Shown one piece after another: positions 1 to 58,860 of a stretch of 58,860 nucleotides of DNA. Each line of letters starts with the position of its first letter. Within the stretch, counting starts at the first letter, position 1. The notes beneath the pieces were generated by a model. The model had not been told where the DNA came from, searched no databases, and was given only the letters and a program-made list of their open reading frames with translations. This stretch comes from a virus, in IMG/VR virus record IMGVR_UViG_3300023181_000032, positions 1-58,860 of that record. One strand, 5' to 3'. Both the position numbers and the translations under genes were made by a program.

Positions 1-61
1 CGGTTGTGAAGCCCCGTTGCACAACCCAAGCTTCAAATCCTTCCCTATTGGCGTCACTCAT
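1..61 (-). CDS. Partial copy (5' end) of the gene at 58342-58791
   Basis: The ATG at 59-61 opens the reading frame that is complete at the other end of the window (58342-58791). Only the first 20 codons are present here because the window begins inside the gene. It is the same gene seen twice through the terminal overlap, not a duplication. Confidence 0.9.
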   Translation of the reverse strand, partial: MSDANREGFEAWVVQRGFTT

Positions 62-130
62 CGCTACCTTCCTTCGCGGCAGGGGCCATCATGTATCGAT
101 CGTTTTCCAAAGAGACGGTATTTACCCGAG
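1..130. repeat. Terminal overlap, left copy
   Basis: Positions 1-130 repeat 58731-58860. The copies agree at every base except 127 (C) versus 58857 (A). Both reading frames that cross the joint, the gene starting at 58791 and the gene ending at 54, fit together through it. The simplest reading is a circular or circularly permuted genome of about 58.73 kb cut at an arbitrary point, with the overlap left by assembly. A true short terminal repeat is less likely because it falls inside genes. Confidence 0.9.
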
Positions 131-683
131 AGCAGGACTTCGAGGCTGGCGCGGATTGGTGGGCGAGGTATTCGTCAGTAGCAATTTGTACTGGGTGCCG
201 GGTGAAGTCAGTGATTTTCCGGTAGCCGGTCAGCAACTCCCGCACCTTGGTCAGTTCGGATTGCTGTGCGTTAACTACCGAACAGTTTACTTGGCAGTCG
301 TAGGTAAGCTGCTCGATACGCTCGAGTAACCGGGTGTTTTCAGCCTTGAGGGCGTCACGCTCCGCCATTACCTCCGCCCGATGGGCGCTGACTTCTGCAC
401 GGGAGCGCTCAACGTCTTGCACGCTGGCAAAGTTACCGGCAGCGGCTTCTTTGTAGCGCTCCACCTCAGCCTCTAGCCGGGTGACGTGGGCGCGGTCGAC
501 CAGTTCAATGTGCTCATCGTCGTCGGACCGAACAACATCCTGTTGAATCTGCTCGAGCGCACTCATAACCGGCTCGATGTCGATGTCGCCCAGTTCTTCA
601 GAACTGAAGTATCCGCCGAGCGTTACCACGGCCAGCACTTCCACATCGCCAGCAGGCGGCACAATCTCATTTTCTACTGTCAC
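54..683 (-). CDS. Hypothetical coiled-coil phage protein
   Basis: 209 residues. A GTG start at 681-683 has AGG a few bases upstream. Residues of about 65-140 are rich in E, A, R and K with heptad spacing, so a coiled coil is likely. The C-terminal third is polar and low in complexity. There is no catalytic motif and I do not recognise the family; it resembles the accessory proteins of lambdoid left operons only in position and composition. Its stop overlaps the start of the next leftward gene (58791 at the other end) by 8 bases, so the two are translationally coupled. The upstream gap to the methyltransferase holds two palindromes. Confidence 0.8.
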   Translation of the reverse strand: MTVENEIVPPAGDVEVLAVVTLGGYFSSEELGDIDIEPVMSALEQIQQDVVRSDDDEHIELVDRAHVTRLEAEVERYKEAAAGNFASVQDVERSRAEVSAHRAEVMAERDALKAENTRLLERIEQLTYDCQVNCSVVNAQQSELTKVRELLTGYRKITDFTRHPVQIATDEYLAHQSAPASKSCSRVNTVSLENDRYMMAPAAKEGSDE

Positions 684-695
684 TTTGACCTCAAT

Positions 696-741
696 GTAGC
701 CTCAGGAGGCTACTATTGGAAAAGTAGCCTCTAGAGGCTAC
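696..741. promoter_or_regulatory. Two tandem 18-bp palindromes (operator candidates)
   Basis: GTAGCCTCAGGAGGCTAC (696-713) and GTAGCCTCTAGAGGCTAC (724-741) share the arms GTAGCCTC/GAGGCTAC, and their starts are 28 bp apart. The second is a perfect palindrome. They fill most of the gap between the methyltransferase stop and the GTG of the next leftward gene. Two identical two-fold sites on nearly the same helix face suggest cooperative binding by a dimeric repressor. As RNA, each would also form a strong hairpin in the leader of the 54-683 gene. The regulator is unknown, and I see no further copies in the window. Confidence 0.65.
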
Positions 742-761
742 ATCTGGGATTTGGATGGCGT

Positions 762-1865
762 TCAGGCCGCGGGAATGGCGTCGTGAAACACATCCATCTG
801 CGCGGCGCCGTCCAGCCAGGCAGCGTCAATACGCGCTCTGGCCATCGCCGCATAATCCGGATTCAGCTCGCAAATGATCGACCTCCGCCCTTCCTGCATC
901 GAAACGAGCGATGTGGTACCGGCACCTCCGAACGGGTCGAGCACAATGCTGCCGCGCGGTGCGCCCGCCAAAATGCAGGGGCGGATAAGGTCAGGCGGGA
1001 AGGTGGCGAAGTGGGCGCCCTTGAATCCTTGAGTCGGCACAGTCCAGACGCTTCGCTTGTTGCGGGTGGCAACATCCCACTCGCTTTCAGCTCTGTCAGG
1101 CCGGTGTGTACCCTTCGACTGCCCGGGAATGGCCTGCTCACGCTTTGAGTCGTCACGCTGGAAGCTGTCACGTTTTGAGCGCCCGCCGCCAACCGCTTTC
1201 ATCATCCCGTTCGTTTTGCCGGGCACGCGGTCGCTGCCGACCTGGCCTTCAACATCCTGAGCCCATCGAGCGAGGCTTGATTCGGCGGCCGGCTCGCGGA
1301 TGGCTTGCATATCACAGTGGTAGCTTCGGGACTTGCTGAGCAGGAAAATGTATTCGTGGGCTTTCGTACAGCGGTCGCGCGTAGATTCGGGCATCGGGTT
1401 TGGCTTGTTCCAGATGATGTCCTGACGCAAATACCAGCCGTCGTCCTGCAGGGCGAACGCGAGGCGCCAAGGCATGCCCATCAGGTCTTTGTGCTTCAGC
1501 CCCGCAGGCGCAGAACGCCAGCCTGTCGCTTCGCCCTTGCCCTGCCATGCCCCGTCGCCGCGCTCCGCCATGAATGAGCCTCCACCGCCGCGACCTCCGG
1601 AAGCATATGTGTCACCCATGTTTACCCAGACCGTGCCGTCGTCGCGGAGTACTCGACGCACTTCGCGGAAGACGGCCACCAATCGGCCGATGAATTTGGC
1701 GGGAGTTTCTTCGAGGCCGATCTGGCCTTCTACGCCATAGTCGCGCAGCCCAAAGTAGGGCGGACTAGTCACGCAGGTGTGAACTGACTTATCCGGTAGC
1801 GTCCGCATCATTTCGATGCAGTCGCCGACCAGTATCTGGTGAAGCTGGCTCATGCAGTTCTCCAT
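762..1865 (-). CDS. Site-specific DNA methyltransferase (beta class, N4-C or N6-A)
   Basis: 367 residues. The catalytic motif TSPPY is near residues 33-37 and the AdoMet-binding motif DPFGGAGTT near residue 310. Catalytic motif before cofactor motif is the beta-class order. TSPPY occurs in N4-cytosine and in some N6-adenine enzymes, so the base is not decided by sequence. The middle of the protein (about 190-270) is polar and probably forms the target-recognition region. There is no restriction partner nearby, so it is an orphan phage methylase that may protect against host restriction. An ATG at codon 5, with GGAG just ahead of it, could be the true start. Confidence 0.92.
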   Translation of the reverse strand: MENCMSQLHQILVGDCIEMMRTLPDKSVHTCVTSPPYFGLRDYGVEGQIGLEETPAKFIGRLVAVFREVRRVLRDDGTVWVNMGDTYASGGRGGGGSFMAERGDGAWQGKGEATGWRSAPAGLKHKDLMGMPWRLAFALQDDGWYLRQDIIWNKPNPMPESTRDRCTKAHEYIFLLSKSRSYHCDMQAIREPAAESSLARWAQDVEGQVGSDRVPGKTNGMMKAVGGGRSKRDSFQRDDSKREQAIPGQSKGTHRPDRAESEWDVATRNKRSVWTVPTQGFKGAHFATFPPDLIRPCILAGAPRGSIVLDPFGGAGTTSLVSMQEGRRSIICELNPDYAAMARARIDAAWLDGAAQMDVFHDAIPAA

Positions 1866-1954
1866 GCAGGCGCCTCCCTCCGAATGGACGGTGGCGAATA
1901 GGTTAGTGGTGGGCTATACGTGTTGACCGGCATAGGGCCGGGTCAAGGAGACAG

Positions 1955-2323
1955 ATGATGGATGGTGCGGTATCGGGTCTTATCGGAGGTTTGATAGGAG
2001 CAACGGCGTCAATCGGCGCGATGATGATCCAGAGTCATTATCAGGCCAAAAGAGAAGCCGCAAAAAACATCTTAGAGTTTGCTACCCAGACGCGGGCGCA
2101 GGATATCAATTTAGCGATAGCGCGGGGTTCAGATCGCAAAATCCCCCCAATAGCGGCCTATGCATATCAGAATCAAACCCTGCTCAAAGCAATCCATGCA
2201 GGGGATATCACGCCTGAAGAAATGGATGAGCTTGTTCGCCGAAACAAGGAGGTTGAGGATTCCCTGACATTTCTAGGTTCAAGCTGGATCGTTGGTGATG
2301 CAATCAAACAGCAGGGTTTATGA
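1955..2323 (+). CDS. Small membrane-anchored protein, lone rightward gene
   Basis: 122 residues. The N-terminus (about 3-27: glycine, alanine, isoleucine-rich) is one hydrophobic segment, followed by a soluble helical part with KREAAKN and an acidic C-terminus. AAGGAG sits 5 bases before the ATG-ATG pair. It is transcribed against the surrounding leftward operon and overlaps the end of the next leftward gene by 20 bases, the usual sign of an independently expressed accessory gene (moron). One possible -35-like TTGACC lies just upstream. The function is unknown; superinfection exclusion is a guess from topology only. Confidence 0.75.
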   Translation: MMDGAVSGLIGGLIGATASIGAMMIQSHYQAKREAAKNILEFATQTRAQDINLAIARGSDRKIPPIAAYAYQNQTLLKAIHAGDITPEEMDELVRRNKEVEDSLTFLGSSWIVGDAIKQQGL

Positions 2324-2633
2324 TCTCGTCGCCTGGGTCTTTCTGAATTGACGCTAAGCTGGCGTTCAGAAAACTACGCGCCACTTCTTCGTCAATCATG
2401 ATTTCGTGGCGCGGATATGTCAGGAATTCAACCAGTTCGTCGTCTTCCATCAGGTCCATCTTCATGATCGCGATCTGAAGCACCTCGCTGACGATGGATG
2501 TGCGGCCACGCTTGCGGACCCGATTCAGGGCCTGTTCAATTCCCGGCCTGACCCTATGCCGAAGCTCTTTCTCTGCTACCAGCAGACGCTTCTGAGCCAT
2601 CTTCGCTGACCGCTCTTCTGGGCTCTTTGCCAT
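2304..2633 (-). CDS. Hypothetical basic helical protein
   Basis: 109 residues. The N-terminal half is strongly basic (RHRVRPG...RVRKRGR) and the C-terminal half acidic. Predicted structure is mostly helical. It has no motif I can name. It converges with the rightward gene ending at 2323. Its first 80 bases overlap the end of the upstream leftward gene in another frame. A shorter start at the internal ATG (codon 12) would reduce that overlap. Confidence 0.65.
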   Translation of the reverse strand: MAKSPEERSAKMAQKRLLVAEKELRHRVRPGIEQALNRVRKRGRTSIVSEVLQIAIMKMDLMEDDELVEFLTYPRHEIMIDEEVARSFLNASLASIQKDPGDEIINPAV

Positions 2634-2970
2634 TCAATTCACCGTTTCGTACAAAGGCCGTGCCCGGCTCGTATTCCAGTAGGTCGCAAACCCGGTTGAT
2701 GATCTTCAGGGCTGCGTCGAAAACCTTCGCGTCGTCCGGCTCGCGGCTCAGGCGCTTCATGTTCGGCTGATGCTCAAGACAGACCTTGTCGACGAGGCGC
2801 CAGGCCAATGCCCGTAACTCATCAGCGCTGTCGTGAGTGCGCAGACTCAACGCAAACGCCAAAGCCACATCATCAGGCCGGTACTGACCGCCACTTCTGG
2901 TGTTGTAGAGCTTTTTGACTGATGTCATCCAGCTCGGCAGGGTTACAACTCCGGACGCTGTTTTCTGCAT
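2554..2970 (-). CDS. Hypothetical protein
   Basis: 138 residues. Residues 25-105 are a regular mix of hydrophobic and charged residues that looks like a folded helical domain. The last 30 residues are low-complexity (E, S, A, R) and lie over the start of the 2304-2633 gene, so the tail is probably disordered. No family recognised. It lies in the leftward early operon upstream of the 2304-2633 gene. Confidence 0.65.
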   Translation of the reverse strand: MQKTASGVVTLPSWMTSVKKLYNTRSGGQYRPDDVALAFALSLRTHDSADELRALAWRLVDKVCLEHQPNMKRLSREPDDAKVFDAALKIINRVCDLLEYEPGTAFVRNGELNGKEPRRAVSEDGSEASAGSRERASA

Positions 2971-3009
2971 GTCCGATCTCCTTGAGCCCGCTTGGTGGTA
3001 GTTGGTGTT

Positions 3010-3029
3010 GCGCCGCTCGCTTGCGGCGC
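3010..3029. other. Intercistronic hairpin
   Basis: GCGCCGC and GCGGCGC flank a six-base loop in the gap between the leftward genes at 3046 and 2970. There is no run of T on either side, so it is not a typical terminator. It may stabilise or process the operon message. Confidence 0.4.
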
Positions 3030-3045
3030 TGGGGGATGGATCGTT

Positions 3046-3249
3046 TCACGCTACAGCCACAAGCTTGGTCGCAGGCAATTCGTTCAGCGATTCGGATATC
3101 TGCCGTTCAAGCTGCTTGATTGTCCGCTCGCCGCGCTCGGCATCGGCTTTCGACCAATCCTTCGATGCAGCAAGGAGTAGATCAACGCTGGATCGCATGT
3201 GCTGAATGTGCCATGCGCGCTCTTGGGAGTTTTTGAAGGTGGTGGTCAT
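3046..3249 (-). CDS. Small hypothetical protein
   Basis: 67 residues from the ATG at 3247-3249. The long upstream extension of the open frame looks non-coding (R/P/H-rich), so this start is preferred. The protein is helical and charged, with a coiled-coil-like stretch around 25-50. It begins two bases after the stop of the preceding leftward gene, in an operon with it. No family recognised. Confidence 0.65.
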   Translation of the reverse strand: MTTTFKNSQERAWHIQHMRSSVDLLLAASKDWSKADAERGERTIKQLERQISESLNELPATKLVAVA

Positions 3250-3251
3250 GG

Positions 3252-3590
3252 TCAGGCTCGCTTTCGACTGTCGATGTCGATGAAGTGGATTTCGGCGATT
3301 TCGCGGAGGACGAAGCGGGTGATACCCAGTTCGGCGCACATTTCAGATTGCGTGTGCCTCGGCGCGAGAGCCGCAATCTGCTCAGCCAGAGCTTCCCGCT
3401 CGGTCCGGCGCTTCGTCATTGCTGCGGCAGTTTTGGTTCGGAACTCAACGCCGTATTGCTCGGCGATGCGGTTGATGCTGCGGGTCGAGCGACCGAGGGC
3501 CTTTGCGGCTGCGAAGACCCCTGCGTCGACGAACTGATGCAGAGATTTGGCGATGTCGGGCTCTGCTGCCCGGTGCGCGTCCCACCTCAT
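3252..3590 (-). CDS. HTH-like DNA-binding protein
   Basis: 112 residues. Two segments look like helix-turn-helix units: about 23-48 (VFAAAKALGRSTRSINRIAE) and about 80-100 (QSEMCAELGITRFVLREIA). The centre is basic. It overlaps the preceding ATPase gene by 4 bases, so it is translated with it. It is probably a small regulator or accessory DNA-binding protein of the recombination cluster. The assignment rests on motif shape only. Confidence 0.65.
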   Translation of the reverse strand: MRWDAHRAAEPDIAKSLHQFVDAGVFAAAKALGRSTRSINRIAEQYGVEFRTKTAAAMTKRRTEREALAEQIAALAPRHTQSEMCAELGITRFVLREIAEIHFIDIDSRKRA

Positions 3591-4480
3591 GCCGACTCCT
3601 GCATCGGCATGAGCTCGGCTTTGCGCTTGTCCTTCGCGGCGATCACTCGAGTGATCAGGTCATCAAACCCAAGCGCAATTGCTTTGGCGGCATTGAACGC
3701 TGACTGGAGCGCAGCCATATCAGAGGCGGCGGCGATGTCAGCAATCGCATCAACAAGCAGATCCTTAGCTCGGTCCTCAGGGCTTACGCCTGAGTTCAGC
3801 CAGCCCAGCAGCTTGCGTCCGGTTTCTTCACTGACTAGCTCGGGTGCCGCAAAGATCTTTGTCCGATCCTTGCTGGCGAGAGCCGTGTGCCCGTCGTGAG
3901 TAAGATCGAGCACCACGGTGAACTCGTAATCAGTTCCGTCTCGCTGCTCCGACTTCATGCCCAGCTTGAGGATCTTCTTGCCCTCACCCTGGACTGTCTC
4001 TGTCTTGCTGCGCATGGTGCAGATGACGTGCAGTGAGCTGGTCAGAATTTTGTTGGTCAACTGCCGGTGGCGTGGCGTTGTTTCGTTCCACGCCGCCCAG
4101 GTGTTTCCTCGGAATTTCTGGTGGGCCAGAGCTTCGTTTGATTCGAGACAGCCGCCAGGGCCAGTCCATTCGTGCGAGTAGCTGTCGACGATCAGCACGT
4201 TGTAGCCGGAAGCTTCGGCGGCGGTTATTGCCTCGATGTAGCGTTCAGGCGAGAAGGGTGGTTGTAGTTCGAGCACATCGAAGTCGGCGATGTCCGAATA
4301 CAGCGACGCGCTGCCTTGCTCGGTGTCGATCACCGCGATACGACCACCAAGACCTTTTGCCATGAGCAACGCAGAATAGGTTTTGCCTGAGCCTGATGGA
4401 CCTGCAAGTGCCAGCCTTAGCTTGGCCTGCTTGCGTTCAGCTTTCTTGAACATGGGAGTTGCCTCAATTGTGGCTGTCAA
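3587..4480 (-). CDS. RecA-superfamily ATPase (Sak4-like recombinase)
   Basis: 297 residues. Walker A GPSGSGKT is near residues 28-35 and a Walker B-like VLIVDS near residue 100. The RecA-like core fills the first 220 residues and a short helical tail follows. This is the layout of phage nucleotide-binding proteins of the Sak4 (AAA_24) type, which assist single-strand annealing or exchange in phage recombination. It sits in the leftward early operon, where recombination genes are expected, next to a large coiled-coil protein. I see no clear RecT/Beta-type annealase, so this may be the main recombinase. An internal ATG at codon 10 is an alternative start. Confidence 0.82.
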   Translation of the reverse strand: MTATIEATPMFKKAERKQAKLRLALAGPSGSGKTYSALLMAKGLGGRIAVIDTEQGSASLYSDIADFDVLELQPPFSPERYIEAITAAEASGYNVLIVDSYSHEWTGPGGCLESNEALAHQKFRGNTWAAWNETTPRHRQLTNKILTSSLHVICTMRSKTETVQGEGKKILKLGMKSEQRDGTDYEFTVVLDLTHDGHTALASKDRTKIFAAPELVSEETGRKLLGWLNSGVSPEDRAKDLLVDAIADIAAASDMAALQSAFNAAKAIALGFDDLITRVIAAKDKRKAELMPMQESA

Positions 4481-4604
4481 ATTCCCGCTGAATCTTGCGG
4501 GCTTCGTCTTCGTACTCAGCGCGTTCGTTGCCGGAGAATTTCTCAGGCACGAACTCGCCGACTTGGGCCCAGTCGAGGTGGGCGGTCATTCGTGGGGTGC
4601 TCAT
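4464..4604 (-). CDS. 46-residue protein between coiled-coil gene and ATPase
   Basis: ATG at 4602-4604 and TGA at 4464-4466. The product begins MSTPRMTAHLDWAQVGEF and is acidic and helical towards the C-terminus (NERAEYEDEARKIQREF). It starts 7 bases after the stop of the upstream gene (4612) and overlaps the ATPase start by 17 bases. It therefore fills what would otherwise be a gap in the operon. No family known. It is short, but its position and codon pattern support it. Confidence 0.6.
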   Translation of the reverse strand: MSTPRMTAHLDWAQVGEFVPEKFSGNERAEYEDEARKIQREFDSHN

Positions 4605-4611
4605 GGCGGGC

Positions 4612-5775
4612 TCAGTAGGTGAGGGTGATTGCGGGGATTTTTCGCTGAACGATCAGCGTGATTGCCTGCTTGGCGCACTCAGCAGTCATTCCGCCGGCCA
4701 CGAATGCCTCAAGCGCCGCCCGGTTGATCTTTCCCCGGTGCGCTTGGTCTGCCTCGCGCTGTGCAGCCTGGCGCAGTATCTCGTCAGCTGCGGCATCTGC
4801 CCGCGCGATCTCGTCCAGCCTGGCCTGCTCAACTGCAGCCGCCTGACGCTGTTCGGCTGCAGCACGCTCACGCTCGGCTTGTTGCTCCGCTGCAATGCGA
4901 TTGGCCTCGGCCTGCTCGGCAGCGCGGGCGGCTTGCTCGGCCTGCAACTGAAGCTGCAACCGTTGGCGTTCTGATTCGGCTCCGGCATCGCGAACTGCCT
5001 GATCTGCCGCACGCTGCGCTTCTGCTGCTTGGTCAATCAGCGCCTGCTCACGCGCTGCGGCCGCTTTGCGGTCTGCCTCGGCCTGGGCTGCGGCCTGACG
5101 TTGGGCTTCCTCTACAGCAGCGCGCGCTATGGCGTCATCACGCTCTTTCTGTTCGCGCTCGGCCTTCTCGGCATTGAACTGAGCAATGGCCGCCAGTTCC
5201 GCTTCGTGCTTTGTACGCGTAGCCAGGGCGGTCTTAATCTTGGTGACGGCCTGGTCTTTCGCGCGAGCCGCCTCCGTTTCGAACTCTTCCCACTCCTGGC
5301 TGATCACGACCGCTTCGGCTGCTTCCAAAAGCAGAGTCAGCGACTCAGCGGTGCGATCATCCAGGCTGGCATACAGCGTATTGATGGCTGCGATTGCTTC
5401 GTTGTGAGCATCAACGCGGGCATCTTCCGCAGCCTGCCAGTCGTCCAGCGGCTTGCGCACCTCTTTCTGCCACGATTCCAGCGTGTCCCAAACGCGCTTG
5501 CGTTCGGCGTCGATCTTCTTCGGAATCTCTTTCTGCTCGGCCGACAGCTGTTTGCCGACAGCTTCGAGCGCCGTTTTGGATTTTGCGATGCTGTGCGCCA
5601 TCGAGGCATATGCATCACGGCCTTTCTTGCTGCTGAGGTCAGGGAGGATCTTCTGGAACTCGTCGACCTTGGCGCGCACCTGCTGCAACCATGGCTCCAA
5701 GCCGTTGGCCGTGCTGAACACCGTCAGCGCTGTTTCTTTGGGCGGGACGGTGGCTAATTCTGTTTGTGCGGACAT
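4612..5775 (-). CDS. Large coiled-coil phage protein
   Basis: 387 residues from the ATG at 5773-5775. The open frame upstream is not protein-like. Residues 1-200 are helical with regular acidic/basic heptads. Residues of about 200-350 are an alanine, glutamine, glutamate and arginine-rich coiled coil resembling TolA or SbcC arms. The last 35 residues form a compact tail. Proteins of this build are common in early operons next to recombination ATPases, but their role is not established. It could be a scaffold or nuclease inhibitor; I cannot choose. Confidence 0.78.
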   Translation of the reverse strand: MSAQTELATVPPKETALTVFSTANGLEPWLQQVRAKVDEFQKILPDLSSKKGRDAYASMAHSIAKSKTALEAVGKQLSAEQKEIPKKIDAERKRVWDTLESWQKEVRKPLDDWQAAEDARVDAHNEAIAAINTLYASLDDRTAESLTLLLEAAEAVVISQEWEEFETEAARAKDQAVTKIKTALATRTKHEAELAAIAQFNAEKAEREQKERDDAIARAAVEEAQRQAAAQAEADRKAAAAREQALIDQAAEAQRAADQAVRDAGAESERQRLQLQLQAEQAARAAEQAEANRIAAEQQAERERAAAEQRQAAAVEQARLDEIARADAAADEILRQAAQREADQAHRGKINRAALEAFVAGGMTAECAKQAITLIVQRKIPAITLTY

Positions 5776-5825
5776 GGCGATACCTCGCGCTCCGTGCGGG
5801 GCGCTGCATTTGAATTGGAGAGGGG

Positions 5826-5975
5826 TTATTGCTGTTGCTGTTTGGCCTGACGAGCCTTGATCGCGCAGTCGGCGTGCTGGGTTCGCCATCCGCCTTGATG
5901 CCTCTCGAAGTGCCCTGCGCCCGGTGCAACGTTTCCGTGGCAGCGATAACAGACGCCGGCGTACTTATTGCGCAT
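5826..5975 (-). CDS. Small zinc-binding protein
   Basis: 49 residues from the ATG at 5973-5975. Cys-x-x-Cys-His (CYRCH) near residue 9 and a later His and Cys (GWRTQHADC) make a probable single zinc site. The tail is basic and ends in four glutamines. It overlaps the preceding gene by 11 bases. Similar short Cys4/Cys3His phage proteins are common, but their role is unknown. The longer open frame upstream is rejected as start because it would run under the preceding gene. Confidence 0.65.
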   Translation of the reverse strand: MRNKYAGVCYRCHGNVAPGAGHFERHQGGWRTQHADCAIKARQAKQQQQ

Positions 5976-6159
5976 GTTGTGCGCGAGGCGCCTGGAACCG
6001 AAGCAGCCAGATACCCGGAGCCACCCAGCCATATCGAGCAGGGTCGCCGGTGAATCCTTGTCGACGCGCGAGACGGATAGCGATTGCACGGGTCTTGCCG
6101 GCGAACTCAACTTCTTCAATCTGTTCGTCAACCAGCGACTTCACGATTGGATTGCTCAT
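5965..6159 (-). CDS. Small hypothetical protein
   Basis: 64 residues starting MSNPIVKSLVDEQIEEVEF. It overlaps the genes on both sides by a few bases, as is usual in this operon. The product is mixed in charge, with a central basic segment (RAIAIRLARRQGF). No family recognised. Confidence 0.6.
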   Translation of the reverse strand: MSNPIVKSLVDEQIEEVEFAGKTRAIAIRLARRQGFTGDPARYGWVAPGIWLLRFQAPRAQHAQ

Positions 6160-6386
6160 TTCAAACCCCCGGCCCGTGGCGGGCAGATCATTTCCATTTG
6201 AGAGATTGCAGCGCTGATGCGACCAGGTAGCGAGGCAAGGCGCTTGGCCTCGTTGGCTCGTATTCGGTCGCTGAAAGGATCGGGACCATCGTCGAACCAG
6301 TTATCCCCGGCACCACCTGTTGAGCTTCCATCAAGCCGCGCATCAAGTGCTCTTGCCTGGGCACTGTCCGCGTAACTGGTGCTCAC
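6156..6386 (-). CDS. Small hypothetical protein
   Basis: 76 residues. The centre is acidic and glycine-rich (GAGDNWFDDGPDPF), and a helical C-terminal segment ends in a Cys-Pro-Pro. It overlaps its neighbours by 4 bases at both ends, indicating coupled translation. No family recognised. Confidence 0.62.
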   Translation of the reverse strand: MSTSYADSAQARALDARLDGSSTGGAGDNWFDDGPDPFSDRIRANEAKRLASLPGRISAAISQMEMICPPRAGGLK

Positions 6387-6613
6387 GATGCGAGACCGAG
6401 ACGACGGTACGACTGATCTCTGATGCGCGACTCGACGACGCTGATTTGGTCGAACAAGATCGAGTACTCGGAAGGCTGAATGACGTTTCCTTCCATCAAC
6501 CCGTCGATCCAGCCAAACGCGCGCGCCACTAACTCGCGAGCAATTAGATGTTTCTTCGGATCTGCTGCCTGAGTGAGCAGGTTGTCGAATCGTTTGCGCT
6601 GAAATTCATCCAT
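6383..6613 (-). CDS. Small helical hypothetical protein
   Basis: 76 residues, beginning MDEFQRKRFDNLL. It has predicted amphipathic helices throughout and no cysteines. GGAGGT precedes the start on the leftward strand. The gene runs straight into the next one by a 4-base overlap. No family recognised. Confidence 0.65.
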   Translation of the reverse strand: MDEFQRKRFDNLLTQAADPKKHLIARELVARAFGWIDGLMEGNVIQPSEYSILFDQISVVESRIRDQSYRRLGLAS

Positions 6614-6636
6614 GGTGATGACCTCCAGATGAGGGG

Positions 6637-7104
6637 TTAGGCGGCCTTTGCGCCAGGCTTCGAATTCATCAGCGCGGCATAAGCTGAGAGCGCCTCTTCG
6701 CGGGTATCTCCATAGGCGTAATTGTCAGAGGCTTGCAGGTCTTCAAACCCTTCACCGACGACGCACCATGCGTCACCATCCTGCATTACGCGCACCGCCC
6801 ACCAAGGCTTCTGGAAGCCGTCGGTGTTGCAGCCGTTACAGGCCCAAGTGCCGCCGTACACGAATCCGGAAAGATCACAGTTGCGGTGTGGAAATGGGTG
6901 GATGAAGTAGATCTTTCCGGCCTTGATCATCTCGTCGGCCTTCCACCATCCCTGCATACGCTCAGCCCGGTATGCACCGTCAACGGCATTAACAAACTCG
7001 ACCCCCTGAACGCGAGAGTTGAAGCCGCCGCCGAAGTTGGCGTTGAGGCTGCTAGGTTTGAATATTTCGTATGCGTACTTAATTTTCGAAGGCTGCTTGC
7101 TCAT
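6637..7104 (-). CDS. Hypothetical protein with clustered Cys/Trp
   Basis: 155 residues from the ATG at 7102-7104, chosen because GGAG lies 8 bases upstream. The open frame extends 15 codons further without a ribosome site. Residues of about 70-110 hold a His-Pro-Phe-Pro-His and two cysteine pairs, and the protein is rich in W, Y and G. It is a folded protein of unknown function, possibly with a zinc site. It is the first gene after a short (about 150 bp) non-coding gap in the left operon. Confidence 0.75.
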   Translation of the reverse strand: MSKQPSKIKYAYEIFKPSSLNANFGGGFNSRVQGVEFVNAVDGAYRAERMQGWWKADEMIKAGKIYFIHPFPHRNCDLSGFVYGGTWACNGCNTDGFQKPWWAVRVMQDGDAWCVVGEGFEDLQASDNYAYGDTREEALSAYAALMNSKPGAKAA

Positions 7105-7253
7105 CTCAATCTCCATACTGATTAACCAAACATACGGAACTGCCCACACAAGAACGCGATCGGCCAGATAGGCAGCGGAGGATGGACAGTTCGATATGTT
7201 CGGCGGGTGCAGGACGACCGCAGAAGAGCAGGTCGTGTGGAAGGGTGCAGGTG

Positions 7254-7586
7254 TTACGCGGTGGCTTTGCCGATCTCGGCGGCAGCAAGGACGATTGCTC
7301 TGCGGGTTGCGATAAATTCATCGCCATTGAAGTCTTCGCAGTTAACCTGCACCTCATCGCCAAGAGGCAGCCACGCTAGCGCCTGATGCAGAGTGGCATG
7401 CCATCGAAACTTTATTCCAAGCCGTACAGCTAGCCGAAGCGCATCGCCATCGTCTTCTAGTGGGTTCCACCAATGACCTTGCTCAGCGCTACCGACCCAT
7501 GTGCTCCAAACGCCGTTGGCATCAATAGGCGGCTGGCGCACCTCGGCTTTAGCCGCAAGCATCAGTAACTGCTCGTCGTCACTCAT
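7254..7586 (-). CDS. DUF-type phage accessory protein
   Basis: 110 residues. It starts MSDDEQLLMLAAKA and contains WNPLEDDGDALRLAVRLGI near residue 40, followed by a C-terminal ARRAI-like helix. This arrangement recalls a widespread family of small phage proteins (WNPLxDDGDA motif) with no known function. AGGAGG lies ahead of the ATG. A terminator-like hairpin stands 25 bases upstream, so its expression may depend on antitermination. Confidence 0.8.
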   Translation of the reverse strand: MSDDEQLLMLAAKAEVRQPPIDANGVWSTWVGSAEQGHWWNPLEDDGDALRLAVRLGIKFRWHATLHQALAWLPLGDEVQVNCEDFNGDEFIATRRAIVLAAAEIGKATA

Positions 7587-7611
7587 CGCAACCTCCTATC
7601 GCCTGAAATTA

Positions 7612-7633
7612 AAAACCCGGCCTAGACCGGGTC
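7612..7633 (-). terminator. Leftward rho-independent terminator
   Basis: On the leftward strand ACCCGG and CCGGGT pair around a six-base loop and are followed by TTTTTAATTT. It stands between the non-coding block 7634-8285 and the gene at 7586. It would stop transcripts from the left promoter early unless they are antiterminated, as at lambda tL1. Confidence 0.75.
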
Positions 7634-7878
7634 GCGCTGATGCTTGGCTCGCTCACATATAGGTGGCTGCCACGGAAGTGGATTAGTCCATGATGCGCAA
7701 TCTCCTATTGCTCGCTCACTGGGAAGGCAGTGGCTACCTGTTGAATGGGGGTGATACAGATGTCAGGGGCTGACGAATCGTCCCCTTACCAGGCGTTATG
7801 ACCTTGCGGGCTTTCAACGTGCACCGCTTCCGTATCCTGGCAACGATGTGTGGTTGACGCTTACTGCGCTTCATCTGC

Positions 7879-7978
7879 ATCGGGGTGTGATCTGCGAGGG
7901 CCGCCTACCGCCTTACCCAATCTCTCGGCATCTCCCGGCTACGGGCTTAGCGCTTCATGGGGTACAGATCACACTCCG
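7879..7978. repeat. Long inverted repeat (potential RNA stem)
   Basis: ATCGGGGTGTGATCTG at 7879-7894 pairs with CAGATCACACTCCGAT at 7963-7978 with one mismatch. The 68-base interior has further GC-rich pairing potential. It could be a structured part of the leftward leader transcript or a two-fold protein site. Confidence 0.5.
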
Positions 7979-8190
7979 ATACAGCCTCTTTCGAGGTGTT
8001 CGGGCTTGCTTTTTGGCACACCGCAAGCAGGTGTCTTGACTCCCCGCTCTAACAGGGCTGCCATTCCTTGCTGCCGATACCCGGCAAGGCTGGTTTCGGA
8101 TATGCCGGTCAGCGCTAGAACACTGACTTCACAGATCGGCTCTGCGCATTGATGCAGGTGGGCGGTTATAGGCCGCGTTTTCGTCCGCAT
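7969..8190 (-). CDS. Doubtful 73-residue frame
   Basis: An ATG at 8188-8190 opens a frame starting MRTKTRPITAHLHQCAEP, which continues through the inverted repeat. It contains three cysteines and a fairly ordinary composition. It lacks a clear ribosome-binding site, and it overlaps a structured region. It may be a gene remnant. Listed only so that the position is not lost. Confidence 0.25.
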   Translation of the reverse strand: MRTKTRPITAHLHQCAEPICEVSVLALTGISETSLAGYRQQGMAALLERGVKTPACGVPKSKPEHLERGCIGV

Positions 8191-8285
8191 AGGTTCTGCG
8201 TCTTCACCATCTATTGGCACCGGAGGCAAGCCCTACCCGGAATCAAGACGCAGACCGATGGGCACTCTTGCGAATGCCGAATGGC

Positions 8286-8483
8286 TCAAGAAGCCTTCTT
8301 TTCAGCCATTTCAATCGCTGCCACTTGCTGCTCTCCAAGCTTTTCGATCAGCACCTTCCGAGCCTCGACCGAAAGACTCCATGATGCGTAATACAAGCCC
8401 TCATCGATGCTTCCGTCGTATTCCATGGTGTTGTTCACGTCCCACAATTTGAGCTTGATACGATTCGTTGGTCGCTTGGCCAT
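8286..8483 (-). CDS. Small hypothetical protein
   Basis: 65 residues from the second ATG (8481-8483), which lies 8 bases after GGAG; the first ATG is too close to it. The product (MAKRPTNRIKLKLWDVNN) has a basic N-terminus and a helical C-terminus ending in KKAS. It is an early left-operon gene ahead of the terminator at 7612. No family recognised. Confidence 0.6.
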   Translation of the reverse strand: MAKRPTNRIKLKLWDVNNTMEYDGSIDEGLYYASWSLSVEARKVLIEKLGEQQVAAIEMAEKKAS

Positions 8484-8559
8484 CGTCATTTCTCCATATG
8501 CTTAATACTGATCCCCGTCAGCGTTAACCCGCTTAAGGGGCATCGGGGTGAGGGTTAAA

Positions 8560-8823
8560 TCAGTCGAGTCCGGTTTCCGATGGTGCCGCCCGGACCAGTT
8601 GAGCCATGTGCTCGAACGTACTGGCAAGGTCTTCGCGGCGCGATTCGGACTTCGGAAGCCAGAACGTCACGGCGCTGCGATCATCATCTTGTGGCGGGTG
8701 ATGCAGGCGCTCACTGCTGTGCAGGATCATTTGCACTGCGCTGTAGGTGAGACCGGTATTCGATACTTTCTGGATCTCGACCACTTCGCTGGTGAGCTCC
8801 TGGCTGTACACGTTGATGCGCAT
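8560..8823 (-). CDS. Small early left-operon protein
   Basis: 87 residues starting MRINVYSQELTSEVV, with CGGAGGA well placed upstream. Residues 1-60 alternate hydrophobic and polar, as in a beta-rich domain, and the C-terminus is helical. It is the first well-supported gene of the left operon, the position of N in lambda. However, it lacks the arginine-rich RNA-binding N-terminus of N-type antiterminators, so I do not assign that function. Confidence 0.72.
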   Translation of the reverse strand: MRINVYSQELTSEVVEIQKVSNTGLTYSAVQMILHSSERLHHPPQDDDRSAVTFWLPKSESRREDLASTFEHMAQLVRAAPSETGLD

Positions 8824-8824
8824 T

Positions 8825-8893
8825 TCAGTTCCTCCGTGTTGTTTCCAAAACGCCCGGTCGCCCAGGCGCTTCAGAAATCGTGCGGTCTTTCAT
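8825..8893 (-). CDS. Possible 22-residue leader peptide
   Basis: ATG at 8891-8893 with GGAG two bases away. The frame ends at a TGA one base before the ATG of the 8560-8823 gene, so it spans that gene's ribosome site. Such a layout would let its translation control the next gene. It is too short to judge by composition. Confidence 0.25.
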   Translation of the reverse strand: MKDRTISEAPGRPGVLETTRRN

Positions 8894-9146
8894 GGCTCCG
8901 TTAACCACGGTGGCCTTGGTTGAACATCCGAGTAATCCTCGGTAGTTCGATCTCCACCACGCTAATTGCGAGTCATCTCTCACCGGCGTCAGCACATTTC
9001 GTGTCCGATGCTCTGCCGGTTTGTCTGCGTGGCTTCGCGTGACCTCATATGGAGTTCACGGCCAGTTCCAGAGCTGGCATGGGCCGACTGTTTATTGCTC
9101 GCATTTACCTGTGAAGGGGTAGTCGGTCGCGAGGATCTTGGCGGGG
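8894..9146 (-). other. Untranslated leader of the left operon
   Basis: About 250 bases between the nut-like site and the first left genes. On the leftward strand there are only very short frames (19 codons or fewer), none with a convincing ribosome site. No repeat or terminator was found. Confidence 0.45.
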
Positions 9147-9176
9147 GTAAAGAGCGGGCGGGACCTTTTTGTCCCT
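9147..9176 (-). promoter_or_regulatory. nut-like antitermination site of the left transcript
   Basis: Read leftward, the early transcript contains a hairpin GGGAC-AAAAAG-GTCCC (9176-9161) and then CGCTCTTTAC (9156-9147), which closely matches the boxA consensus bound by NusB/S10. In lambda boxA precedes boxB; here the hairpin comes first. The site lies within about 55 bases of the predicted promoter start. It suggests processive antitermination of the long left operon, which meets a terminator at 7612. No N-like protein was identified. Confidence 0.5.
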
Positions 9177-9206
9177 GCCGGAGCGGTTAATCGCTCCGAT
9201 GGGTGA

Positions 9207-9246
9207 ACAGTACGTTATGTATTATTCGTGGTCAATACGAAATGTA
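9207..9246 (-). promoter_or_regulatory. Left early promoter with two repressor operators (PL/OL)
   Basis: On the leftward strand TTGACC (9235-9230) and TACTGT (9212-9207) are 17 bp apart. Two operators of the form TAC-N5-GTA lie at 9211-9221 and 9236-9246. One covers the spacer and the edge of the -10 box, and the other abuts the -35 box. The same operator form occurs three times between cI and cro, so both promoters are probably under CI and Cro. Confidence 0.72.
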
Positions 9247-9382
9247 GTATTTATTTTCGCACGGACGAAAAAGTCCGAGCCTGCCGGGTTGGTATGGTGG
9301 TGCGGATCGGGGTTGCTTTGTCTTACATCAGCTTTCGCTGTTCGCTCAGGGAGAGCAGAAGGGGCAGGGTGCGGCAGATATG

Positions 9383-9406
9383 AAAAGCCCGGCGCAGTGG
9401 CCGGGC
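9383..9406 (-). terminator. Terminator of the repressor gene
   Basis: On the leftward strand GCCCGGC and GCCGGGC flank a six-base loop and are followed by TTTT. It lies 18 bases downstream of the repressor stop codon and would end the lysogenic transcript before the left promoter region. Confidence 0.8.
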
Positions 9407-9423
9407 TCTATGTTAGCGATTCG

Positions 9424-10170
9424 TCACGCCCTGGGCGCGCGCCTCACTGTGGACCACCAAAAGACTCGACCAAGCATAATGACCTCATCGCGATACTGTT
9501 CGGCCGTCATCAGCTCGTCTGGAAACTCGTCTGAGTTCTCGCTGCGAATCCTCACAGCCCCCGCGGGCATCCGATGAAGGTACTTCACCCTGAGCATGCC
9601 GCCATGGTTGAAGGCATATATCTCACCATCAATGATCGACGTGCTTGCCCTGTCGAACCCTATGGAGGCGCCATCAAGGATAAGTCGTTCCATGCTCTTG
9701 CCGTTTAGCCGGGCACATGCAGCGCTCTTACAGTCCACTCCAGCAGCTTTAAGGGTTGAACTGCTGAACCGCAATTTTCGGTCAGCGACTTCCACTACTT
9801 CTGTCATTCCATTACCACCAGCGAACTCCACTTCGTCGTAGTAAGGGACTTCACAGTCGTCCTCGTCAAGCGGATCGCCCTCATCCCATACAGATAGGTC
9901 GCCGATAAGTTCCGCGTTTGAGTCTCTATTGCGTGATGGCTTTTCGGCAGCCGGGAACGGATAGGCCACGCCCAAGGGCGGCAAGCCTACCTCGTCAAGG
10001 ATTCTGGAGATCATTTCAAGAGTCGGCTCGCGGCGCTCGTTCAACCAGTGCCCAATCGCGCCCTGAGTCACGCCCAGGCGTTCGGCCAGCTTGTCCTGAG
10101 TGAGCCCCGTTTCTTTCATCCTGGCCTTTGCCAGCTCGTTCCATTTTTTCATGCTGTAGATATTACGCAT
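9424..10170 (-). CDS. CI-type prophage repressor (HTH plus S24 peptidase)
   Basis: 248 residues from the ATG at 10168-10170; an ATG six codons later is possible. The N-terminus is a classic XRE helix-turn-helix (LTQDKLAERLGVTQGAIGHWL). An acidic linker contains an Ala-Gly pair (EFAGGNG) where RecA-stimulated self-cleavage would occur. The C-terminal S24 domain has the Ser of GKSMER and the Lys of LRVKYLH as the catalytic pair. It maintains lysogeny by binding the TAC-N5-GTA operators. One operator overlaps its own start codon, so it probably controls its own level. It faces cro across about 90 bp, as in lambda. Confidence 0.93.
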   Translation of the reverse strand: MRNIYSMKKWNELAKARMKETGLTQDKLAERLGVTQGAIGHWLNERREPTLEMISRILDEVGLPPLGVAYPFPAAEKPSRNRDSNAELIGDLSVWDEGDPLDEDDCEVPYYDEVEFAGGNGMTEVVEVADRKLRFSSSTLKAAGVDCKSAACARLNGKSMERLILDGASIGFDRASTSIIDGEIYAFNHGGMLRVKYLHRMPAGAVRIRSENSDEFPDELMTAEQYRDEVIMLGRVFWWSTVRRAPRA

Positions 10171-10237
10171 TGTATTATCCCGCTCAAGATACATAGCGTA
10201 TTGGTGGCTTGCGCTATACCAGTACAAAACGTATTAT
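10164..10237 (+). promoter_or_regulatory. Right early promoter with three operators (PR/OR)
   Basis: TTGCGC (10209-10214) and TATTAT (10232-10237) are 17 bp apart and drive cro. Operators TAC-N5-GTA lie at 10164-10174, 10190-10200 and 10223-10233. The third lies between -35 and -10 and touches the -10 box, so its occupation should block PR. The first covers the repressor start. The flanks are A/T-rich, extending the two-fold symmetry. The spacing between sites is about 26 and 33 bp. Confidence 0.75.
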
Positions 10238-10261
10238 CCGGTTAAGAGAACGGAGAACCCC

Positions 10262-10489
10262 ATGTCAAATATGAAAGCAGTCCGCGAAAAAGCAGGCATC
10301 ACGCAGACGGTTTTGGCCAAAACGGTTGGGCTCACTCAGGGCGCAATCGCCCACTACGAAGCTGATCGGCGCAAGCCGGGCCTAGATGAGTGCCGCCGAA
10401 TCGTTGCCGCCTTAAACCTGTTCGGTGCCTCGGTGACGCTTGATGACGTGTTCCCGCCCGCCAAATTTCAAATCCTTTCTGCCGCTTAA
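10262..10489 (+). CDS. Cro-type repressor
   Basis: 75 residues, almost all one XRE helix-turn-helix (ITQTVLAKTVGLTQGAIAHYE). GGAG precedes the ATG. It is divergent from the CI-type gene and shares the recognition-helix core GLTQGAI/GVTQGAI with it, which explains binding to the same TAC-N5-GTA sites. Its expected role is to shut off the repressor and tune early transcription during lytic growth. Confidence 0.9.
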   Translation: MSNMKAVREKAGITQTVLAKTVGLTQGAIAHYEADRRKPGLDECRRIVAALNLFGASVTLDDVFPPAKFQILSAA

Positions 10490-10518
10490 ACAATTCCAAC
10501 CACAGAGGAGCAACACCG

Positions 10519-10731
10519 ATGAACGACGAGCCACGCACCCCTGAAGAGCCGCGCCCCAACCGCAAGAACATCAACCAGATCAAGGTCCGTCTTGATGACG
10601 AATTCGAAGACCTGCTGACCTGCGCCGCGAAGATCCATGGAACCAGCAAATCGGCCTATGCCCGCGAAGTCCTCAAGTCATGGCTTGTCGATGTTGTTGC
10701 TAATTCTAAGGCAGATAGCCGAGTGGCCTAA
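10519..10731 (+). CDS. Ribbon-helix-helix DNA-binding protein
   Basis: 70 residues. After a proline-rich N-terminus comes a beta strand (INQIKVRLDDEFEDLL) and two helices (AAKIHGTSKSAYAREVLKSWL), the pattern of Arc/MetJ-type regulators. It occupies the place of cII in lambda but is not CII-like by sequence. GAGGAG stands upstream. Targets are unknown. The tandem 11-bp repeats just downstream are one candidate site. Confidence 0.72.
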   Translation: MNDEPRTPEEPRPNRKNINQIKVRLDDEFEDLLTCAAKIHGTSKSAYAREVLKSWLVDVVANSKADSRVA

Positions 10732-10742
10732 GCACTTCAGTA

Positions 10743-10786
10743 GGGCCCGCGTAGGGACCCGCGAGGGACCTCACAGCGACCCGCAG
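10743..10786. repeat. Four degenerate 11-bp direct repeats
   Basis: GGGCCCGCGTA, GGGACCCGCGA, GGGACCTCACA and GCGACCCGCAG follow without gaps. An 11-bp period places every copy on nearly the same DNA face. The block lies between two small genes downstream of the RHH gene and could be its operator array or a chance low-complexity tract. Confidence 0.5.
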
Positions 10787-10800
10787 TTAGAGGAGGGCCT

Positions 10801-11004
10801 ATGCCTGAGAAAGACGAAGGCATGGATCTCGGAGAGTTGATCGACGCTGAGGATTTGACAGTTCTGGAGGAGGAGGCAAAGCGCAGGGGTTTGACCCTGG
10901 CTGAGACCGCCAAGATCGGGATGCAACGAAAACTCACGGAGCGAACCAGGCCGAAATCCATGAGCGGGACGATTCAAGCGTTCCGCCGAAGATTTGAAAA
11001 TTGA
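10801..11004 (+). CDS. Small hypothetical protein
   Basis: 67 residues. The N-terminal half is acidic (KDEGMDLGELIDAEDL) and the C-terminal half basic. AGAGGAGG is upstream. The segment RGLTLAETAKIGMQRKL is helical. It may be a small regulator, but no motif is decisive. It ends just before a terminator. Confidence 0.6.
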   Translation: MPEKDEGMDLGELIDAEDLTVLEEEAKRRGLTLAETAKIGMQRKLTERTRPKSMSGTIQAFRRRFEN

Positions 11005-11024
11005 TCTGCCAAATTCCACCCACA

Positions 11025-11053
11025 AAAAAGCCGACGGTCAGGTCGGCGTTTTC
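11025..11053 (+). terminator. Rightward early terminator (tR1-like)
   Basis: GCCGAC and GTCGGC flank a six-base loop, with A6 before and GTTTT after. The A and T runs make it usable in both directions. It separates the small regulatory genes behind PR from the replication genes, the position of tR1 in lambda, so readthrough or antitermination would be needed for replication genes. Confidence 0.75.
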
Positions 11054-11078
11054 GATACAGCACAAAGTGAGAGAGATC

Positions 11079-11309
11079 ATGCCAGATCAAGCGTTGTTCA
11101 TCAATACCCCAAGTCACCAACCACTGATTCAGCCGGTCGCCGGTCCTTGGCCGGTGTACTCCACATTCAAGACCCTTCCGGAACAGGACCGCTGGTTCAT
11201 GTACGAGACGGCCAAAGCGCACCGCCGTCTTCTTGAAGCCAAGGGCTTCGAAATGTCCGAAGGCTACGACGACTTCATCAAGCGTGTCACCGATGAGCTG
11301 GAGATCTAA
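11079..11309 (+). CDS. Small hypothetical protein
   Basis: 76 residues from the ATG at 11079, which follows GAGAGA. The earlier in-frame start lies upstream of the terminator and is unlikely. The product starts MPDQALFINTPSHQPL and has helices in its C-terminal half (TLPEQDRWFMYETAKAH). No family recognised. It leads the replication operon. Confidence 0.62.
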   Translation: MPDQALFINTPSHQPLIQPVAGPWPVYSTFKTLPEQDRWFMYETAKAHRRLLEAKGFEMSEGYDDFIKRVTDELEI

Positions 11310-11312
11310 TTC

Positions 11313-11882
11313 ATGCATTACTTCAAACGCAACATCGGTGATTACCACAAGAAGGCAGGTCGCTTGTCGATGGTTGAGCACGGTGCGTACACGCTTCTTC
11401 TCGATGCGTGCTACGACCGTGAACGCTTCCCTACAGAGCAGGAAGCAATCGACTGGTGCTGGGCACGTTTACCCGAAGAAATAACGGCGGTGACGTTCGT
11501 TCTGAGCAAATTCTTTGAAGTTGTTGATGGTCGTTACGTCCAGGCACGCATTCAGGACGAAATCAGCGCTTATCACGCCGCGAAGAAAGCTCACTGGGCT
11601 GCCGCTCTTTCCAATTCTCAGCGTTGCGCCATACAAGCTTCTCGGAACGCAACAAAGATCAATGCCACGCCATGCTGGCTTACACGGGCTCAGCGTGAAG
11701 ACATCTCTGCAATTTACGCAACGGCCGCAATTGAATCTGCACGGACAGGTATTCCGCACGAGGTGGACCACATAGTCCCGCTGCGAGGAAAGACAGTTTG
11801 CGGCCTTCATGTCGCATGGAATCTCCGCGTTATTCCTGCTTTTGAAAATAGGGCTAAGAGCAATTCGGAGGTTTACGTATGA
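11313..11882 (+). CDS. YdaU-type (DUF1376) domain fused to an HNH endonuclease
   Basis: 189 residues. Residues 1-90 match the N-terminus of YdaU/DUF1376 replication proteins (MHYFKRNIGDYHKKAGRLS and a winged-helix-like core). Residues of about 125-185 look instead like an HNH nuclease: an HEVDHIVPLRG motif, then GLHVAWNLRVIP and N-x-x-K. The linker and C-terminal helicase-contact region normally following DUF1376 are missing. The next gene is a complete YdaU-like protein. This suggests that a homing-type HNH gene replaced the C-terminal half of a duplicated YdaU gene. Whether the hybrid acts in replication, cleaves DNA, or both cannot be told. Confidence 0.75.
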   Translation: MHYFKRNIGDYHKKAGRLSMVEHGAYTLLLDACYDRERFPTEQEAIDWCWARLPEEITAVTFVLSKFFEVVDGRYVQARIQDEISAYHAAKKAHWAAALSNSQRCAIQASRNATKINATPCWLTRAQREDISAIYATAAIESARTGIPHEVDHIVPLRGKTVCGLHVAWNLRVIPAFENRAKSNSEVYV

Positions 11883-12763
11883 ACTTTTTTCCATTCCATC
11901 CGGGTGATTACATGCTGCGCACGGCTCACCTGGAACCCATTGAAGACCTCGCCTACCGTCGCCTCATTGACCTGTACTACGTCAACGAATCGCCGCTTAT
12001 TGGTACTGCCGACGAGCTGGCACGTGTTATCCGACTGCGCACCAGCAGCGCCCAAGTCGAATCAGTCCTGCAAGAGTTCTTTACGGAAAGCCAGGGCGCA
12101 TGGACTCACAGCCACTGCGACGAAGTGATCGAGCAGTACCGCGCTAAGGCCAAGCAGGCGGCGGAAAATGGCAAGCTCGGCGGACGCCCAAAGAAAGCTA
12201 GCGGCAACCAAGGGGAAACCAAAGGCAAACCGGAGACTAACCCAGAAGAAACCAAGCCGGTTAATTCTGCTATCCCAGACGAAACCGGATCGCAAGCTAA
12301 CCAAGAACCACTAACCATTAACCAAGTAAATCAAGATCAAAAGATTTGCGCCGCTGACGCTCAGGCGCCGCAGGATTTGCTGGGTGAAGAAGTTCTCCAA
12401 GTCACCACAACCCCTGATCAACCCAAAGCAGCCAAGGGCACCAGATTGGCAGCTGACTGGACGCTTCCTCAGGAATGGCTCGACTGGGCGGTGACGGACC
12501 GGCCAGAGATCGGAGAATCCCTGCTGCGCCGCGAAGCTGAGAAGTTCCGGGACCACTGGCATGCAACCACCGGCACCAAAGCCTGCAAGGCGAACTGGTT
12601 GGCCACTTGGCGCAACTGGGTGCGCAATGCCAATGCCCCGCGCAATGTTCACGCATTCCCGTCGAAGTCCAATTTCACGAACCTCCCGCAAGTGAACGCC
12701 GATGAAATCCGTGCGCGCACCGAAGAGAACAAGCGTTTGGGGGTTCGTCGTGCAAATTTCTAA
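11879..12763 (+). CDS. YdaU-like replication protein (DUF1376)
   Basis: 294 residues. The N-terminus (FHPGDYMLRTAHLEPIEDLAYRRLIDLYY) is the DUF1376 domain. A long polar linker (about 95-195, rich in N, Q, T, E) follows. The C-terminal domain of about 75 residues (WTLPQEWLDWA to WRNWVRN) resembles that of phage O/DnaT-like initiators. Together with the DnaC-like and DnaB genes downstream it should form the origin-binding and helicase-loading set. It overlaps the HNH fusion by 4 bases and the loader by 14. Confidence 0.82.
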   Translation: MNFFPFHPGDYMLRTAHLEPIEDLAYRRLIDLYYVNESPLIGTADELARVIRLRTSSAQVESVLQEFFTESQGAWTHSHCDEVIEQYRAKAKQAAENGKLGGRPKKASGNQGETKGKPETNPEETKPVNSAIPDETGSQANQEPLTINQVNQDQKICAADAQAPQDLLGEEVLQVTTTPDQPKAAKGTRLAADWTLPQEWLDWAVTDRPEIGESLLRREAEKFRDHWHATTGTKACKANWLATWRNWVRNANAPRNVHAFPSKSNFTNLPQVNADEIRARTEENKRLGVRRANF

Positions 12764-13547
12764 ATTCGGCGCACAGCCGAGAATCAAGGCTCGGCAGGAC
12801 AACTGCGAGCAACACGGACCGTTTGACCGGAAGCTGGTCGAGGCATTCGACGGCGAGAACCGGGTGTTCGGTTGCCCGAACTGCCAGTGGGAGGCGGTGA
12901 ACACAGCCCCTACCGACTCCGAGGCGCACGCAGCAGCGGTCGAGCTCAAGCGTTGGGATTCGCTCAATGACCAGCTGTTCGCCACCGGTGTAGCGCTGCG
13001 GTTCCGCAGCTGCTCGCTGAAAAACTACATCGCCACCGAGTCGGCGCAGATCCAGGCTCTGAACTCCGCTAAGGCATACGTCGACCAGTTCGAAGAGTGC
13101 GTGGACGCCGGGCGCTGCCTGCTGATGCTCGGCAACTTCGGCAACGGAAAGACCCATCTGGGCTGCGCGATTTTGAAAGAGGTCGTCACCCGGTATTCGG
13201 TGTCTGCTCTGTACGCGCCCGCACCGGACATCATCGCCGCACTAAAAGCCAGCTTTGCGAAAGGATCGGCGGATACCGAACAGGGCATTTTGAACGAGCT
13301 ATGCGCAGTGGACCTGCTGCTGATCGATGAGTTAGGTGCGCAGAGCGGGACTGAATTCGAGCGTCACTCGCTGCACACCATCATCGACAAGCGCTATCGC
13401 AGCATGTTGCCAACCATCATCACGTCGAACCTGCCGTCGTCAGAACTGGCTGCCTACATCGGCGACCGGGCGCTGGATCGTCTCCGGGAGAATGGCGGTG
13501 AAGCCATCGCCTTTACGTGGTCGTCGCATCGCGGGGGTGAAGTATGA
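12750..13547 (+). CDS. DnaC-like helicase loader (AAA+ ATPase)
   Basis: 265 residues from the GTG at 12750, with GGGGG upstream; it overlaps the end of the YdaU-like gene. Cysteines and histidine near residues 19, 22, 42 and 45 suggest an N-terminal zinc site. Walker A GNFGNGKT is near residues 128-135 and Walker B LLLIDELG about 60 residues later. A sensor-1-like TIITSNL and an arginine-finger region (DRALDRLREN) follow. These are the DnaC/DnaA-type AAA+ features. It should load the phage helicase encoded just downstream, with which it overlaps by 4 bases. Confidence 0.9.
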   Translation: MQISKFGAQPRIKARQDNCEQHGPFDRKLVEAFDGENRVFGCPNCQWEAVNTAPTDSEAHAAAVELKRWDSLNDQLFATGVALRFRSCSLKNYIATESAQIQALNSAKAYVDQFEECVDAGRCLLMLGNFGNGKTHLGCAILKEVVTRYSVSALYAPAPDIIAALKASFAKGSADTEQGILNELCAVDLLLIDELGAQSGTEFERHSLHTIIDKRYRSMLPTIITSNLPSSELAAYIGDRALDRLRENGGEAIAFTWSSHRGGEV

Positions 13548-14902
13548 GTCGCGATCTGTTCAACATCGAGGCAGAGCACGGGCTTCTTGGCGCAATCCTG
13601 CTGGACCAATCGTTGTTCGATGAGATCGTGGCGAAGGTCGCCATTGCGGACTTTTACGACGAAGACAACGCAGTTCTATTTCAGGCGATGGTTGCTTGTC
13701 AGGCCGCAGGCGACCCAATCGACGCTGTAACCGTGAGCATGTACCAGCAGGAATTGCCGTACTCCGGCAGTACCTTGGCGTTTGCAGCCAACATCGCGCG
13801 CAACGTCCCCAGTTCGGCCAACTGGAAGACCTATGCGCGGGTTGTCAGTGAGCGAGCCGTGCTGCGTCGTCTCGTAGATGCGGCGGCAGCCGTAACCGAG
13901 ATGGCCAGCGAAGACGCGCCACTGTCGGATGTCATCGCCCGCGCTCAGCAGGCAATGGCTGACTTGCGCAACCTTGATGATGGCGAGCCTGACTACAAGC
14001 GCCTTGACGAGGTCGTTTTGAAGAACCTCGACGTGATTGATGACAAGGTAAATCTACGGGTTCTCGCCGGTGTTCAGACTGGACTGGTCGATCTGGACAA
14101 GATGATCAAGTGCTTGAAGCCCAAGACGGTCACCGTCGTTGGGGGGCTGCCGGGCAGTGGCAAAACCACGCTGGGCATGCAGATTTGCCAGCACAACGCG
14201 CTCAATGGGTACGGCACCGCCCTGGTGTTCAGTCTCGAAATGCCAGAGGAAGAACTTGGCAATCGAATGCTGGCCTCGGTCGGTGCAATCGACTTTGGAC
14301 GGATCGATATTGGCACAACGATGGAGGATGACGATTGGTCGAAAATGACCGCCGCCGTTGCAAAAATAAAGGGCAAGCCCCTGTTCGTGTCTGACAAGTC
14401 CGGTCTGACGCTCTCCCGCATCCGCAGCATTGCCCGCATGGTCCAGAAGAATCATGGCCTTGGCATTCTCGCCATCGACTATATCGGACTGATCAAGTCC
14501 GAGGAGAAGTCGCAGAACCGCACAGCCGAGCTGGCCAAGATTTCCACCGGCATCGTCAATCTGGCCAAGGAGCTGAATGTTCCTATCGTCCTGCTCGCCC
14601 AGCTCAACCGCGAATCCACAAAGCGTCCAGGCAAAAAGCCACTCGCCAGCGACCTGAAAGACTGCGGTCAGATTGAGGCTGACGCCCACATGATCCTCCT
14701 CGTTCACCGCGATTCCGAAACGGAAGAGGGGCAGAACGGCGTCACCGAAATTCTGATGCCCAAGTGCAGGCATGCCCAGGTAGGCAGTTGCCTCGTCCAG
14801 CAGCAAGGCAAATTCCTCAGGTTCGTCAACTTCGCCGGGGCTCGCGACGTCAGCCAGGAAGAAGTCGAAATGGGCCGCAACTTCGGAAAGGAGCGTTTCT
14901 GA
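13544..14902 (+). CDS. Replicative DNA helicase, DnaB family
   Basis: 452 residues. The N-terminal domain (about 5-100: AEHGLLGAILLD, FYDEDNAVLF) and the RecA-like C-terminal domain are both present. Walker A GGLPGSGKTT is near residue 200, followed by LVFSLEMP, LAIDYIGLI and LAQLNRE, the characteristic DnaB motifs in order. It is a full-length replicative helicase, so the phage brings its own rather than using the host enzyme. Confidence 0.96.
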   Translation: MSRDLFNIEAEHGLLGAILLDQSLFDEIVAKVAIADFYDEDNAVLFQAMVACQAAGDPIDAVTVSMYQQELPYSGSTLAFAANIARNVPSSANWKTYARVVSERAVLRRLVDAAAAVTEMASEDAPLSDVIARAQQAMADLRNLDDGEPDYKRLDEVVLKNLDVIDDKVNLRVLAGVQTGLVDLDKMIKCLKPKTVTVVGGLPGSGKTTLGMQICQHNALNGYGTALVFSLEMPEEELGNRMLASVGAIDFGRIDIGTTMEDDDWSKMTAAVAKIKGKPLFVSDKSGLTLSRIRSIARMVQKNHGLGILAIDYIGLIKSEEKSQNRTAELAKISTGIVNLAKELNVPIVLLAQLNRESTKRPGKKPLASDLKDCGQIEADAHMILLVHRDSETEEGQNGVTEILMPKCRHAQVGSCLVQQQGKFLRFVNFAGARDVSQEEVEMGRNFGKERF

Positions 14903-15222
14903 TGAAGCCAGATCGACAAACAGCAATCGGCAAAGTCTGCGCCAAGCACCCAGAGCTACTGGGTCAGCGCTACATCCCGAATCGCATCTGCATCGAATGC
15001 GCCAAAGAAAACAGCAAGCGTGTGTATGCCGCCCGCGAACTGACCATCGGCCAGGAAATAACCGTGCTGCGCGGAGAGATCAACAGGCTCAAGGCTGAAA
15101 ACAAAGAACTGCACGAAATGATCCTACTGACCAGAGGCGCCGATGTCCGCTTTGTGCGTCAGGACGGGAGTCAGAAGCGGGCGCAGGCAAGCAATGTGAA
15201 GGTTATTCGGGGGTGCGTGTGA
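14902..15222 (+). CDS. Small zinc-finger/coiled-coil protein
   Basis: 106 residues from an ATG overlapping the helicase stop. The N-terminus has Cys-x2-His and Cys-x2-Cys (CAKH...CIEC), a probable zinc finger. Residues 55-85 (EITVLRGEINRLKAENKELHEMI) form a coiled coil. The C-terminus is basic. It is likely a small DNA- or protein-binding accessory factor, no nearer assignment possible. Confidence 0.7.
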   Translation: MKPDRQTAIGKVCAKHPELLGQRYIPNRICIECAKENSKRVYAARELTIGQEITVLRGEINRLKAENKELHEMILLTRGADVRFVRQDGSQKRAQASNVKVIRGCV

Positions 15223-15545
15223 TGGGTATTCGTGACGAGTTCGAGGCTTACGCCGCAACAATGGGGTGGGAATCGAGGCACATGAAGCTGCGGCCGGATG
15301 GCGGATACAGCGACTGGGGTGTCCAGCCGCTTTGGCTGGCATGGCAGGCGTCTCGCGCCGCGCTGGTGATTGAGCTGCCTCAGATCGTCGCGTTCGAAGC
15401 CTGTTACGACAGTCTTCGCGAAAACGAATATGCGGGTCTGCCCGATCAATTCTCTGACTTCGACGCTGACGAGGTTTTAGCCCTGCATCGAAGTGATGAG
15501 GTTCGTGCCGCCATCGAAGCCGCTGGCGTGAAGGTGGCCCAATGA
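15222..15545 (+). CDS. Small hypothetical protein
   Basis: 107 residues, ATG at 15222 overlapping the preceding TGA. It starts MGIRDEFEAYAATMGWE and has a central WGVQPLWLAWQASRAA. That pattern (a tryptophan-rich segment followed by WQASRAA) occurs in a very common class of phage accessory proteins, also seen here in the genes at 15655 and 58342. No known function. Confidence 0.7.
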   Translation: MGIRDEFEAYAATMGWESRHMKLRPDGGYSDWGVQPLWLAWQASRAALVIELPQIVAFEACYDSLRENEYAGLPDQFSDFDADEVLALHRSDEVRAAIEAAGVKVAQ

Positions 15546-15658
15546 AACTCCCCCTCCTAATCCTAACCCTCACAGTGTTCATCACAGCCGTACAGATGAA
15601 TCAGCCGGTTGTTGCTGAGAAGCGCGTCGTGGCTTTGTCGGAGGTGTTGTTCAGATGA
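15542..15658 (+). CDS. 38-residue putative secreted or membrane peptide
   Basis: The ATG overlaps the preceding TGA (ATGA) and the stop overlaps the next ATG, so it is locked into the operon. The product begins MKLPLLILTLTVFITAV, a hydrophobic segment after one lysine, which looks like a signal or membrane anchor, followed by about 20 polar residues. No family. Confidence 0.6.
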   Translation: MKLPLLILTLTVFITAVQMNQPVVAEKRVVALSEVLFR

Positions 15659-15855
15659 ATACGCATCCGAAATTACCGATGCTCAAGGCGTTCACCGAGT
15701 TCATGCGTCGGAAGCCGAAGTCGCTCGAAGCCGCGTATGCGCGTGCGTTCGAGGCGGGATGGCAGGCGTCCGATGCCTGTAGGAGCGAACAAGAGGCAAA
15801 TGCGGCTGAAAGCACCGTGCCGCAAGGGTTTGACTGTGGGAGCGGACGGCCATGA
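15655..15855 (+). CDS. Small hypothetical protein
   Basis: 66 residues. The central segment AYARAFEAGWQASDACRSEQEA has the alanine-rich, WQAS-containing pattern common in phage accessory proteins. It overlaps both neighbours by 4 bases. No known function. Confidence 0.62.
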   Translation: MNTHPKLPMLKAFTEFMRRKPKSLEAAYARAFEAGWQASDACRSEQEANAAESTVPQGFDCGSGRP

Positions 15856-16568
15856 GTGACTTTAGCGAATTGAAGCGGTTGGCTGAGGCTGCCGCTCCGG
15901 GTCGCAACTTTGACCGCTACCCGGAGGCCGGCGGCGGGCTCAAATACGAATGTACTGGTGACGATGGTTCGTTGGTCCTCAAGGTCGATCACAAGAACGA
16001 TGAGTGGGGGTTTGTTGGCGAAAAGGGTGAGCAGGACGAGGCTTTCTTCCTCGCATGCACGCCTGCCACAGTGCTGGGGCTGGTCGCGGAGATCGAGCAA
16101 GCCAAGGCAGATGGAACTGATGCGTTTGGACTTGCGCAAGCGCGCGCCGATCAGATCGAGCAGCTCGAGGCCGAGAACGAGATTCTGCGTCGCGGCATGA
16201 AGGGTGACTACGACCTAGACGCTTGGCTTGACTGGGCGAAAGAGGCAGAAGCGCTGCGCAAGCATGCCCCAAGCGCCGAAATTATCTGGTGCGCATGTGG
16301 TGACGGATATCCAGCGAACAGTTACGGAGCTGGCTTCATGGACGCCAACGGCGGTGTCTGTGAGAACTGCGATGCGGCGAACGGCGGATTCGAATTGCGC
16401 AAGGATGCCGAGCGGTATCGATGGCTGCTCCGGAACGCAAGCGTAATCCTGGACAAGAAAGCCGCATATCAGGCTGAGACCGGATTCATCAAGTTCGACA
16501 CGATGCCCGGACGCAGGGAGACCGAGTCGGCTATTGATGCCGCCATGAGCAAGGAGGCGCAGTCATGA
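15852..16568 (+). CDS. Ead/Ea22-like phage protein
   Basis: 238 residues. The N-terminus (MSDFSELKRLAEAAAPGRN) and a C-terminal segment (DAERYRWLLRNA) are hallmarks of Ead/Ea22-like phage proteins of unknown function. A central coiled coil (about 90-120) and two cysteine pairs (CACGDG and CENC, near 150 and 175) suggest a zinc-binding module. It is a mosaic accessory protein of the ninR-like region. Confidence 0.75.
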   Translation: MSDFSELKRLAEAAAPGRNFDRYPEAGGGLKYECTGDDGSLVLKVDHKNDEWGFVGEKGEQDEAFFLACTPATVLGLVAEIEQAKADGTDAFGLAQARADQIEQLEAENEILRRGMKGDYDLDAWLDWAKEAEALRKHAPSAEIIWCACGDGYPANSYGAGFMDANGGVCENCDAANGGFELRKDAERYRWLLRNASVILDKKAAYQAETGFIKFDTMPGRRETESAIDAAMSKEAQS

Positions 16569-16981
16569 CCGAATTCGTGATGCGCGACCTCAACGACGCC
16601 AGCCGGCTGATGGGCATCCTCCATGCCACCGACTTCACCAAGCCGAAGAAGATCGTCATCAAGGATCAGGATCGCAGCGGGGAGCAGAATCGGGCTCTCC
16701 ACGCGATGCTGAGCGATATCTCAAAACAGGTCGAGCACGTCGGCAAGAAGTGGGACGTGTTGATCTGGAAGCGCCTCCTGACGGCCGCATGGCTGCGCGA
16801 GGGCGGCGAGAATCCCCAGATGATTCCAGCGCTCGACGGCCACGGCTTCGACGTCATCTATGAGCGCACCAGCCAGATGACGGTAAAGCAGTGCGCCAGC
16901 TTGATGGAGTGGGTCCAGTTCTTCGGCGACGAGCACCAGGTTCGCTGGACGGCGAAGGATGTATGGGGAGGGCGGTACTGA
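16565..16981 (+). CDS. NinB-like recombination protein
   Basis: 138 residues. The sequence around KIVIKDQDRSGEQNRALHAMLSDI, then WKRLLTAAWLRE, and a terminal SLMEWVQFFGDEHQV is typical of NinB (Orf), the lambda recombination mediator that can substitute for RecFOR and binds single-stranded DNA. Length is that of the family. It sits with ninG in the nin-like stretch, confirming a lambdoid right-arm organisation. Confidence 0.92.
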   Translation: MTEFVMRDLNDASRLMGILHATDFTKPKKIVIKDQDRSGEQNRALHAMLSDISKQVEHVGKKWDVLIWKRLLTAAWLREGGENPQMIPALDGHGFDVIYERTSQMTVKQCASLMEWVQFFGDEHQVRWTAKDVWGGRY

Positions 16982-17223
16982 TGTGTATCTGGTTCGAAGT
17001 GACGCCGCTGCACGGCAACCCTGCGGAGGTGGAGACATCAACCGAACTCGCGCTGATCGTTGGCTGCGAAGTCGGTCATCTGCCCACCAAAAGCGGATCG
17101 GCCATGCAGCAGAACGACTGCCTGTGTGATTTCGACGTTGAGGCTTTCGAGAAGCAGTTCGGCTATCGACATGACGGCGGTGAGACGACCTACGACAACT
17201 ATCTCATTCAGGTGACCGTATGA
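16981..17223 (+). CDS. Small hypothetical protein
   Basis: 80 residues from the ATG overlapping the ninB-like stop. It begins MCIWFEVTPLHGNPAEVE and has a Cys-Leu-Cys in the middle (QNDCLCDFDVEAFEKQFGY). It looks like a compact folded domain. No family recognised. Confidence 0.62.
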   Translation: MCIWFEVTPLHGNPAEVETSTELALIVGCEVGHLPTKSGSAMQQNDCLCDFDVEAFEKQFGYRHDGGETTYDNYLIQVTV

Positions 17224-17330
17224 AGACCCTCAAGGCCCTCATTCGGGTCCTCGCATGCTTCGCCTCAATGATGGAGTGCGCAGCTCTTGAGCCTTCGACA
17301 GTGAGCTTTCAGTGTGGGGGTGGAGTGTGA
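17220..17330 (+). CDS. 36-residue putative secreted peptide
   Basis: The ATG overlaps the preceding stop (ATGA) and its own stop overlaps the next start, GTG at 17327. The product MKTLKALIRVLACFASMM is followed by a polar tail with a terminal Cys-Gly-Gly-Gly-Val. A short signal-like or membrane peptide is likely. Three cysteines. No family. Confidence 0.55.
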   Translation: MKTLKALIRVLACFASMMECAALEPSTVSFQCGGGV

Positions 17331-17659
17331 TTACCGACTGGTACGTCTACTGGGTAGTGATTTGCGGGCTGGCAGCCAACATGTGGCTCACGTGGGTAGC
17401 CGGGAAATACCTTGGTCGCTTGGTTTACGCAGCTGTCGCCGCCGCCTCTTTCACGCGCTTTGCCTGGGCCTGCGGCCGTGTTCGCGGCTTCAAGGTGCGC
17501 AAGTTTCCGTATTGGGTGTATGCGCCTCAACTCTGGTTCGCCTTTCTTCTCATCGAAATGGGCTCGCCGGTTCGCACCATCTCGCACATGGGTGGCGAGG
17601 GTGTGTGGAACGGCATTGGTGATTGGACGGTGTCACCGAGTAAGGAGGCCAACCAATGA
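17327..17659 (+). CDS. Small membrane protein
   Basis: 110 residues from a GTG start overlapping the upstream stop. Hydrophobic, tryptophan- and tyrosine-rich segments at about 3-25, 28-48 and 63-80 suggest two or three membrane helices; the C-terminal third is polar. It lies between ninB- and ninG-like genes, so it is an early membrane protein rather than a holin by position. Function unknown. Confidence 0.65.
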   Translation: MITDWYVYWVVICGLAANMWLTWVAGKYLGRLVYAAVAAASFTRFAWACGRVRGFKVRKFPYWVYAPQLWFAFLLIEMGSPVRTISHMGGEGVWNGIGDWTVSPSKEANQ

Positions 17660-18267
17660 TCGGACAGGCAGCGAAGAAGTCGCCACCAGCACGCAAGAAG
17701 AAGACCTGCATCAATCCGGCCTGCGATATCCAGTTCGTGCCCGTCCAGCTTGGGCAGAAGGTTTGCGGATGGGCATGCGGCCTGGCCATCGCCCCGGCGA
17801 ATCAGGACAAGGCGCGCAAGGCCATCGAGCAGCGCGAGCGCCGGGAGATTCGGGTTCGCAAGGAGAAGCTGAAGTCGCGTGGTGACCACATGCGCGAAAC
17901 TCAACAGGCATTTAACGAATTCATTCGGTGGCGCGATCAGTTGGCTGGGCACCTGTGCATTTCCAGCGGCAAGCCCTTGGACTGGAGCGGTAACGCGGTC
18001 GATGCAGGTCACTACCGCAGCGTTGGATCGGCGCCGCACCTCAGGTTCGACGAGCGCAACTGTCACGCCCAAAGCAAGCAGGACAACCGGTTCCTGTCCG
18101 GCAACGCCGTGGATTACCGCATCGGCCTCATCGCGCGCATCGGCTTGGAGGCGGTCGACGCGCTGGAGTCGGATCAGTCAGTCCGCAAATACACGATCGA
18201 GCAGCTGCAAGAAATCAAAGCGCACTACCGCGCACTGGTCCGAGAACTGAAGGGGAGAGCAGCATGA
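17656..18267 (+). CDS. NinG/Rap-like recombination protein
   Basis: 203 residues. The N-terminal zinc site (CINPACDIQF...CGWAC), the basic linker (QRERREIRVRKEKLKSRGD) and the conserved core (CISSGKPLDWSGNAVDAGHYRSVGS, then NCHAQSKQDNRFLSGNA) are diagnostic of NinG. In lambda it is the Rap structure-specific endonuclease that resolves recombination branch points. The length fits the family. It overlaps the previous gene by 4 bases. Confidence 0.95.
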   Translation: MIGQAAKKSPPARKKKTCINPACDIQFVPVQLGQKVCGWACGLAIAPANQDKARKAIEQRERREIRVRKEKLKSRGDHMRETQQAFNEFIRWRDQLAGHLCISSGKPLDWSGNAVDAGHYRSVGSAPHLRFDERNCHAQSKQDNRFLSGNAVDYRIGLIARIGLEAVDALESDQSVRKYTIEQLQEIKAHYRALVRELKGRAA

Positions 18268-18485
18268 CAATTCTGAATCTGAAATGGACCAAGGGTGCGC
18301 CGGAAGAGTTGCTGCCGGGGATGATCGTTCGCTGCAAGGGTGTGCTGAGGCTTATTGGCACGCACACGCCCGAATCGATCTTCGCCACCATGCTCGCGGA
18401 TTGCACCGAGTACACCCAGGCGATTGCCGACTACGAGCTGGATTGGCTAAGCAGCGCCGGCATCCCGGCAAAGGCGGTGGCCTGA
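18264..18485 (+). CDS. Small hypothetical protein
   Basis: 73 residues starting MTILNLKWTKGAPEEL. It has a beta-like N-terminal half and a helical C-terminus (DYELDWLSSAGIPAKAV). It overlaps both neighbours by one to four bases. No family. Confidence 0.6.
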   Translation: MTILNLKWTKGAPEELLPGMIVRCKGVLRLIGTHTPESIFATMLADCTEYTQAIADYELDWLSSAGIPAKAVA

Positions 18486-18655
18486 TGGATTCCGCCAAGG
18501 GGAAACCATGCCCGGCCTGCGGCGAGCCGATGTCGAGCCTCGCCAGCCAGTTCATCCGCATGTGCACCGGCTGCCCGCACACCGAGGCGTGGAATCTGGA
18601 CGAGGGTCAGGCGCCACTGATTACGGAATCGCGAGATCGTGGGCTGCAGTCATGA
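18485..18655 (+). CDS. 56-residue zinc-ribbon protein
   Basis: CPACGEP near residue 10 and CTGCPH near residue 30 form a four-cysteine zinc ribbon. The ATG overlaps the preceding TGA. Such mini zinc ribbons are frequent in phage right arms; no defined role. Confidence 0.62.
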   Translation: MDSAKGKPCPACGEPMSSLASQFIRMCTGCPHTEAWNLDEGQAPLITESRDRGLQS

Positions 18656-18894
18656 CGCCAGATCAGCAGATCCAGAAGCTCAAGCGATCGGTTCAGCAGC
18701 TATCGCAGCGCCTGGTGCAGATGACAGGTGCCTGCGAGGCCATGCAACGGATTTTGGCAGAGGCGGGGATTGATCATCCTGCGCGGACGGTGAAATTCCC
18801 GATCGTCACCGACGCTGAAAACCTGCCAGAACTTCACGCCTACGAGCAATGCCAGTTACTGAAACATGCCGGTCTTTTGGGTGTTCAGGCCTGA
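18652..18894 (+). CDS. Small coiled-coil protein
   Basis: 80 residues. Residues 3-45 (QQIQKLKRSVQQLSQRLVQM) form a coiled coil, and the rest is mixed. It overlaps the zinc-ribbon gene by 4 bases. No family. Confidence 0.6.
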   Translation: MTPDQQIQKLKRSVQQLSQRLVQMTGACEAMQRILAEAGIDHPARTVKFPIVTDAENLPELHAYEQCQLLKHAGLLGVQA

Positions 18895-18923
18895 TTCGTC
18901 CGCATTAAAAGGGAGCGCCCGCC

Positions 18924-19286
18924 ATGCCCGAGCAGATGTCGTTCGATATGTTATTCCCGCCAGTGCGGCCGCGCCTGCGCATCGTGCCTCGGGTAAGGGC
19001 CGAATCAGGGCCTCAGCCCGAGCAACTGGCTATCGACTTCACAGCGCCTGTTCTGGCATCGGTGACGCGCATTCCACGCATGCCGATACGCAGTACCACC
19101 TGTGCGGGCGCAACGAAGGTGACACGCGACGGCATCACCCTGGCAGCGGCGGAGTGGGCGGCACGACTTGGGTTGAAGTGGCAGACAGTGAAGATGCGGA
19201 GGATGCGAGGGGCTAACTGGACCGAGGCGCTGGCTCCAGAGTTGAAGCGCAGCACCTTCATGAAGCATTGGAAAATGTTCGGTTAA
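18924..19286 (+). CDS. HTH-type protein at the end of the early right operon
   Basis: 120 residues. The C-terminal half (VTRDGITLAAAEWAARLGLKWQTVKMRRMRGANWTEAL) has a helix-turn-helix shape seen in many phage proteins that recognise DNA. It is the last rightward gene before the first 25-bp late element, the position of a late regulator such as Q. I cannot show that it is one. GGGAGCG precedes the start. Confidence 0.6.
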   Translation: MPEQMSFDMLFPPVRPRLRIVPRVRAESGPQPEQLAIDFTAPVLASVTRIPRMPIRSTTCAGATKVTRDGITLAAAEWAARLGLKWQTVKMRRMRGANWTEALAPELKRSTFMKHWKMFG

Positions 19287-19549
19287 CGCCAGACGTGCAG
19301 AACCTTGTCGCCGTCGCCTTCAATGGCGGCGCGCAACTTCAGGTCATCGAGCAGGGATTGCAGTCGAGTGATCTTTTCCGAATCCAGCGTGCCACCAACG
19401 ATGGCGTTCTCGGACTTGCCGGATAGAGTGATGACGAGTAGGGCGTCGGATGGGTTGTGGTCCATCGCATCAGCAGTAAGGCCCATCACTTCGGTTACCG
19501 CCATGTAAGCCGAGTCGCGGGTGGAGCCGATGAATTGTTTTGCGGTCAT
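19283..19549 (-). CDS. Leftward hypothetical protein between early and late regions
   Basis: 88 residues from the ATG at 19547-19549, preceded by AAGGGG. The product starts MTAKQFIGSTRDSAY and contains a beta-like central segment (DALLVITLSGKSENAIVGG). It is opposite to its neighbours and overlaps the end of the upstream rightward gene by 4 bases. An independently expressed accessory gene is likely. Function unknown. Confidence 0.7.
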   Translation of the reverse strand: MTAKQFIGSTRDSAYMAVTEVMGLTADAMDHNPSDALLVITLSGKSENAIVGGTLDSEKITRLQSLLDDLKLRAAIEGDGDKVLHVWR

Positions 19550-19609
19550 GAGTCTTGCCCCTTTGAGTGAAGAGGCCAGTGCATGTGACTGACGGCATAG
19601 GCGCAAGGC

Positions 19610-19634
19610 TTGTGCTGGCAATCCAGTCACATAG
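19610..19634 (+). promoter_or_regulatory. 25-bp late element, copy 1
   Basis: TTGTGC, eight bases, then ATCCAGTCACATAG-type core ending at 19634. It is one of seven copies with identical spacing between the TTG block and the core. It lies 64 bases before the membrane-protein genes that open the late region. Confidence 0.65.
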
Positions 19635-19697
19635 TCTCGCTGGTATGAGATCCGGACAGCAGTAGCCGGGCGAGCCCGAGGCCAGCGATGAGAAAAC

Positions 19698-20126
19698 ATG
19701 ACTTTACGGTGCTGGAAAATGAATGACCCTCATGGTGCAGGGTCGATCTGGCTGATCCTCGCTCTGTGGGTATGGAGCGTTGTAGAGCAATTGCATCCAG
19801 GTGCCGCCAGTGGTGCGTCATTCGGCTGCTTCTTCTTCCTGGCCTTTCCAGACCCGCAAAAGGGCACAGGCTTCGAACAGACCTTACGCAAGATTTCACT
19901 TTTGATTGCTTCATGGGGAGCTGGATACGCAACAGGCTCAGCGCTTGGACAGTCCGTCAACTGGGCTGCCTGGGCAATGCCTGTCGCGATCCTCATTTCA
20001 GCACTTGCGGCTGCAATCATCGGTGCCCTCAACCTGACCGTTCGCAACGACGCTCCGCTTCCGCAATGGCTGTCCAACATCTTGAACAGAATTCCAATTC
20101 TAAAGAGAGGCGACGATGGTCAGTGA
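19698..20126 (+). CDS. Membrane protein, holin candidate
   Basis: 142 residues (ATG at 19698; a second ATG seven codons on is possible). Hydrophobic stretches at about 16-50, 68-85 and 90-115 give about three membrane helices, and the C-terminus is basic (NRIPILKRGDDGQ). The size and topology fit a class I holin or an associated protein. It opens the late region just behind the first 25-bp element, paired with a second membrane protein. The endolysin and a better holin candidate are 33 kb away, so the lysis role is only possible. Confidence 0.6.
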   Translation: MTLRCWKMNDPHGAGSIWLILALWVWSVVEQLHPGAASGASFGCFFFLAFPDPQKGTGFEQTLRKISLLIASWGAGYATGSALGQSVNWAAWAMPVAILISALAAAIIGALNLTVRNDAPLPQWLSNILNRIPILKRGDDGQ

Positions 20127-20475
20127 AACGAGCTGGTACGACTTGATGGCCTTACACATGGCCCCGATGGTCACGTTCATCAAGTTCTGGTACGGCCCGG
20201 CCTGCCTTTCCCTTCGGTTGACCATGAACGTGATTACGGTCTGGTCAATCGTCTCGTACATGAATGGCGCGCGCACCAACATGCGAGCGACCGCGCTGGC
20301 AATCCTGCTGGCGTCCTCATCTGGCTACATGTTCTTCCAGGGCGCATCCAAGTTCGATCAGTTGAGCGCCTATGCCGAACTCGGCCTGGTCGTTTACACG
20401 TTCTGCATCACCTACATCTGCGTGGTGAACCGAGGAAACATGGCGAAGCCTCTGCGCTCGCTGTGGAAGTGGTAA
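20116..20475 (+). CDS. Membrane protein, partner of the preceding gene
   Basis: 119 residues. Hydrophobic segments at about 14-50, 58-78 and 85-105 suggest three membrane helices; the C-terminus is basic (NMAKPLRSLWKW). AGGCGACG precedes the ATG, which overlaps the previous gene by 11 bases. It could be a holin/antiholin partner or an exclusion protein. No family is recognised with certainty. Confidence 0.6.
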   Translation: MVSETSWYDLMALHMAPMVTFIKFWYGPACLSLRLTMNVITVWSIVSYMNGARTNMRATALAILLASSSGYMFFQGASKFDQLSAYAELGLVVYTFCITYICVVNRGNMAKPLRSLWKW

Positions 20476-20503
20476 TTCACATCAAGCACGGGAGCAGTGC
20501 GCA

Positions 20504-20974
20504 ATGAGCAAGTTCGTCGAGAAGCGGCCTGAGATTGAAGCGCGGCAGTTCACAGCGCTGAGCAAAGACCTCACAGCCGATTTCATCAAGTGGCTGGGCC
20601 TTGGCGCTCAGGTTACAAACACAGGCTACGAGTCGCTTGTCGTTGATGTCGTAGTGGCTGATGAGGCAGTTCGCTTAAAGCAGGGCGACTGGATAATCAA
20701 ATTAGAATCTGGGGATAAGCGAATCCTGACCGAAGCAGAGTTTTCGACTCGGTACGAGACGACAGGTATATCCGAGCCACAAAGACCGTTGAGTCTCATG
20801 GAGACGAACTTCAAAGTGCTTGTCGATGCGCATGGGTCTGCTTCATGTGGTTGCCGCCCTCATCAATGTCCGCCTCCTGTCACTCCTCGCGGCATTCCCG
20901 TCACTTCACTTCACTCAGCGCAAATTCGCTTTTGGCTGAATAAGGCGCTTGAGAAAGAAGGGCGTCCGGTATGA
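20504..20974 (+). CDS. Hypothetical phage protein
   Basis: 156 residues. The first 95 residues (KRPEIEARQFT...GDWIIKLESGDKRILTEAEFSTRYE) form a small beta-rich domain common in phages, with no known function. The C-terminal 60 residues include a Cys-Gly-Cys and CPPPVTPRGIPV, perhaps a second module. GGGAGCAG stands before the ATG. Confidence 0.7.
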   Translation: MSKFVEKRPEIEARQFTALSKDLTADFIKWLGLGAQVTNTGYESLVVDVVVADEAVRLKQGDWIIKLESGDKRILTEAEFSTRYETTGISEPQRPLSLMETNFKVLVDAHGSASCGCRPHQCPPPVTPRGIPVTSLHSAQIRFWLNKALEKEGRPV

Positions 20975-21408
20975 CCACCATCGCCTACAAAGACGGCGTG
21001 ATCGCCTATGACTCCCGTATCACTTGCGGGACCATCATCGAGCACGACGATTTCGAGAAGCTGATAGAGAGCAAGGGGGTGAAGTTCATCCTGACAGGCG
21101 CTACCAGTGACTTTCCTCGCCTCATCGACGCTTACTTCGGCGGCACCCAAAAAAACATCGATGCCACAGGCCTAGCATTCGATGGTGAGACGATCTGGTG
21201 TATGGGCCACAGCAATTATGGCGGCTTCTGGAAAACCGTCGTGTCGCCGCGCAATGTGTGCGCAATGGGCAGTGGAACGCCTCACGCCCTGACAGCGATG
21301 GATATGGGCGCCAGTGCAGGTGAAGCTGTAGAGATGGCCAAAAAGCGCGACACGGGCACCGGTGGGCAGGTTCGGTTGCTGCTGCTTGATGTGGTTGGCC
21401 TGCAATGA
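20971..21408 (+). CDS. Proteasome/HslV-like Ntn-hydrolase-family protein
   Basis: 145 residues starting M-T-T-I-A-Y. Removal of Met would expose an N-terminal threonine, as in proteasome beta and HslV peptidases. The DGVIAYDSRIT segment that follows, the central strands (KFILTGATSDF, TIWCMGH), and GSGTPHALTAMDMGASAGEAVEMA match the Ntn fold of HslV-type subunits. The family length is about 170 residues, so this is compact. It overlaps the terminase small subunit gene and lies in the packaging block, where it could be a capsid-maturation or anti-host protease. No ATPase partner is present. Activity is inferred. Confidence 0.72.
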   Translation: MTTIAYKDGVIAYDSRITCGTIIEHDDFEKLIESKGVKFILTGATSDFPRLIDAYFGGTQKNIDATGLAFDGETIWCMGHSNYGGFWKTVVSPRNVCAMGSGTPHALTAMDMGASAGEAVEMAKKRDTGTGGQVRLLLLDVVGLQ

Positions 21409-22010
21409 CGGACAAGAAGCCCACCGACTGGGAGCGGGTAGAGCTCGACTACCGCGCCGGGATGCTCACTCTGCGCGAGATGGGTGCGCTTCACTCGGTC
21501 TCGGAAGGCGCCATCCGCAAGCGCGCCAAGCGTGACAGCTGGAGTCGCGACCTCAACACCAAGATCAAAATGCGTGCAGATGAATTGGTACGCAAGGAAG
21601 AGGTACGCAAGGCGGTACGCAGCGAAACCGCTGTTTCTGAAACGCGGCAGGTTGAGATCGGTGCGGAGCTGCTCAAGGACATTAAGCTGGGTCGCAGACA
21701 GCGCGTAACGAGGGCGACGGCGCTCACCGAATGCTTGATCCAAGAGCTGGAAGCCATCACCGACAATCGCGACCTCTTCGGCAAACTGGGCGAGTTGATG
21801 GAATCGCCTGATGACAATGGCATGGACAAGCTGAACGATGCGTACCACCGCGTAATAGCGCTACAGGGCCGCATCAAGATGAACAAGGAAGTCTCGGACA
21901 CCATGAAGACCCTCTTCGCCCTGGAAGCTCAAGCGTTCGGGTTGGTCGACGATGCTTCAGAAGAATCCTACGAAGACCGCCTTGCGCGTCTGATGGAGGC
22001 GAAGGGATGA
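21405..22010 (+). CDS. Terminase small subunit (probable)
   Basis: 201 residues. The N-terminal helix-turn-helix (LTLREMGALHSVSEGAIRKRAKRDSW) is the DNA-recognition module found in many small terminases. The rest is helical with an acidic C-terminus (EESYEDRLARLMEAKG), suited to oligomerisation and large-subunit contact. It is separated from terL by five small genes, which is unusual but seen in mosaic phages. It should select the packaging site. Confidence 0.75.
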   Translation: MTDKKPTDWERVELDYRAGMLTLREMGALHSVSEGAIRKRAKRDSWSRDLNTKIKMRADELVRKEEVRKAVRSETAVSETRQVEIGAELLKDIKLGRRQRVTRATALTECLIQELEAITDNRDLFGKLGELMESPDDNGMDKLNDAYHRVIALQGRIKMNKEVSDTMKTLFALEAQAFGLVDDASEESYEDRLARLMEAKG

Positions 22011-22252
22011 GCAAATCAAACTTCGATATTCTCGCCGGCGCCATGAACATCAAGTCGCCTGAGCTGCGTGAGATTGCACTGCAGGTCCAAGCTAACAGCA
22101 AGAAGCTGAACGCTTGCGGCTACCATGAATTCTTAGAGGCGCCAGGGCAGGAAGCCAAGAAGTACGGCAAGCGCTACGTGTGCACCGAGTGCGGTGGCGA
22201 GGTGGACTGCCATGCGTACTACTGGCATCAGGACGGGCGCAGATCCAAATGA
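22007..22252 (+). CDS. Small zinc-binding protein
   Basis: 81 residues. CTECGG near residue 60, an earlier Cys near residue 37 and His-containing C-terminus (CHAYYWHQDGR) suggest a zinc site. The ATG overlaps the preceding stop. Function unknown. Confidence 0.6.
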   Translation: MSKSNFDILAGAMNIKSPELREIALQVQANSKKLNACGYHEFLEAPGQEAKKYGKRYVCTECGGEVDCHAYYWHQDGRRSK

Positions 22253-22419
22253 CCCCGCGCCACGAAACGCCACCTCTGCCAATCTTGGCGCGCAAAAAGA
22301 ACTGGACCGTCACGACGCCTCGTCACGCACCGTTTCCCATGATTGTGCAGGAGGATGTTTCTCACGATGAGGCGCTGGAGATCGCGCGTACAATCTGGCC
22401 ACTGGCGATAGTTGATTGA
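22249..22419 (+). CDS. 56-residue hypothetical protein
   Basis: The ATG overlaps the preceding TGA. The product is proline-rich at first (MTPRHETPPLPIL), then beta-like (NWTVTTPRHAPFPMIV) and ends with a helix (HDEALEIARTIWPLAIVD). No family. Confidence 0.55.
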   Translation: MTPRHETPPLPILARKKNWTVTTPRHAPFPMIVQEDVSHDEALEIARTIWPLAIVD

Positions 22420-22426
22420 GGCTCGC

Positions 22427-22807
22427 ATGAAAACCACCGATACACCCAATCTCGCGCAACTGATTCAAGATCGACTCAACGCGCCTGCCGCAGATCGCGG
22501 AGAAATAGGTCTGACCGAAATCGGCATGTTCCTCAAGCAGTGCGACAACGACCTGATCGTCGAGTACGTCGAGGATGACGACAGATTGAAAGTCGCTATG
22601 TCCAGGCTGTTTGACTTCAGCGATTACGAGCGATGGCAGGACGCGAAGTTCGGGCCGCCAAAGCCGCACACTGATGTCCTCATTTACTACGGTGGAAAGC
22701 AGCGCATCGCCTCGCACAATGGTGACGGTCTGTTCCGCGATGAGGCAGGCAAGATATTGATGGTTACGCACTGGCAGCCGCTACCAGATCCGCCGAAGAT
22801 GAAATGA
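22427..22807 (+). CDS. Hypothetical protein with DUF551-like C-terminus
   Basis: 126 residues from the ATG at 22427. The last third (FGPPKPHTDVLIYYGGKQ...GKILMVTHWQPLPDPP) recalls the DUF551-type module (PxPHxDVLxY...THWQPLPxPP) of many phage proteins. The N-terminal part is helical and acidic. It is the last gene before a terminator. Function unknown. Confidence 0.68.
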   Translation: MKTTDTPNLAQLIQDRLNAPAADRGEIGLTEIGMFLKQCDNDLIVEYVEDDDRLKVAMSRLFDFSDYERWQDAKFGPPKPHTDVLIYYGGKQRIASHNGDGLFRDEAGKILMVTHWQPLPDPPKMK

Positions 22808-22814
22808 ATACCAA

Positions 22815-22843
22815 GCCCAGCCCTAAACCAGCTGGGTTTTTTT
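22815..22843 (+). terminator. Rho-independent terminator
   Basis: CCCAGC and GCTGGG flank a nine-base loop and are followed by seven T. It ends the transcript of the small-terminase gene group and is followed within five bases by late element copy 2. Confidence 0.88.
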
Positions 22844-22847
22844 GTGC

Positions 22848-22872
22848 TTGCAGATTGGCCACAGTCACAGAC
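22848..22872 (+). promoter_or_regulatory. 25-bp late element, copy 2
   Basis: TTGCAG at 22848 and ACAGTCACAGAC ending at 22872, the same spacing as in the other copies, with G for T in the CACATA block. It lies directly behind a terminator and 41 bases before the next gene. Confidence 0.6.
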
Positions 22873-22912
22873 CCTCGATCCTGTCATTCGACAATCACAT
22901 CAGGGGCATGAC

Positions 22913-23290
22913 ATGAGCTACGTAATCACAGACCAGCACGGCGGGCGCTACAGCAGTGACGAGCCACTTCCGCCACTGGAGACTCTGGAAGCATGGGCAG
23001 CCGCCTACCAGGAGCGAGAGCCGAACCGTAAGCAGCTTCCCGACTCGCTGTTCGACGGCACCGACACCAGTGAGGCGGCGAAACGTTTCGATGATGAATA
23101 TCAGCGAATCGGAACGGCTTCATACAAAGACCATCCGTCCATCAACTACATCCGGGACGACGGCATGCAGCTGCACGACGGCGAAATGATCGAATGTATG
23201 ACCCATTCGTTCGTGCGCGATCCGCAGTTCGATGACCAATTGAGCGAAGACCTGTACGAAGCAGCCAAGAAGCTTGGCCTCGTCGAGTAA
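22913..23290 (+). CDS. Hypothetical protein
   Basis: 125 residues from the ATG at 22913, with AGGGG upstream. Acidic, with a segment LPPLETLEAWAAAYQERE. It is flanked on both sides by terminators and late elements, so it forms a single-gene transcription unit, typical of an accessory insertion. No family. Confidence 0.65.
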   Translation: MSYVITDQHGGRYSSDEPLPPLETLEAWAAAYQEREPNRKQLPDSLFDGTDTSEAAKRFDDEYQRIGTASYKDHPSINYIRDDGMQLHDGEMIECMTHSFVRDPQFDDQLSEDLYEAAKKLGLVE

Positions 23291-23306
23291 TTCACCCTGC
23301 AGACAA

Positions 23307-23334
23307 GAGCCCGCCCACGCAGCGGGCTTTTTTA
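23307..23334 (+). terminator. Rho-independent terminator
   Basis: GCCCGC and GCGGGC flank a seven-base loop, with six T after. It ends the single-gene unit at 22913 and is followed at once by late element copy 3. Confidence 0.9.
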
Positions 23335-23340
23335 CGCCTG

Positions 23341-23365
23341 TTGCACTTCAAATCCAGTCACATAG
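23341..23365 (+). promoter_or_regulatory. 25-bp late element, copy 3
   Basis: TTGCAC at 23341, then the core CCAGTCACATAG ending at 23365. It stands between a terminator and the packaging/head gene block, 42 bases before its first ATG. Confidence 0.68.
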
Positions 23366-23406
23366 CGTTGCCCTTGTCATTTCGATAATCGAGATAGGGG
23401 CAGGGC

Positions 23407-23772
23407 ATGAGCGATTCAGCGATTGAGCAGGAAATCCAAGACAAGGGACTGACAGCACCGCGCATCACGCCGGGCGACGTCGAGCGAAACATCCGCAGCG
23501 AGTTCTATTTCACTGCCGGTGAAGGCGTGCTCGGTCAGAGTGCGATGGGGACCAAGCCTGCGGGCAATGCCGACAGCCTCAACCGACTGACCTTCTGCGT
23601 ACTGGTGCTGGCAAACGGCTTCACCGTCACCGGCGAAAGCGCATGTGTGACCAAGGCCAACTTCGACGCCGAGATTGGCAAAAAGGTAGCCCGCCAGAAC
23701 GCTATCACCAAGATTTGGCCGCTGATGGGCTACGAGCTTACCGAGCGTCTCGCCAGTCAGGCAGCCCAGTAA
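23407..23772 (+). CDS. Gp49-like phage protein
   Basis: 121 residues. The pattern ITPGDVERNIRSEFYFTAGEGV, then LTFCVLVLANGFTVTGESACV, and a C-terminal KVARQNAITKIWPLMGYEL is that of the phage Gp49/66 family, widespread in temperate phages and of unknown function. GGGGCAGGGC is upstream of the start. It is the first gene of the head block. Confidence 0.85.
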   Translation: MSDSAIEQEIQDKGLTAPRITPGDVERNIRSEFYFTAGEGVLGQSAMGTKPAGNADSLNRLTFCVLVLANGFTVTGESACVTKANFDAEIGKKVARQNAITKIWPLMGYELTERLASQAAQ

Positions 23773-23775
23773 CCC

Positions 23776-25314
23776 ATGTCAGCCGACGCCATGATCCAAA
23801 GGCTCATTGATGACGATGAGCTTTTCTGCAGAGTCGCGTTAAGGATTCGCACCAAGGAAGGCACTGTTGTTCCTTTCATCTGGAACGATGCTCAGCGAAT
23901 CCTGCACGCCGCTATCGAAAAGCAGAAGGCGGAAAAAGGTTGGGTGCGCGTGATCGTCCTCAAGGGCCGTCAGCAAGGCATAAGCACCTACGTTGCAGCC
24001 AGATTCTTCAAGAAGACGAGCCAGATCGGCGGCAAGCGTACGATGATCTTGACGCATCTTGACTCTGCCACGCAGAACCTTTTTGGCATGGCAAAGACCT
24101 TCCTCGAACAAAGCCCGGCCGTGGTCAAGCCGAAAGCCAAGTCCAACTCAAGCCACGAGCTGACCTTCTCGCAGAAGTCTGAGAGCGGCTACAAGGTCGC
24201 GACAGCAGGTAGCCCGGCCGCTGGCCGCTCCGGCACTATCCAATACCTGCACGCATCCGAAATGGCGTTCTATCCGAATGCTCAGCAAGTGATGGCGGGT
24301 CTTGGGCAGAGCCTCCCTCTGATCGAAGGAACGGAAGGCATTATCGAGTCCACTGCAAACGGACTGGGAAACCTGTTTCATGAGTATTGGGTGAAGGCAG
24401 AGGCCGGCGAGTCCGACTACCTGGCCGTCTTCATTCCTTGGTTTGCCGACAGCGGTTATCGCCGCAGCGACGTCACGTTCGAAATGTCCGACGAGGACTA
24501 CGAGTATCAGGATGCATACGGCCTTGATGAAGAGCAGATGGCCTGGCGCGCTGCAAAGATCGCGACTGACTTTGCAGGCGACCAGAACTGGTTCAACCAA
24601 GAATACCCAGCCACCGTAGACCTCGCATTCCAGCGCATTGGTCATAAGCCGCTGATCAACACCGTTAAGGTGTCATTGGCTCGTAAGCGTCCACTAAAGA
24701 ACGCTCAACGCATCGGTGCGCATATCGTCGGTCTCGACCCAGGCCGTGGCGGCGACCCATCTGTGTTCATCCACCGTCAAGGCCGCGTTGCTTGGGGGCT
24801 GGAGCGAAACAAATCTGCTGACACCATGAACGTGGCCGGCCAAGCGGCGCGGATGCTTCGCGAAGATACGACCATCCGCATGATGTTCATCGACATCGGC
24901 GGTATCGGCGCTGGCGTCTACGACCGACTCGTCGAGCTCGGCTTTGGCGATCGCGTGACAGCAGTGAACTTTGGTTCATCCGCCAGCGACCAGCGCAAGT
25001 ACTTCAACAAGCGCTGCGAAATGTGGGGCGAAATGGCCGAATGGATTCACGACGACATAACCCCCTGCATCCCTGATGACGACCGCCTGCACGGTGACCT
25101 CACATCTGCTCGCGGCGACCAGTACAGCAGCAATGGGCAGCTCAAGCTGGACAAGAAAGAAGAAATCAAAAAAGTCCTGCGCCGCTCACCAGATGACGGC
25201 GATGCCCTGGCCCTCACATTCGCAGAGCCGGTATCTGCTGACGACATCCACATAGATGACTGGAAGGCGAAGTTAATGCGCCGGAACGCTCGCAAATCAC
25301 CGATGAGTGCCTGA
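23776..25314 (+). CDS. Terminase large subunit
   Basis: 512 residues. The ATPase part has a Walker A-like KGRQQGIST near residues 63-71 and later strands (GTEGIIESTANG, about 190). The nuclease part begins at IVGLDPGRGGDPS (about 318), whose Asp would bind metal, followed by IDIGGIGAG. It is the packaging motor that pumps and cuts DNA. The length and motif order fit phage TerL proteins; the Walker motif is of the degenerate kind found in many of them. Confidence 0.93.
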   Translation: MSADAMIQRLIDDDELFCRVALRIRTKEGTVVPFIWNDAQRILHAAIEKQKAEKGWVRVIVLKGRQQGISTYVAARFFKKTSQIGGKRTMILTHLDSATQNLFGMAKTFLEQSPAVVKPKAKSNSSHELTFSQKSESGYKVATAGSPAAGRSGTIQYLHASEMAFYPNAQQVMAGLGQSLPLIEGTEGIIESTANGLGNLFHEYWVKAEAGESDYLAVFIPWFADSGYRRSDVTFEMSDEDYEYQDAYGLDEEQMAWRAAKIATDFAGDQNWFNQEYPATVDLAFQRIGHKPLINTVKVSLARKRPLKNAQRIGAHIVGLDPGRGGDPSVFIHRQGRVAWGLERNKSADTMNVAGQAARMLREDTTIRMMFIDIGGIGAGVYDRLVELGFGDRVTAVNFGSSASDQRKYFNKRCEMWGEMAEWIHDDITPCIPDDDRLHGDLTSARGDQYSSNGQLKLDKKEEIKKVLRRSPDDGDALALTFAEPVSADDIHIDDWKAKLMRRNARKSPMSA

Positions 25315-25315
25315 C

Positions 25316-27493
25316 ATGGCTGAAGCTTCCGACAAGCAAAAAGCGACCGACAACTGGGCGCGCTACGAATACGGCCTGAATCGTGGCCATCGCAGCTACG
25401 TGGATAAGGCTCGCGAGTGCGAGGACTACTACCTGGGCGGTGGCTGTCAGTGGAAGGCTGCAGACGTTGCGATCCTGGCCGATGCCGGGCGTCCTGCGCT
25501 TGAATTCAACCAGATCAAGAACAAGATCAACGCTGCAGTGGGCTACCAGATTGGCAACCGCATGGATATCGGCTTTCGTCCGCGCGCCGGTGCAGCAGAT
25601 GCCGAGACGGCCAGCACCTTGTCGAAGCTCGCCATGCAGATCGCTGACAACAATCAGCTGCACTTCAAAGAGACGCAGGTGTTCAGCGACGGCGTGATCC
25701 AGCAACGCGGGTATTTCGACATCCGCATGAGCTACGCCGACACGATCCTGGGCGAGGTCAAGATTGATCTGCTCGACCCGATGGACGTCATTCCCGACCC
25801 TGACGCCAACAGCTACGACCCTGACGATTGGGCAGACGTCACCATCACTCGGCTGCTGACCCAGATCGAAATCGAGATGCTGCACGGCAGCAAGACGGCT
25901 AAAACCCTCGACGACGAAGACAATTCGGGCGACACCTTCCTGCCTGTGGTTGACGACATCGAGCGCGCAACCTTTGGCGAGTCAGACACGTTGTTTCCTG
26001 AATTCTACGGCGACGATGAGGACGACAAGTCCACTAAACGCTATCGCATCATCGATCGTCAGTTCTGGCAGATGGATGTCGCCGACGTGATCATCACTGC
26101 GACCGGTGACATTCGTCTGGTCGAGGATGTGAACCCAAACGCCGTTGAGGACATGATCAAGGCCGGCGGAATCAAGCAGAAGCGTAAAGTACGGCGCGTT
26201 CGCTGGTTGATCACCACCAAGGACAAGGTGCTACACGACGACTGGTCGCCGTTCAATCACTTCACCGTCGTTCCATTCTTCCCGACATTTCGTCGCGGCA
26301 AGACTCGCGGCCTGGTGGATGACGCAATCGGCCCGCAACAACTGCTGAACAAGTCAATGAGCCAGTTCCTGCACATCATCAACACCACGGCCAACAGTGG
26401 CTGGGTGACGGTGGCGGGCACGCTCACCAACATGGATGACGGCGAGCTTGCTGATCGAGGCGCAGAAACCGGCCTGCATCTGGTGATTAAGTCAGGTACA
26501 AAGACCGAGGACCGCCCGCAGAAAATCCAGCCGAACCAGGTGCCAACAGGTTTCGACCGAATCATCGACCGCGCTACGGCGCTGTTGGAGAACGCGACCG
26601 GCGTGAACGAATCGATGTCGGGCAACCAAGGCAATGAAGTGTCGGGTATCGCTATCCAGACGCGCCAGTTCGCCGCTCAGCAGCAGTTGGCCGTTCCGCT
26701 CGACAACCTTGCCCGGACCAGAGGAATGCTCGCCACACGCATCCTTGAGCTGATCCAGATGTATTACGACCAGCCACGTATTCTTCGCATTACCGAGTCC
26801 GACCCATCCGGCAAAGAAACGACCACTGAGATTCCGTTGAACTGGCCGCAGGCTGACTCACGCATCCTCAACGACCTGACCATCGGCGAATACGATGTCG
26901 TCGTCACCGAAGCTCCAGCCCAGATCACTTTCGAGAATAGCCAGTTCCTGCAAGCCATCGAACTGAACGAGAAGGGCGCGAACATTCCATGGCCCTTCAT
27001 CATCGGCTATTCGAACCTTGCCAATAAGCAGGAAATCGTCGACGCGATGTCGCAGCAGCCCGCCGCGCCCGTTGACCCGACATTGCAGGCCAAAGCCGAC
27101 CTTCTTGCCGCCCAGACTCAGAAGGCCCAGGCCGACGCCAGTCGTTCGCAAGTCGATGCCGCCAAATCGCAAGCCAGCCTGGATCTACTCAAAGCGCAGA
27201 CCGACGACACCCGGGCAGACACGGTCGCCAAGTCCGTCACCGCGCAGTTCAGCGCCATCCAGACCGCCGCCACCATTGCGCAGACGCCGGCCACCGCCAG
27301 CCTTGCCGATGCACTGCTGCTGTCCGCTGGCTACGTCGATCACAACGCTGCGCCGATCGTGCCTGAGTACGTCGGCACCGCCTTGGGCGCTATCGATCTA
27401 CCCAAGAACACGAATCCCCTCACACCAGCAAGCCCTGCCGTAGGCCTGGACGCTGGTATCGAAACCCCGCGCATTGAAGGAGCACCTGCATGA
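25316..27493 (+). CDS. Portal protein, P22 type
   Basis: 725 residues from the ATG at 25316. The GTG three codons earlier is less likely. The segments ARECEDYYLGGGCQW, IKNKINAAVGYQIGNRMDI, DPDANSYDPDDW and QQLLNKSMSQFLHIINTTANSGW are those of P22-like portals. The C-terminal 150 residues are an alanine/glutamine-rich coiled coil, corresponding to the long barrel helices of P22 gp1. It forms the dodecameric DNA entry ring and receives the adaptor encoded at 30848. Confidence 0.93.
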   Translation: MAEASDKQKATDNWARYEYGLNRGHRSYVDKARECEDYYLGGGCQWKAADVAILADAGRPALEFNQIKNKINAAVGYQIGNRMDIGFRPRAGAADAETASTLSKLAMQIADNNQLHFKETQVFSDGVIQQRGYFDIRMSYADTILGEVKIDLLDPMDVIPDPDANSYDPDDWADVTITRLLTQIEIEMLHGSKTAKTLDDEDNSGDTFLPVVDDIERATFGESDTLFPEFYGDDEDDKSTKRYRIIDRQFWQMDVADVIITATGDIRLVEDVNPNAVEDMIKAGGIKQKRKVRRVRWLITTKDKVLHDDWSPFNHFTVVPFFPTFRRGKTRGLVDDAIGPQQLLNKSMSQFLHIINTTANSGWVTVAGTLTNMDDGELADRGAETGLHLVIKSGTKTEDRPQKIQPNQVPTGFDRIIDRATALLENATGVNESMSGNQGNEVSGIAIQTRQFAAQQQLAVPLDNLARTRGMLATRILELIQMYYDQPRILRITESDPSGKETTTEIPLNWPQADSRILNDLTIGEYDVVVTEAPAQITFENSQFLQAIELNEKGANIPWPFIIGYSNLANKQEIVDAMSQQPAAPVDPTLQAKADLLAAQTQKAQADASRSQVDAAKSQASLDLLKAQTDDTRADTVAKSVTAQFSAIQTAATIAQTPATASLADALLLSAGYVDHNAAPIVPEYVGTALGAIDLPKNTNPLTPASPAVGLDAGIETPRIEGAPA

Positions 27494-27651
27494 GTAAGTC
27501 GGAAGTAGAGATTGACCAAAAGTGGAAGGTCGAGCAGGACCTTCGTTCGCTGGTTGAGGCCGCTGAAATCAATAAAGACCCAAAACGTCTAGCTGCTGTG
27601 AAAGCACTGGCCAAAGAGAAAACCGCCGAACTGGCGAAGATCACCAAGTAA
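27490..27651 (+). CDS. 53-residue helical protein between portal and scaffold
   Basis: The ATG overlaps the portal stop (ATGA). The product is entirely helical and lysine/glutamate-rich (MSKSEVEIDQKWKVEQDLRS). Small genes here are common between portal and scaffold; a head-assembly helper is possible. No family. Confidence 0.7.
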   Translation: MSKSEVEIDQKWKVEQDLRSLVEAAEINKDPKRLAAVKALAKEKTAELAKITK

Positions 27652-27674
27652 TCACGAATACCCAGGGGCAGACC

Positions 27675-28637
27675 ATGAGCAAAGCAGAAGCAGTACAAGA
27701 ATCGCAGGAAGACATCGATGCACGCCTGGCCGAAGAGGCAGCGCTGAGCGGTGAAGACTACACACCACCAGAAGATACGAAGGCGGATGTGCCGGCCGCC
27801 TCTACATCCAAGCTGACCGATGCGGGTGCTGACGTCGATGCTGAGGCTGCCAAGGCAAAGCCGGAGTACGACGCCGACACCCTGGCCGCCATCGCGGGTG
27901 ACGACAAGCCGAAGACTGTCCCTCACTCACGCTTCAACGAGGTGAATGAAGAGGCGAAGCTTCACCGCGCCCGGGTCCTGGCGCTGGAAGAAGAGCTGGC
28001 CCGCATGAAGGGGGCAGCGCCGGTCGCTCCAAAGAAAGAAGAGGCACCGGTAGCCGCATACGATTTCGATGACGCAGAAGACCGCTACGCCTCTGCGTTG
28101 CTGGATGGCGAGAGTGCCAAGGCGAAAGAAATTCGCCGGGAAATCCGAGCCCGGGAGCAGGAAGCTGCGGACAAGCGTGCGGAGGAGCTGGCCGACCGTC
28201 GCTACAAGACCAACAAGGCGGCCGATGATGCGCAGCGCACCAAGCTGGAGTTCGATGTCGAGCTGAACAAGGCCTACGCCGCATTCCCGTTCCTCAACGC
28301 TGAGAGCGTCGACAAGAATCAGGACGCCATCGACGAGGTTCTGGTCTGGCAGCAATCGTTCCTGAGCAAGGGTGGCACCGCAGCCGAGGCTCTGGCCGCA
28401 GCCGTCAAGAAGATCGCGCCGCGCTTCGTCAAGGCAGCAGATGAACCGGCTCCGGCAGCCGCAGCAGCGCCAAAGCCTGACCTTCAAAAAGGTATCGACC
28501 GTGCCGCCCGTGTCCCTGAGAAGCCTCAAGGCCTGGGCGCGCGCGCATCGACATTGGATGTCAGCAAGATGAGCGGCAAGGATCTGAAAGCGCTGTCTGC
28601 CGAGGACGAAGCCAGTCTGGCGGGCGACATTGTTTAG
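27675..28637 (+). CDS. Scaffolding protein
   Basis: 320 residues, acidic, low in aromatic residues, and rich in A, E, D and K with a long helical middle (about 85-200). A disordered N-terminus and a short C-terminal segment (LGARASTLDVSKMSGKDLKAL) follow. That build, and the position between portal and major capsid genes, are typical of P22-type scaffolds, whose C-terminal helices bind the capsid protein. AGGGG stands upstream. Confidence 0.85.
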   Translation: MSKAEAVQESQEDIDARLAEEAALSGEDYTPPEDTKADVPAASTSKLTDAGADVDAEAAKAKPEYDADTLAAIAGDDKPKTVPHSRFNEVNEEAKLHRARVLALEEELARMKGAAPVAPKKEEAPVAAYDFDDAEDRYASALLDGESAKAKEIRREIRAREQEAADKRAEELADRRYKTNKAADDAQRTKLEFDVELNKAYAAFPFLNAESVDKNQDAIDEVLVWQQSFLSKGGTAAEALAAAVKKIAPRFVKAADEPAPAAAAAPKPDLQKGIDRAARVPEKPQGLGARASTLDVSKMSGKDLKALSAEDEASLAGDIV

Positions 28638-28662
28638 TTGACGGACCGATCCAGTCACATAA
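28638..28662 (+). promoter_or_regulatory. 25-bp late element, copy 4
   Basis: TTGACG at 28638, then CCAGTCACATAA ending at 28662, immediately after the scaffold stop. It precedes the capsid gene by an unusually long leader of 212 bases, which may serve high-level capsid expression. Confidence 0.68.
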
Positions 28663-28693
28663 GTTCGTAGTCGTTGGGCCAAGGGGCAAGGAC

Positions 28694-28719
28694 GTCATCC
28701 AGCTTATTCAGTGGATGAC
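28694..28719 (+). other. Hairpin in the capsid leader
   Basis: GTCATCCA and TGGATGAC flank a ten-base loop. CCTTTCCCTC follows, without a T run, so it is not a standard terminator. It lies 155 bases before the capsid start and may stabilise the message. Confidence 0.45.
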
Positions 28720-28873
28720 CTTTCCCTCTCAACTCGCTCACCGAGTCACGGTGTCTCTCGCCAGCAGGGCGTAAAGCTGACCCGTTTCAAGCGCATCAGG
28801 AGCGCTCAAACCTGTCCTCGCGAGGGTGGCGACATACCCAGAACCACAAAGCCACCTTTATAGGAATGCCCTC

Positions 28874-29992
28874 ATGGCAACTACCAACTTTGCTGCGTTG
28901 CAGCCGCAACAAAAAGTCTTCTGGTCGAAAAAGACCTGGGAAGCAGCTCGCGACGACATGTTCGTCAACAAATTTCTGGGCGACGGCGAATCCGCAATCA
29001 TCCAGCACATCACCGAACTGACAAAAACCGAAAAGGGCACTCAGGTCATCATGAACCTGGTGGCCGATCTGGTCGGCGACGGCGTGACCGGTGACAACTG
29101 GCGCGAAGGCAACGAAGAAGAAATGCAGGCGTACTTCCAGGAGATTCAGATTGACCTGATCTCCAACGCAGTGCGCAGCAAAGGCAAGCTGGCCGAGCAG
29201 AAGTCGGTAATCGATTTCCGCCGGATGGCTCGCGGTCGTCTCTCCAACTGGCTGGCCCAGCGTGTTGATGAGCTGGCAATCCTGACCCTGTCGGGCATCG
29301 CCTACAACTTCAACACCGACGGTTCGGCCCGTGTCGGTTCCGCCTTCCCAGGTCTGGCTTTTGCCGCCGACGTGAGTGCCCCCTCATCGAAACGGTATCT
29401 GACCTGGGACGGCTCTAACTTGATCGCTGGCAGCACTGCCGCGATTGCCGCTACCGGTGTTCCGAAATACAAGATGATCGTGGACCTTATCGCTTACGCG
29501 AAGTCGCACCACGTTCGCCCTGTGACCGCCAACGGCAAAGAGTACTTCGTGCTGCTGGTCCAGCCCGGCACCCTGGCGGCCCTGAAAATGGATCCGCTGT
29601 GGCAGAACGGCCTGACTAACGCCGGTGTTCGCGGCGACAACAACCCATGGTTCACCGGTGCAACCATCACCGTGGACGGCGCAATCATCCAGGAATCGAA
29701 CAAGGTCTACACCACCTTGGGCGCTCCTGCCGGCCAGAAATGGGGCGCGGGCGGCAACATCAACGGCACCCGCACTTTGCTGCTGGGCGCCCAAGCACTG
29801 GGCTTCGCTGACATTGAGCAGGGCGGCGCGGGCTGGGTCGAGAAGCTCTTCAACTATGACACCCAGATGGGCGTCTCGCTGGACCGCTTCATCGGCTTCA
29901 AAAAACCTCAGTTCTACAGCATCTACGACAAGTCGGTTCAAGACTTCGGCGTGATCGCTGTCGACCACTATCTGCCGAACTCGGGCGCGTAA
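28874..29992 (+). CDS. Major capsid protein (DUF4043/N4-gp56 type)
   Basis: 372 residues from the ATG at 28874, which has AGGA upstream; the GTG 16 codons earlier lacks one. Motifs such as VFWSKKTWEAARDD, QHITELTKTEKGTQVIMNL, WREGNEEEMQAYFQ and DFRRMARGRLSNWLAQRVDELAI match the capsid family I know as DUF4043 or N4-gp56, an HK97-fold major capsid protein. Position after the scaffold and high expression signals agree. Confidence 0.9.
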   Translation: MATTNFAALQPQQKVFWSKKTWEAARDDMFVNKFLGDGESAIIQHITELTKTEKGTQVIMNLVADLVGDGVTGDNWREGNEEEMQAYFQEIQIDLISNAVRSKGKLAEQKSVIDFRRMARGRLSNWLAQRVDELAILTLSGIAYNFNTDGSARVGSAFPGLAFAADVSAPSSKRYLTWDGSNLIAGSTAAIAATGVPKYKMIVDLIAYAKSHHVRPVTANGKEYFVLLVQPGTLAALKMDPLWQNGLTNAGVRGDNNPWFTGATITVDGAIIQESNKVYTTLGAPAGQKWGAGGNINGTRTLLLGAQALGFADIEQGGAGWVEKLFNYDTQMGVSLDRFIGFKKPQFYSIYDKSVQDFGVIAVDHYLPNSGA

Positions 29993-30001
29993 GGAGTCCT
30001 C

Positions 30002-30394
30002 ATGAACTACTTCCACTATGACCACCAGTGGCCGCTCGTTGGCTACAACGAAATGCTCTCCACTGACTTCGCCACCGATGCGGTGCAGAACGTTGTTGTG
30101 TTGCCTGAGGGCTCTCTGGTTATCCGCGCATTCGTGTTGGTGACTACGCCTTACAACTCAGCAACCACCGCAACTCTGAGCGTTGGCGACGCCGCCACAC
30201 CTGCCCGTTACGGCGCCGGTATCGACCTGAAAACCACTGGCATCAAGCAATTGACGCCAACCGGTTACATCACTCCAGGCCAAGGCCCGGTAACTGTGAC
30301 CTTCGCTCAAACCGGCGCTGCTGCAACTGCCGGTGCTGCTCGCGTCTACGTCGAGTATGTCGTCGAGCGTAAAGGCGACGAAATCTCCGAGTAA
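30002..30394 (+). CDS. Probable head decoration or structural protein
   Basis: 130 residues, beta-rich, threonine- and alanine-rich (TPYNSATTATLSVGDAATPARYGAG). It has AAGGAG before the start and follows the capsid gene by ten bases. Small beta proteins here are often decoration proteins, but no family is recognised. Confidence 0.68.
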   Translation: MNYFHYDHQWPLVGYNEMLSTDFATDAVQNVVVLPEGSLVIRAFVLVTTPYNSATTATLSVGDAATPARYGAGIDLKTTGIKQLTPTGYITPGQGPVTVTFAQTGAAATAGAARVYVEYVVERKGDEISE

Positions 30395-30402
30395 CAAAGC
30401 CG

Positions 30403-30420
30403 CCCCGGTTCCGGCCGGGG
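30403..30420 (+). other. GC-rich intercistronic hairpin
   Basis: CCCCGG and CCGGGG flank TTCCGG, 9 bases after the stop of the structural gene. No T run follows. Hairpins here commonly protect the abundant capsid message from 3' decay. Confidence 0.55.
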
Positions 30421-30448
30421 CATCTCAACATGTGAAGGGGCAATAATC

Positions 30449-30844
30449 ATGGCTGAAGCACTACGTATCCTCCCGCCGAAAGGCCAAGAATCATTTCCAG
30501 TTTTCCTGCCGTCAGGGCACAGCATTCGCGTCTATCAGGTCGATCCTGAGGATCAAAAAACCGGGAGCGTCATCCCGAGCAAATACCACAAGCACGCCCT
30601 TAAGGCTGGCTGCATCTATGTGGGCACTGAGTACGAAGGCGAAGAGGACGACGATCAGTCTGGCTCTGAGAACGGCGCGCTGATCATCAAAGGCATCGAA
30701 GCAATCGTCGAGCGTGACGAAGCTGACGACCTGGATGCGACCGGCCGCCCAACCTTGAAGGCCCTGAAAGCTCAGGTCGGCTTCAACGTAACCCGCGCTC
30801 AAGCAAATGATGCCTGGGATCACTTCCAAGACTCACTGGCATAA
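30449..30844 (+). CDS. Hypothetical head-region protein
   Basis: 131 residues. The N-terminal part is beta-like (FPVFLPSGHSIRVYQVDPE), then an acidic centre (EGEEDDDQSGSE) and a helical C-terminus (RAQANDAWDHFQDSL). It lies between decoration and adaptor genes. A head-completion or assembly role is possible from its position only. Confidence 0.65.
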   Translation: MAEALRILPPKGQESFPVFLPSGHSIRVYQVDPEDQKTGSVIPSKYHKHALKAGCIYVGTEYEGEEDDDQSGSENGALIIKGIEAIVERDEADDLDATGRPTLKALKAQVGFNVTRAQANDAWDHFQDSLA

Positions 30845-30847
30845 CCC

Positions 30848-31498
30848 ATGGCCTACGAAACCGTCGAAGCCCTCATCAAAGCCTTCCGTGAAGACGAGAA
30901 GGACAACGTGCAGCCGTATTTCTGGTCAGACAGCCAGCTGGTGCGCTGGACGAATGAGGGCTTGGCGGAGTTCGCCGACGAGTCTAAGAGCTTCTACGAC
31001 GAAGACAGCGATGTCACCCTGATTCAATACGGAGTCGGTGAAGACCGGTTCCAGCTTGATCCCTGCATCATTGATGTCGTCGATGCCTGGCTCGATGGCA
31101 GCCCGTCCTGCCGCCTTCAGCGCTGCCGCGACGGATATCGCGGCAGCTACTGGATGGCATATGGCGGCTGCGGCTCGCACTTCCATTTCAATCCGGTCGG
31201 TATTCTCAAGCTGCATCCGAAACCGACGGCTGCTGGCGAAATCCGCCTGCAGGTCATTCGCCGCCCGGTCAAAGAGCTCGAAAAGTGCGACAAGATCCCG
31301 GACATGCTGCCAAGTGATCGCCGTCACCTGCTGCTGTACCTGGCCTATAAGGCCTACAACGTCAGCGACGCCGAAACCTTTGACAAGGCCAAGTCCAGCA
31401 ACCGTTATGCCGAATTCCTGGTCAGGTGCCAAACCGCGCTTGAAGCCTCGATCCTGCGCCGCGGTGCCTGCACACGCCAGATCCGGAGTAATTGGTGA
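30848..31498 (+). CDS. Head-to-tail adaptor, P22 gp4-like
   Basis: 216 residues. The start ETVEALIKAFREDEKDN and FWSDSQLVRWTNEGLAEFADES are the opening helices of gp4-type adaptors (DUF6682-like). RRHLLLYLAYKAYNVSDAETFDKAKSS near residue 165 is the C-terminal helix pair. A dodecamer of this protein would bind under the portal and take the tail hub. It overlaps the next tail gene by one base. Confidence 0.82.
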   Translation: MAYETVEALIKAFREDEKDNVQPYFWSDSQLVRWTNEGLAEFADESKSFYDEDSDVTLIQYGVGEDRFQLDPCIIDVVDAWLDGSPSCRLQRCRDGYRGSYWMAYGGCGSHFHFNPVGILKLHPKPTAAGEIRLQVIRRPVKELEKCDKIPDMLPSDRRHLLLYLAYKAYNVSDAETFDKAKSSNRYAEFLVRCQTALEASILRRGACTRQIRSNW

Positions 31499-32694
31499 TG
31501 GCGAGCAACAGCGCATGGTCAGGCGGGATCAATAACCGCGCGAACTCCAAAGAAATGCCGGATGGCTTTGTCCGTGACCTGGTGAACTTCGATCCTTTGG
31601 TGGGTGGCGTGCTCGGGCTCCGTTCCGGCTACGACCAGCGCCATGCAGCAACCAATGCTCGCGGCGCGCTGGCTATTGGCTCGAAGATTGTTTTCGCTGA
31701 CGGCACGTCCCTGATTGCGTTCGATACCCAGACCAACACATCGCACACCCTGGCCCAGATCGACGGCGCCGGGCGACTGGTTGGCACGGTGCACAACGAA
31801 GAGCTGTTCTTCTGCACCACCACTGAAAACCTGCGCTTCAACGGCTCTACGCTGCGCCGCTGGGGTGTACCTGCGGTGAATGCCCAGCCATTGCCGACCG
31901 TTGCGTCTGGCGGGCTTGCTGGTGGCTCGTATCAAGCCGCGATGACGCTGGTGAATTCCCAGGGAGAAGAGGGCGGCACCACCAGCCCGATCGAGATAGC
32001 AATCAGCGAAGGCTCGGCGCTTATTTTTCTGTCGCCTTACATCCCCGAGGGCTACACCGCTCGGCTCTACATGAGCACAAGCAACGGTGAGGCGCTGTAT
32101 CAGCAGTTCGAAGGCACTGGCGACATCGTCGTGACGACCTTGCGTGACGACACGGCGCGACTGGAGACGCTGAACATTCGCGAACCTGTCGGCGGTGACC
32201 ACATGGCCTCTTTGAACTCAGTGATCCTGATCGCCGATGGCAACACGCTCTGGCACACGATGCCAATGAGCCCACATCTGCTTGACCGCTCCAAATCCTA
32301 TTTCCAGTACCCGGCGCCAATCAGCATTGTCCTGCAGGTCGACGGCGGGGTGTTCGTGTGTGCGGACAAGACCTACTTCCTGCCCGCGCTGGACTCGACG
32401 GAAGTCGTTCAACGCAAGGTTCTCGATCATGGCGCCATTCCCGGCACCGGCTCAATCCTTCCTGACGGCCGCGCGTGCTGGATGACGCAGTACGGCCTCG
32501 CGGTGGGCGCGCTCGACGGCAGCGTTTCCCTGCTAAGCCAGGCCAACTTTGCCCCAGAGCTTGGAGCGTTTGGCGCGTCCGGTCTCATTGACCACAACGG
32601 CTCTCAGATGGTGATCACCACCATGGGCGGCCTCAAAAGACCAAACCCGCTGATTGCCAGCGACTATTACAGAGCGGAGATCATCACCCCATGA
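31498..32694 (+). CDS. Tail-hub-like structural protein (gp10-like position)
   Basis: 398 residues from the ATG at 31498, overlapping the adaptor TGA. The first 60 residues (SGGINNRANSKEMPDGFVRDLVNFDPLVGGVLGLRSGYD) are typical of phage proteins bound below the adaptor; the rest is a repeated beta pattern (about six strands groups, FADGTSLIAFD, FVCADKTYFLP). Position and fold suggest a counterpart of P22 gp10. Sequence identity to gp10 was not checked. Confidence 0.7.
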   Translation: MASNSAWSGGINNRANSKEMPDGFVRDLVNFDPLVGGVLGLRSGYDQRHAATNARGALAIGSKIVFADGTSLIAFDTQTNTSHTLAQIDGAGRLVGTVHNEELFFCTTTENLRFNGSTLRRWGVPAVNAQPLPTVASGGLAGGSYQAAMTLVNSQGEEGGTTSPIEIAISEGSALIFLSPYIPEGYTARLYMSTSNGEALYQQFEGTGDIVVTTLRDDTARLETLNIREPVGGDHMASLNSVILIADGNTLWHTMPMSPHLLDRSKSYFQYPAPISIVLQVDGGVFVCADKTYFLPALDSTEVVQRKVLDHGAIPGTGSILPDGRACWMTQYGLAVGALDGSVSLLSQANFAPELGAFGASGLIDHNGSQMVITTMGGLKRPNPLIASDYYRAEIITP

Positions 32695-33206
32695 CCGTCA
32701 TTCCTGAAGCCCTGGCAAAGCTCGGCTTTGTCTATCGCGGAGAGGTCGTGTCGCCGGATGGCGAGGTGATCGTTTCCTTCGAAGACCACAACATCATTCC
32801 CCAGTCCGGCATCGACCACATTGCTGGCCTGATTCGCGGCACCGGCACGATGAATTCAAGCTGGTACATCGGCGTTGGTGCGGCCAACTACGTGCCATCG
32901 AGCGCGACCAGCTCGGCAGACCTTCCTGTTGCTGTAGGCGAGGCGGTCGGTTATTCGCAAGCGACCCGGCCGGTTTGGAATGACACCTACAACGGTGTCG
33001 ACACCATCGACAACACCGCGTCCGAGGCTGAATTCACGTTCACGACCACCACGCGGCTGTACACCGGGTTTCTCTGCTCGAACCCAGGCAAGGGCAGCAA
33101 CAGCGGCATTCTGCTGTCAATCTCCCGTTTCGCATCGCCATACGACGTCCCGGCCGGTTCTACCTTCCGGCTCGCGATCGTATTGCCACTGATTTCGGCG
33201 GCCTGA
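32691..33206 (+). CDS. Tail structural protein
   Basis: 171 residues. The N-terminal strand segment is followed by SSWYIGVGAANYVPSSATSS and FTTTTRLYTGFLCS, a beta-sandwich-like pattern. Proteins with WYIGVG...YVP occur in phage tail-fibre clusters. It overlaps the previous gene by 4 bases. Confidence 0.65.
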   Translation: MTVIPEALAKLGFVYRGEVVSPDGEVIVSFEDHNIIPQSGIDHIAGLIRGTGTMNSSWYIGVGAANYVPSSATSSADLPVAVGEAVGYSQATRPVWNDTYNGVDTIDNTASEAEFTFTTTTRLYTGFLCSNPGKGSNSGILLSISRFASPYDVPAGSTFRLAIVLPLISAA

Positions 33207-33208
33207 CC

Positions 33209-33571
33209 ATGAGCCTGACTCTTGCCGGACGGAACATCGCGCTGCCCACTTTGCTGCCGGGCACTCTCTACATTGCGCTGCACACGGGTAATCCCGGCGA
33301 TGCAGGGTCGGCCAATCAGCTTGCTGACGGCAGTTACACCCGGCAGCCAACCGCATTCGCTGTGAATACCAGCACCGGTACGGCCGCGTCGAGCTCTGCG
33401 CTGAACTTCACCCTCAGCGCGACAGCAACGCTCACGCATATTTCGATCTGGACCGCGGCCAGCGGCGGCACTTGCGTCAGCAGTCAGCCGTTGACCGCAC
33501 CTGTCTCTGCCAGCGCTGGAACATTCACCATTGCCGCCGGCGACATCAACTTGGGAGGCGTATCGCCATGA
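33209..33571 (+). CDS. Small tail-fibre-region protein
   Basis: 120 residues, beta-rich and Ser/Thr/Ala-rich. The motif LYIALHTGNPGDAGSANQLADGSYTRQPTAF is that of a common phage tail-fibre-associated family. It is followed immediately by a structural gene of similar composition. Confidence 0.7.
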   Translation: MSLTLAGRNIALPTLLPGTLYIALHTGNPGDAGSANQLADGSYTRQPTAFAVNTSTGTAASSSALNFTLSATATLTHISIWTAASGGTCVSSQPLTAPVSASAGTFTIAAGDINLGGVSP

Positions 33572-34008
33572 AGCGCAGCACTGGTCTTCGCAACTACATG
33601 CTCGCCACCGGTTCGTTCAAGGCTGGCCTGGCGGGAACTGTTCTCACCGTGTATTCCGGCACCGCTCCTGCATCGGCGGATGCGGCATTGTCGGGAGACG
33701 CTGTTCCTCTGCTGACGTACTCGCTGAACGGCACCGGTGGCGGCGTCTCGCTTGAGGCGAACGCTGCTGACGGCTCGATCCAGAAATCATCCTCTGAAGT
33801 CTGGCAGGGTCAGATCACCGTATCCGGAACGCCGACCTTCTTTCGCATGCAGCTGCCATCGGACGCCGGCGGTGCAAGTGTCACGCTCAATCGCCTGCAA
33901 GGGACGGTTGGCCTGATCGACGCAGACATGATTGTCAGCTCGACCACCTGGACCGCTGGCGACGAACGCAAGGTGAACTACTTCACCGCATCCATCGCCG
34001 CAGGTTAA
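33568..34008 (+). CDS. Tail structural protein
   Basis: 146 residues from the ATG at 33568, overlapping the preceding gene by 4 bases. It begins MKRSTGLRNYMLATGSFKAGL and continues beta-rich with VLTVYSGTAPASADAAL. This pattern is known from proteins in phage tail modules. Function unassigned. Confidence 0.65.
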   Translation: MKRSTGLRNYMLATGSFKAGLAGTVLTVYSGTAPASADAALSGDAVPLLTYSLNGTGGGVSLEANAADGSIQKSSSEVWQGQITVSGTPTFFRMQLPSDAGGASVTLNRLQGTVGLIDADMIVSSTTWTAGDERKVNYFTASIAAG

Positions 34009-34022
34009 TCGGGAAGACCGCT

Positions 34023-35738
34023 ATGTCGAACCGAATCACCAAGCGGACGAGAAACACCTACGTCGCTGCGGTTCCGGCTGTTACGGCGCGACCGGCCTAC
34101 TGCGTCACCACTCGCGGGACGAAGGTCGTCTATCGGAAGGTGACGTCCTTCAAAAACACCGGGGTTCAGCAGATCCCGGGTTACCCGATCATCGCCGTCA
34201 CTGCCAAAAACGCACTTGGCGTTTCGGTCATTGAATACCTGCTGGTGCCTTACGTCATCGCCAATGCGCCGATCACGACCTGCTACCCCGCAGTCGCCGC
34301 GGTCGCTGGCTCTGAGGCTGCTGTCGTAACTGATGGCCAAGTCGGCTGGAACTCAGGCGGGCGGGGCATCGCGGCGATTGATGCTGATGCAATTCTCGAA
34401 TTCACGCTGCCAGCCAACCCCTCGGGCGCAGTGTTGTGCGGGCTGGCCCCGGCATCCGCAGTTATTGGGTCGTTCAGCGACATTGAACACGGGATCTACT
34501 TTGCCGGTGGCACGCTTCGAATTTACGAAAGGGGTGTACTGCGCGGCTCGCTCGGCACTGTAACCGCCGGCAACCCGTCAGTCAGGATCACGCGCGCCAA
34601 TGGCGTCGTCACTTACTCGGACGGCACCGTTACTGTTACCAGCGCGAACAGATCGACCGGCTCCAAGCGTCTGACCTCGGCGCTCTATGCTGCCGGCGAT
34701 TTCACCGACGACCCAGTTATCGAAAAGCTCTTCACCGGCTCGTCGTTTTACCCACTACTGCTGGGCAATGAGCCCCCGTCGTCGCGGGAAAATCGTCTGC
34801 TGGGAGGGTTTGCCTCTGGGGTCATGGCCGCCGATGCGGTCGTGCCGGTGATCGCTCTCGACGGCGTTGTCACAGTATCCGACATGTCGATGTCTGCCGT
34901 GGATCACGGCCTGTACGTCGATTACGGCGTGCTGGACTTCGATATGAGCCCATTGGTTCGCGCGTCCGAAGAATTCCAGAGCGGCGTAAGCTTTGTAATG
35001 GATGGCCCGGACGTCGAGGCGGAAGACACCACGGATTTCCTCAGCGCCACGATCCACGAAGGACTGGTGATAGGAGCGAGCGTCGTTTTCGCTCCCGTCC
35101 TGTACGCCACGATCACAGAGCGCTTGACCATCGGCAGCACGATAGAAGTGCTCATCGGCATGAATGCTCGCCTGGTCGAAAGCCTGGTGCTGTCATCGTC
35201 GGCGCGCGCCAACTTCATTCTTCACGCAGTGCTGCGCAGCGGGCTGATCATCAGCGACTACTCGTCACAGTCGCGAAACGAGGCGATCCAGTACGCCACC
35301 AACATCGCCACCGGCGCGGTCACGCGATACAGCGGGTTCGGATTCACCAACTTCTGCCGTGTCGGCCAAGACCTTTATGGCGTGCGTCCGGACGGGCTCT
35401 ACAAGATTGATGGCAGCACGGACGACGGCGAAACCCTCTCCGCACTGATCGACTTCGCAGCCGATGATCAGGGCAGCCCGCGCACCAAGCGCATGGAAAA
35501 CGTCTTCTTCGGAATCGCCACTGACGGCGTGGCGTACGCACGACTGACTGACGACTTCGGTCGCGATGCCAAATATCGACTCATCCAGCGTGACAGCTCA
35601 GAGGCCCGAATCAATCCGGCCAAGGGCGTCTCGTCCCGCTACTGGCGGCTGCGGCTTGAGATTGAAGACGCGACCTACGCCGAACTCGACAACATTGAAT
35701 GGGTTGCCGCGACCGGCGCCAGGAGAACCAAGCGATGA
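34023..35738 (+). CDS. Large tail structural protein
   Basis: 571 residues, beta-rich throughout. Segments of note are FTLPANPSGAVLCGLAP, GTLRIYERGVLRG, and a C-terminal FADDQGSPRTKRMENVFFGIAT with YWRLRLEIEDATYAELDNIEW. It belongs to the tail block between hub and internal proteins. I do not recognise the family with certainty. Confidence 0.65.
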   Translation: MSNRITKRTRNTYVAAVPAVTARPAYCVTTRGTKVVYRKVTSFKNTGVQQIPGYPIIAVTAKNALGVSVIEYLLVPYVIANAPITTCYPAVAAVAGSEAAVVTDGQVGWNSGGRGIAAIDADAILEFTLPANPSGAVLCGLAPASAVIGSFSDIEHGIYFAGGTLRIYERGVLRGSLGTVTAGNPSVRITRANGVVTYSDGTVTVTSANRSTGSKRLTSALYAAGDFTDDPVIEKLFTGSSFYPLLLGNEPPSSRENRLLGGFASGVMAADAVVPVIALDGVVTVSDMSMSAVDHGLYVDYGVLDFDMSPLVRASEEFQSGVSFVMDGPDVEAEDTTDFLSATIHEGLVIGASVVFAPVLYATITERLTIGSTIEVLIGMNARLVESLVLSSSARANFILHAVLRSGLIISDYSSQSRNEAIQYATNIATGAVTRYSGFGFTNFCRVGQDLYGVRPDGLYKIDGSTDDGETLSALIDFAADDQGSPRTKRMENVFFGIATDGVAYARLTDDFGRDAKYRLIQRDSSEARINPAKGVSSRYWRLRLEIEDATYAELDNIEWVAATGARRTKR

Positions 35739-36685
35739 GCATTGACACTACCAACAGCCAGTTATTTGCTCTGGCCCAACAGTCATTGAGCTACGCATCG
35801 GGCAGCGCCGGGCGCATCAACGTCTCGGCCAAGCCGAACCTCAAGGAAACGCCATTCTCCTACACGGTTGGCAGTATCAACCTTCAGGAGCCGCCGAAAT
35901 TCAGCGACCTGTTCGGCGGTACCGACAATGCGGCGGTGAATATCGCGAGCGTGAACGGCGAGGTTGATGCATGGATGGACAAGTATTTCCCATCGATCAA
36001 CAGCGGTTTCCAGGGAGTGCCCGAGGATTATCTCGTCGGCGTGATCAGCGGCGTCAAACCCTTCGGCATGGCCGGCACCATTTTCGAAATGGTTTGGAAC
36101 CAGTCGCGCGATCGAGCCGGGCGCAGTGTCCGTTCTGAGCGAGCCACGTTGAGCGCTGCATTCTCGTCCCGCGGGTTCTCTCTGCCGCCTGGCGCACTTA
36201 TTGACCAGTTGGCCCAGTCCGAGCGGCGTGCCGTCGACGCAGTCCTGGACGTGAGCCGCGAGCAAGCAATCAAAGATGCCGACATCAAACTTCAGTTGCT
36301 CCAGCAGGCCGTGCAGCTCGCCACTCAGCTCAAGTTGGGCATCCTCAATGCCGCGTCCGATATGTTTCGGGTCTACACCTCGATGTATCAGCTTGATTCC
36401 CAGTCGGCTCAGATCAAAGCCTCGGCGTATCAGAGCTTCTACAACGCGCTGTCGAGCTATTACGGCGTCGAAGTGAATATGGAACAGCTCAAGCTGCGCG
36501 CCGCAGAAACAAAGGCTGGCGTGGACGGCGGCATCGATAGCAACCGAATCCGAAACTATGGCGCCGACTCGACCGGACAGGCGCACGGTTATGCCGCCCA
36601 GGCATTTGGCGACATTGCCGGCAAGGCAGCGAGCGCGATCGGTACGCTCGACGCGCACATCACTTCAGGCGCGGCAACTCCATAA
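35735..36685 (+). CDS. Helical tail/structural protein
   Basis: 316 residues from the ATG at 35735 (ATGA overlap). The first 120 residues are mixed; residues of about 150-260 are long helices (QLLQQAVQLATQLKLGILNAASDMF). The C-terminus is glycine/alanine-rich. It could be a helical tail component or part of the ejection apparatus. No family. Confidence 0.65.
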   Translation: MSIDTTNSQLFALAQQSLSYASGSAGRINVSAKPNLKETPFSYTVGSINLQEPPKFSDLFGGTDNAAVNIASVNGEVDAWMDKYFPSINSGFQGVPEDYLVGVISGVKPFGMAGTIFEMVWNQSRDRAGRSVRSERATLSAAFSSRGFSLPPGALIDQLAQSERRAVDAVLDVSREQAIKDADIKLQLLQQAVQLATQLKLGILNAASDMFRVYTSMYQLDSQSAQIKASAYQSFYNALSSYYGVEVNMEQLKLRAAETKAGVDGGIDSNRIRNYGADSTGQAHGYAAQAFGDIAGKAASAIGTLDAHITSGAATP

Positions 36686-38868
36686 TGGCGACTATGAGGC
36701 GGGTCGCCTGCGCGTCGGGGGCCTGGCTGCTGCGCAGGGTCGTTCAAATGGCGAACGTTCTCTCGTCTCGAGGAAATTCGGGGGGAGTAAAGCGGCAGAT
36801 ATTTGAGGGCTATCTACTTATCGCAAAGCAGTCTGGCGATATGCTCACAGCCATTGTTCTCGATATTCCTGCTGACCTGTGCCTGATTGGCAGAAAATTA
36901 GTAGACGGCACTGCAAACCACAGCCGCTACTACATCCAGGCACTTTATCAGGGCCGCGACACATACCTTCAAGGCGGGGTGACGGACATCCTGCCGCCTC
37001 AGACCGACCCATTGATCACCGCCGGAACATACCAATCATTGCTGATCGGCGATGCAGCCTCGGCCGCTGACTACACGCCGACCCGCTACTGGGGCTTGGC
37101 GCAACCGTTCATCGACGCCGGAGCCGCCCATCTTTTCTCTCTGCTGAGCGTCGAGGGGTATCGGTGGCCGTTCTCGTTCACCCGAGCTGGCGATAAGTTC
37201 GCCTGGCGAATGGTGGTAGTCGCTCCTAACGCGGTGAAATGGCAGGACGGGGTTCAAGTCCCTGAGCAGCCAACGTCTCCTTTGGCCAGCTGGACACTGG
37301 ATATCGGGGAGGGTGCGCTGAGCGCCGTCGGGGCCAGCGCTATAACCCGACTACAGGACGACCCAGAGACGGGTTACGAACAAAACTGGGACGGAGCTCA
37401 ATACCCATGGATTGCAAGCGGCCGCCCCTCTACGTTCTTTGATGAGGACGGCAATTACGGATTCAAAATCACGATTGCCGCCCAAGTGGTTTATGAAGAG
37501 GGCGGTCCGTACAAGTGGTACGACAGCAACCCGTCGCCCTCTGCGGGCTCGGGATTTTGGGCAGAAAACGCCAACGGCATCGCCGGGGGTGTTCCCTCTG
37601 GATCGCGCGGCCTTTGGATCGCCGACATTCAGGTCATCGGAACGGAAGCAACCATCCTGCAAAATTACAAGGTCGCCGGTGGTGATTTGGAGCGAACGCC
37701 CTTGCTCATTGATCGAACGGCGCTTGGATTCCTCGGCCTCTGGTACGACAACAACATCACCTATCGCGCCCCTGTGAGCACCCTGGAGAATGAAGACGGA
37801 ACCAGAACCTCTGTGATGATTGCGGCCTCATTCATCGACCGAACGCCTGACTACTATGGCGAGCCAGCTGGCGCGAAGCCGTTCGACGCAAAGCTCTTCC
37901 TGGATGTTCACTGGTTTGATCAGGGTGTGGTGCGCACGATGAACCTCTTAGAGACGACAATGGCTCGCGGCGTCTCATCCAGCGGGGCGGCGATGTATGG
38001 CGGGAGCACGGCGGCATGGGATATCGGCGAGGCTAACGAAGGCCGATTCACAATCGGCGGTGATACTGACGGCACGACCGCGGTATTTCCTGTGTTCTCC
38101 TTTTTTGCGCCAGGTCAGATGCCGCTGCTGCGGGTGGTGGTCGTCACCCGGGATTCGGCCACGGTTGCCTACGAAGGCATTCCGGGGTTTGCCATGTGCG
38201 TAGCATGCGGAACGGGGGAGCAGGCCATAGCGAACTATGGTGTCGTCGATTTTCCTCTTGATAGTTCCTTGTACAGCTATGGCGAGTGGATTTCGCTGCC
38301 AGCGGCATACGACCAGGTTTCCTATATAGGGAACGGGAGGTTTGCCTTTTACGTCTCGACTCAGCTCTCTGAGCGCGCCGCTGATGAATACATGTTTTGC
38401 CCCGACGGTAACTTGGCGATCGCCACGTTCAGCCTGACAACCGGATTGGTCCGGGTCGAAGGCGTTATCGACCCAACCATGAGGAACACCGGATTCAACA
38501 GCGAAGGTCCCACAAGCGAGATCGACGCGTTCAATTATGTCGATCTGGCGCTGGGCCTCGTGCCTGATTTTTCCTCGCCGCCAAAACTCGGGCGGATCGA
38601 AGTGTTGCGCCCCGAAAGTGATGGCTACGATCCACTGGACCCTGAAAACGGCGGCCATCCAGCCACCCTTATCGCCTCTCGAGGACTTGGCCGTCCCGGT
38701 CTGAGTGGCGAACAGTGGGACGGGGAAGACATCACCCAAGGCGTCACTTGGATCAGCTACGACTCAGGAGCCAACTGGATGCAAATGCTTCAGTACGGGT
38801 CCCCGGCGGGCACCATCCATTGCGGCAACATTGCGCAGGCCAGATCTGAGCCTGTGGTGAGGGTTTAA
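36685..38868 (+). CDS. Large tail protein
   Basis: 727 residues. The ATG overlaps the preceding stop (TAATG). An ATG at codon 22 (MANVLSS) is an alternative start, because the first 20 residues are arginine-rich and unlike the rest. The body is beta-rich with aromatic-rich segments (WSYDSGANWMQML-like C-terminus, RYWGLAQPFIDAGAAHLFSLL). It probably forms part of the tail or a receptor-binding structure. No family recognised. Confidence 0.65.
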   Translation: MATMRRVACASGAWLLRRVVQMANVLSSRGNSGGVKRQIFEGYLLIAKQSGDMLTAIVLDIPADLCLIGRKLVDGTANHSRYYIQALYQGRDTYLQGGVTDILPPQTDPLITAGTYQSLLIGDAASAADYTPTRYWGLAQPFIDAGAAHLFSLLSVEGYRWPFSFTRAGDKFAWRMVVVAPNAVKWQDGVQVPEQPTSPLASWTLDIGEGALSAVGASAITRLQDDPETGYEQNWDGAQYPWIASGRPSTFFDEDGNYGFKITIAAQVVYEEGGPYKWYDSNPSPSAGSGFWAENANGIAGGVPSGSRGLWIADIQVIGTEATILQNYKVAGGDLERTPLLIDRTALGFLGLWYDNNITYRAPVSTLENEDGTRTSVMIAASFIDRTPDYYGEPAGAKPFDAKLFLDVHWFDQGVVRTMNLLETTMARGVSSSGAAMYGGSTAAWDIGEANEGRFTIGGDTDGTTAVFPVFSFFAPGQMPLLRVVVVTRDSATVAYEGIPGFAMCVACGTGEQAIANYGVVDFPLDSSLYSYGEWISLPAAYDQVSYIGNGRFAFYVSTQLSERAADEYMFCPDGNLAIATFSLTTGLVRVEGVIDPTMRNTGFNSEGPTSEIDAFNYVDLALGLVPDFSSPPKLGRIEVLRPESDGYDPLDPENGGHPATLIASRGLGRPGLSGEQWDGEDITQGVTWISYDSGANWMQMLQYGSPAGTIHCGNIAQARSEPVVRV

Positions 38869-39878
38869 TGATGACGAAGATCTATTTCAGGGACGGCGGT
38901 GTTTACGATCCCGGCACCGGCCAATCGGTAACATCGGTTTACGCCATAGATACCGATCAAGTTTCGCCGACGGGGAAAATTGCCCTGCCGCCATCAGGCG
39001 CGTTCGGCCCGCAGGCTGTTTCCTATGACGGCGCGGTGTATGTCCAGACGCGCGACCTCGGCGAAAACTCGGCCGCTTCATTCCTGAATTTTCAACTTAA
39101 CAGTCAGCACTCAGTCCCTTACAACCTGAACGGCGGGCAGAGCAAGGGCGCTGGCTTCGCGCAAGATGGTCGTCTTGTCATTGGCTCGGGAGCTGGAATT
39201 GCCATAATTGCGCCGCCATACACGGCAGCCGTTGAGCGCGATCTGCCGGTAACAATTAACGGCTTCGCGATATTCCCTGGTGGCGACAGGGTGTTGCTGA
39301 TACAGGAGTCAGGCATGGCGTACATCGCCGACCTGGCAACGCTCGCCACAGGCGACGCAATCGACCTGTTGCAGGATGAAGCAAGCGAGATAGCGTCGAC
39401 CACTGTCCAGATATCTCCTGACGGCTCGAAGTTCCTGATTGTGTCGAAATACGGCATCAGCTACGCGGCGGGGGTGTTCAACGCAGTCACGGGTGACTTC
39501 ATCGGCAGGACCGGATTCATGCCCAGAAGAACCGAGGCGTTCTTCCTTGCTGACAGCAATCGCATCGCTTATGCCGACGAGTCAGAATATGCGATTAATG
39601 TCTTCGACCTGGAAACCTCGGCCGAAACGCCTATATCGACCATGGCGTTGCCTGATGATCCAGTGATTCAGGGCGTAACAGCTGACGGCTACGCGATCGT
39701 GAATTTGCGTCGTCTCTCGCTGGCAGATGGCTCAGTCCCGACGACGCCAGGAGAAAGCGAAGAGACGGGAGAGGTGATCGTGCAGCCGATTTCCATCCAG
39801 TCGGGCGGCCAGGTACTGAAATATTTCTGGACTGATTTCGTAAAATCCTACGAGAACCCGGTCGTTGTCTCCGGTTGA
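38868..39878 (+). CDS. Beta-propeller-like tail protein
   Basis: 336 residues. Repeated strand groups with D-G turns (FAQDGRLVIGSG, ISPDGSKFLIVSK, LADSNRIAYADESEYAINVFD) look like blades of a propeller. It follows the large tail protein by a one-base overlap, is the last gene before late element copy 5, and may be a tail-tip or receptor-binding accessory. Confidence 0.62.
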   Translation: MMTKIYFRDGGVYDPGTGQSVTSVYAIDTDQVSPTGKIALPPSGAFGPQAVSYDGAVYVQTRDLGENSAASFLNFQLNSQHSVPYNLNGGQSKGAGFAQDGRLVIGSGAGIAIIAPPYTAAVERDLPVTINGFAIFPGGDRVLLIQESGMAYIADLATLATGDAIDLLQDEASEIASTTVQISPDGSKFLIVSKYGISYAAGVFNAVTGDFIGRTGFMPRRTEAFFLADSNRIAYADESEYAINVFDLETSAETPISTMALPDDPVIQGVTADGYAIVNLRRLSLADGSVPTTPGESEETGEVIVQPISIQSGGQVLKYFWTDFVKSYENPVVVSG

Positions 39879-39899
39879 CCGCGGACTTTAGTCACATAG
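39875..39899 (+). promoter_or_regulatory. 25-bp late element, copy 5
   Basis: TTGACC at 39875, then TTAGTCACATAG ending at 39899. It overlaps the stop codon of the preceding gene and stands 37 bases before the internal-protein genes. Confidence 0.66.
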
Positions 39900-39935
39900 T
39901 GTCGGGTCATTAGTGAACATGCGGGAGCACCCACA

Positions 39936-41873
39936 ATGGCATACGGCGATCTGATCGGCGACCTGAGTCAGGCATACATGACAAACGCCCAGCGCGCGGC
40001 AAAAAATGGCGTTCAGTCTTTGACAGGCGGGCCCATTGCGCGCGCATCGGCGGCGGTGCCAGTGGCGGGCGGTCTGGCTGGCGCCGCGATGCTGCCGCAA
40101 CAACAGCAAGCGGCTCAGCCGGCAGGGCTGGCTACAGCACTTACCAATCCGACGCAGTTTTCAAGGCCGCCACAGCCATCAGGGCCAGCCTCGCTTGAGT
40201 CGGCTAGACCGGTGGGGGTGATTCCCACTGCGAATTCGCCTACCTACCCGACAACCGCTCAGGTTGAAGGGCCGAAGACGCTGGCTGACCTATCCCAAAC
40301 CATCAGTGCGCCGCAGACAGTTGGAGCTCCGGGAATTCAGCCGCCGGCCGATTTGGCATCTGCGGGCAACGGAATCTCGCTGAGTACTCTGCCCCCACCG
40401 GTGGCGAACGCAACCCCAATCAACGACACGCGCAGCCTCGACTCGGCATACCGCCAAACTGGTATCGGTTCTGGCACAAATCAAATAGCAGGGAGAGTGG
40501 GGGCGGACGGCGTACCGGAATTCACGAACGCGCCGGCAGATTTACGGTCGGCTGGTGGATTGCCTCCGATCAACACTATGGCAACGCCTGCTGCGCAGAG
40601 CCTGTCTGATGCCTACCGCAGCGATGCGCCATCGTCTGGTCCGCAGTTCGCCGCACTGGGCAGCGCCGCAAACCTCGGCGACGGCGTCGGCAGCTTCAGT
40701 CAATCGCAGGCCGGCGATTCTCAGCTGGCGCTGACCCGATTCCAGCGTGCAATCGACCTTCGTGATGCCTACAAGGCTCAAGACCGGCTGGGTCAGGCAC
40801 AAGGAGCCCAGTACATCGCTAACAACACGAACATCGTGCACGACAGCAGCAAGCCGTATACCCGCGATGACAAAGAGCGCGACCTAGCCACAGCTTTCGG
40901 AAGGCAGCGCGCAGACGCTAACGTGGCAGGGCGGCAGCAGTCGCTTGAAGACCTGCGTACCGGACAGGTGGCAGCGGCGCAAACGCGGCAAACGCAGCGT
41001 CTGGAGGATGTCATGACGGCGGCGCAGTCGCCTACAGCAACGCCCGATCAGCTTGCCGCCGCAAGGCGCATCACTGATCCAGACGGTACGAAAGGCGCCA
41101 CTCTTCAGTTAACGCAGGCGAAAACGGCAGAAGCCAATGCGGCGGCGCAGAAGTCCACTGCGGAGGCGACCGGCACTGCGCCGGAGGTTGCGCAGAAAGT
41201 AGAAGCGGCAAAGAACAAGGCAGAGATTGACCGCCTTGAAATTGAGCGCCGTAAAAGTGAGCTGAAAGGCACGGCGCCAGGGGCGGACCTGAAAAAGGCC
41301 GAAGCAGAGAACAAGGCCGAACTGGACAGGCTGGAAATTGAGCGCAGGAAGACAGTGGCTGCGCAAACTGCCAAAGACATCGCCGACAAGAAGTCGGGTG
41401 CGATTGATATTGCGAAAGAGGCGAGGGATCTGGCTATCGGAATTGCGAAGGACGACAGATTTGGCGACATCACTGGACCTATCAACTCCCGGCTTCCGAC
41501 CACCAATCAGGGATCGCAAGATCTTATCAATAGAGCGAACCGGCTTCAGTCTCTTCTTACCTTGGAAAATCTTCCAAAGATGTCTGGAGTTTTAACTGAT
41601 AAGGATATTGAGTTCTTAGCGCGCATCGGGTCTGGGCTTAACGTCACCGAGGGCGGGATTATGGGTGGCGAGGAAGGCACCAAGAAACGCATCAATGACA
41701 TCGCTACGAATCTGAGTAAGAAAATCACCGATTACGAGAAAGCGAATCCTGCGAAGCCAGTCGCCGCCGCGCCCGCAGCCCAGCCGGGCGCGCCAGCAGT
41801 AGGCGCGATTGAGGACGGCCATGTATTCCTCGGTGGCGATCCTTCAAGCCCGTCCTCATGGAGGGCTCAGTAA
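39936..41873 (+). CDS. Probable ejection (internal virion) protein 1
   Basis: 645 residues. The N-terminus has a glycine/alanine-rich hydrophobic segment (AVPVAGGLAGAAML). A long P, A, Q, T-rich disordered stretch follows, then helices of about 300-480 with ELDRLEIERRK repeats. The last 150 residues carry a compact helical part (RLQSLLTLENLPKMSGVLTDKDIEFLARIG). Large, A/Q-rich helical proteins at this location correspond to the P22 gp7/gp20/gp16 group that leaves the capsid with DNA. Function by position and composition. Confidence 0.65.
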   Translation: MAYGDLIGDLSQAYMTNAQRAAKNGVQSLTGGPIARASAAVPVAGGLAGAAMLPQQQQAAQPAGLATALTNPTQFSRPPQPSGPASLESARPVGVIPTANSPTYPTTAQVEGPKTLADLSQTISAPQTVGAPGIQPPADLASAGNGISLSTLPPPVANATPINDTRSLDSAYRQTGIGSGTNQIAGRVGADGVPEFTNAPADLRSAGGLPPINTMATPAAQSLSDAYRSDAPSSGPQFAALGSAANLGDGVGSFSQSQAGDSQLALTRFQRAIDLRDAYKAQDRLGQAQGAQYIANNTNIVHDSSKPYTRDDKERDLATAFGRQRADANVAGRQQSLEDLRTGQVAAAQTRQTQRLEDVMTAAQSPTATPDQLAAARRITDPDGTKGATLQLTQAKTAEANAAAQKSTAEATGTAPEVAQKVEAAKNKAEIDRLEIERRKSELKGTAPGADLKKAEAENKAELDRLEIERRKTVAAQTAKDIADKKSGAIDIAKEARDLAIGIAKDDRFGDITGPINSRLPTTNQGSQDLINRANRLQSLLTLENLPKMSGVLTDKDIEFLARIGSGLNVTEGGIMGGEEGTKKRINDIATNLSKKITDYEKANPAKPVAAAPAAQPGAPAVGAIEDGHVFLGGDPSSPSSWRAQ

Positions 41874-44230
41874 TGGCCGGGCCATGGGAGAAATATCAAG
41901 CAGCCCCAGCTTCGTCTGCCACGGTCGATCAGCCGGCATCAAGCGGCCCATGGAGCAAATATCAGCCATCCGCCACAACTCCCGACCCTCAGGTGTCGAC
42001 GGCCCCGGCTCAACCAGCGACGCCGCCGGAGGTAGGCACAGGCGAGGCCTTTGCGCGCGGTGCGGGTGACGGCATCACCTTCGGACTGCAAGATGAAATC
42101 ATTGCCGGCTTAGATGCTGCCGTTCAACCGCTGATTCCAACAGGCAACGGGGCCGCCGGAGAAACCTTCGGCCAGCGCTACGATGCCAACGTTGCGAACC
42201 AGCGTGCGTTGTTGAAAGCGGGGCAAGATCAGCACCCCATTGCTTCGATTGCCGGCGGCCTCATCGGAGGCATTGTTCCAGCTATCTCCACTGGTGGCAC
42301 GGCTCCCGCTGCAACTCTCGCCGGTAATATCGGCAAAGGCGCATTGGTCGGAGCCGGGTATGGCGGTGCGTATGGATTTGGTTCGGCTGAGGGTGATATC
42401 GCTGACCGTTTGCCGGAAGCCGTTAGCGGTGCTGCACTGGGTGGAGCGCTCGGCGGGGCATTCCCGGCAGTTGCTGCTGGAACTGGTAAATTACTGCGCT
42501 CGTCTGCCGATCGGGCTGAGGCAGTCGCGGCGCAGCAACAGGTTAGCGCCCAGGCCGCGCGCGAGTCGCAGGATGTGGTCAATGCGGCGACGGGTGCGAC
42601 TGACGTCCCGTCGAATAAGTCAGGAATAGTTCAAAGCGTTGCCGACGCCGCACAAGCAAGCCCGAGAACGCAGGCAGAAAAGTTTGCAAACTTGGCAGAG
42701 CAGGCCGCACCAGATCCAAAGATTCTGGACGCCGCCGCTCACCTGGACATGATGGGCGATGTATTGCCAGGCCAAGTATCCAACAGTCAGCCGTTTAGAG
42801 AGCTGAACGGGGCAATCGCCTCAATTATTGGAAGCGCCGCCAACGAAAAGCAGGCGATGTCCTATCAGAAGCTGGCGCAAAAGGCTGACGACCTTGTCAC
42901 TCAATCTGGCGGATCGCTGGACAAAAGTGCTTTTTCAGACAAGTTTCGGGTCGAAAGCCAAAACACCATCAACGGGCTTAATAGTCAGGCTGAAGACCTT
43001 TACAAGCATGTTCATGATGCAATCCCAAATCAGACTCAAGCGCCGGCAGATGCGACGATCTCGTATATCCAGAGCCGCGCCGCTGACTTTGGCGGCGCGC
43101 CGCTCCTTTCTGCTGATGAAAGTAAAGCGCTTCGCATCCTATCGCCCAAAGTTGAAACCATTCCTAATCCTCTGGTTCCAGGCACAGTTCAGACCGTAAC
43201 CACCCATCCAACATATAGCGCCTTAGATGCAGTTCGAAAAGACGTCGGCGATGGCTATAAAGGTCGAGGGCCGTTCGCCTCATCGAGCTCTCGCACCCTT
43301 GATGCTCTCTACGCCAATTTGAGCAAGGACCAGCAGGCGGTGGCTGAGGCTGCTGGTGTTGGCGATGCTTTCACGGCCGCTAAGTCGGTCGTTGCGCAGC
43401 GCAAGGGGCTTGAGGACAACTTAATTCAGGCCATTGGCAAGGACATGACCGGCGCGATCACATCAAGCTTCGGGGGCGCAGTTAAAAACCTTGAGTCCGG
43501 GAACTTCAAAAATTACGACAAGCTCATAAAATTGATACCTCCGCATTTGCGCGAGGAGGCAGTTCTCACATCCTTGAATGATGCATTTACCGCCAGAAGC
43601 GGCACGCAAAAGCAACTCAATGTCCCAGGTTTCGTTGACTGGTTCACCGGCATCAGTCGGAATGAGGCGGCGAAACAAAGACTGACTCAGTACTTGCGGC
43701 CGGAGACAGTTAAGACGCTGGATGCAATTGCTACGCTAGGAGGCGGTATGCGGCGACTTTCTGCGGAGCGCATCTCAACAGGCAAGCTCGGCACGCTACC
43801 AATGCTTCAGGAGCTGACAGAGCAGGGCGGCCTGGTAAGCAAGGTCTGGGATATAGGCAAGCAGGTCTCGGTGGCGGAGGGTGCCACCAGCGCACTCGGG
43901 TTTCCTGGGGCCGGTACGGCCAGCGTTATGACCAAGATATTGGTAAAGGACAAAACGCCCATCACAAAAGCTGCAGAGGACTTATTTCTCAACCCGAAAT
44001 TTCACGATGCCATTCTGGCGGCGGCCGAAACCGGCGGATCCCAACCGGGAAGACTCAAGGCGCGGGAGGCCCAGCTAATGCGGACATCGGCTTACAAGCG
44101 TTGGTTTGCCGCAATCGGAGAGAACAGCAAAGCTCAAGTCCGTGCAGCCGGTCCGCTTGCATATTTCACAACTGACGCCAAGCCTACCGAAGCAGCTATT
44201 GAGTTGCCTCCGACAGTGGTCAACCCATAG
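41873..44230 (+). CDS. Probable ejection (internal virion) protein 2
   Basis: 785 residues from the ATG at 41873, overlapping the previous stop (TAATG). The N-terminus is proline/alanine-rich with two repeats of GPW-x-KYQ. Hydrophobic glycine-rich stretches (about 120-190, SIAGGLIGGIVPAIS, GAGYGGAYGFGSAEG) suggest membrane insertion. The rest is helical. Length and build recall P22 gp16/gp20-type injection proteins that form a channel across the envelope. Confidence 0.68.
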   Translation: MAGPWEKYQAAPASSATVDQPASSGPWSKYQPSATTPDPQVSTAPAQPATPPEVGTGEAFARGAGDGITFGLQDEIIAGLDAAVQPLIPTGNGAAGETFGQRYDANVANQRALLKAGQDQHPIASIAGGLIGGIVPAISTGGTAPAATLAGNIGKGALVGAGYGGAYGFGSAEGDIADRLPEAVSGAALGGALGGAFPAVAAGTGKLLRSSADRAEAVAAQQQVSAQAARESQDVVNAATGATDVPSNKSGIVQSVADAAQASPRTQAEKFANLAEQAAPDPKILDAAAHLDMMGDVLPGQVSNSQPFRELNGAIASIIGSAANEKQAMSYQKLAQKADDLVTQSGGSLDKSAFSDKFRVESQNTINGLNSQAEDLYKHVHDAIPNQTQAPADATISYIQSRAADFGGAPLLSADESKALRILSPKVETIPNPLVPGTVQTVTTHPTYSALDAVRKDVGDGYKGRGPFASSSSRTLDALYANLSKDQQAVAEAAGVGDAFTAAKSVVAQRKGLEDNLIQAIGKDMTGAITSSFGGAVKNLESGNFKNYDKLIKLIPPHLREEAVLTSLNDAFTARSGTQKQLNVPGFVDWFTGISRNEAAKQRLTQYLRPETVKTLDAIATLGGGMRRLSAERISTGKLGTLPMLQELTEQGGLVSKVWDIGKQVSVAEGATSALGFPGAGTASVMTKILVKDKTPITKAAEDLFLNPKFHDAILAAAETGGSQPGRLKAREAQLMRTSAYKRWFAAIGENSKAQVRAAGPLAYFTTDAKPTEAAIELPPTVVNP

Positions 44231-44245
44231 ACTGGCGGCTTCCTC

Positions 44246-44488
44246 ATGCGGAATAAAGCATTCATGCGGGACGTTAATTCTAAAAGACTGATCAAAGCTG
44301 GCTTGCGCCGGCTTTGGTTTGTGCTCTCGGTAATATGGCTTGCTGCCGTGACGTGGATTGTGCTGGATGACTCTGGCAAGCATTTCTACGACTGGCTAAA
44401 GGCAGGCGTTCTGCCGGTCATTGTTCTTTATGGGGTTTTCGCAGGCGCCACCTGGATCATCGAAGGCTTTGCCAGGGTAGATCGATAG
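44246..44488 (+). CDS. Small membrane protein
   Basis: 80 residues. A basic N-terminus (NSKRLIKAGLRRLW) is followed by two membrane helices (about 23-40 and 52-72). It lies between the internal-protein gene and the immI-like region, the place of sieA in P22. A superinfection-exclusion role is possible from position and topology only. The start codon choice (codon 1 or 7) is open. Confidence 0.62.
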   Translation: MRNKAFMRDVNSKRLIKAGLRRLWFVLSVIWLAAVTWIVLDDSGKHFYDWLKAGVLPVIVLYGVFAGATWIIEGFARVDR

Positions 44489-44547
44489 GCCTTGCTGCGA
44501 TGCATCAGTCACTTATCCTTGGATTCAGATTAAGAGGAGTCGTGACG

Positions 44548-44736
44548 ATGGGATTGCCTAAATATGACGATGAGCTGGTCGAGCTGGTGAGCGAGCGAGT
44601 TCTGCAGAAGCTAGCTGACAAGCACGAAAGAGCTAGAGAGGCGAGAGACGCTTTGGCAGCGTTTATCTCCGAACAGATGCTCGCAATTCAGTCAGCAGGC
44701 TCACCGACTTCTCAACCGCCAGATCCGGCGAAATAG
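44548..44736 (+). CDS. Small helical protein
   Basis: 62 residues from the ATG at 44548, which has AGGAG upstream. The product (MGLPKYDDELVELVSERV) is charged and helical. Its last 74 bases overlap the end of the leftward gene 44663-44920 on the opposite strand. No family. Confidence 0.6.
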   Translation: MGLPKYDDELVELVSERVLQKLADKHERAREARDALAAFISEQMLAIQSAGSPTSQPPDPAK

Positions 44737-44920
44737 ACGCTCCCATGACCGCCTCTAGTCGAAGCTGAGCGTCGGCGAGCCTGAAATCTAACTCATCCTT
44801 GTCATGATGCGTTTTTATCAGCTCATGGAGCACGGTCGACTGAGCGGTGATTTGGGCCTGAATATCCATTATGAGGCGGGTGAACAGTTCGAGCTGCGGG
44901 CATTGGTCTTCGCTTGTCAT
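44663..44920 (-). CDS. Leftward small helical protein
   Basis: 85 residues from the ATG at 44918-44920, with GGGAAG upstream. The sequence is mostly helical (LFTRLIMDIQAQITAQSTVLHELIKTH). It is convergent with, and overlaps, the 44548-44736 gene. An inverted-repeat operator candidate lies just upstream. Function unknown. Confidence 0.6.
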   Translation of the reverse strand: MTSEDQCPQLELFTRLIMDIQAQITAQSTVLHELIKTHHDKDELDFRLADAQLRLEAVMGASISPDLAVEKSVSLLTELRASVRR

Positions 44921-44953
44921 GGTTTCTTCCCTGATAATTGCAAAGTGCTCAGT

Positions 44954-44986
44954 TGTCACCATGATGGTGATAACTCGATTCAGTTA
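44954..44986. promoter_or_regulatory. Inverted repeats upstream of the leftward gene
   Basis: TCACCAT-G-ATGGTGA (44956-44970) is a perfect inverted repeat. TAACT and AGTTA (44971-44986) form a second. Together they resemble an operator region for the gene starting at 44920. No -35/-10 pair is clear. Confidence 0.45.
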
Positions 44987-45015
44987 TGGTCATCAACACC
45001 ACGACTGCCCACGCT

Positions 45016-45456
45016 CTAGGATTTGCTCTTCCCGCCTAGCAATTCAAGCAGCTTTTCATAAGCCCCTGGAATCTCCGCCTCAAGCTGGGCCATGAGGTCA
45101 GGGCTTTTGTCCATGCGGTCCTTCATTCCGGCAGCGATCAACTGATTTACCGCCTCATCAAACGTAATGCCTTTCTCTTCAGCATAGCCTTCGATTTTCT
45201 TGGTCTCATTCCCCGTCAGCATCAGCGTGATTTCGTTGCTTTCGTCATCATCACTCCTATCGCCAGACAAGTCCTCGGGCTTAACTCCCAGCGCATCAGC
45301 CAGCTTGAGCAAAACCGCAAGCCGTGGTTTGGCTTTAGATGCCTCGTAGCGCGATATCTGTGACCAGGTTATTCCGACTACATCCGCCAGCTCTCGCTGC
45401 GTCATGTTCGCCGATGCCCGCGCGCGGGCTAGCCGCTTCCCGAATAGGTCATCCAT
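45016..45456 (-). CDS. XRE-family repressor of the second immunity region
   Basis: 146 residues from the ATG at 45454-45456. The first 60 residues are an XRE helix-turn-helix (MTQRELADVVGITWSQISRYE). The C-terminal half (NEITLMLTGNETKKIEGYAEEKGITFDEAVNQLIAAGM) looks like a ribbon-helix-helix or oligomerisation module. It has no S24 domain, so it would not be cleaved in the SOS response. It is divergent from an Arc-like gene and antirepressor gene, so it should play the role of P22 Mnt: repressing the antirepressor in the lysogen. Confidence 0.85.
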   Translation of the reverse strand: MDDLFGKRLARARASANMTQRELADVVGITWSQISRYEASKAKPRLAVLLKLADALGVKPEDLSGDRSDDDESNEITLMLTGNETKKIEGYAEEKGITFDEAVNQLIAAGMKDRMDKSPDLMAQLEAEIPGAYEKLLELLGGKSKS

Positions 45457-45486
45457 CGTATCTGTCCAAAGTTGCTTGAGGTCGTA

Positions 45487-45561
45487 AAAATACACCGTAA
45501 CGCTTGAAGCTGCAAAATAAGCAACAAGTTGCTTTACATAGGCAACAAACTGCAATAAAGT
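45487..45561. promoter_or_regulatory. Divergent promoters and operators of the immI-like region
   Basis: Leftward: TTGCAG (45515-45510) and TATTTT (45492-45487), 17 bp apart, for the XRE repressor. Rightward: TTTACA (45533-45538) and TAAAGT (45556-45561), 17 bp apart, for the Arc-like gene. AAGCAAC-AA-GTTGCTT (45519-45534) is an inverted repeat between the two -35 boxes, and partial copies of GCAAC/GTTGC occur on both sides, at about 45468 and 45542. This is the expected layout for one repressor controlling both directions. Confidence 0.65.
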
Positions 45562-45589
45562 CATTCCACAAACAACGGAGCGCCCTGTC

Positions 45590-45751
45590 ATGGCAGAAGA
45601 GAAGAAAGTCGTAGGTGTTCGCCTACTGGCACTCATGCAAGAAAACCTAGCTAAAAAAGCGAAGCAAAACGGTCGCAGCCTCAGCGGCGAGATTGTATTT
45701 CGTTTGCGCAAGTCTCTGGAGCAAGAAGATGGGCAGATCAAGCAGGCATGA
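45590..45751 (+). CDS. Arc-like ribbon-helix-helix repressor
   Basis: 53 residues, the same length as P22 Arc. A strand VVGVRLLALMQENLAKKAKQ and two helices (NGRSLSGEIVFRLRKSL) are characteristic of the fold. GGAG lies 9 bases ahead of the ATG. It is first in the antirepressor operon, so as in P22 it probably damps antirepressor expression late in infection. Confidence 0.82.
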   Translation: MAEEKKVVGVRLLALMQENLAKKAKQNGRSLSGEIVFRLRKSLEQEDGQIKQA

Positions 45752-45753
45752 AA

Positions 45754-45783
45754 AAGCCCCAAGCGCTGTAACGCAAGGGGCTT
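45754..45783 (+). other. Hairpin between arc-like and antirepressor genes
   Basis: AAGCCCC and GGGGCTT with an inner GCG/CGC pairing lie just after the Arc-like stop codon. No T run follows, so it is at most a weak attenuator. In P22 the same interval encodes the antisense RNA sar; I see no clear leftward promoter here to claim one. Confidence 0.5.
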
Positions 45784-45818
45784 CAGGTAACGTAGTCAAC
45801 TATCAGGAAAACGACGTC

Positions 45819-46694
45819 ATGCAAAATTCTAGCACAGCTTTGACACCTGAAAATATACCGGCAATCTCACACGCCGGTCGGCCAGTCGTGACCACTGCTT
45901 TGCTGGCAAGGCTGTACGGTACCGATGACAACAATCTTATTAAGAACTTCCAACGCAACGCTGGTCGATTCGTCGCTGGCAAGCACTTCCACAAGCTGGA
46001 AGGCGCGGCTTTAAAGGCTCTTAAGGACTACATGACTGATAGTCAGGTAGTCCAAATATCGAAAAACACCCGTCAAATGATCCTTTGGACGGAGCGCGGT
46101 GCTGCTCGCCACGCCAAGATGCTGGATACCGAACAAGCCTGGGAAATGTTCGAAAAACTCGAAGATAGCTATTTCGGTAAATCGCCCGTTCTTGCTATTG
46201 AGCATAAGCCTGAAGCTCTAACACCAGCCCATCAGCGCCACATTCTTAACCGCGTTGCTGAACTGGCGGGAATGGACCGTAAAAAATATCCGGTCGTCTG
46301 GCGCGGTATCAAAGATCATTTCAAGGTCGGCAGTTACAAAGACATCCCTGATAGCCAGTATCCTGCGGTCTGCGAGTTCATGCTTTGCAAGCCAATAGAC
46401 GTTGCTGTGCCGACAGCTCGCATCATCGAGCAGGCGCACGGAATTTATCTTGATCAGCATGAAACGCATTGTCTCTACCTGCTGATGTCGCGATTTTGGA
46501 CGATGCATCAGCACAAACTGAACATGCTGAACGCTGCCAGAGCGCTAGGCTCTGACTCCCTGATGAGCATGTTTGATCAGCTGCATGACGGGCATATTTC
46601 GTTTGCTGCTCTTGATAAACGGCGCGAAGAACTTTATGCCGCCTACACTTCTACCGGCTGCCAGGGCGGGTATGCATCGAGGAAATCCGCATGA
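45819..46694 (+). CDS. Phage antirepressor (ORF6N and ORF6C domains)
   Basis: 291 residues from the ATG at 45819, with AGGAAAA upstream. The N-terminal ORF6N domain (GRPVVTTALLARLYGTDDNNLIKNFQRNAGRFVAGKHF...QIILWTERGAARHA-like) is followed by a C-terminal region with LTPAHQRHILNRVAELAG and KDHFKVGSYKDIP, typical of ORF6C. Such proteins inactivate the prophage repressor. It is in the operon position of P22 ant, under the XRE and Arc-like regulators. It overlaps the RAMP-like gene by 4 bases, so the antirepressor transcript also reads the accessory cassette. Confidence 0.88.
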   Translation: MQNSSTALTPENIPAISHAGRPVVTTALLARLYGTDDNNLIKNFQRNAGRFVAGKHFHKLEGAALKALKDYMTDSQVVQISKNTRQMILWTERGAARHAKMLDTEQAWEMFEKLEDSYFGKSPVLAIEHKPEALTPAHQRHILNRVAELAGMDRKKYPVVWRGIKDHFKVGSYKDIPDSQYPAVCEFMLCKPIDVAVPTARIIEQAHGIYLDQHETHCLYLLMSRFWTMHQHKLNMLNAARALGSDSLMSMFDQLHDGHISFAALDKRREELYAAYTSTGCQGGYASRKSA

Positions 46695-47266
46695 GCCTCG
46701 ACCTCCTGACAATACGCATCACCGGCACCTCGCCGCTCATGATGCACAGCGACCGTCTGGCTAACCCGCTCAACCCGGCGACCAAAGCTCACAAAGAGCT
46801 GACCGGCAAGCGGAAGAAGACTGATGACGATCATCTGGCGATCGCCCGATCTGAATTTGTGGCTGGCGCCTATTACGACGAGAAGGCCGGTTTTTTTGTG
46901 CCAGGCCAGAATTTCGACGCAACTTTCCTTGCCGGAGCAAAACTGCAGAAGATGGGCACCCACTGGAAGCGAGGAGCCGTTGTGATGACGGATCGGGCAA
47001 AGCTTGTCTTTGACGGGCCATCTACCCCGGGCGAGTTGTGGGAGGATCAGCGATTCGTCGACTGTCGAGGCGTGAAAGTGGGGCAAGCCAAGATCATGCG
47101 TTACCGTCCAATCTTTCTCGATTGGGCAACCGAGATTGAGGTGGCAATCAATTCCGACGTACTCGACATCAATGAGGCAAAGAAAGCCATCACTGATGCA
47201 GGCAAGCTCATCGGCGTGTGTGAATACCGCCCCCGTTTTGGTCGATTCGAGGTTGCATATGTCTGA
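46691..47266 (+). CDS. RAMP/Cas7-like protein of the RNA-array cassette
   Basis: 191 residues. It opens with a strand LLTIRITGTSPLMMHS, then a basic loop GKRKKTDDD (39-47), VPGQNFDATFLAGAKLQK (70-87) and a C-terminal AGKLIGVCEYRPRFGRFEV (170-188). The order of a first strand ending in a 'TPLMMH'-type turn, a V/I-P-G plus helix, and a glycine/arginine-rich last hairpin (R-x-G-R-F) is what RAMP proteins of the Cas7/Csm3 kind show. The assignment rests on motif shape and has not been confirmed by a search. I remember relatives of this protein in other temperate phages, always unannotated. It starts within the antirepressor stop and overlaps the next gene by 8 bases. The three RNA-like units follow that gene, so an RNA-binding backbone role is the leading hypothesis. 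Confidence 0.7.
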   Translation: MSLDLLTIRITGTSPLMMHSDRLANPLNPATKAHKELTGKRKKTDDDHLAIARSEFVAGAYYDEKAGFFVPGQNFDATFLAGAKLQKMGTHWKRGAVVMTDRAKLVFDGPSTPGELWEDQRFVDCRGVKVGQAKIMRYRPIFLDWATEIEVAINSDVLDINEAKKAITDAGKLIGVCEYRPRFGRFEVAYV

Positions 47267-47714
47267 CGTAACGAAATACCCGTCCTACAAGCAAGCTGTT
47301 GACGACTTTCTCTCTGAGTTCAAATACGGCGACATGGTCAGCCACCAGTGGCTGGAAAATCGCTTCGGCATGCCGTCGCTACTCGACACCAAGACAATGA
47401 CTTCAGATCAGTTTCGCGATCGGCAATTCGAGTGGCTGGCCAACGTAGAGTCGTTTAAGAACGAATTGCTTCGCAGCCACCAAGTCTGCCTACAGTCAGT
47501 GCGTGGGCGTGGTTATCGCTGGGTGCCGCCGCATGAACAGACCGGCATCGCGGTCGAGGAATTTGATCGAAATGTCAGAAAGGTTTTCCGAAACACGGGT
47601 CAGAAACTCCGCAATCTGCGGATTACTGAGTTGACCGATGATCAGCGCCGGGAGAATCTGGACACCGTAGCGAAGTTCTCAGCGCTACGCGGTATGACCA
47701 AAGGACTGCATTAA
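47259..47714 (+). CDS. Partner protein of the RAMP-like gene (winged-helix-like)
   Basis: 151 residues from the ATG at 47259, inside the end of the RAMP-like frame. Residues of about 10-75 are helical (AVDDFLSEFKYGDMVSHQWL). SVRGRGYRWVPP (80-91) resembles the wing of winged-helix proteins. A basic helical C-terminus (NVRKVFRNTGQKLRNLRI, then LTDDQRRENLDTVAKFSALRGM) follows. A nucleic-acid-binding partner is likely. It ends 9 bases before the first stem-loop of the array. No named family is recognised. Confidence 0.68.
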   Translation: MSDVTKYPSYKQAVDDFLSEFKYGDMVSHQWLENRFGMPSLLDTKTMTSDQFRDRQFEWLANVESFKNELLRSHQVCLQSVRGRGYRWVPPHEQTGIAVEEFDRNVRKVFRNTGQKLRNLRITELTDDQRRENLDTVAKFSALRGMTKGLH

Positions 47715-47723
47715 CCAGCGTAG

Positions 47724-47843
47724 AGCGCATCCGAAGGGGTGCGCTGTGCGGCGCGAAAGCATCATGCGGTGCGGCATGTTTCGGTGGGCTGAGATCCGGC
47801 ATGGCTGGGCCTGGCGTGGCAAGTCATGGGCTGAAAACAGCGT
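47724..47843 (+). ncRNA. RNA-array unit 1 (12 pentamers)
   Basis: A 5' stem-loop (47724-47745, arms AGCGCA/TGCGCT) is followed by a 16-base hairpin with a GAAA loop and 3' arm GCATCA (47749-47764). The pentamer tract runs from 47768 to 47827: 12 words of form GNYNN. The unit closes with GGGCTG-AAAA-CAGC (47828-47841). The second stem has two mismatches here but keeps the same layout as in units 2 and 3. There is no open frame with coding features. It is transcribed rightward if it belongs to the antirepressor operon; no promoter of its own is seen. Confidence 0.68.
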
Positions 47844-48051
47844 TCAGCCACTTCCCCCGAGGTGGCTGAGCGATGTGAAGGCATCGCGGGGCGTGGCAGG
47901 CTTAGGTGCGCTGTGGCGTGGCAAGTCTCGGTCCGGCATGGGCTGATAACAGCGTACTGGGTTTTCTTGCGAGAACCCAGTGCGGTGCGGAAGCATCGTT
48001 TGGTCTGCCATGTTGCGGCGTGATATGCCGGGGCTAGGTACGCTTCGATAT
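47768..48051 (+). repeat. Three phased pentamer tracts, (GNYNN)12, 10 and 10
   Basis: Tracts at 47768-47827, 47890-47939 and 48002-48051. All 32 pentamers have G at position 1 and C or T at position 3 (17 C, 15 T). Position 2 is G 19, C 6, T 4, A 3 times, and positions 4 and 5 are mixed. In each unit the first pentamer starts three bases after the GCATC hairpin and the last abuts GGGCTG. A 13-base block, GGCGTGGCAAGTC, occurs in units 1 and 2 in the same phase but at different pentamer positions (10-12 and 6-8), so rearrangement respects the five-base step. Confidence 0.85.
47844..47955 (+). ncRNA. RNA-array unit 2 (10 pentamers)
   Basis: A 5' stem-loop has arms TCAGCCAC/GTGGCTGA (47844-47869). 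A second hairpin, CGATGT-GAAG-GCATCG (47871-47886), has a six-pair stem including one G-U. The pentamer tract runs 47890-47939 and GGGCTG-ATAA-CAGC (47940-47953) ends the unit. The layout and spacings are the same as in units 1 and 3, although the stem sequences differ, which supports RNA structure rather than shared ancestry of sequence alone. Confidence 0.7.
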
Positions 48052-48065
48052 GGGCTGTAAACAGC
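47956..48065 (+). ncRNA. RNA-array unit 3 (10 pentamers)
   Basis: A 5' stem-loop has arms ACTGGGTT/AACCCAGT (47956-47981). The second hairpin CGGTGC-GGAA-GCATCG (47983-47998) has a six-pair stem with one G-U and a GNRA loop. The pentamer tract runs 48002-48051 and GGGCTG-TAAA-CAGC (48052-48065) ends the unit, running straight into the terminator. This tract has the most varied second position (G, C, T and A all occur). Confidence 0.7.
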
Positions 48066-48100
48066 ACAAAATACCCCGCCTCGGTGGGGGTTTTTTGTGC
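48064..48100 (+). terminator. Terminator of the RNA array
   Basis: GCACAAAA pairs with TTTTGTGC around an inner CCCC-GCCTCGGT-GGGG hairpin, with six T in the 3' arm. It ends the array transcript rightward and, by symmetry, could also stop leftward transcription. It takes the place that a fourth unit's 5' stem-loop would have. Confidence 0.88.
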
Positions 48101-48113
48101 CTGCAATTACCCC

Positions 48114-48138
48114 TTCCTAAGCAGAGCCAGTCACATAC
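48114..48138 (+). promoter_or_regulatory. 25-bp late element, copy 6
   Basis: TTCCTA at 48114, a weak form of the TTG block, then CCAGTCACATAC ending at 48138. It is 14 bases after the array terminator and 28 bases before the tail-fibre genes, separating the accessory cassette from the late genes. Confidence 0.6.
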
Positions 48139-48165
48139 GCTAACTGGAAATCGCAGGAGATTTCC

Positions 48166-48771
48166 ATGGGCGGCAATACTTTCGACATCGAAATTCAGAG
48201 AGGTCGAACTTTTGAGTTTGCGTATCGCCGTGCAGATATGCAGATCAACTACGCGCCTATTTCCGGAATGCCGAGCACGACACCTGTACGGCTGACTGCG
48301 CCAAATCACGGCATCCCGGATGGCTGGCGTGTTGGCGTAGAAAAAGTAATTCGTCCAGAAGAGCTCAACACCTCAAGCGGCGACTATTACATCGCCACAT
48401 TTATCGACGCCAATACCATCGAGCTGAATGGCGTACGAACAGATGACTGGAGGCCATTCGTTACCAGTGGCGCGCTGTACTTCAATCGCCCATTCGACCT
48501 AACCGGTTGCTCGGCGAGAATGCAGGTTAGGCGCACCCTCGACGGGCCAGTCCTGCTTAGCCTCAGCTCTGACCCTCAAGCAGTAAGGGATGGTGAAATC
48601 GAGCTGGATGTATCCCTGTCTTCGATAATTGTCCGTCTGTCCGCAGCAGCTACAGCTGCCATTACCTGGACGCGGGCCGTATACGACATAGAGCTAATCA
48701 CGGCTGAGGGGCATGTTCAGTCCGTTACGCCTGTCAGTGCCGTGTCAATCCTGCCGGAGGTGACACGATGA
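48166..48771 (+). CDS. Tail-fibre-cluster protein (BppU-like N-terminal type)
   Basis: 201 residues, with AGGAG upstream. The opening FDIEIQRGRTFEFAYRRAD and the beta-sandwich pattern (LTAPNHGIPDGWRVGV, FDLTGCSARMQVRRTLDGPVLLSLSSD, ITWTRAVYDIELITAEGHVQSV) match small phage proteins that begin tail-fibre or baseplate-upper clusters. It opens the last late operon. Confidence 0.68.
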   Translation: MGGNTFDIEIQRGRTFEFAYRRADMQINYAPISGMPSTTPVRLTAPNHGIPDGWRVGVEKVIRPEELNTSSGDYYIATFIDANTIELNGVRTDDWRPFVTSGALYFNRPFDLTGCSARMQVRRTLDGPVLLSLSSDPQAVRDGEIELDVSLSSIIVRLSAAATAAITWTRAVYDIELITAEGHVQSVTPVSAVSILPEVTR

Positions 48772-49241
48772 ATTCGGCTTTCTCCATCCAGGGTGCCGAA
48801 GGATTCTGCGGGTCCTGCCGGAATGAATCTGGCGCATTCACCATCATGGTCGGACAGCGAGGTGCGCAGGGCAGACCAGGCACAGATGCTGGCGATGATG
48901 TTCAGACGGTCATCCGCACGGCCGGCGAGACTGTTAGCGCGCTGCGGATCGTCTTCGAAAGCCAGCTGCTAGCCCACCCTGTCAATCCAGCCACCAGTTC
49001 GGTATTCCAGGCTCTCGGCCTAACTCTCACCGCAGGCTCTACCGGATCAGCGCTGACCATCCAGACGCAGGGCTTCGTCGACGACGCGGGCTGGTCGTGG
49101 GCGGAAGGTCATGTCTGGTGCGGACCAAACGGCACTCTCACACAAACCCCGCCGACCTCCGGCTGGGATTTCATCATCGGCTTCGCCACCAGCGCGACAC
49201 GCCTTTACATCGACCTCAATGAGCCGGTTTTACTGGCGTAG
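48768..49241 (+). CDS. Tail-fibre protein with a short collagen-like segment
   Basis: 157 residues. GQRGAQGRPGTDAGD near residue 30 is a short Gly-x-y stretch that would trimerise. The rest is beta-rich (SALTIQTQGFVDDAGWSWAEGHVWCGPNGTL). It overlaps the preceding gene by 4 bases. Part of the fibre assembly. Confidence 0.65.
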   Translation: MNSAFSIQGAEGFCGSCRNESGAFTIMVGQRGAQGRPGTDAGDDVQTVIRTAGETVSALRIVFESQLLAHPVNPATSSVFQALGLTLTAGSTGSALTIQTQGFVDDAGWSWAEGHVWCGPNGTLTQTPPTSGWDFIIGFATSATRLYIDLNEPVLLA

Positions 49242-49250
49242 GAGCATATC

Positions 49251-49766
49251 GTGGTAGACAAAGTTCTTCGCCGGGTAGCCGGGCAGACAATCCAGTACAC
49301 GCCAGTCGTCGCCTCTGCAGGCGCTGCGGACGGTGGCAAATTTGTTGCGCTCGGGCCGGACGGCAAGCTCGACTCGTCCGTCTACAACGCAGGCACTGGC
49401 GTCAGCACCCGCCCGATTGTGGCAAGCGAGGCGATCGGTGCGGGCAAGTTCGTCAACGAATACCTGAATGCCGGCGCGCTTAACATCCGTCTGGCTGACA
49501 ACTCGAACGGACGCCCGGCGCATGGTTTCGTTATCGCAGCGGTTGCCTCTGCGGGTACAGGCGCCGTGTACGACCTGGATGCAGTGAACAGCGGTCTTTC
49601 CGGTCTGACTATCGGCAGCGACTATTTCCTCGGCACTGCAGGCGGCGTAATAACCCCCGCGCTGGACGCCACCACTGCCGCTACAGGCGCTATCGACCAG
49701 AAGCTGGGAAAAGCCCTCAGCGTCACTGAGTTGAAGACTCAGGACTTCGACTACGTGGTGTTGTAA
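49251..49766 (+). CDS. Tail-fibre-cluster protein
   Basis: 171 residues from a GTG with GGAG upstream. Beta-rich, alanine/glycine-rich (GGKFVALGPDGKLDSSVYNAGTG-type repeats, ANEYLNAGALNIRLADNSNGRPAHGFV). This pattern occurs in capsid/fibre-associated proteins of many phages. Function unassigned. Confidence 0.65.
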   Translation: MVDKVLRRVAGQTIQYTPVVASAGAADGGKFVALGPDGKLDSSVYNAGTGVSTRPIVASEAIGAGKFVNEYLNAGALNIRLADNSNGRPAHGFVIAAVASAGTGAVYDLDAVNSGLSGLTIGSDYFLGTAGGVITPALDATTAATGAIDQKLGKALSVTELKTQDFDYVVL

Positions 49767-51031
49767 TGGTCGGCCGCCTGCCGGTCGTTCGCAAGGACGG
49801 TCAGAACGTCCAGATTCCGCCGGGGGATGCACTCCGGCTGCGTGGCGACTTGGTATTCGCTCCACGGGTATCGGTGAACGTTACGGAGCTGACCGACCTG
49901 AGCGCCGTAGCCTCCAATCTGGTGACGCTCGGCTCCACCGGTACTGTTTCAAGCTTCGGCACGGGGATCATTGGCGACGTCAAGTATGTTCTTGCGGCGC
50001 TTGACGGGATCATAATCGTTCGAGACGGCAATCAGATCGAAGTGCCGAGCAAGGCGAGCATCACGCTCGCGGCAGGAGATTTTTTCATTGCCGAGTGCAT
50101 CGCGGCCGGCTCATGGCGCGTACGCGACTTCCAGCGCGCCGACGGAAAGGCGTTAGCGGCAACGCCCACTCCCGACCCGACGAAACTTCCGTTGGCTGGC
50201 GGAAAAATGACGGGCGCAATCAACGAAGCCGTCCCAGTAAGCATGGCGCTCGGTGTCGAGATCGCCAATGGCGTACAAATCACCAATGCCGCGTCGAACA
50301 CCGTATTCATCACAGACACCGGAACGCTGACCTTTTTGGGTAGCGGCACGCCCGGCACCACCCGCGAGGTCGAATTCACAACGTCGGTAACGCTGCAGAA
50401 CACTTCCCGCATCATTCTTCCAGGTCTCGCCAACATCACGACGCAGGCCGGCGACACGGCCAAGTTCCGTAACGTGGGCGAGGGCAACATCTGGAAGTGT
50501 GTCTGGTATGCGCGTCAGGATGGAACGCCGGTCATTACGCCATCCGACTCTAACAAGGTAAGCACTTCGGCAGTCGGCGCAGCAAACGGCGTTGCACCTC
50601 TCGGCGCTGACAGCAAGGTCCCAGCTGCATACCTGCCAACCGGCAACGTCTTCCGCATCGAAAACATCGCGGCCACTTCCGTTGGCCAGACTTCGTTCGC
50701 CATACCGAACGGCTACACCGCCGGCGCAATTATCCCTTTCTTCAAAGGCCCCGTTCTCGCCCCGGCTGACTACACGGCAACCGATGGCGCAAACGTTGTG
50801 CTTGCAGTCGGTGCTGATGCGATAGGGGATGTTCTGACAGTCGTCGTCCTCGGCGCACTCAGGGCTCAAGACGACGCACTTCTCCAGTACACGGTCGCAG
50901 GTCTTCCCGCAGCATCCGCAAACCTCGCCAAGCAACTCTGGTGCACGAACATGGCCGGTGGAGCAGGGGTGGTAGTAAGCAACGGCACGAACTGGGTACG
51001 TGTCGCCGACAACACGATAGTGACGGTGTGA
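49766..51031 (+). CDS. Tail-fibre protein
   Basis: 421 residues, overlapping the preceding gene by one base. Sections GKALAATPTPDPTKLPLAGGKMTGAINEAVP (a tail-fibre repeat typical of phage fibres, L-P-L-x-G-G-x-M-x-G) and GAANGVAPLGADSKVPAAYLP (another common fibre repeat) occur around residues 145 and 270. The C-terminus is beta-rich (GAGVVVSNGTNWVRVADNTIV). A receptor-binding fibre subunit is likely. Confidence 0.75.
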   Translation: MVGRLPVVRKDGQNVQIPPGDALRLRGDLVFAPRVSVNVTELTDLSAVASNLVTLGSTGTVSSFGTGIIGDVKYVLAALDGIIIVRDGNQIEVPSKASITLAAGDFFIAECIAAGSWRVRDFQRADGKALAATPTPDPTKLPLAGGKMTGAINEAVPVSMALGVEIANGVQITNAASNTVFITDTGTLTFLGSGTPGTTREVEFTTSVTLQNTSRIILPGLANITTQAGDTAKFRNVGEGNIWKCVWYARQDGTPVITPSDSNKVSTSAVGAANGVAPLGADSKVPAAYLPTGNVFRIENIAATSVGQTSFAIPNGYTAGAIIPFFKGPVLAPADYTATDGANVVLAVGADAIGDVLTVVVLGALRAQDDALLQYTVAGLPAASANLAKQLWCTNMAGGAGVVVSNGTNWVRVADNTIVTV

Positions 51032-51032
51032 T

Positions 51033-51743
51033 ATGGCCTATAACGTAAACGACGCGAGGATTGTCGGGCTCAAGCTCAGTGTTTTGGCTGACGGCGTGAC
51101 GGTTGGTCTTTCGCCGGGCGCTGCGTACATTCCGAACCAAGGCCGCGCGCTTTCGCAGAACGACATGAGCTTGGTGATCTCCGGCGTGACGAGCGCATGG
51201 CGGCACTTCTACATCGCCAACGATGACGGCGTGCTTAAGTTCGAGGCCTCGGCCACCGCGCCAGCCGATCCGTACCAGGGCACGGCGCGCACGAAATCGA
51301 ATGACCCGACGCGCCGATATCTGGGCTCGCTCTACTTCAACGCAAGCGGCGTGACGCTGGCCTTCCTGCACAGTCAGGTCGGCGACCGGGCGAACCGGAT
51401 CAGCTTCGTCCCACCGGGCGGCGCTGCAATCTCCCAGTCGCGCCTGCTCAACGTCGCAACGGGCACGGCCCCAACTCTGGTTGACGCATCCACCGTCGTT
51501 CCGATGACCTGCCGCCTGATGTACACGCTGATCGACAACACATCGACCAGCGATGCCTACCTCGGCACTCCGGACAACGGAACCCTGTCCACGACCAACT
51601 TCCTTCTGTTCGTCAAAGCGAATCAGGCAGGCCAGTACGACGTCGAGGTCAACGGCAACCAGCTGCTCAACTACTTCCTCAACGGGCTCATTACCCTCGG
51701 CGGCCTGACGATTCGGGTTCGCGGCTATCTCTTCGACAGGTGA
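51033..51743 (+). CDS. Tail-fibre-cluster protein
   Basis: 236 residues. It begins MAYNVNDARIVGLKLSVLADGVTVGLSPGAAYIPNQGR and continues as a beta-rich body with DLMYTLIDNTSTSDAYLGTPDN-type strands. It lies between two fibre genes with nearly no spacing. A fibre or fibre-cap protein. Confidence 0.65.
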   Translation: MAYNVNDARIVGLKLSVLADGVTVGLSPGAAYIPNQGRALSQNDMSLVISGVTSAWRHFYIANDDGVLKFEASATAPADPYQGTARTKSNDPTRRYLGSLYFNASGVTLAFLHSQVGDRANRISFVPPGGAAISQSRLLNVATGTAPTLVDASTVVPMTCRLMYTLIDNTSTSDAYLGTPDNGTLSTTNFLLFVKANQAGQYDVEVNGNQLLNYFLNGLITLGGLTIRVRGYLFDR

Positions 51744-51746
51744 TTT

Positions 51747-52484
51747 ATGACGGCTAACAGAGACCTTGGAAAGCTGGTCCCGCTGCCGAGTGTGGCGGGG
51801 CAGTTTGTATGGGATCAGGTTACATCTGCTTGGGTGCAGGTTACGAAGGCGATGGTCGGTTTACCGCTGGCGGATAACACGGCCGACAACGCAAAGCCGG
51901 TAAGCGGCCCGCAACTGACAGCGCTAAACCTCAAAGCTCCCATTGCTAGCCCGGCGTTGACTGGTGTCGTTTCGGTAGGTCCAGATTCCCCGTTGGCGAT
52001 ATCTGGAGGGCTTGGCGGTTCAATCAAGCACAACAAAACTGCAGCAGGCGGGCAGTTTGATATCGATGATGTGCCATTCACAAACACCGATCCAGCGCAA
52101 TTCAGATTTCACCGAAACACCAGCACTAGCGGCAGCGTGACCGTCACCTATTATCGGGGCAACGCATCAACAAACGCCGATCACATCTTTATTTCCGCTG
52201 GAACAAACGCCGCGACTACCTCCGAAGCCAGACTTTGTATAGGGGCTGGCAAGGCTGTTGTAGGCGCAGGGGCTGTGGATGCTACTGCAACTCTGTTGGT
52301 GTCCGGCGCATTAAAGTCTTCGGGGCCTGCATTTTTAGGGCAATACACCCTGACCACCCTGCCTTCCGCATCAACTTTCAGCGGCTACTACATCACTGTG
52401 ACGAACGCGACTGGCGGGGCGAAGCTCTGCTATTCCAACGGCACCAACTGGCTCATCGCCAACACCACAACGATAGTGAGCTGA
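51747..52484 (+). CDS. Tail-fibre protein
   Basis: 245 residues. The segment GLPLADNTADNAKPVSGPQLTALNLKAPIASPALTGVVS is a common phage tail-fibre repeat. The C-terminus ends in SNGTNWLIANTTTIV, like the end of the fibre gene at 49766, so the two share a terminal domain (TNATGGAKLCYSNGTNW). A second fibre or host-range protein. Confidence 0.75.
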   Translation: MTANRDLGKLVPLPSVAGQFVWDQVTSAWVQVTKAMVGLPLADNTADNAKPVSGPQLTALNLKAPIASPALTGVVSVGPDSPLAISGGLGGSIKHNKTAAGGQFDIDDVPFTNTDPAQFRFHRNTSTSGSVTVTYYRGNASTNADHIFISAGTNAATTSEARLCIGAGKAVVGAGAVDATATLLVSGALKSSGPAFLGQYTLTTLPSASTFSGYYITVTNATGGAKLCYSNGTNWLIANTTTIVS

Positions 52485-52488
52485 TCCT

Positions 52489-53016
52489 ATGCCTACATTT
52501 GAAGAAAAGACTTTCCCCTACGAGCTATTGCTACGTTTCGGCAGCACCGATGACACGAAGGGCAAGCTGTCCGGGGCCAATCTGAAGTACGAAACCTACG
52601 TCTATCGAGACGGCGTTTTTTGGCAGAGCGCCATCAGCGAGCCGCAACAGCTTGCCTTGGTAGACGTTGAGACCGGGGAACTACTGAGCGACGTACTTGG
52701 TGAAATCAATGCGCAGACCATCGTCGACAACCAAGCACTCGCGGCAAGCCTCGATGCCGAGCAGGCGAACACAGCGACACTAACCGAGCAACTGAACGCC
52801 GCGCAGGCCGAGATTCAGCGCCTGACCGATCTGCTCGCCGCAGACGCGGCGACGCCTGTAGCCACAGAAGCGCCCGACGGATTCCAACTCCAGACCCTTT
52901 CCGGGATATCTGCCGAAGTGGCTACGCCTGAGTCGCTAGGTATTTCAGATTTCAGCAGCTACAGAGCAAACCCGGAAGATTCGATTCCGGCACCAGTTGA
53001 CACAGGCACCGCATAA
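52489..53016 (+). CDS. Tail-fibre assembly-like protein
   Basis: 175 residues. The N-terminal 60 residues are beta-like (FPYELLLRFGSTDDTKGKLSG). A coiled coil (about 85-120, LDAEQANTATLTEQLNAAQAEIQRLTDLL) and an unstructured tail follow. Genes after the last fibre gene often encode chaperones of fibre assembly, an inference from position. Confidence 0.6.
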   Translation: MPTFEEKTFPYELLLRFGSTDDTKGKLSGANLKYETYVYRDGVFWQSAISEPQQLALVDVETGELLSDVLGEINAQTIVDNQALAASLDAEQANTATLTEQLNAAQAEIQRLTDLLAADAATPVATEAPDGFQLQTLSGISAEVATPESLGISDFSSYRANPEDSIPAPVDTGTA

Positions 53017-53019
53017 CAC

Positions 53020-53044
53020 TGGACGCCACCATCCAGTCACAGAG
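53020..53044 (+). promoter_or_regulatory. 25-bp late element, copy 7
   Basis: TGGACG at 53020, then CCAGTCACAGAG ending at 53044. It lies between the fibre and lysis genes. A terminator stands after it, 22 bases on, which is unlike the other copies and bears on whether the element is itself a promoter. Confidence 0.58.
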
Positions 53045-53065
53045 CCTGCATATACGGGAACACCC

Positions 53066-53088
53066 AGCCCGCATTTGCGGGTTTTTTA
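53066..53088 (+). terminator. Rho-independent terminator before the lysis genes
   Basis: CCCGCA and TGCGGG flank two bases and are followed by six T. It lies between late element copy 7 and the endolysin start, so the lysis genes need readthrough, antitermination or an unseen promoter. Confidence 0.82.
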
Positions 53089-53102
53089 TTGGAGAAAATT
53101 TG

Positions 53103-53621
53103 ATGACCGGATTCGATCTGGCGTTTGAAAGAGTCGTTGGGCACGAAGGCGGCTATGGCGCTGATCCTCAGGACCGTGGCAACTGGACGACTGGCGTGAT
53201 CGGGCAGGGCGCGCTTCGTGGGACCAAGTTCGGGATCTCGGCGATGAGCTATCCCGACCTCGACATCAAGAACCTGACGCTTGATCAGGCCAAGACGATC
53301 TACAAGCGCGACTTCTGGGACCGCGCTAAGGCTGACCAGTACGATCCGGCAGTGGCGTATCAGCTGTTCGACATCGCTGTGAACAACGGCAACGGTAATG
53401 CCATCCGCATGCTTCAGCGCGCGGCGAGCGTCCTCGATGACGGTCAGATCGGCCCGCTGTCGATTGCTGCCGTCAAGGCGATGACCGTCACTGACGTGAT
53501 CATGCGCTTGAATGCCGAGCGGATACTGTTCGTGACAAAGCTGTCCACATTCGCCACTTACGGCAAGGGCTGGATGAACCGAGTAGCCGGCAACCTTCAA
53601 TACGGGGCGGTGGACGCATGA
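53103..53621 (+). CDS. Endolysin, glycoside hydrolase family 108 type
   Basis: 172 residues from the ATG at 53103, with GGAG 8 bases upstream. VVGHEGGYGADPQDRGNWTTGV near residues 11-30 contains the catalytic-type Glu of EGGY, and GTKFGISAMSYPD, then YKRDFWDRAKADQ, VAYQLFDIAVNNG and LQRAASV are the family signatures, including the C-terminal peptidoglycan-binding part. It has no signal peptide. It would cut peptidoglycan at lysis, released by the holin encoded next. Confidence 0.93.
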   Translation: MTGFDLAFERVVGHEGGYGADPQDRGNWTTGVIGQGALRGTKFGISAMSYPDLDIKNLTLDQAKTIYKRDFWDRAKADQYDPAVAYQLFDIAVNNGNGNAIRMLQRAASVLDDGQIGPLSIAAVKAMTVTDVIMRLNAERILFVTKLSTFATYGKGWMNRVAGNLQYGAVDA

Positions 53622-54208
53622 ACTGGTCAGACATCGGCAGGGTGATCGGCGCTGCGGCTCCGACAGTGGGAACATTGCTCGGCGGGCCAGCGGGCGCGGC
53701 GGTTGGCGCGCTGGTGTCGAGCGCACTGGGCGTGTCGAACGATCCGGACGCGGTAAATGCGGCGCTGGCCGCAAACCCGGACGCGATGGTGCGGATTCAG
53801 GAATTGCAGACCAACGCCAAGGTTCAGCTCCAGCAGTTGGCCGTGACCGCTGAGGCTAACCGGTTACAGGCGGAAGGGGCGCAGTACGCCGCAGAGGCCG
53901 CAGACCGGGATAGCGCTCGAAAGCTGGCGGGTCAGCAGCCGCGCGACCTAATTCGCCCCGCGATCACTATCATCATGCTGCTGGGCTCGCTGTTCATCGT
54001 GGTGGCCATGATGACCGGCTGGGCCATGGATGTGATCACCAACACAACGGCGGCCCTGACTGTCGGTTCCGTGATGACGACCTGGTTCATGATGACCAAA
54101 GAGGTGATGGGCTTCTATTTTGGCATGACCAAGGAATCGCAGAAGCAGACTGCCGCGATTACAGAGTTTGCCGTAACGCCCGGCACTGTTAAGGGGCCGG
54201 ACAAGTAA
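53618..54208 (+). CDS. Holin (3TM gene-transfer-agent type)
   Basis: 196 residues. A glycine/alanine-rich hydrophobic N-terminus (about 8-38) is followed by a charged helical middle with Q/A repeats, then two membrane helices (about 110-130 and 140-160), and a polar C-terminus. This is the layout of the GTA-type holin family (Holin_3TMs). It overlaps the endolysin gene by 4 bases, which supports the lysis assignment. Confidence 0.82.
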   Translation: MNWSDIGRVIGAAAPTVGTLLGGPAGAAVGALVSSALGVSNDPDAVNAALAANPDAMVRIQELQTNAKVQLQQLAVTAEANRLQAEGAQYAAEAADRDSARKLAGQQPRDLIRPAITIIMLLGSLFIVVAMMTGWAMDVITNTTAALTVGSVMTTWFMMTKEVMGFYFGMTKESQKQTAAITEFAVTPGTVKGPDK

Positions 54209-54445
54209 TCACTGAGACGCCAATATCTCCAGCCGCGAGTACATTGCGGCTTCCATCAGCACATACAGCTCCTCGATCTGCTGGTCCCGCAACGCCCCGG
54301 CAACCTCGATCCCTCGCACGAATCCCTCCGCGTAACTTCCAGCCTTACGCACGCCGGCGTTATCAGTCGCCACCTCGATCATCGACATCAGCCGCATGAC
54401 CTCCTCGCGATACTTGGGCGGCAACGCCCCCTCATCCAAAATCAT
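54209..54445 (-). CDS. Small protein of the LexA-box operon
   Basis: 78 residues from the ATG at 54443-54445, four bases inside the end of the SRAP gene; AAGGGAGG lies upstream. The product (MILDEGALPPKYREEVMRLM) is helical and acidic in places. It converges with the holin gene. Last gene of the SOS-type operon; function unknown. Confidence 0.65.
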   Translation of the reverse strand: MILDEGALPPKYREEVMRLMSMIEVATDNAGVRKAGSYAEGFVRGIEVAGALRDQQIEELYVLMEAAMYSRLEILASQ

Positions 54446-55086
54446 ACTCCCTCCCTTGGCTGCACCGACATCCGGTCGGCCGGATACTGCCGCATGAATT
54501 CCATGCTGTCGCCGGCGGGCGCGTCGAGCCAGTCGTTGTACAGGCCGGCCGGCAGAATCACTACCATGCGCTTCTCGTCGTCGGGCTTGTGATAGTCGCG
54601 CATGAACGTGTGGTCGTCGGCGTTGATCGTCAGCATCGAATAGCTGTGCACGATCTCGCCTTCTGGATTCTTCCACCACTCCCACAAGCCGGCGATGCCC
54701 AGCGGCTCACCGTCAGTGCGGGTGATGCGCGTGGCGATGGCCTTACCGGTGCGCCAGTCTGGCTCGTAGATTGCCGCGGCCGGGATGATGCAATGCTGGG
54801 CATTCTTCCAGGCGCTGCGAAACGATGGCTTCTTGGCTGCCGTCTCTGAGCGAGCGTTATAAGTGCGCCGGGCAATCTTCGTGTCCTTGCTCCAGCCTGG
54901 GATCAGCCCGAACGAGCCTTCGATCAATTCCAGCGCCGGACCGGGCTCATCCTGCTCACCGGTGGGCCGCCGAATGAATGGGCCTATGTACGTCGGCCAC
55001 AAGTCCAATCGTCCCTGCTCAAATGGCTCAACGCCGAACGCTTTCACCAACTGCGCGCGTGATGGTGCTTCATAGTGGCTACACAT
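54442..55086 (-). CDS. SRAP-domain protein (HMCES/YedK family)
   Basis: 214 residues from the ATG at 55084-55086, chosen so that the catalytic cysteine is residue 2 (MCSHYE). The Asn and Glu of YNARSETAAKKPSF (about 78-90) and IIPAAAIYEP (about 106), and the later His of NADDHTFMRDYHKP match the family. SRAP proteins crosslink to abasic sites in single-stranded DNA through Cys2 and prevent their breakage. GAGGGG lies before the start. A LexA-type box upstream of the preceding gene would induce it in the SOS response, which fits repair of a damaged phage genome or coping with host damage on induction. Confidence 0.93.
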   Translation of the reverse strand: MCSHYEAPSRAQLVKAFGVEPFEQGRLDLWPTYIGPFIRRPTGEQDEPGPALELIEGSFGLIPGWSKDTKIARRTYNARSETAAKKPSFRSAWKNAQHCIIPAAAIYEPDWRTGKAIATRITRTDGEPLGIAGLWEWWKNPEGEIVHSYSMLTINADDHTFMRDYHKPDDEKRMVVILPAGLYNDWLDAPAGDSMEFMRQYPADRMSVQPREGV

Positions 55087-55142
55087 GGCGCCCCTCAAAG
55101 GTTAAACGTGATCTGAAGTTGACCACGCCTGCCATGTGAAAG

Positions 55143-55490
55143 TTAGCTCTGCCCGCCAAGGTATTGCTCAGGCACCTTGAATTGCCGCAGCAACTCATCC
55201 CGCTGGGCAATGACCCTCTTCATGCTGTTTATCGTTTTCCAGTCCTCGCAGGCGCTCAGCCTCATTTTTGAAAGCTCGGATATGTGTTCGTCCAGCTGGC
55301 GCCGGAGTCGGTCGCGCTCGGCGGTAACGATCGCGTTCTGGTCGACCATCTTGGCCAGATTCTGCCGGTAGCGCGCCAAATCCTCCTGCAGCATCCGGCA
55401 CTCCTCGATCAGGAGTACGTTTTGCTGCTCGAGCATTTCTTCCCTGGTGAACTCGTCGGGCCATTCGCTGGCCTCTGGTATGGTGCCCAT
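55143..55490 (-). CDS. Coiled-coil protein of the LexA-box operon
   Basis: 115 residues. Residues of about 15-95 form a continuous coiled coil (EEMLEQQNVLLIEECRML, VTAERDRLRRQLDEHISEL). It is the first gene after the LexA-like box. It may be a structural partner for the SRAP protein or an SOS-induced regulator. No family. Confidence 0.68.
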   Translation of the reverse strand: MGTIPEASEWPDEFTREEMLEQQNVLLIEECRMLQEDLARYRQNLAKMVDQNAIVTAERDRLRRQLDEHISELSKMRLSACEDWKTINSMKRVIAQRDELLRQFKVPEQYLGGQS

Positions 55491-55502
55491 GGTTAATCTC
55501 GA

Positions 55503-55522
55503 TACTGTTTGGATATACAGTA
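55503..55522 (-). promoter_or_regulatory. LexA-type SOS box
   Basis: TACTGTTTGGATATACAGTA fits CTGT-N8-ACAG with TA/TA flanks, close to the consensus for gammaproteobacterial LexA. It lies 13 bases before the start of the coiled-coil gene, so the three-gene leftward operon (coiled coil, SRAP, small protein) should be SOS-induced. Confidence 0.8.
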
Positions 55523-55618
55523 ATCGAGTTCATCTGGTTTTGGCTAATCTCGGTGATGAACTGCTTAACGGAGAGGGGGTGTTCGTCGGCAGGACGCCGG
55601 GGGAGGGGTGAAATGGTC

Positions 55619-55661
55619 GCGTGTACAAAACGTGAGTCACGCCTTTTGTCAGCGTGTACAA
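55619..55661. repeat. Direct repeats near attP
   Basis: GCGTGTACAA occurs at 55619-55628 and again at 55652-55661, 33 bp apart (three helical turns). Between them ACAAAA/TTTTGT and GTGA/TCAC form an inverted repeat. The location, about 80 bp from the attachment core, suggests arm-type binding sites for integrase or excisionase. Confidence 0.5.
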
Positions 55662-55741
55662 TGCGGCCCTTCATGAGACAGCGTGACCGGTTGCGAGCGG
55701 ATCAAGCTGTTGATTGATAAGGCTTTTTACTTGGTTAGGAT

Positions 55742-55796
55742 GATTTAGGTTCCAGCGCCGCAAGGTGTGAGAGTTCGAGTCTCTCCGTCCGCACCA
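55742..55796. other. attP: 3' part of a tRNA-Leu(UAG) gene
   Basis: From the TTTAGG anticodon loop region onward the sequence reads as the 3' part of a leucine tRNA: the rest of the anticodon arm, the long variable arm, a T arm with stem GAGAG/CTCTC and loop TTCGAGT, the acceptor strand CGTCCGC, A and CCA. No 5' half is present. Integration by the adjacent tyrosine recombinase would restore the host tRNA gene. The exact crossover within it is not visible from this side alone. Confidence 0.85.
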
Positions 55797-55805
55797 TTAT
55801 ATAAA

Positions 55806-56915
55806 TCAAGGGTTTACGAGCTTTAGCGCCACCCTCCCTTGAGACACTGGAACATCAGCGTGAACTGAGCGTGAACTTGCCCTTTCACGCAACCCGTCCA
55901 GAACCCCGACTGCATCCCTTACCCGAGCCGGCGCCAAGTGCGCATATCGCTCGGTCATGGTGATCGTCGAGTGCCCCAGCAAATCCCGAACTTCTGCCAG
56001 CGCAACCCCCGCGCTGATCAAATGTGCCGCGCACGTATGACGTAGGTCGTGGATCACAAAATCCTTGATGCCCGCCCGTTCGCAGGCCACCTCGAATCCT
56101 TTTCTGATGCACGCCACCCGCTCGCCACTACTGCGTGAAAATACCCAGGGTGATGCCGGGCAAGTTTCCGCCCGATAGCCCGCCCGTCCTTTCAGCGCGT
56201 CCAGCGCCCCCTCGTTCAGCGGAATGCTCCGCCGCTTCCCTGCCTTCGTGTGAACCCCCTCCAGATAGATCAGCTTGTTGACCAGATCCACGCGGCGCCA
56301 TTCAAGGCCCAGCATTTCCTCTTTGCGGCAGCCGGTATTGACCGCCAAGTGGATGAAGTCATCCAGCAAGGCTCCGTTGCGCTGCATCCGCGCCGTGCGG
56401 CAGAGCAGCTCCACTTCAGCGCGCGTCAACCACCTGACCCGACCTTCCGGCTCCTTCATCGTGCGCCCCTTTACCGGGTTGGGCAGCGCCCATTCAAATT
56501 CCACGTTGCACCAGTTGATGGCTGCCGACAGCGCCGCCAGTTCCCGGTTGATGGTGGCCGCCGACAGCCCGGCCTCCATGCGACGGGTGGTGTATTCCCG
56601 AATGTGCTTGCCGGCTAGGTCATTCATCACCAGACCTGTAAAATGCTCGCCAAGCGGCTTTGCTCGATACAGGGTCGTTTTGTAACTGCGCTGTTGCTGG
56701 CTGGCGTGGCGCAGGTACGGCAACATCACTTCCAAGAAGGTCCGGGGCGGATTTACGCCCCATTCCTTTTCCTTCCAGGCATCGGCTTTCGCCTGTTGCT
56801 CTATTGCTTTCGCCGCGGCGTAGTCGCTTGTGCCAGAAGACCGGCGAATTCTTTTTCCATCTGCGCTTGTGACAAAGATCCACCAATACGGTGAGTCTTC
56901 TCTTTTATAGGGCAT
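55806..56915 (-). CDS. Tyrosine-recombinase integrase
   Basis: 369 residues. The N-terminal arm-binding and core-binding domains (about 1-150) are followed by the catalytic domain with R197 (NTGCRKEE), K224, H289/R292 (HDLRHTCAAH), H315 (GHSTITM) and Y324 (TERYAHL) in the right order. It lies 9 bases from the tRNA-type attP. Its start is overlapped by the excisionase-like gene by 115 bases, tying the two together. Confidence 0.96.
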   Translation of the reverse strand: MPYKREDSPYWWIFVTSADGKRIRRSSGTSDYAAAKAIEQQAKADAWKEKEWGVNPPRTFLEVMLPYLRHASQQQRSYKTTLYRAKPLGEHFTGLVMNDLAGKHIREYTTRRMEAGLSAATINRELAALSAAINWCNVEFEWALPNPVKGRTMKEPEGRVRWLTRAEVELLCRTARMQRNGALLDDFIHLAVNTGCRKEEMLGLEWRRVDLVNKLIYLEGVHTKAGKRRSIPLNEGALDALKGRAGYRAETCPASPWVFSRSSGERVACIRKGFEVACERAGIKDFVIHDLRHTCAAHLISAGVALAEVRDLLGHSTITMTERYAHLAPARVRDAVGVLDGLRERASSRSVHADVPVSQGRVALKLVNP

Positions 56916-57127
56916 ATCAGTTCCTCTGATACGCTCGATCCGCTCGCGGGGTGGATACTAGCAGCGGCTTCGGCGTCGATCATCTGTTGCAACTGTTCAC
57001 GATGGATGCGCACGCCACGTTTGAGCATGCGCACGGTGGGGATCAGATGGTCTTGGGCCATGCGGTAAGCGGTTGCCCGACTCACGCCCAGCATCCCTGC
57101 GGCCTGTTCGACTGAAATCAAGGACAT
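56801..57127 (-). CDS. Excisionase-like HTH protein
   Basis: 108 residues. The first 50 (ISVEQAAGMLGVSRATAYRMAQDHLIPTVRMLKRGVRIHREQL) are a MerR/excisionase-type winged helix (helix-turn-helix type 17) that bends DNA. Residues 55-108 are a flexible tail overlapping the integrase start by 115 bases in another frame. Its position immediately before int and the HTH make Xis the likely function. The overlap could let translation of one affect the other. Confidence 0.75.
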   Translation of the reverse strand: MSLISVEQAAGMLGVSRATAYRMAQDHLIPTVRMLKRGVRIHREQLQQMIDAEAAASIHPASGSSVSEELICPIKEKTHRIGGSLSQAQMEKEFAGLLAQATTPRRKQ

Positions 57128-57146
57128 GGCTTTCTCCGTCCGGGGT

Positions 57147-57509
57147 CTATGCGGGGTTGAGTGGTTTTGTTGCCTTTGCGATTGCAGGCTTGGCGTCAGC
57201 GATGATCTCGTTCAGCGCCTTCAGCCCGGCATAGCCGTCGTAGCAGTTGACCGGGAAATCCAAGTCCCACCGGACAAGACGCTGGGCTATGGCGAGCAGA
57301 TCCGGCGAAGCAGAGATCAGGCTAATGTTCGCTTCACGCTCGCTGAAGTCATCGAAGCGCTCGCCATGGATTCGCCCCCCGATATCTCGGGCCAGAACGA
57401 AAACCTGCGAATCGTCTGCGTTGTCCCGCACGTTGTCAGACTCGATTTCGTATTCCATGAAGCTTTTTACAATCCGCCACGGGCCGGGCGTGTGCTTATT
57501 TTCAGGCAT
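57147..57509 (-). CDS. Small phage accessory protein
   Basis: 120 residues from the ATG at 57507-57509, with GAGGAA upstream. HTPGPWRIVKSFMEYEI at the start and EANISLISASPDLLAIAQRLV in the middle are the signatures of a very common phage protein family of unknown function. It belongs to the left operon before xis. Confidence 0.82.
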   Translation of the reverse strand: MPENKHTPGPWRIVKSFMEYEIESDNVRDNADDSQVFVLARDIGGRIHGERFDDFSEREANISLISASPDLLAIAQRLVRWDLDFPVNCYDGYAGLKALNEIIADAKPAIAKATKPLNPA

Positions 57510-57565
57510 GACTGTTCCTCGCCCGCCGTACACCGGCAGGCATGAATTGAATGAGGGGGAGCGGG

Positions 57566-58297
57566 TTAATCCCAGTCGAAACTCATTTTGGGATTGGCAG
57601 GAGGAAAGCATTCGAGCGTCGATAGCTTGAGCAGCGTGAAGTGCCCACCCATCCATGCGGCCGTATCGATGTGGACGACGTTGCCCAGCGTGGCGGGCTG
57701 CCTGAGTGGGGTATGACCTACGACCACAGCTCGCACACCCGTTACATGAGTGAGGTCACTGTCGTTGATCCTGCGCCGGGACCATTGAGCCATTGCCTGC
57801 ACATGATCAGCCTCAGCCGGGCCGCCGCTAGATAGCGCCCAGGTGAACTCGGTCCAGCTTGGATAAGGGCAATCGGCGTGAACAATACCTACCACGCCGC
57901 CGTCTGTTTCAACCTCGATGGCGATGGGAAGGTCTGCAAACATCGCTGCATAGTTCTGCTGCTCATCCCAGTTGAGCGCGAGAAACCAAGCCCCGCCGTT
58001 TTGCAGATACATGCCACCGTCGGCCCGCGAGTTGCGAGCATGGTTGATCGCCATTTCTTCATGATTACCCTGCACCGCGTGGAACCATGGCTTGTTGAGC
58101 CACAGAAACGAATCAACTGATTCCGGTCCTCTGTCGACCAAATCCCCAACACTGAACAAGCGGTCAATGGCGGGGTTGAATCCGATGACGTTGAGCGCCG
58201 ACTGGAGCTTGCTGAAGTGGCCGTGAATATCGCCGACAACCCAGTCGGTGCCGGCCTTATTTATCGGGTAACGCTGAACCTTCGGTTTTCCAGGCAC
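57566..58297 (-). CDS. Serine/threonine protein phosphatase, lambda-PP type
   Basis: 243 residues from a GTG at 58295-58297, selected because GAGGAA stands 6 bases upstream; an ATG six codons further up lacks one. GDIHGHF (22-28), GDLVDRG (51-57) and GNHE (77-80) are the metal-binding motifs of the PPP family, and VVGHTPL (about 199) and the later His complete the site. It is a calcineurin-like phosphoesterase as in lambda NinI. Its host targets are unknown. Confidence 0.92.
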   Translation of the reverse strand: MPGKPKVQRYPINKAGTDWVVGDIHGHFSKLQSALNVIGFNPAIDRLFSVGDLVDRGPESVDSFLWLNKPWFHAVQGNHEEMAINHARNSRADGGMYLQNGGAWFLALNWDEQQNYAAMFADLPIAIEVETDGGVVGIVHADCPYPSWTEFTWALSSGGPAEADHVQAMAQWSRRRINDSDLTHVTGVRAVVVGHTPLRQPATLGNVVHIDTAAWMGGHFTLLKLSTLECFPPANPKMSFDWD

Positions 58298-58341
58298 GGA
58301 AATTCCTCGCCGCATACGCAGCAGGCAATAGGGATAGGGGT

Positions 58342-58791
58342 TTACTGTGGGTAGATATCTTCTAAAACCGCCCGAAGCTCTTTGCGCCACCAGAAGTTAT
58401 GGCGGCCTTCCGGTTTCTCGCCGAATACGCAGCCATTCAGCTCAGCTTGCCCGTCGAGGAACAGCCAGACTTCGCGCAGGCGCTCCGGCATAACGACCTT
58501 GCGCTGGGCGTGGCGGCAGAGCTTCGTGTCGTATGGCAGCGACTGAATGTCCATCCGAGCGACCAGCTCGCGCTCGCCGAACGCCTCAGGGTCGCCGAAC
58601 TTCGAGACGATTTCCGCCACCGGCTCATCCACCACTGCGCGGACATCCTCGGCAGGGGCGGCGCGGGAGGCGTTCCATGCCGACCACCAGTCGTGGACGC
58701 GTGGCTCATCGTAAAAACCATTCGTTTGCTCGGTTGTGAAGCCCCGTTGCACAACCCAAGCTTCAAATCCTTCCCTATTGGCGTCACTCAT
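58342..58791 (-). CDS. Phage accessory protein crossing the joint
   Basis: 149 residues. It begins MSDANREGFEAWVVQRGFTTE and contains HDWWSAWNASRAAPA, the tryptophan-rich WxAWxASR pattern of a common phage protein family; the C-terminus is HNFWWRKELRAVLEDI. Its ATG lies in the terminal overlap (equivalent to position 61), overlapping the stop of the 54-683 gene by 8 bases across the joint. Function unknown. Confidence 0.78.
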   Translation of the reverse strand: MSDANREGFEAWVVQRGFTTEQTNGFYDEPRVHDWWSAWNASRAAPAEDVRAVVDEPVAEIVSKFGDPEAFGERELVARMDIQSLPYDTKLCRHAQRKVVMPERLREVWLFLDGQAELNGCVFGEKPEGRHNFWWRKELRAVLEDIYPQ

Positions 58792-58860
58792 CGCTACCTT
58801 CCTTCGCGGCAGGGGCCATCATGTATCGATCGTTTTCCAAAGAGACGGTATTTACCAGAG
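58731..58860. repeat. Terminal overlap, right copy
   Basis: The same sequence as 1-130 apart from A at 58857 where position 127 has C. Genes read through it without interruption, so the window closes to a circle. Confidence 0.9.
58784..58860 (-). CDS. Partial copy (3' end) of the gene at 54-683
   Basis: The stop codon at 58784-58786 and the last 25 or so codons of the gene that is complete at 54-683. Present a second time only because of the terminal overlap. The mismatch at 58857 falls in this frame. Confidence 0.88.
   Translation of the reverse strand, partial: LVNTVSLENDRYMMAPAAKEGSDE

Follow-up and report, generated by a model that had tools for sequence, protein, structure and literature searches.

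A five-base-phased array in a Pseudomonas-type temperate phage as the probable guide RNAs of a type II VIPR system

The viral DNA analysed here (the window, 58,860 nucleotides) contains an array that almost certainly comprises three VIPR guide RNAs (vrRNAs), probably of type II, in a Pseudomonas-type temperate phage, acting by the steps proposed below. VIPR is a virus-encoded system composed of Vipr, vap and vrRNAs built of GGY/NN repeats (PMC13142463, preprint 2026), of which seven types have been described. GGY is the protein-held scaffold, on which a RAMP protein oligomerises by one GGY/NN repeat per step, while each NN pairs with double-stranded target DNA and one target base is skipped between pairs (PMC13142463). 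The vrRNA repeats, YNNGG (GGY/NN), typically number 9–16, the 3' tail is invariable and structured, and the skip falls at the wobble position (PMC13142463). Type II examples are Escherichia phage SUSP1 and a P. fulva prophage; vrRNA expression, co-purification with Vipr and DNA binding were reported for both, repression assays for SUSP1, and repression of competing phages was demonstrated in E. coli (PMC13142463).

The evidence computed here covers gene homology, the RAMP fold, array anatomy, tail covariation, the one-nucleotide-skip code, targets and self-sparing. The window holds a small RAMP homologue, GGY/NN repeats in tracts of 10–12 words, a structured tail and a likely vap gene, together with one-nucleotide-skip matches in double-stranded DNA and targets in competing phages with the skip placed at the wobble base (loci L177, L192–L194 and L183). 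The principle was already published in 2026 (PMC13142463) and this copy is new; added here are an independent confirmation, a last-word rule and a self-sparing target set.

Anatomy of the array and its adjoining genes

Perfect runs of words with G at the first and C or T at the third position occupy 47768–47827 (12 words), 47890–47939 (10) and 48002–48051 (10), so that, as originally predicted, all 32 words read G-N-Y-N-N. The longest other GNYNN runs in the 58.9-kb window are of 5 words on the plus strand and 6 on the minus strand, nothing comparable being present in its remainder, and when the region itself was shuffled 20,000 times under a first-order Markov model, a 9-word run arose once and a 10-word run never. 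The accompanying claim that positions 2, 4 and 5 vary held for positions 4 and 5 but not for position 2, which is G in 19 of the 32 words (59%) and in 74% of words in relatives. Since position 2 is mostly G, the true consensus is GGY-NN, with letters 4 and 5 as the variable ones.

Each unit consists of a 14-nt 5' hairpin, 4 nt of the form N-Y-N-N, the tract, the invariant tail GGGCTG-NNNN-CAGC and a long hairpin of variable sequence (Table 1). The 14-nt hairpins all end in GCATC and the full words begin 4 nt later, these 4 nt being equivalent to a word minus its first G; the constant spacing between tract and hairpin that had been proposed was thus borne out, although it had been put at 3 nt after a 16-nt hairpin. 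The counterpart of the vrRNA1 hairpin in most relatives is the homologous GGTGCGAAAGCATC, and the GGGCTGNNNNCAGC tail follows every tract. In the last unit a terminator-like hairpin stands in for the long tail hairpin, a layout shared by the relatives. A consensus fold built from the tails of relatives, 27 in number, contains 17 pairs, 11 of them with compensatory changes, which indicates selection on the tail at the RNA level. Compared with shuffles, the array region as a whole folds better by 6 standard deviations; Rfam searches gave no match.

Table 1. Features of the array, its adjoining genes and the phage's own counterparts of the guide targets
Feature	Position	Strand	Basis or remark
Own homologue of vrRNA2 target gene, 645 aa, late region	39936..41873	+	best site near homologous position 15/22
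vipr gene, predicted RAMP-fold RNA-binding protein, 191 aa	46691..47266	+	phmmer, AF2, Foldseek
vap gene (likely vap1), accessory protein, 150 aa	47262..47714	+	position, weak identity
Array-start hairpin, AGCGCATCC/GGGTGCGCT stem	47718..47750	+	sequence, fold
vrRNA1 5' hairpin, GGCGC GAAA GCATC, one C-A mismatch	47750..47763	+	sequence
vrRNA1 guide tract, partial word ATGC + 12 GNYNN words; NN letters GC GC AT TC GG GA CC AT TG CT GT AA (AT)	47764..47827	+	run scan
vrRNA1 3' tail, GGGCTG-AAAA-CAGC hairpin + long variable hairpin	47828..47871	+	consensus fold, 27 relatives
vrRNA2 5' hairpin, GATGTGAAGGCATC	47872..47885	+	sequence, fold
vrRNA2 guide tract, partial word GCGG + 10 GNYNN words; NN letters GG GT AG TA GC GT GT AA TC CC (AT)	47886..47939	+	run scan
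vrRNA2 3' tail hairpins	47940..47983	+	consensus fold
vrRNA3 5' hairpin, GGTGCGGAAGCATC	47984..47997	+	sequence, fold
vrRNA3 guide tract, partial word GTTT + 10 GNYNN words; NN letters TT CT AT GC GT AT GG TA AC TC (AT)	47998..48051	+	run scan
vrRNA3 3' tail hairpin, GGGCTG-TAAA-CAGC	48052..48065	+	sequence
Intrinsic-terminator-like hairpin + T-run, array end, ACAAAATACCCCGCCTCGGTGGGGGTTTTTTGTG	48066..48099	+	sequence, fold
Own vrRNA1-target counterpart, leader of 48166-48771	48110..48165	+	mismatched, 18/26 vs 20-21/26 in rivals
Own homologue of vrRNA3 target gene, phrog_1084	48166..48771	+	best site near homologous position 13/22

The vipr product (phrog_4652) matches PDB entry 36pp, 'SUSP1 Vipr protein', in phmmer (E 3e-47, residues 4–189). 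Its AlphaFold2 model, obtained with 37 homologues, has a pLDDT of 95.9 and a pTM of 0.89, and the top PDB fold matches in Foldseek are the CRISPR RAMPs Csm3, type VII Cas7, Cmr and Cas6 (best E 4e-5). A Pfam search with Vipr returned no family, and PADLOC gave no Cas or defence-system match for Vipr or Vap. Like vap in SUSP1, the second gene overlaps vipr and lies ahead of the array, and its product (phrog_5926) shows about 23–24% identity to the post-vipr gene product of Felix O1/SUSP-like phages; this weak identity and its position make it a likely vap, probably vap1. The gene order of the window, vipr and vap followed downstream by three vrRNAs, is also that of SUSP1, and on the two features compared, similarity and layout, the window Vipr is compatible with type II of SUSP1 and P. 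fulva.

With the vap gene as query, 39 viral loci were recovered, and the same kind of array lies downstream in those displayed. Across 82 distinct related tracts (1,057 words), G occupies position 1 in 98.6% of words and position 2 in 73.9%, C or T occupies position 3 in 98.4%, and positions 4 and 5 are of mixed composition; homologous arrays thus keep G1 and Y3. This sample is partly selected, since the G1/Y3 pattern itself, with tolerance for one deviating word, served to call the tracts; the sequences displayed agree with it by eye. A BLASTN search of phages gave Medea1 as its sole match, a sequenced Pseudomonas syringae phage with one vrRNA and a vipr 82% identical. Scanned blindly for (GNYNN)14, viral contigs yielded at least 120 loci; the vipr query found a homologue in 52 of the 120 listed, in all 52 at no more than 1 kb from the pattern. 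Many of the other loci look like simple tandem repeats, and some are true arrays, such as L127, with a Vipr too divergent to be recovered by a single query. Scanning for the period-5 pattern finds VIPR systems straight from raw DNA.

The intergenic place beside late genes, and the simple tandem repeats among the other blind-scan matches, would suit a DNA-level element (a site for packaging, replication or recombination) or a decayed five-base tandem or coding repeat. We hold such an origin to be extremely improbable, because the words are diverse and not copies, the tract lengths are spread over all residues modulo 3, the hairpins carry compensatory changes of the RNA type, and the vipr neighbourhood is strict in unrelated phages.

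Several retrieved loci differ in layout or guide content. In L049, L055, L060, L127 and L147, long GNYNN arrays lie beside distant Vipr-like genes and no tail hairpins are visible between the tracts; these are perhaps the staggered arrays of PMC13142463. In L146 and L061 the array lies upstream of a Vipr-like gene (start ...GDTPLLMH...), and the hairpins are unlike those of the Pseudomonas clade. The closely related Pseudomonas prophages L011–L013 and L016–L019 differ in entire stretches of guide words and in a two-unit fusion, suggesting rapid guide turnover by recombination.

A one-base-skip code in the Pseudomonas clade

Letters 4 and 5 of 78 tracts were scanned as guides against about 0.6 Mb of phage loci with the arrays masked. 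At a skip of one base, 18 of the 78 tracts found sites with at most 2 mismatches, compared with none of the word-shuffled guides. When the last word was dropped, skip 1 gave sites with 0–1 mismatches for 21 of 76 tracts against 0 of 380 shuffles, and skips 0 and 2 gave no such site for any of the 76. Reversed reading order, or complementing without reversal, gave no matches in the clade scan. Eight perfect matches at skip 3 equal in number the eight tracts missed by masking; they were read as self-matches and rejected as real targets. The skipped base stands at the third codon position of an open frame in all 18 best matches (≤2 mismatches), the wobble-compatible frame ranking first in length in 14 of them and second in the other 4.

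The five-base leader RNAs bound by TRAP are a known parallel: the TRAP ring reads (G/U)AG-N2 repeats, about 11 of them in its leader RNA. A TRAP-like ring reading G-N-Y was our initial idea, under which the tract would be a multivalent protein-binding RNA and letters 4 and 5 a neutral spacer with no target. Both the five-base period with about 11 repeats and the combination of fixed G1/Y3 with varying letters 4 and 5 resemble such an RNA. The idea was abandoned once Vipr had been matched and the targets tested, and we now consider it very unlikely: letters 4 and 5 predict target DNA at a single skip length, far above shuffles, related tracts of 8–29 words (mode 11) imply no fixed ring, and the adjoining protein is a RAMP, not TRAP, just as the triplet is GNY and not (G/U)AG.

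The same scan bears on a CRISPR-type array of contiguous guides for a Class 1 effector, which would account for the RAMP protein and for units made of a hairpin and a variable tract. Its probability is close to nil, given that NN letters read contiguously (skip 0) yield no signal whereas the NN-only code at skip 1 does, that the repeats lie inside the guide rather than between guides, that no contiguous protospacers match whole tracts, and that PADLOC recognised neither protein. Identification as vrRNAs also fits the core of the original prediction, a non-coding tract that a protein or partner RNA reads five bases at a time, with a RAMP oligomer taking one GGY/NN per step. What that prediction missed is the role of letters 4 and 5 as the guide, which pairs with target DNA at a one-base skip, and the presence of the protein gene alongside.

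Target sites are partly dependent, as related guides share targets; among the 22 distinct sites with at most 3 mismatches, 23 of the 46 guide–target mismatches lie in the final word before the tail. The NN of this word is AT in 43 of 78 tracts and in all three of the window, and on these two grounds it is probably part of the tail and not of the guide. Neither this last-word rule nor self-sparing by divergence is described in the main text of PMC13142463. From sequence alone, the scan confirms a guide-RNA code that was proposed only recently, in a phage set gathered without reference to that code.

Some guides in the clade match one another's loci. A guide of L026 matches the vipr gene of L005 (21 of 22 letters) and a guide of L005 matches L026 (20/22); guides of L026 and L023 match each other's loci, and a guide of L033 matches the vipr gene of L164 (19/22). 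A guide of L024 matches L010 at 2963–2991 (19/20), inside a 334-aa frame that by eye resembles the ORF6N antirepressor of the window, a regulator of the lysis–lysogeny type.

Targets of the three guides

Two loci, L177 and L179, were retrieved from viral contigs with a vrRNA3 seed, and in both the vrRNA3 site lies inside the homologue of gene 48166–48771, in codons reading DVYPITAIS. At a one-nucleotide skip and with the last word dropped, vrRNA3 matches L177 4056–4085 in 20 of 20 letters (20/22 with the full guide), and vrRNA2 matches L177 9476–9505 in 19 of 20 (20/22), near the 5' end of the 39936–41873 homologue. For vrRNA1 the L177 site, in the leader directly before the 48166 homologue, agrees in 19 of 24 letters (20/26 with the full guide). 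As L177 had been fetched with vrRNA3, full guides of the other two were compared with word shuffles there: 0 of 2,000 were as good for vrRNA2 and 7 of 2,000 for vrRNA1, whose match is the weaker, some shuffles equalling it. In L192, fetched with vrRNA2, the vrRNA3 site reaches 18/22 (0 of 2,000 shuffles as good) and the vrRNA1 site 19/26; L193 and L194 carry weaker sets of sites.

Exact nine-word seeds of vrRNA1 and vrRNA2 gave no matches in viral contigs, and a relaxed vrRNA2 seed did find matches. Among 400 Pseudomonas genomes per guide, matches with at most 3 mismatches were at chance level (vrRNA2, 3 vs 4 in controls; vrRNA3, 5 vs 2; vrRNA1, 0) except for L183, a prophage in which the same gene as the vrRNA2 target is matched. 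A third vrRNA3 match, L178, is probably due to chance: the gene that holds it is unrelated, and the flanking words on both sides are mismatched.

The phage's own counterparts of the vrRNA1, vrRNA2 and vrRNA3 sites score 18/26, 15/22 and 13/22; set against the L177 matches, this indicates that the guides match the late-gene module of a related lineage while sparing the phage that carries them. The leader targeted by vrRNA1 is conserved in many relatives, and there the contrast between self and non-self is small (18 vs 20–21 of 26). These named guide–target pairs, with their predicted self-sparing, are concrete enough to be tested at the bench. On balance we favour the view that VIPR in the Pseudomonas clade is a reciprocal weapon among relatives with the same locus, in which rivals' late or vipr genes are hit, own sites are mismatched and the last NN is fixed by the tail.

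Proposed working and comparison with known systems

The array would probably be co-transcribed with vipr and vap, ending at the terminator-like hairpin, and the transcript may be cut or processed, as suggested by PMC13142463, to units of about 110 nt, each with 5' hairpin, guide tract and 3' tail. One Vipr subunit would grip each GGY, so that protein and RNA advance in five-base steps, and the two free bases per word would pair with double-stranded target DNA, the skipped base normally being the codon wobble base. The complex would then repress transcription of the bound gene. By analogy with the preprint (PMC13142463), ribonucleoprotein assembly, DNA binding and repression are expected to proceed as in the published examples, and repression of competitors as the presumed biological role is likewise taken from it. 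The phage could in this way interfere with close competitors in a shared host without hitting itself, as suggested by guides that fit a related lineage's late genes and by mismatched own sites.

The window encodes a P22-like portal, a DnaB-like helicase, an integrase and an ORF6N antirepressor, a gene set consistent with a temperate phage that meets its relatives as prophages or co-infecting phages. The antirepressor gene (ORF6N/ORF6C, Rha-type, 45693–46694) lies directly upstream of vipr, as it does in Medea1, and close to the left-hand end of the phage record lies a gene for an N6/N4 DNA methylase (762–1865, minus strand).

With type II VIPR of the SUSP1 and P. fulva clade, the window shares the vipr–vap–vrRNA order, GGY/NN, a structured 3' tail and one-nucleotide-skip targets in competing phages with the skip on the wobble base. 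It differs in that position 2 is G in just 59% of words, that the tail is a 4-bp hairpin followed by a long variable hairpin rather than the pseudoknot of the SUSP1 clade (PMC13142463), and that the targets are late-region genes and one leader in close relatives. Class 1 CRISPR-Cas, with its Csm3/Cas7 backbones, shares the RAMP fold, and in both Class 1 CRISPR-Cas and VIPR the subunits step along the guide RNA and interrupt pairing periodically (PMC13142463); the window, in contrast, has one small RAMP gene, no acquired spacers, a non-contiguous two-of-five code and no nuclease seen. Pseudomonas phage LESphi2, a P. aeruginosa LES prophage (L042), has homologues of vipr (44%) and vap (33%) together with GNYNN tracts that bear GGGCTG tails, its roughly three vrRNA-like units (1441–1920) lying upstream of the vipr homologue, whereas the array of the window lies downstream of vap.
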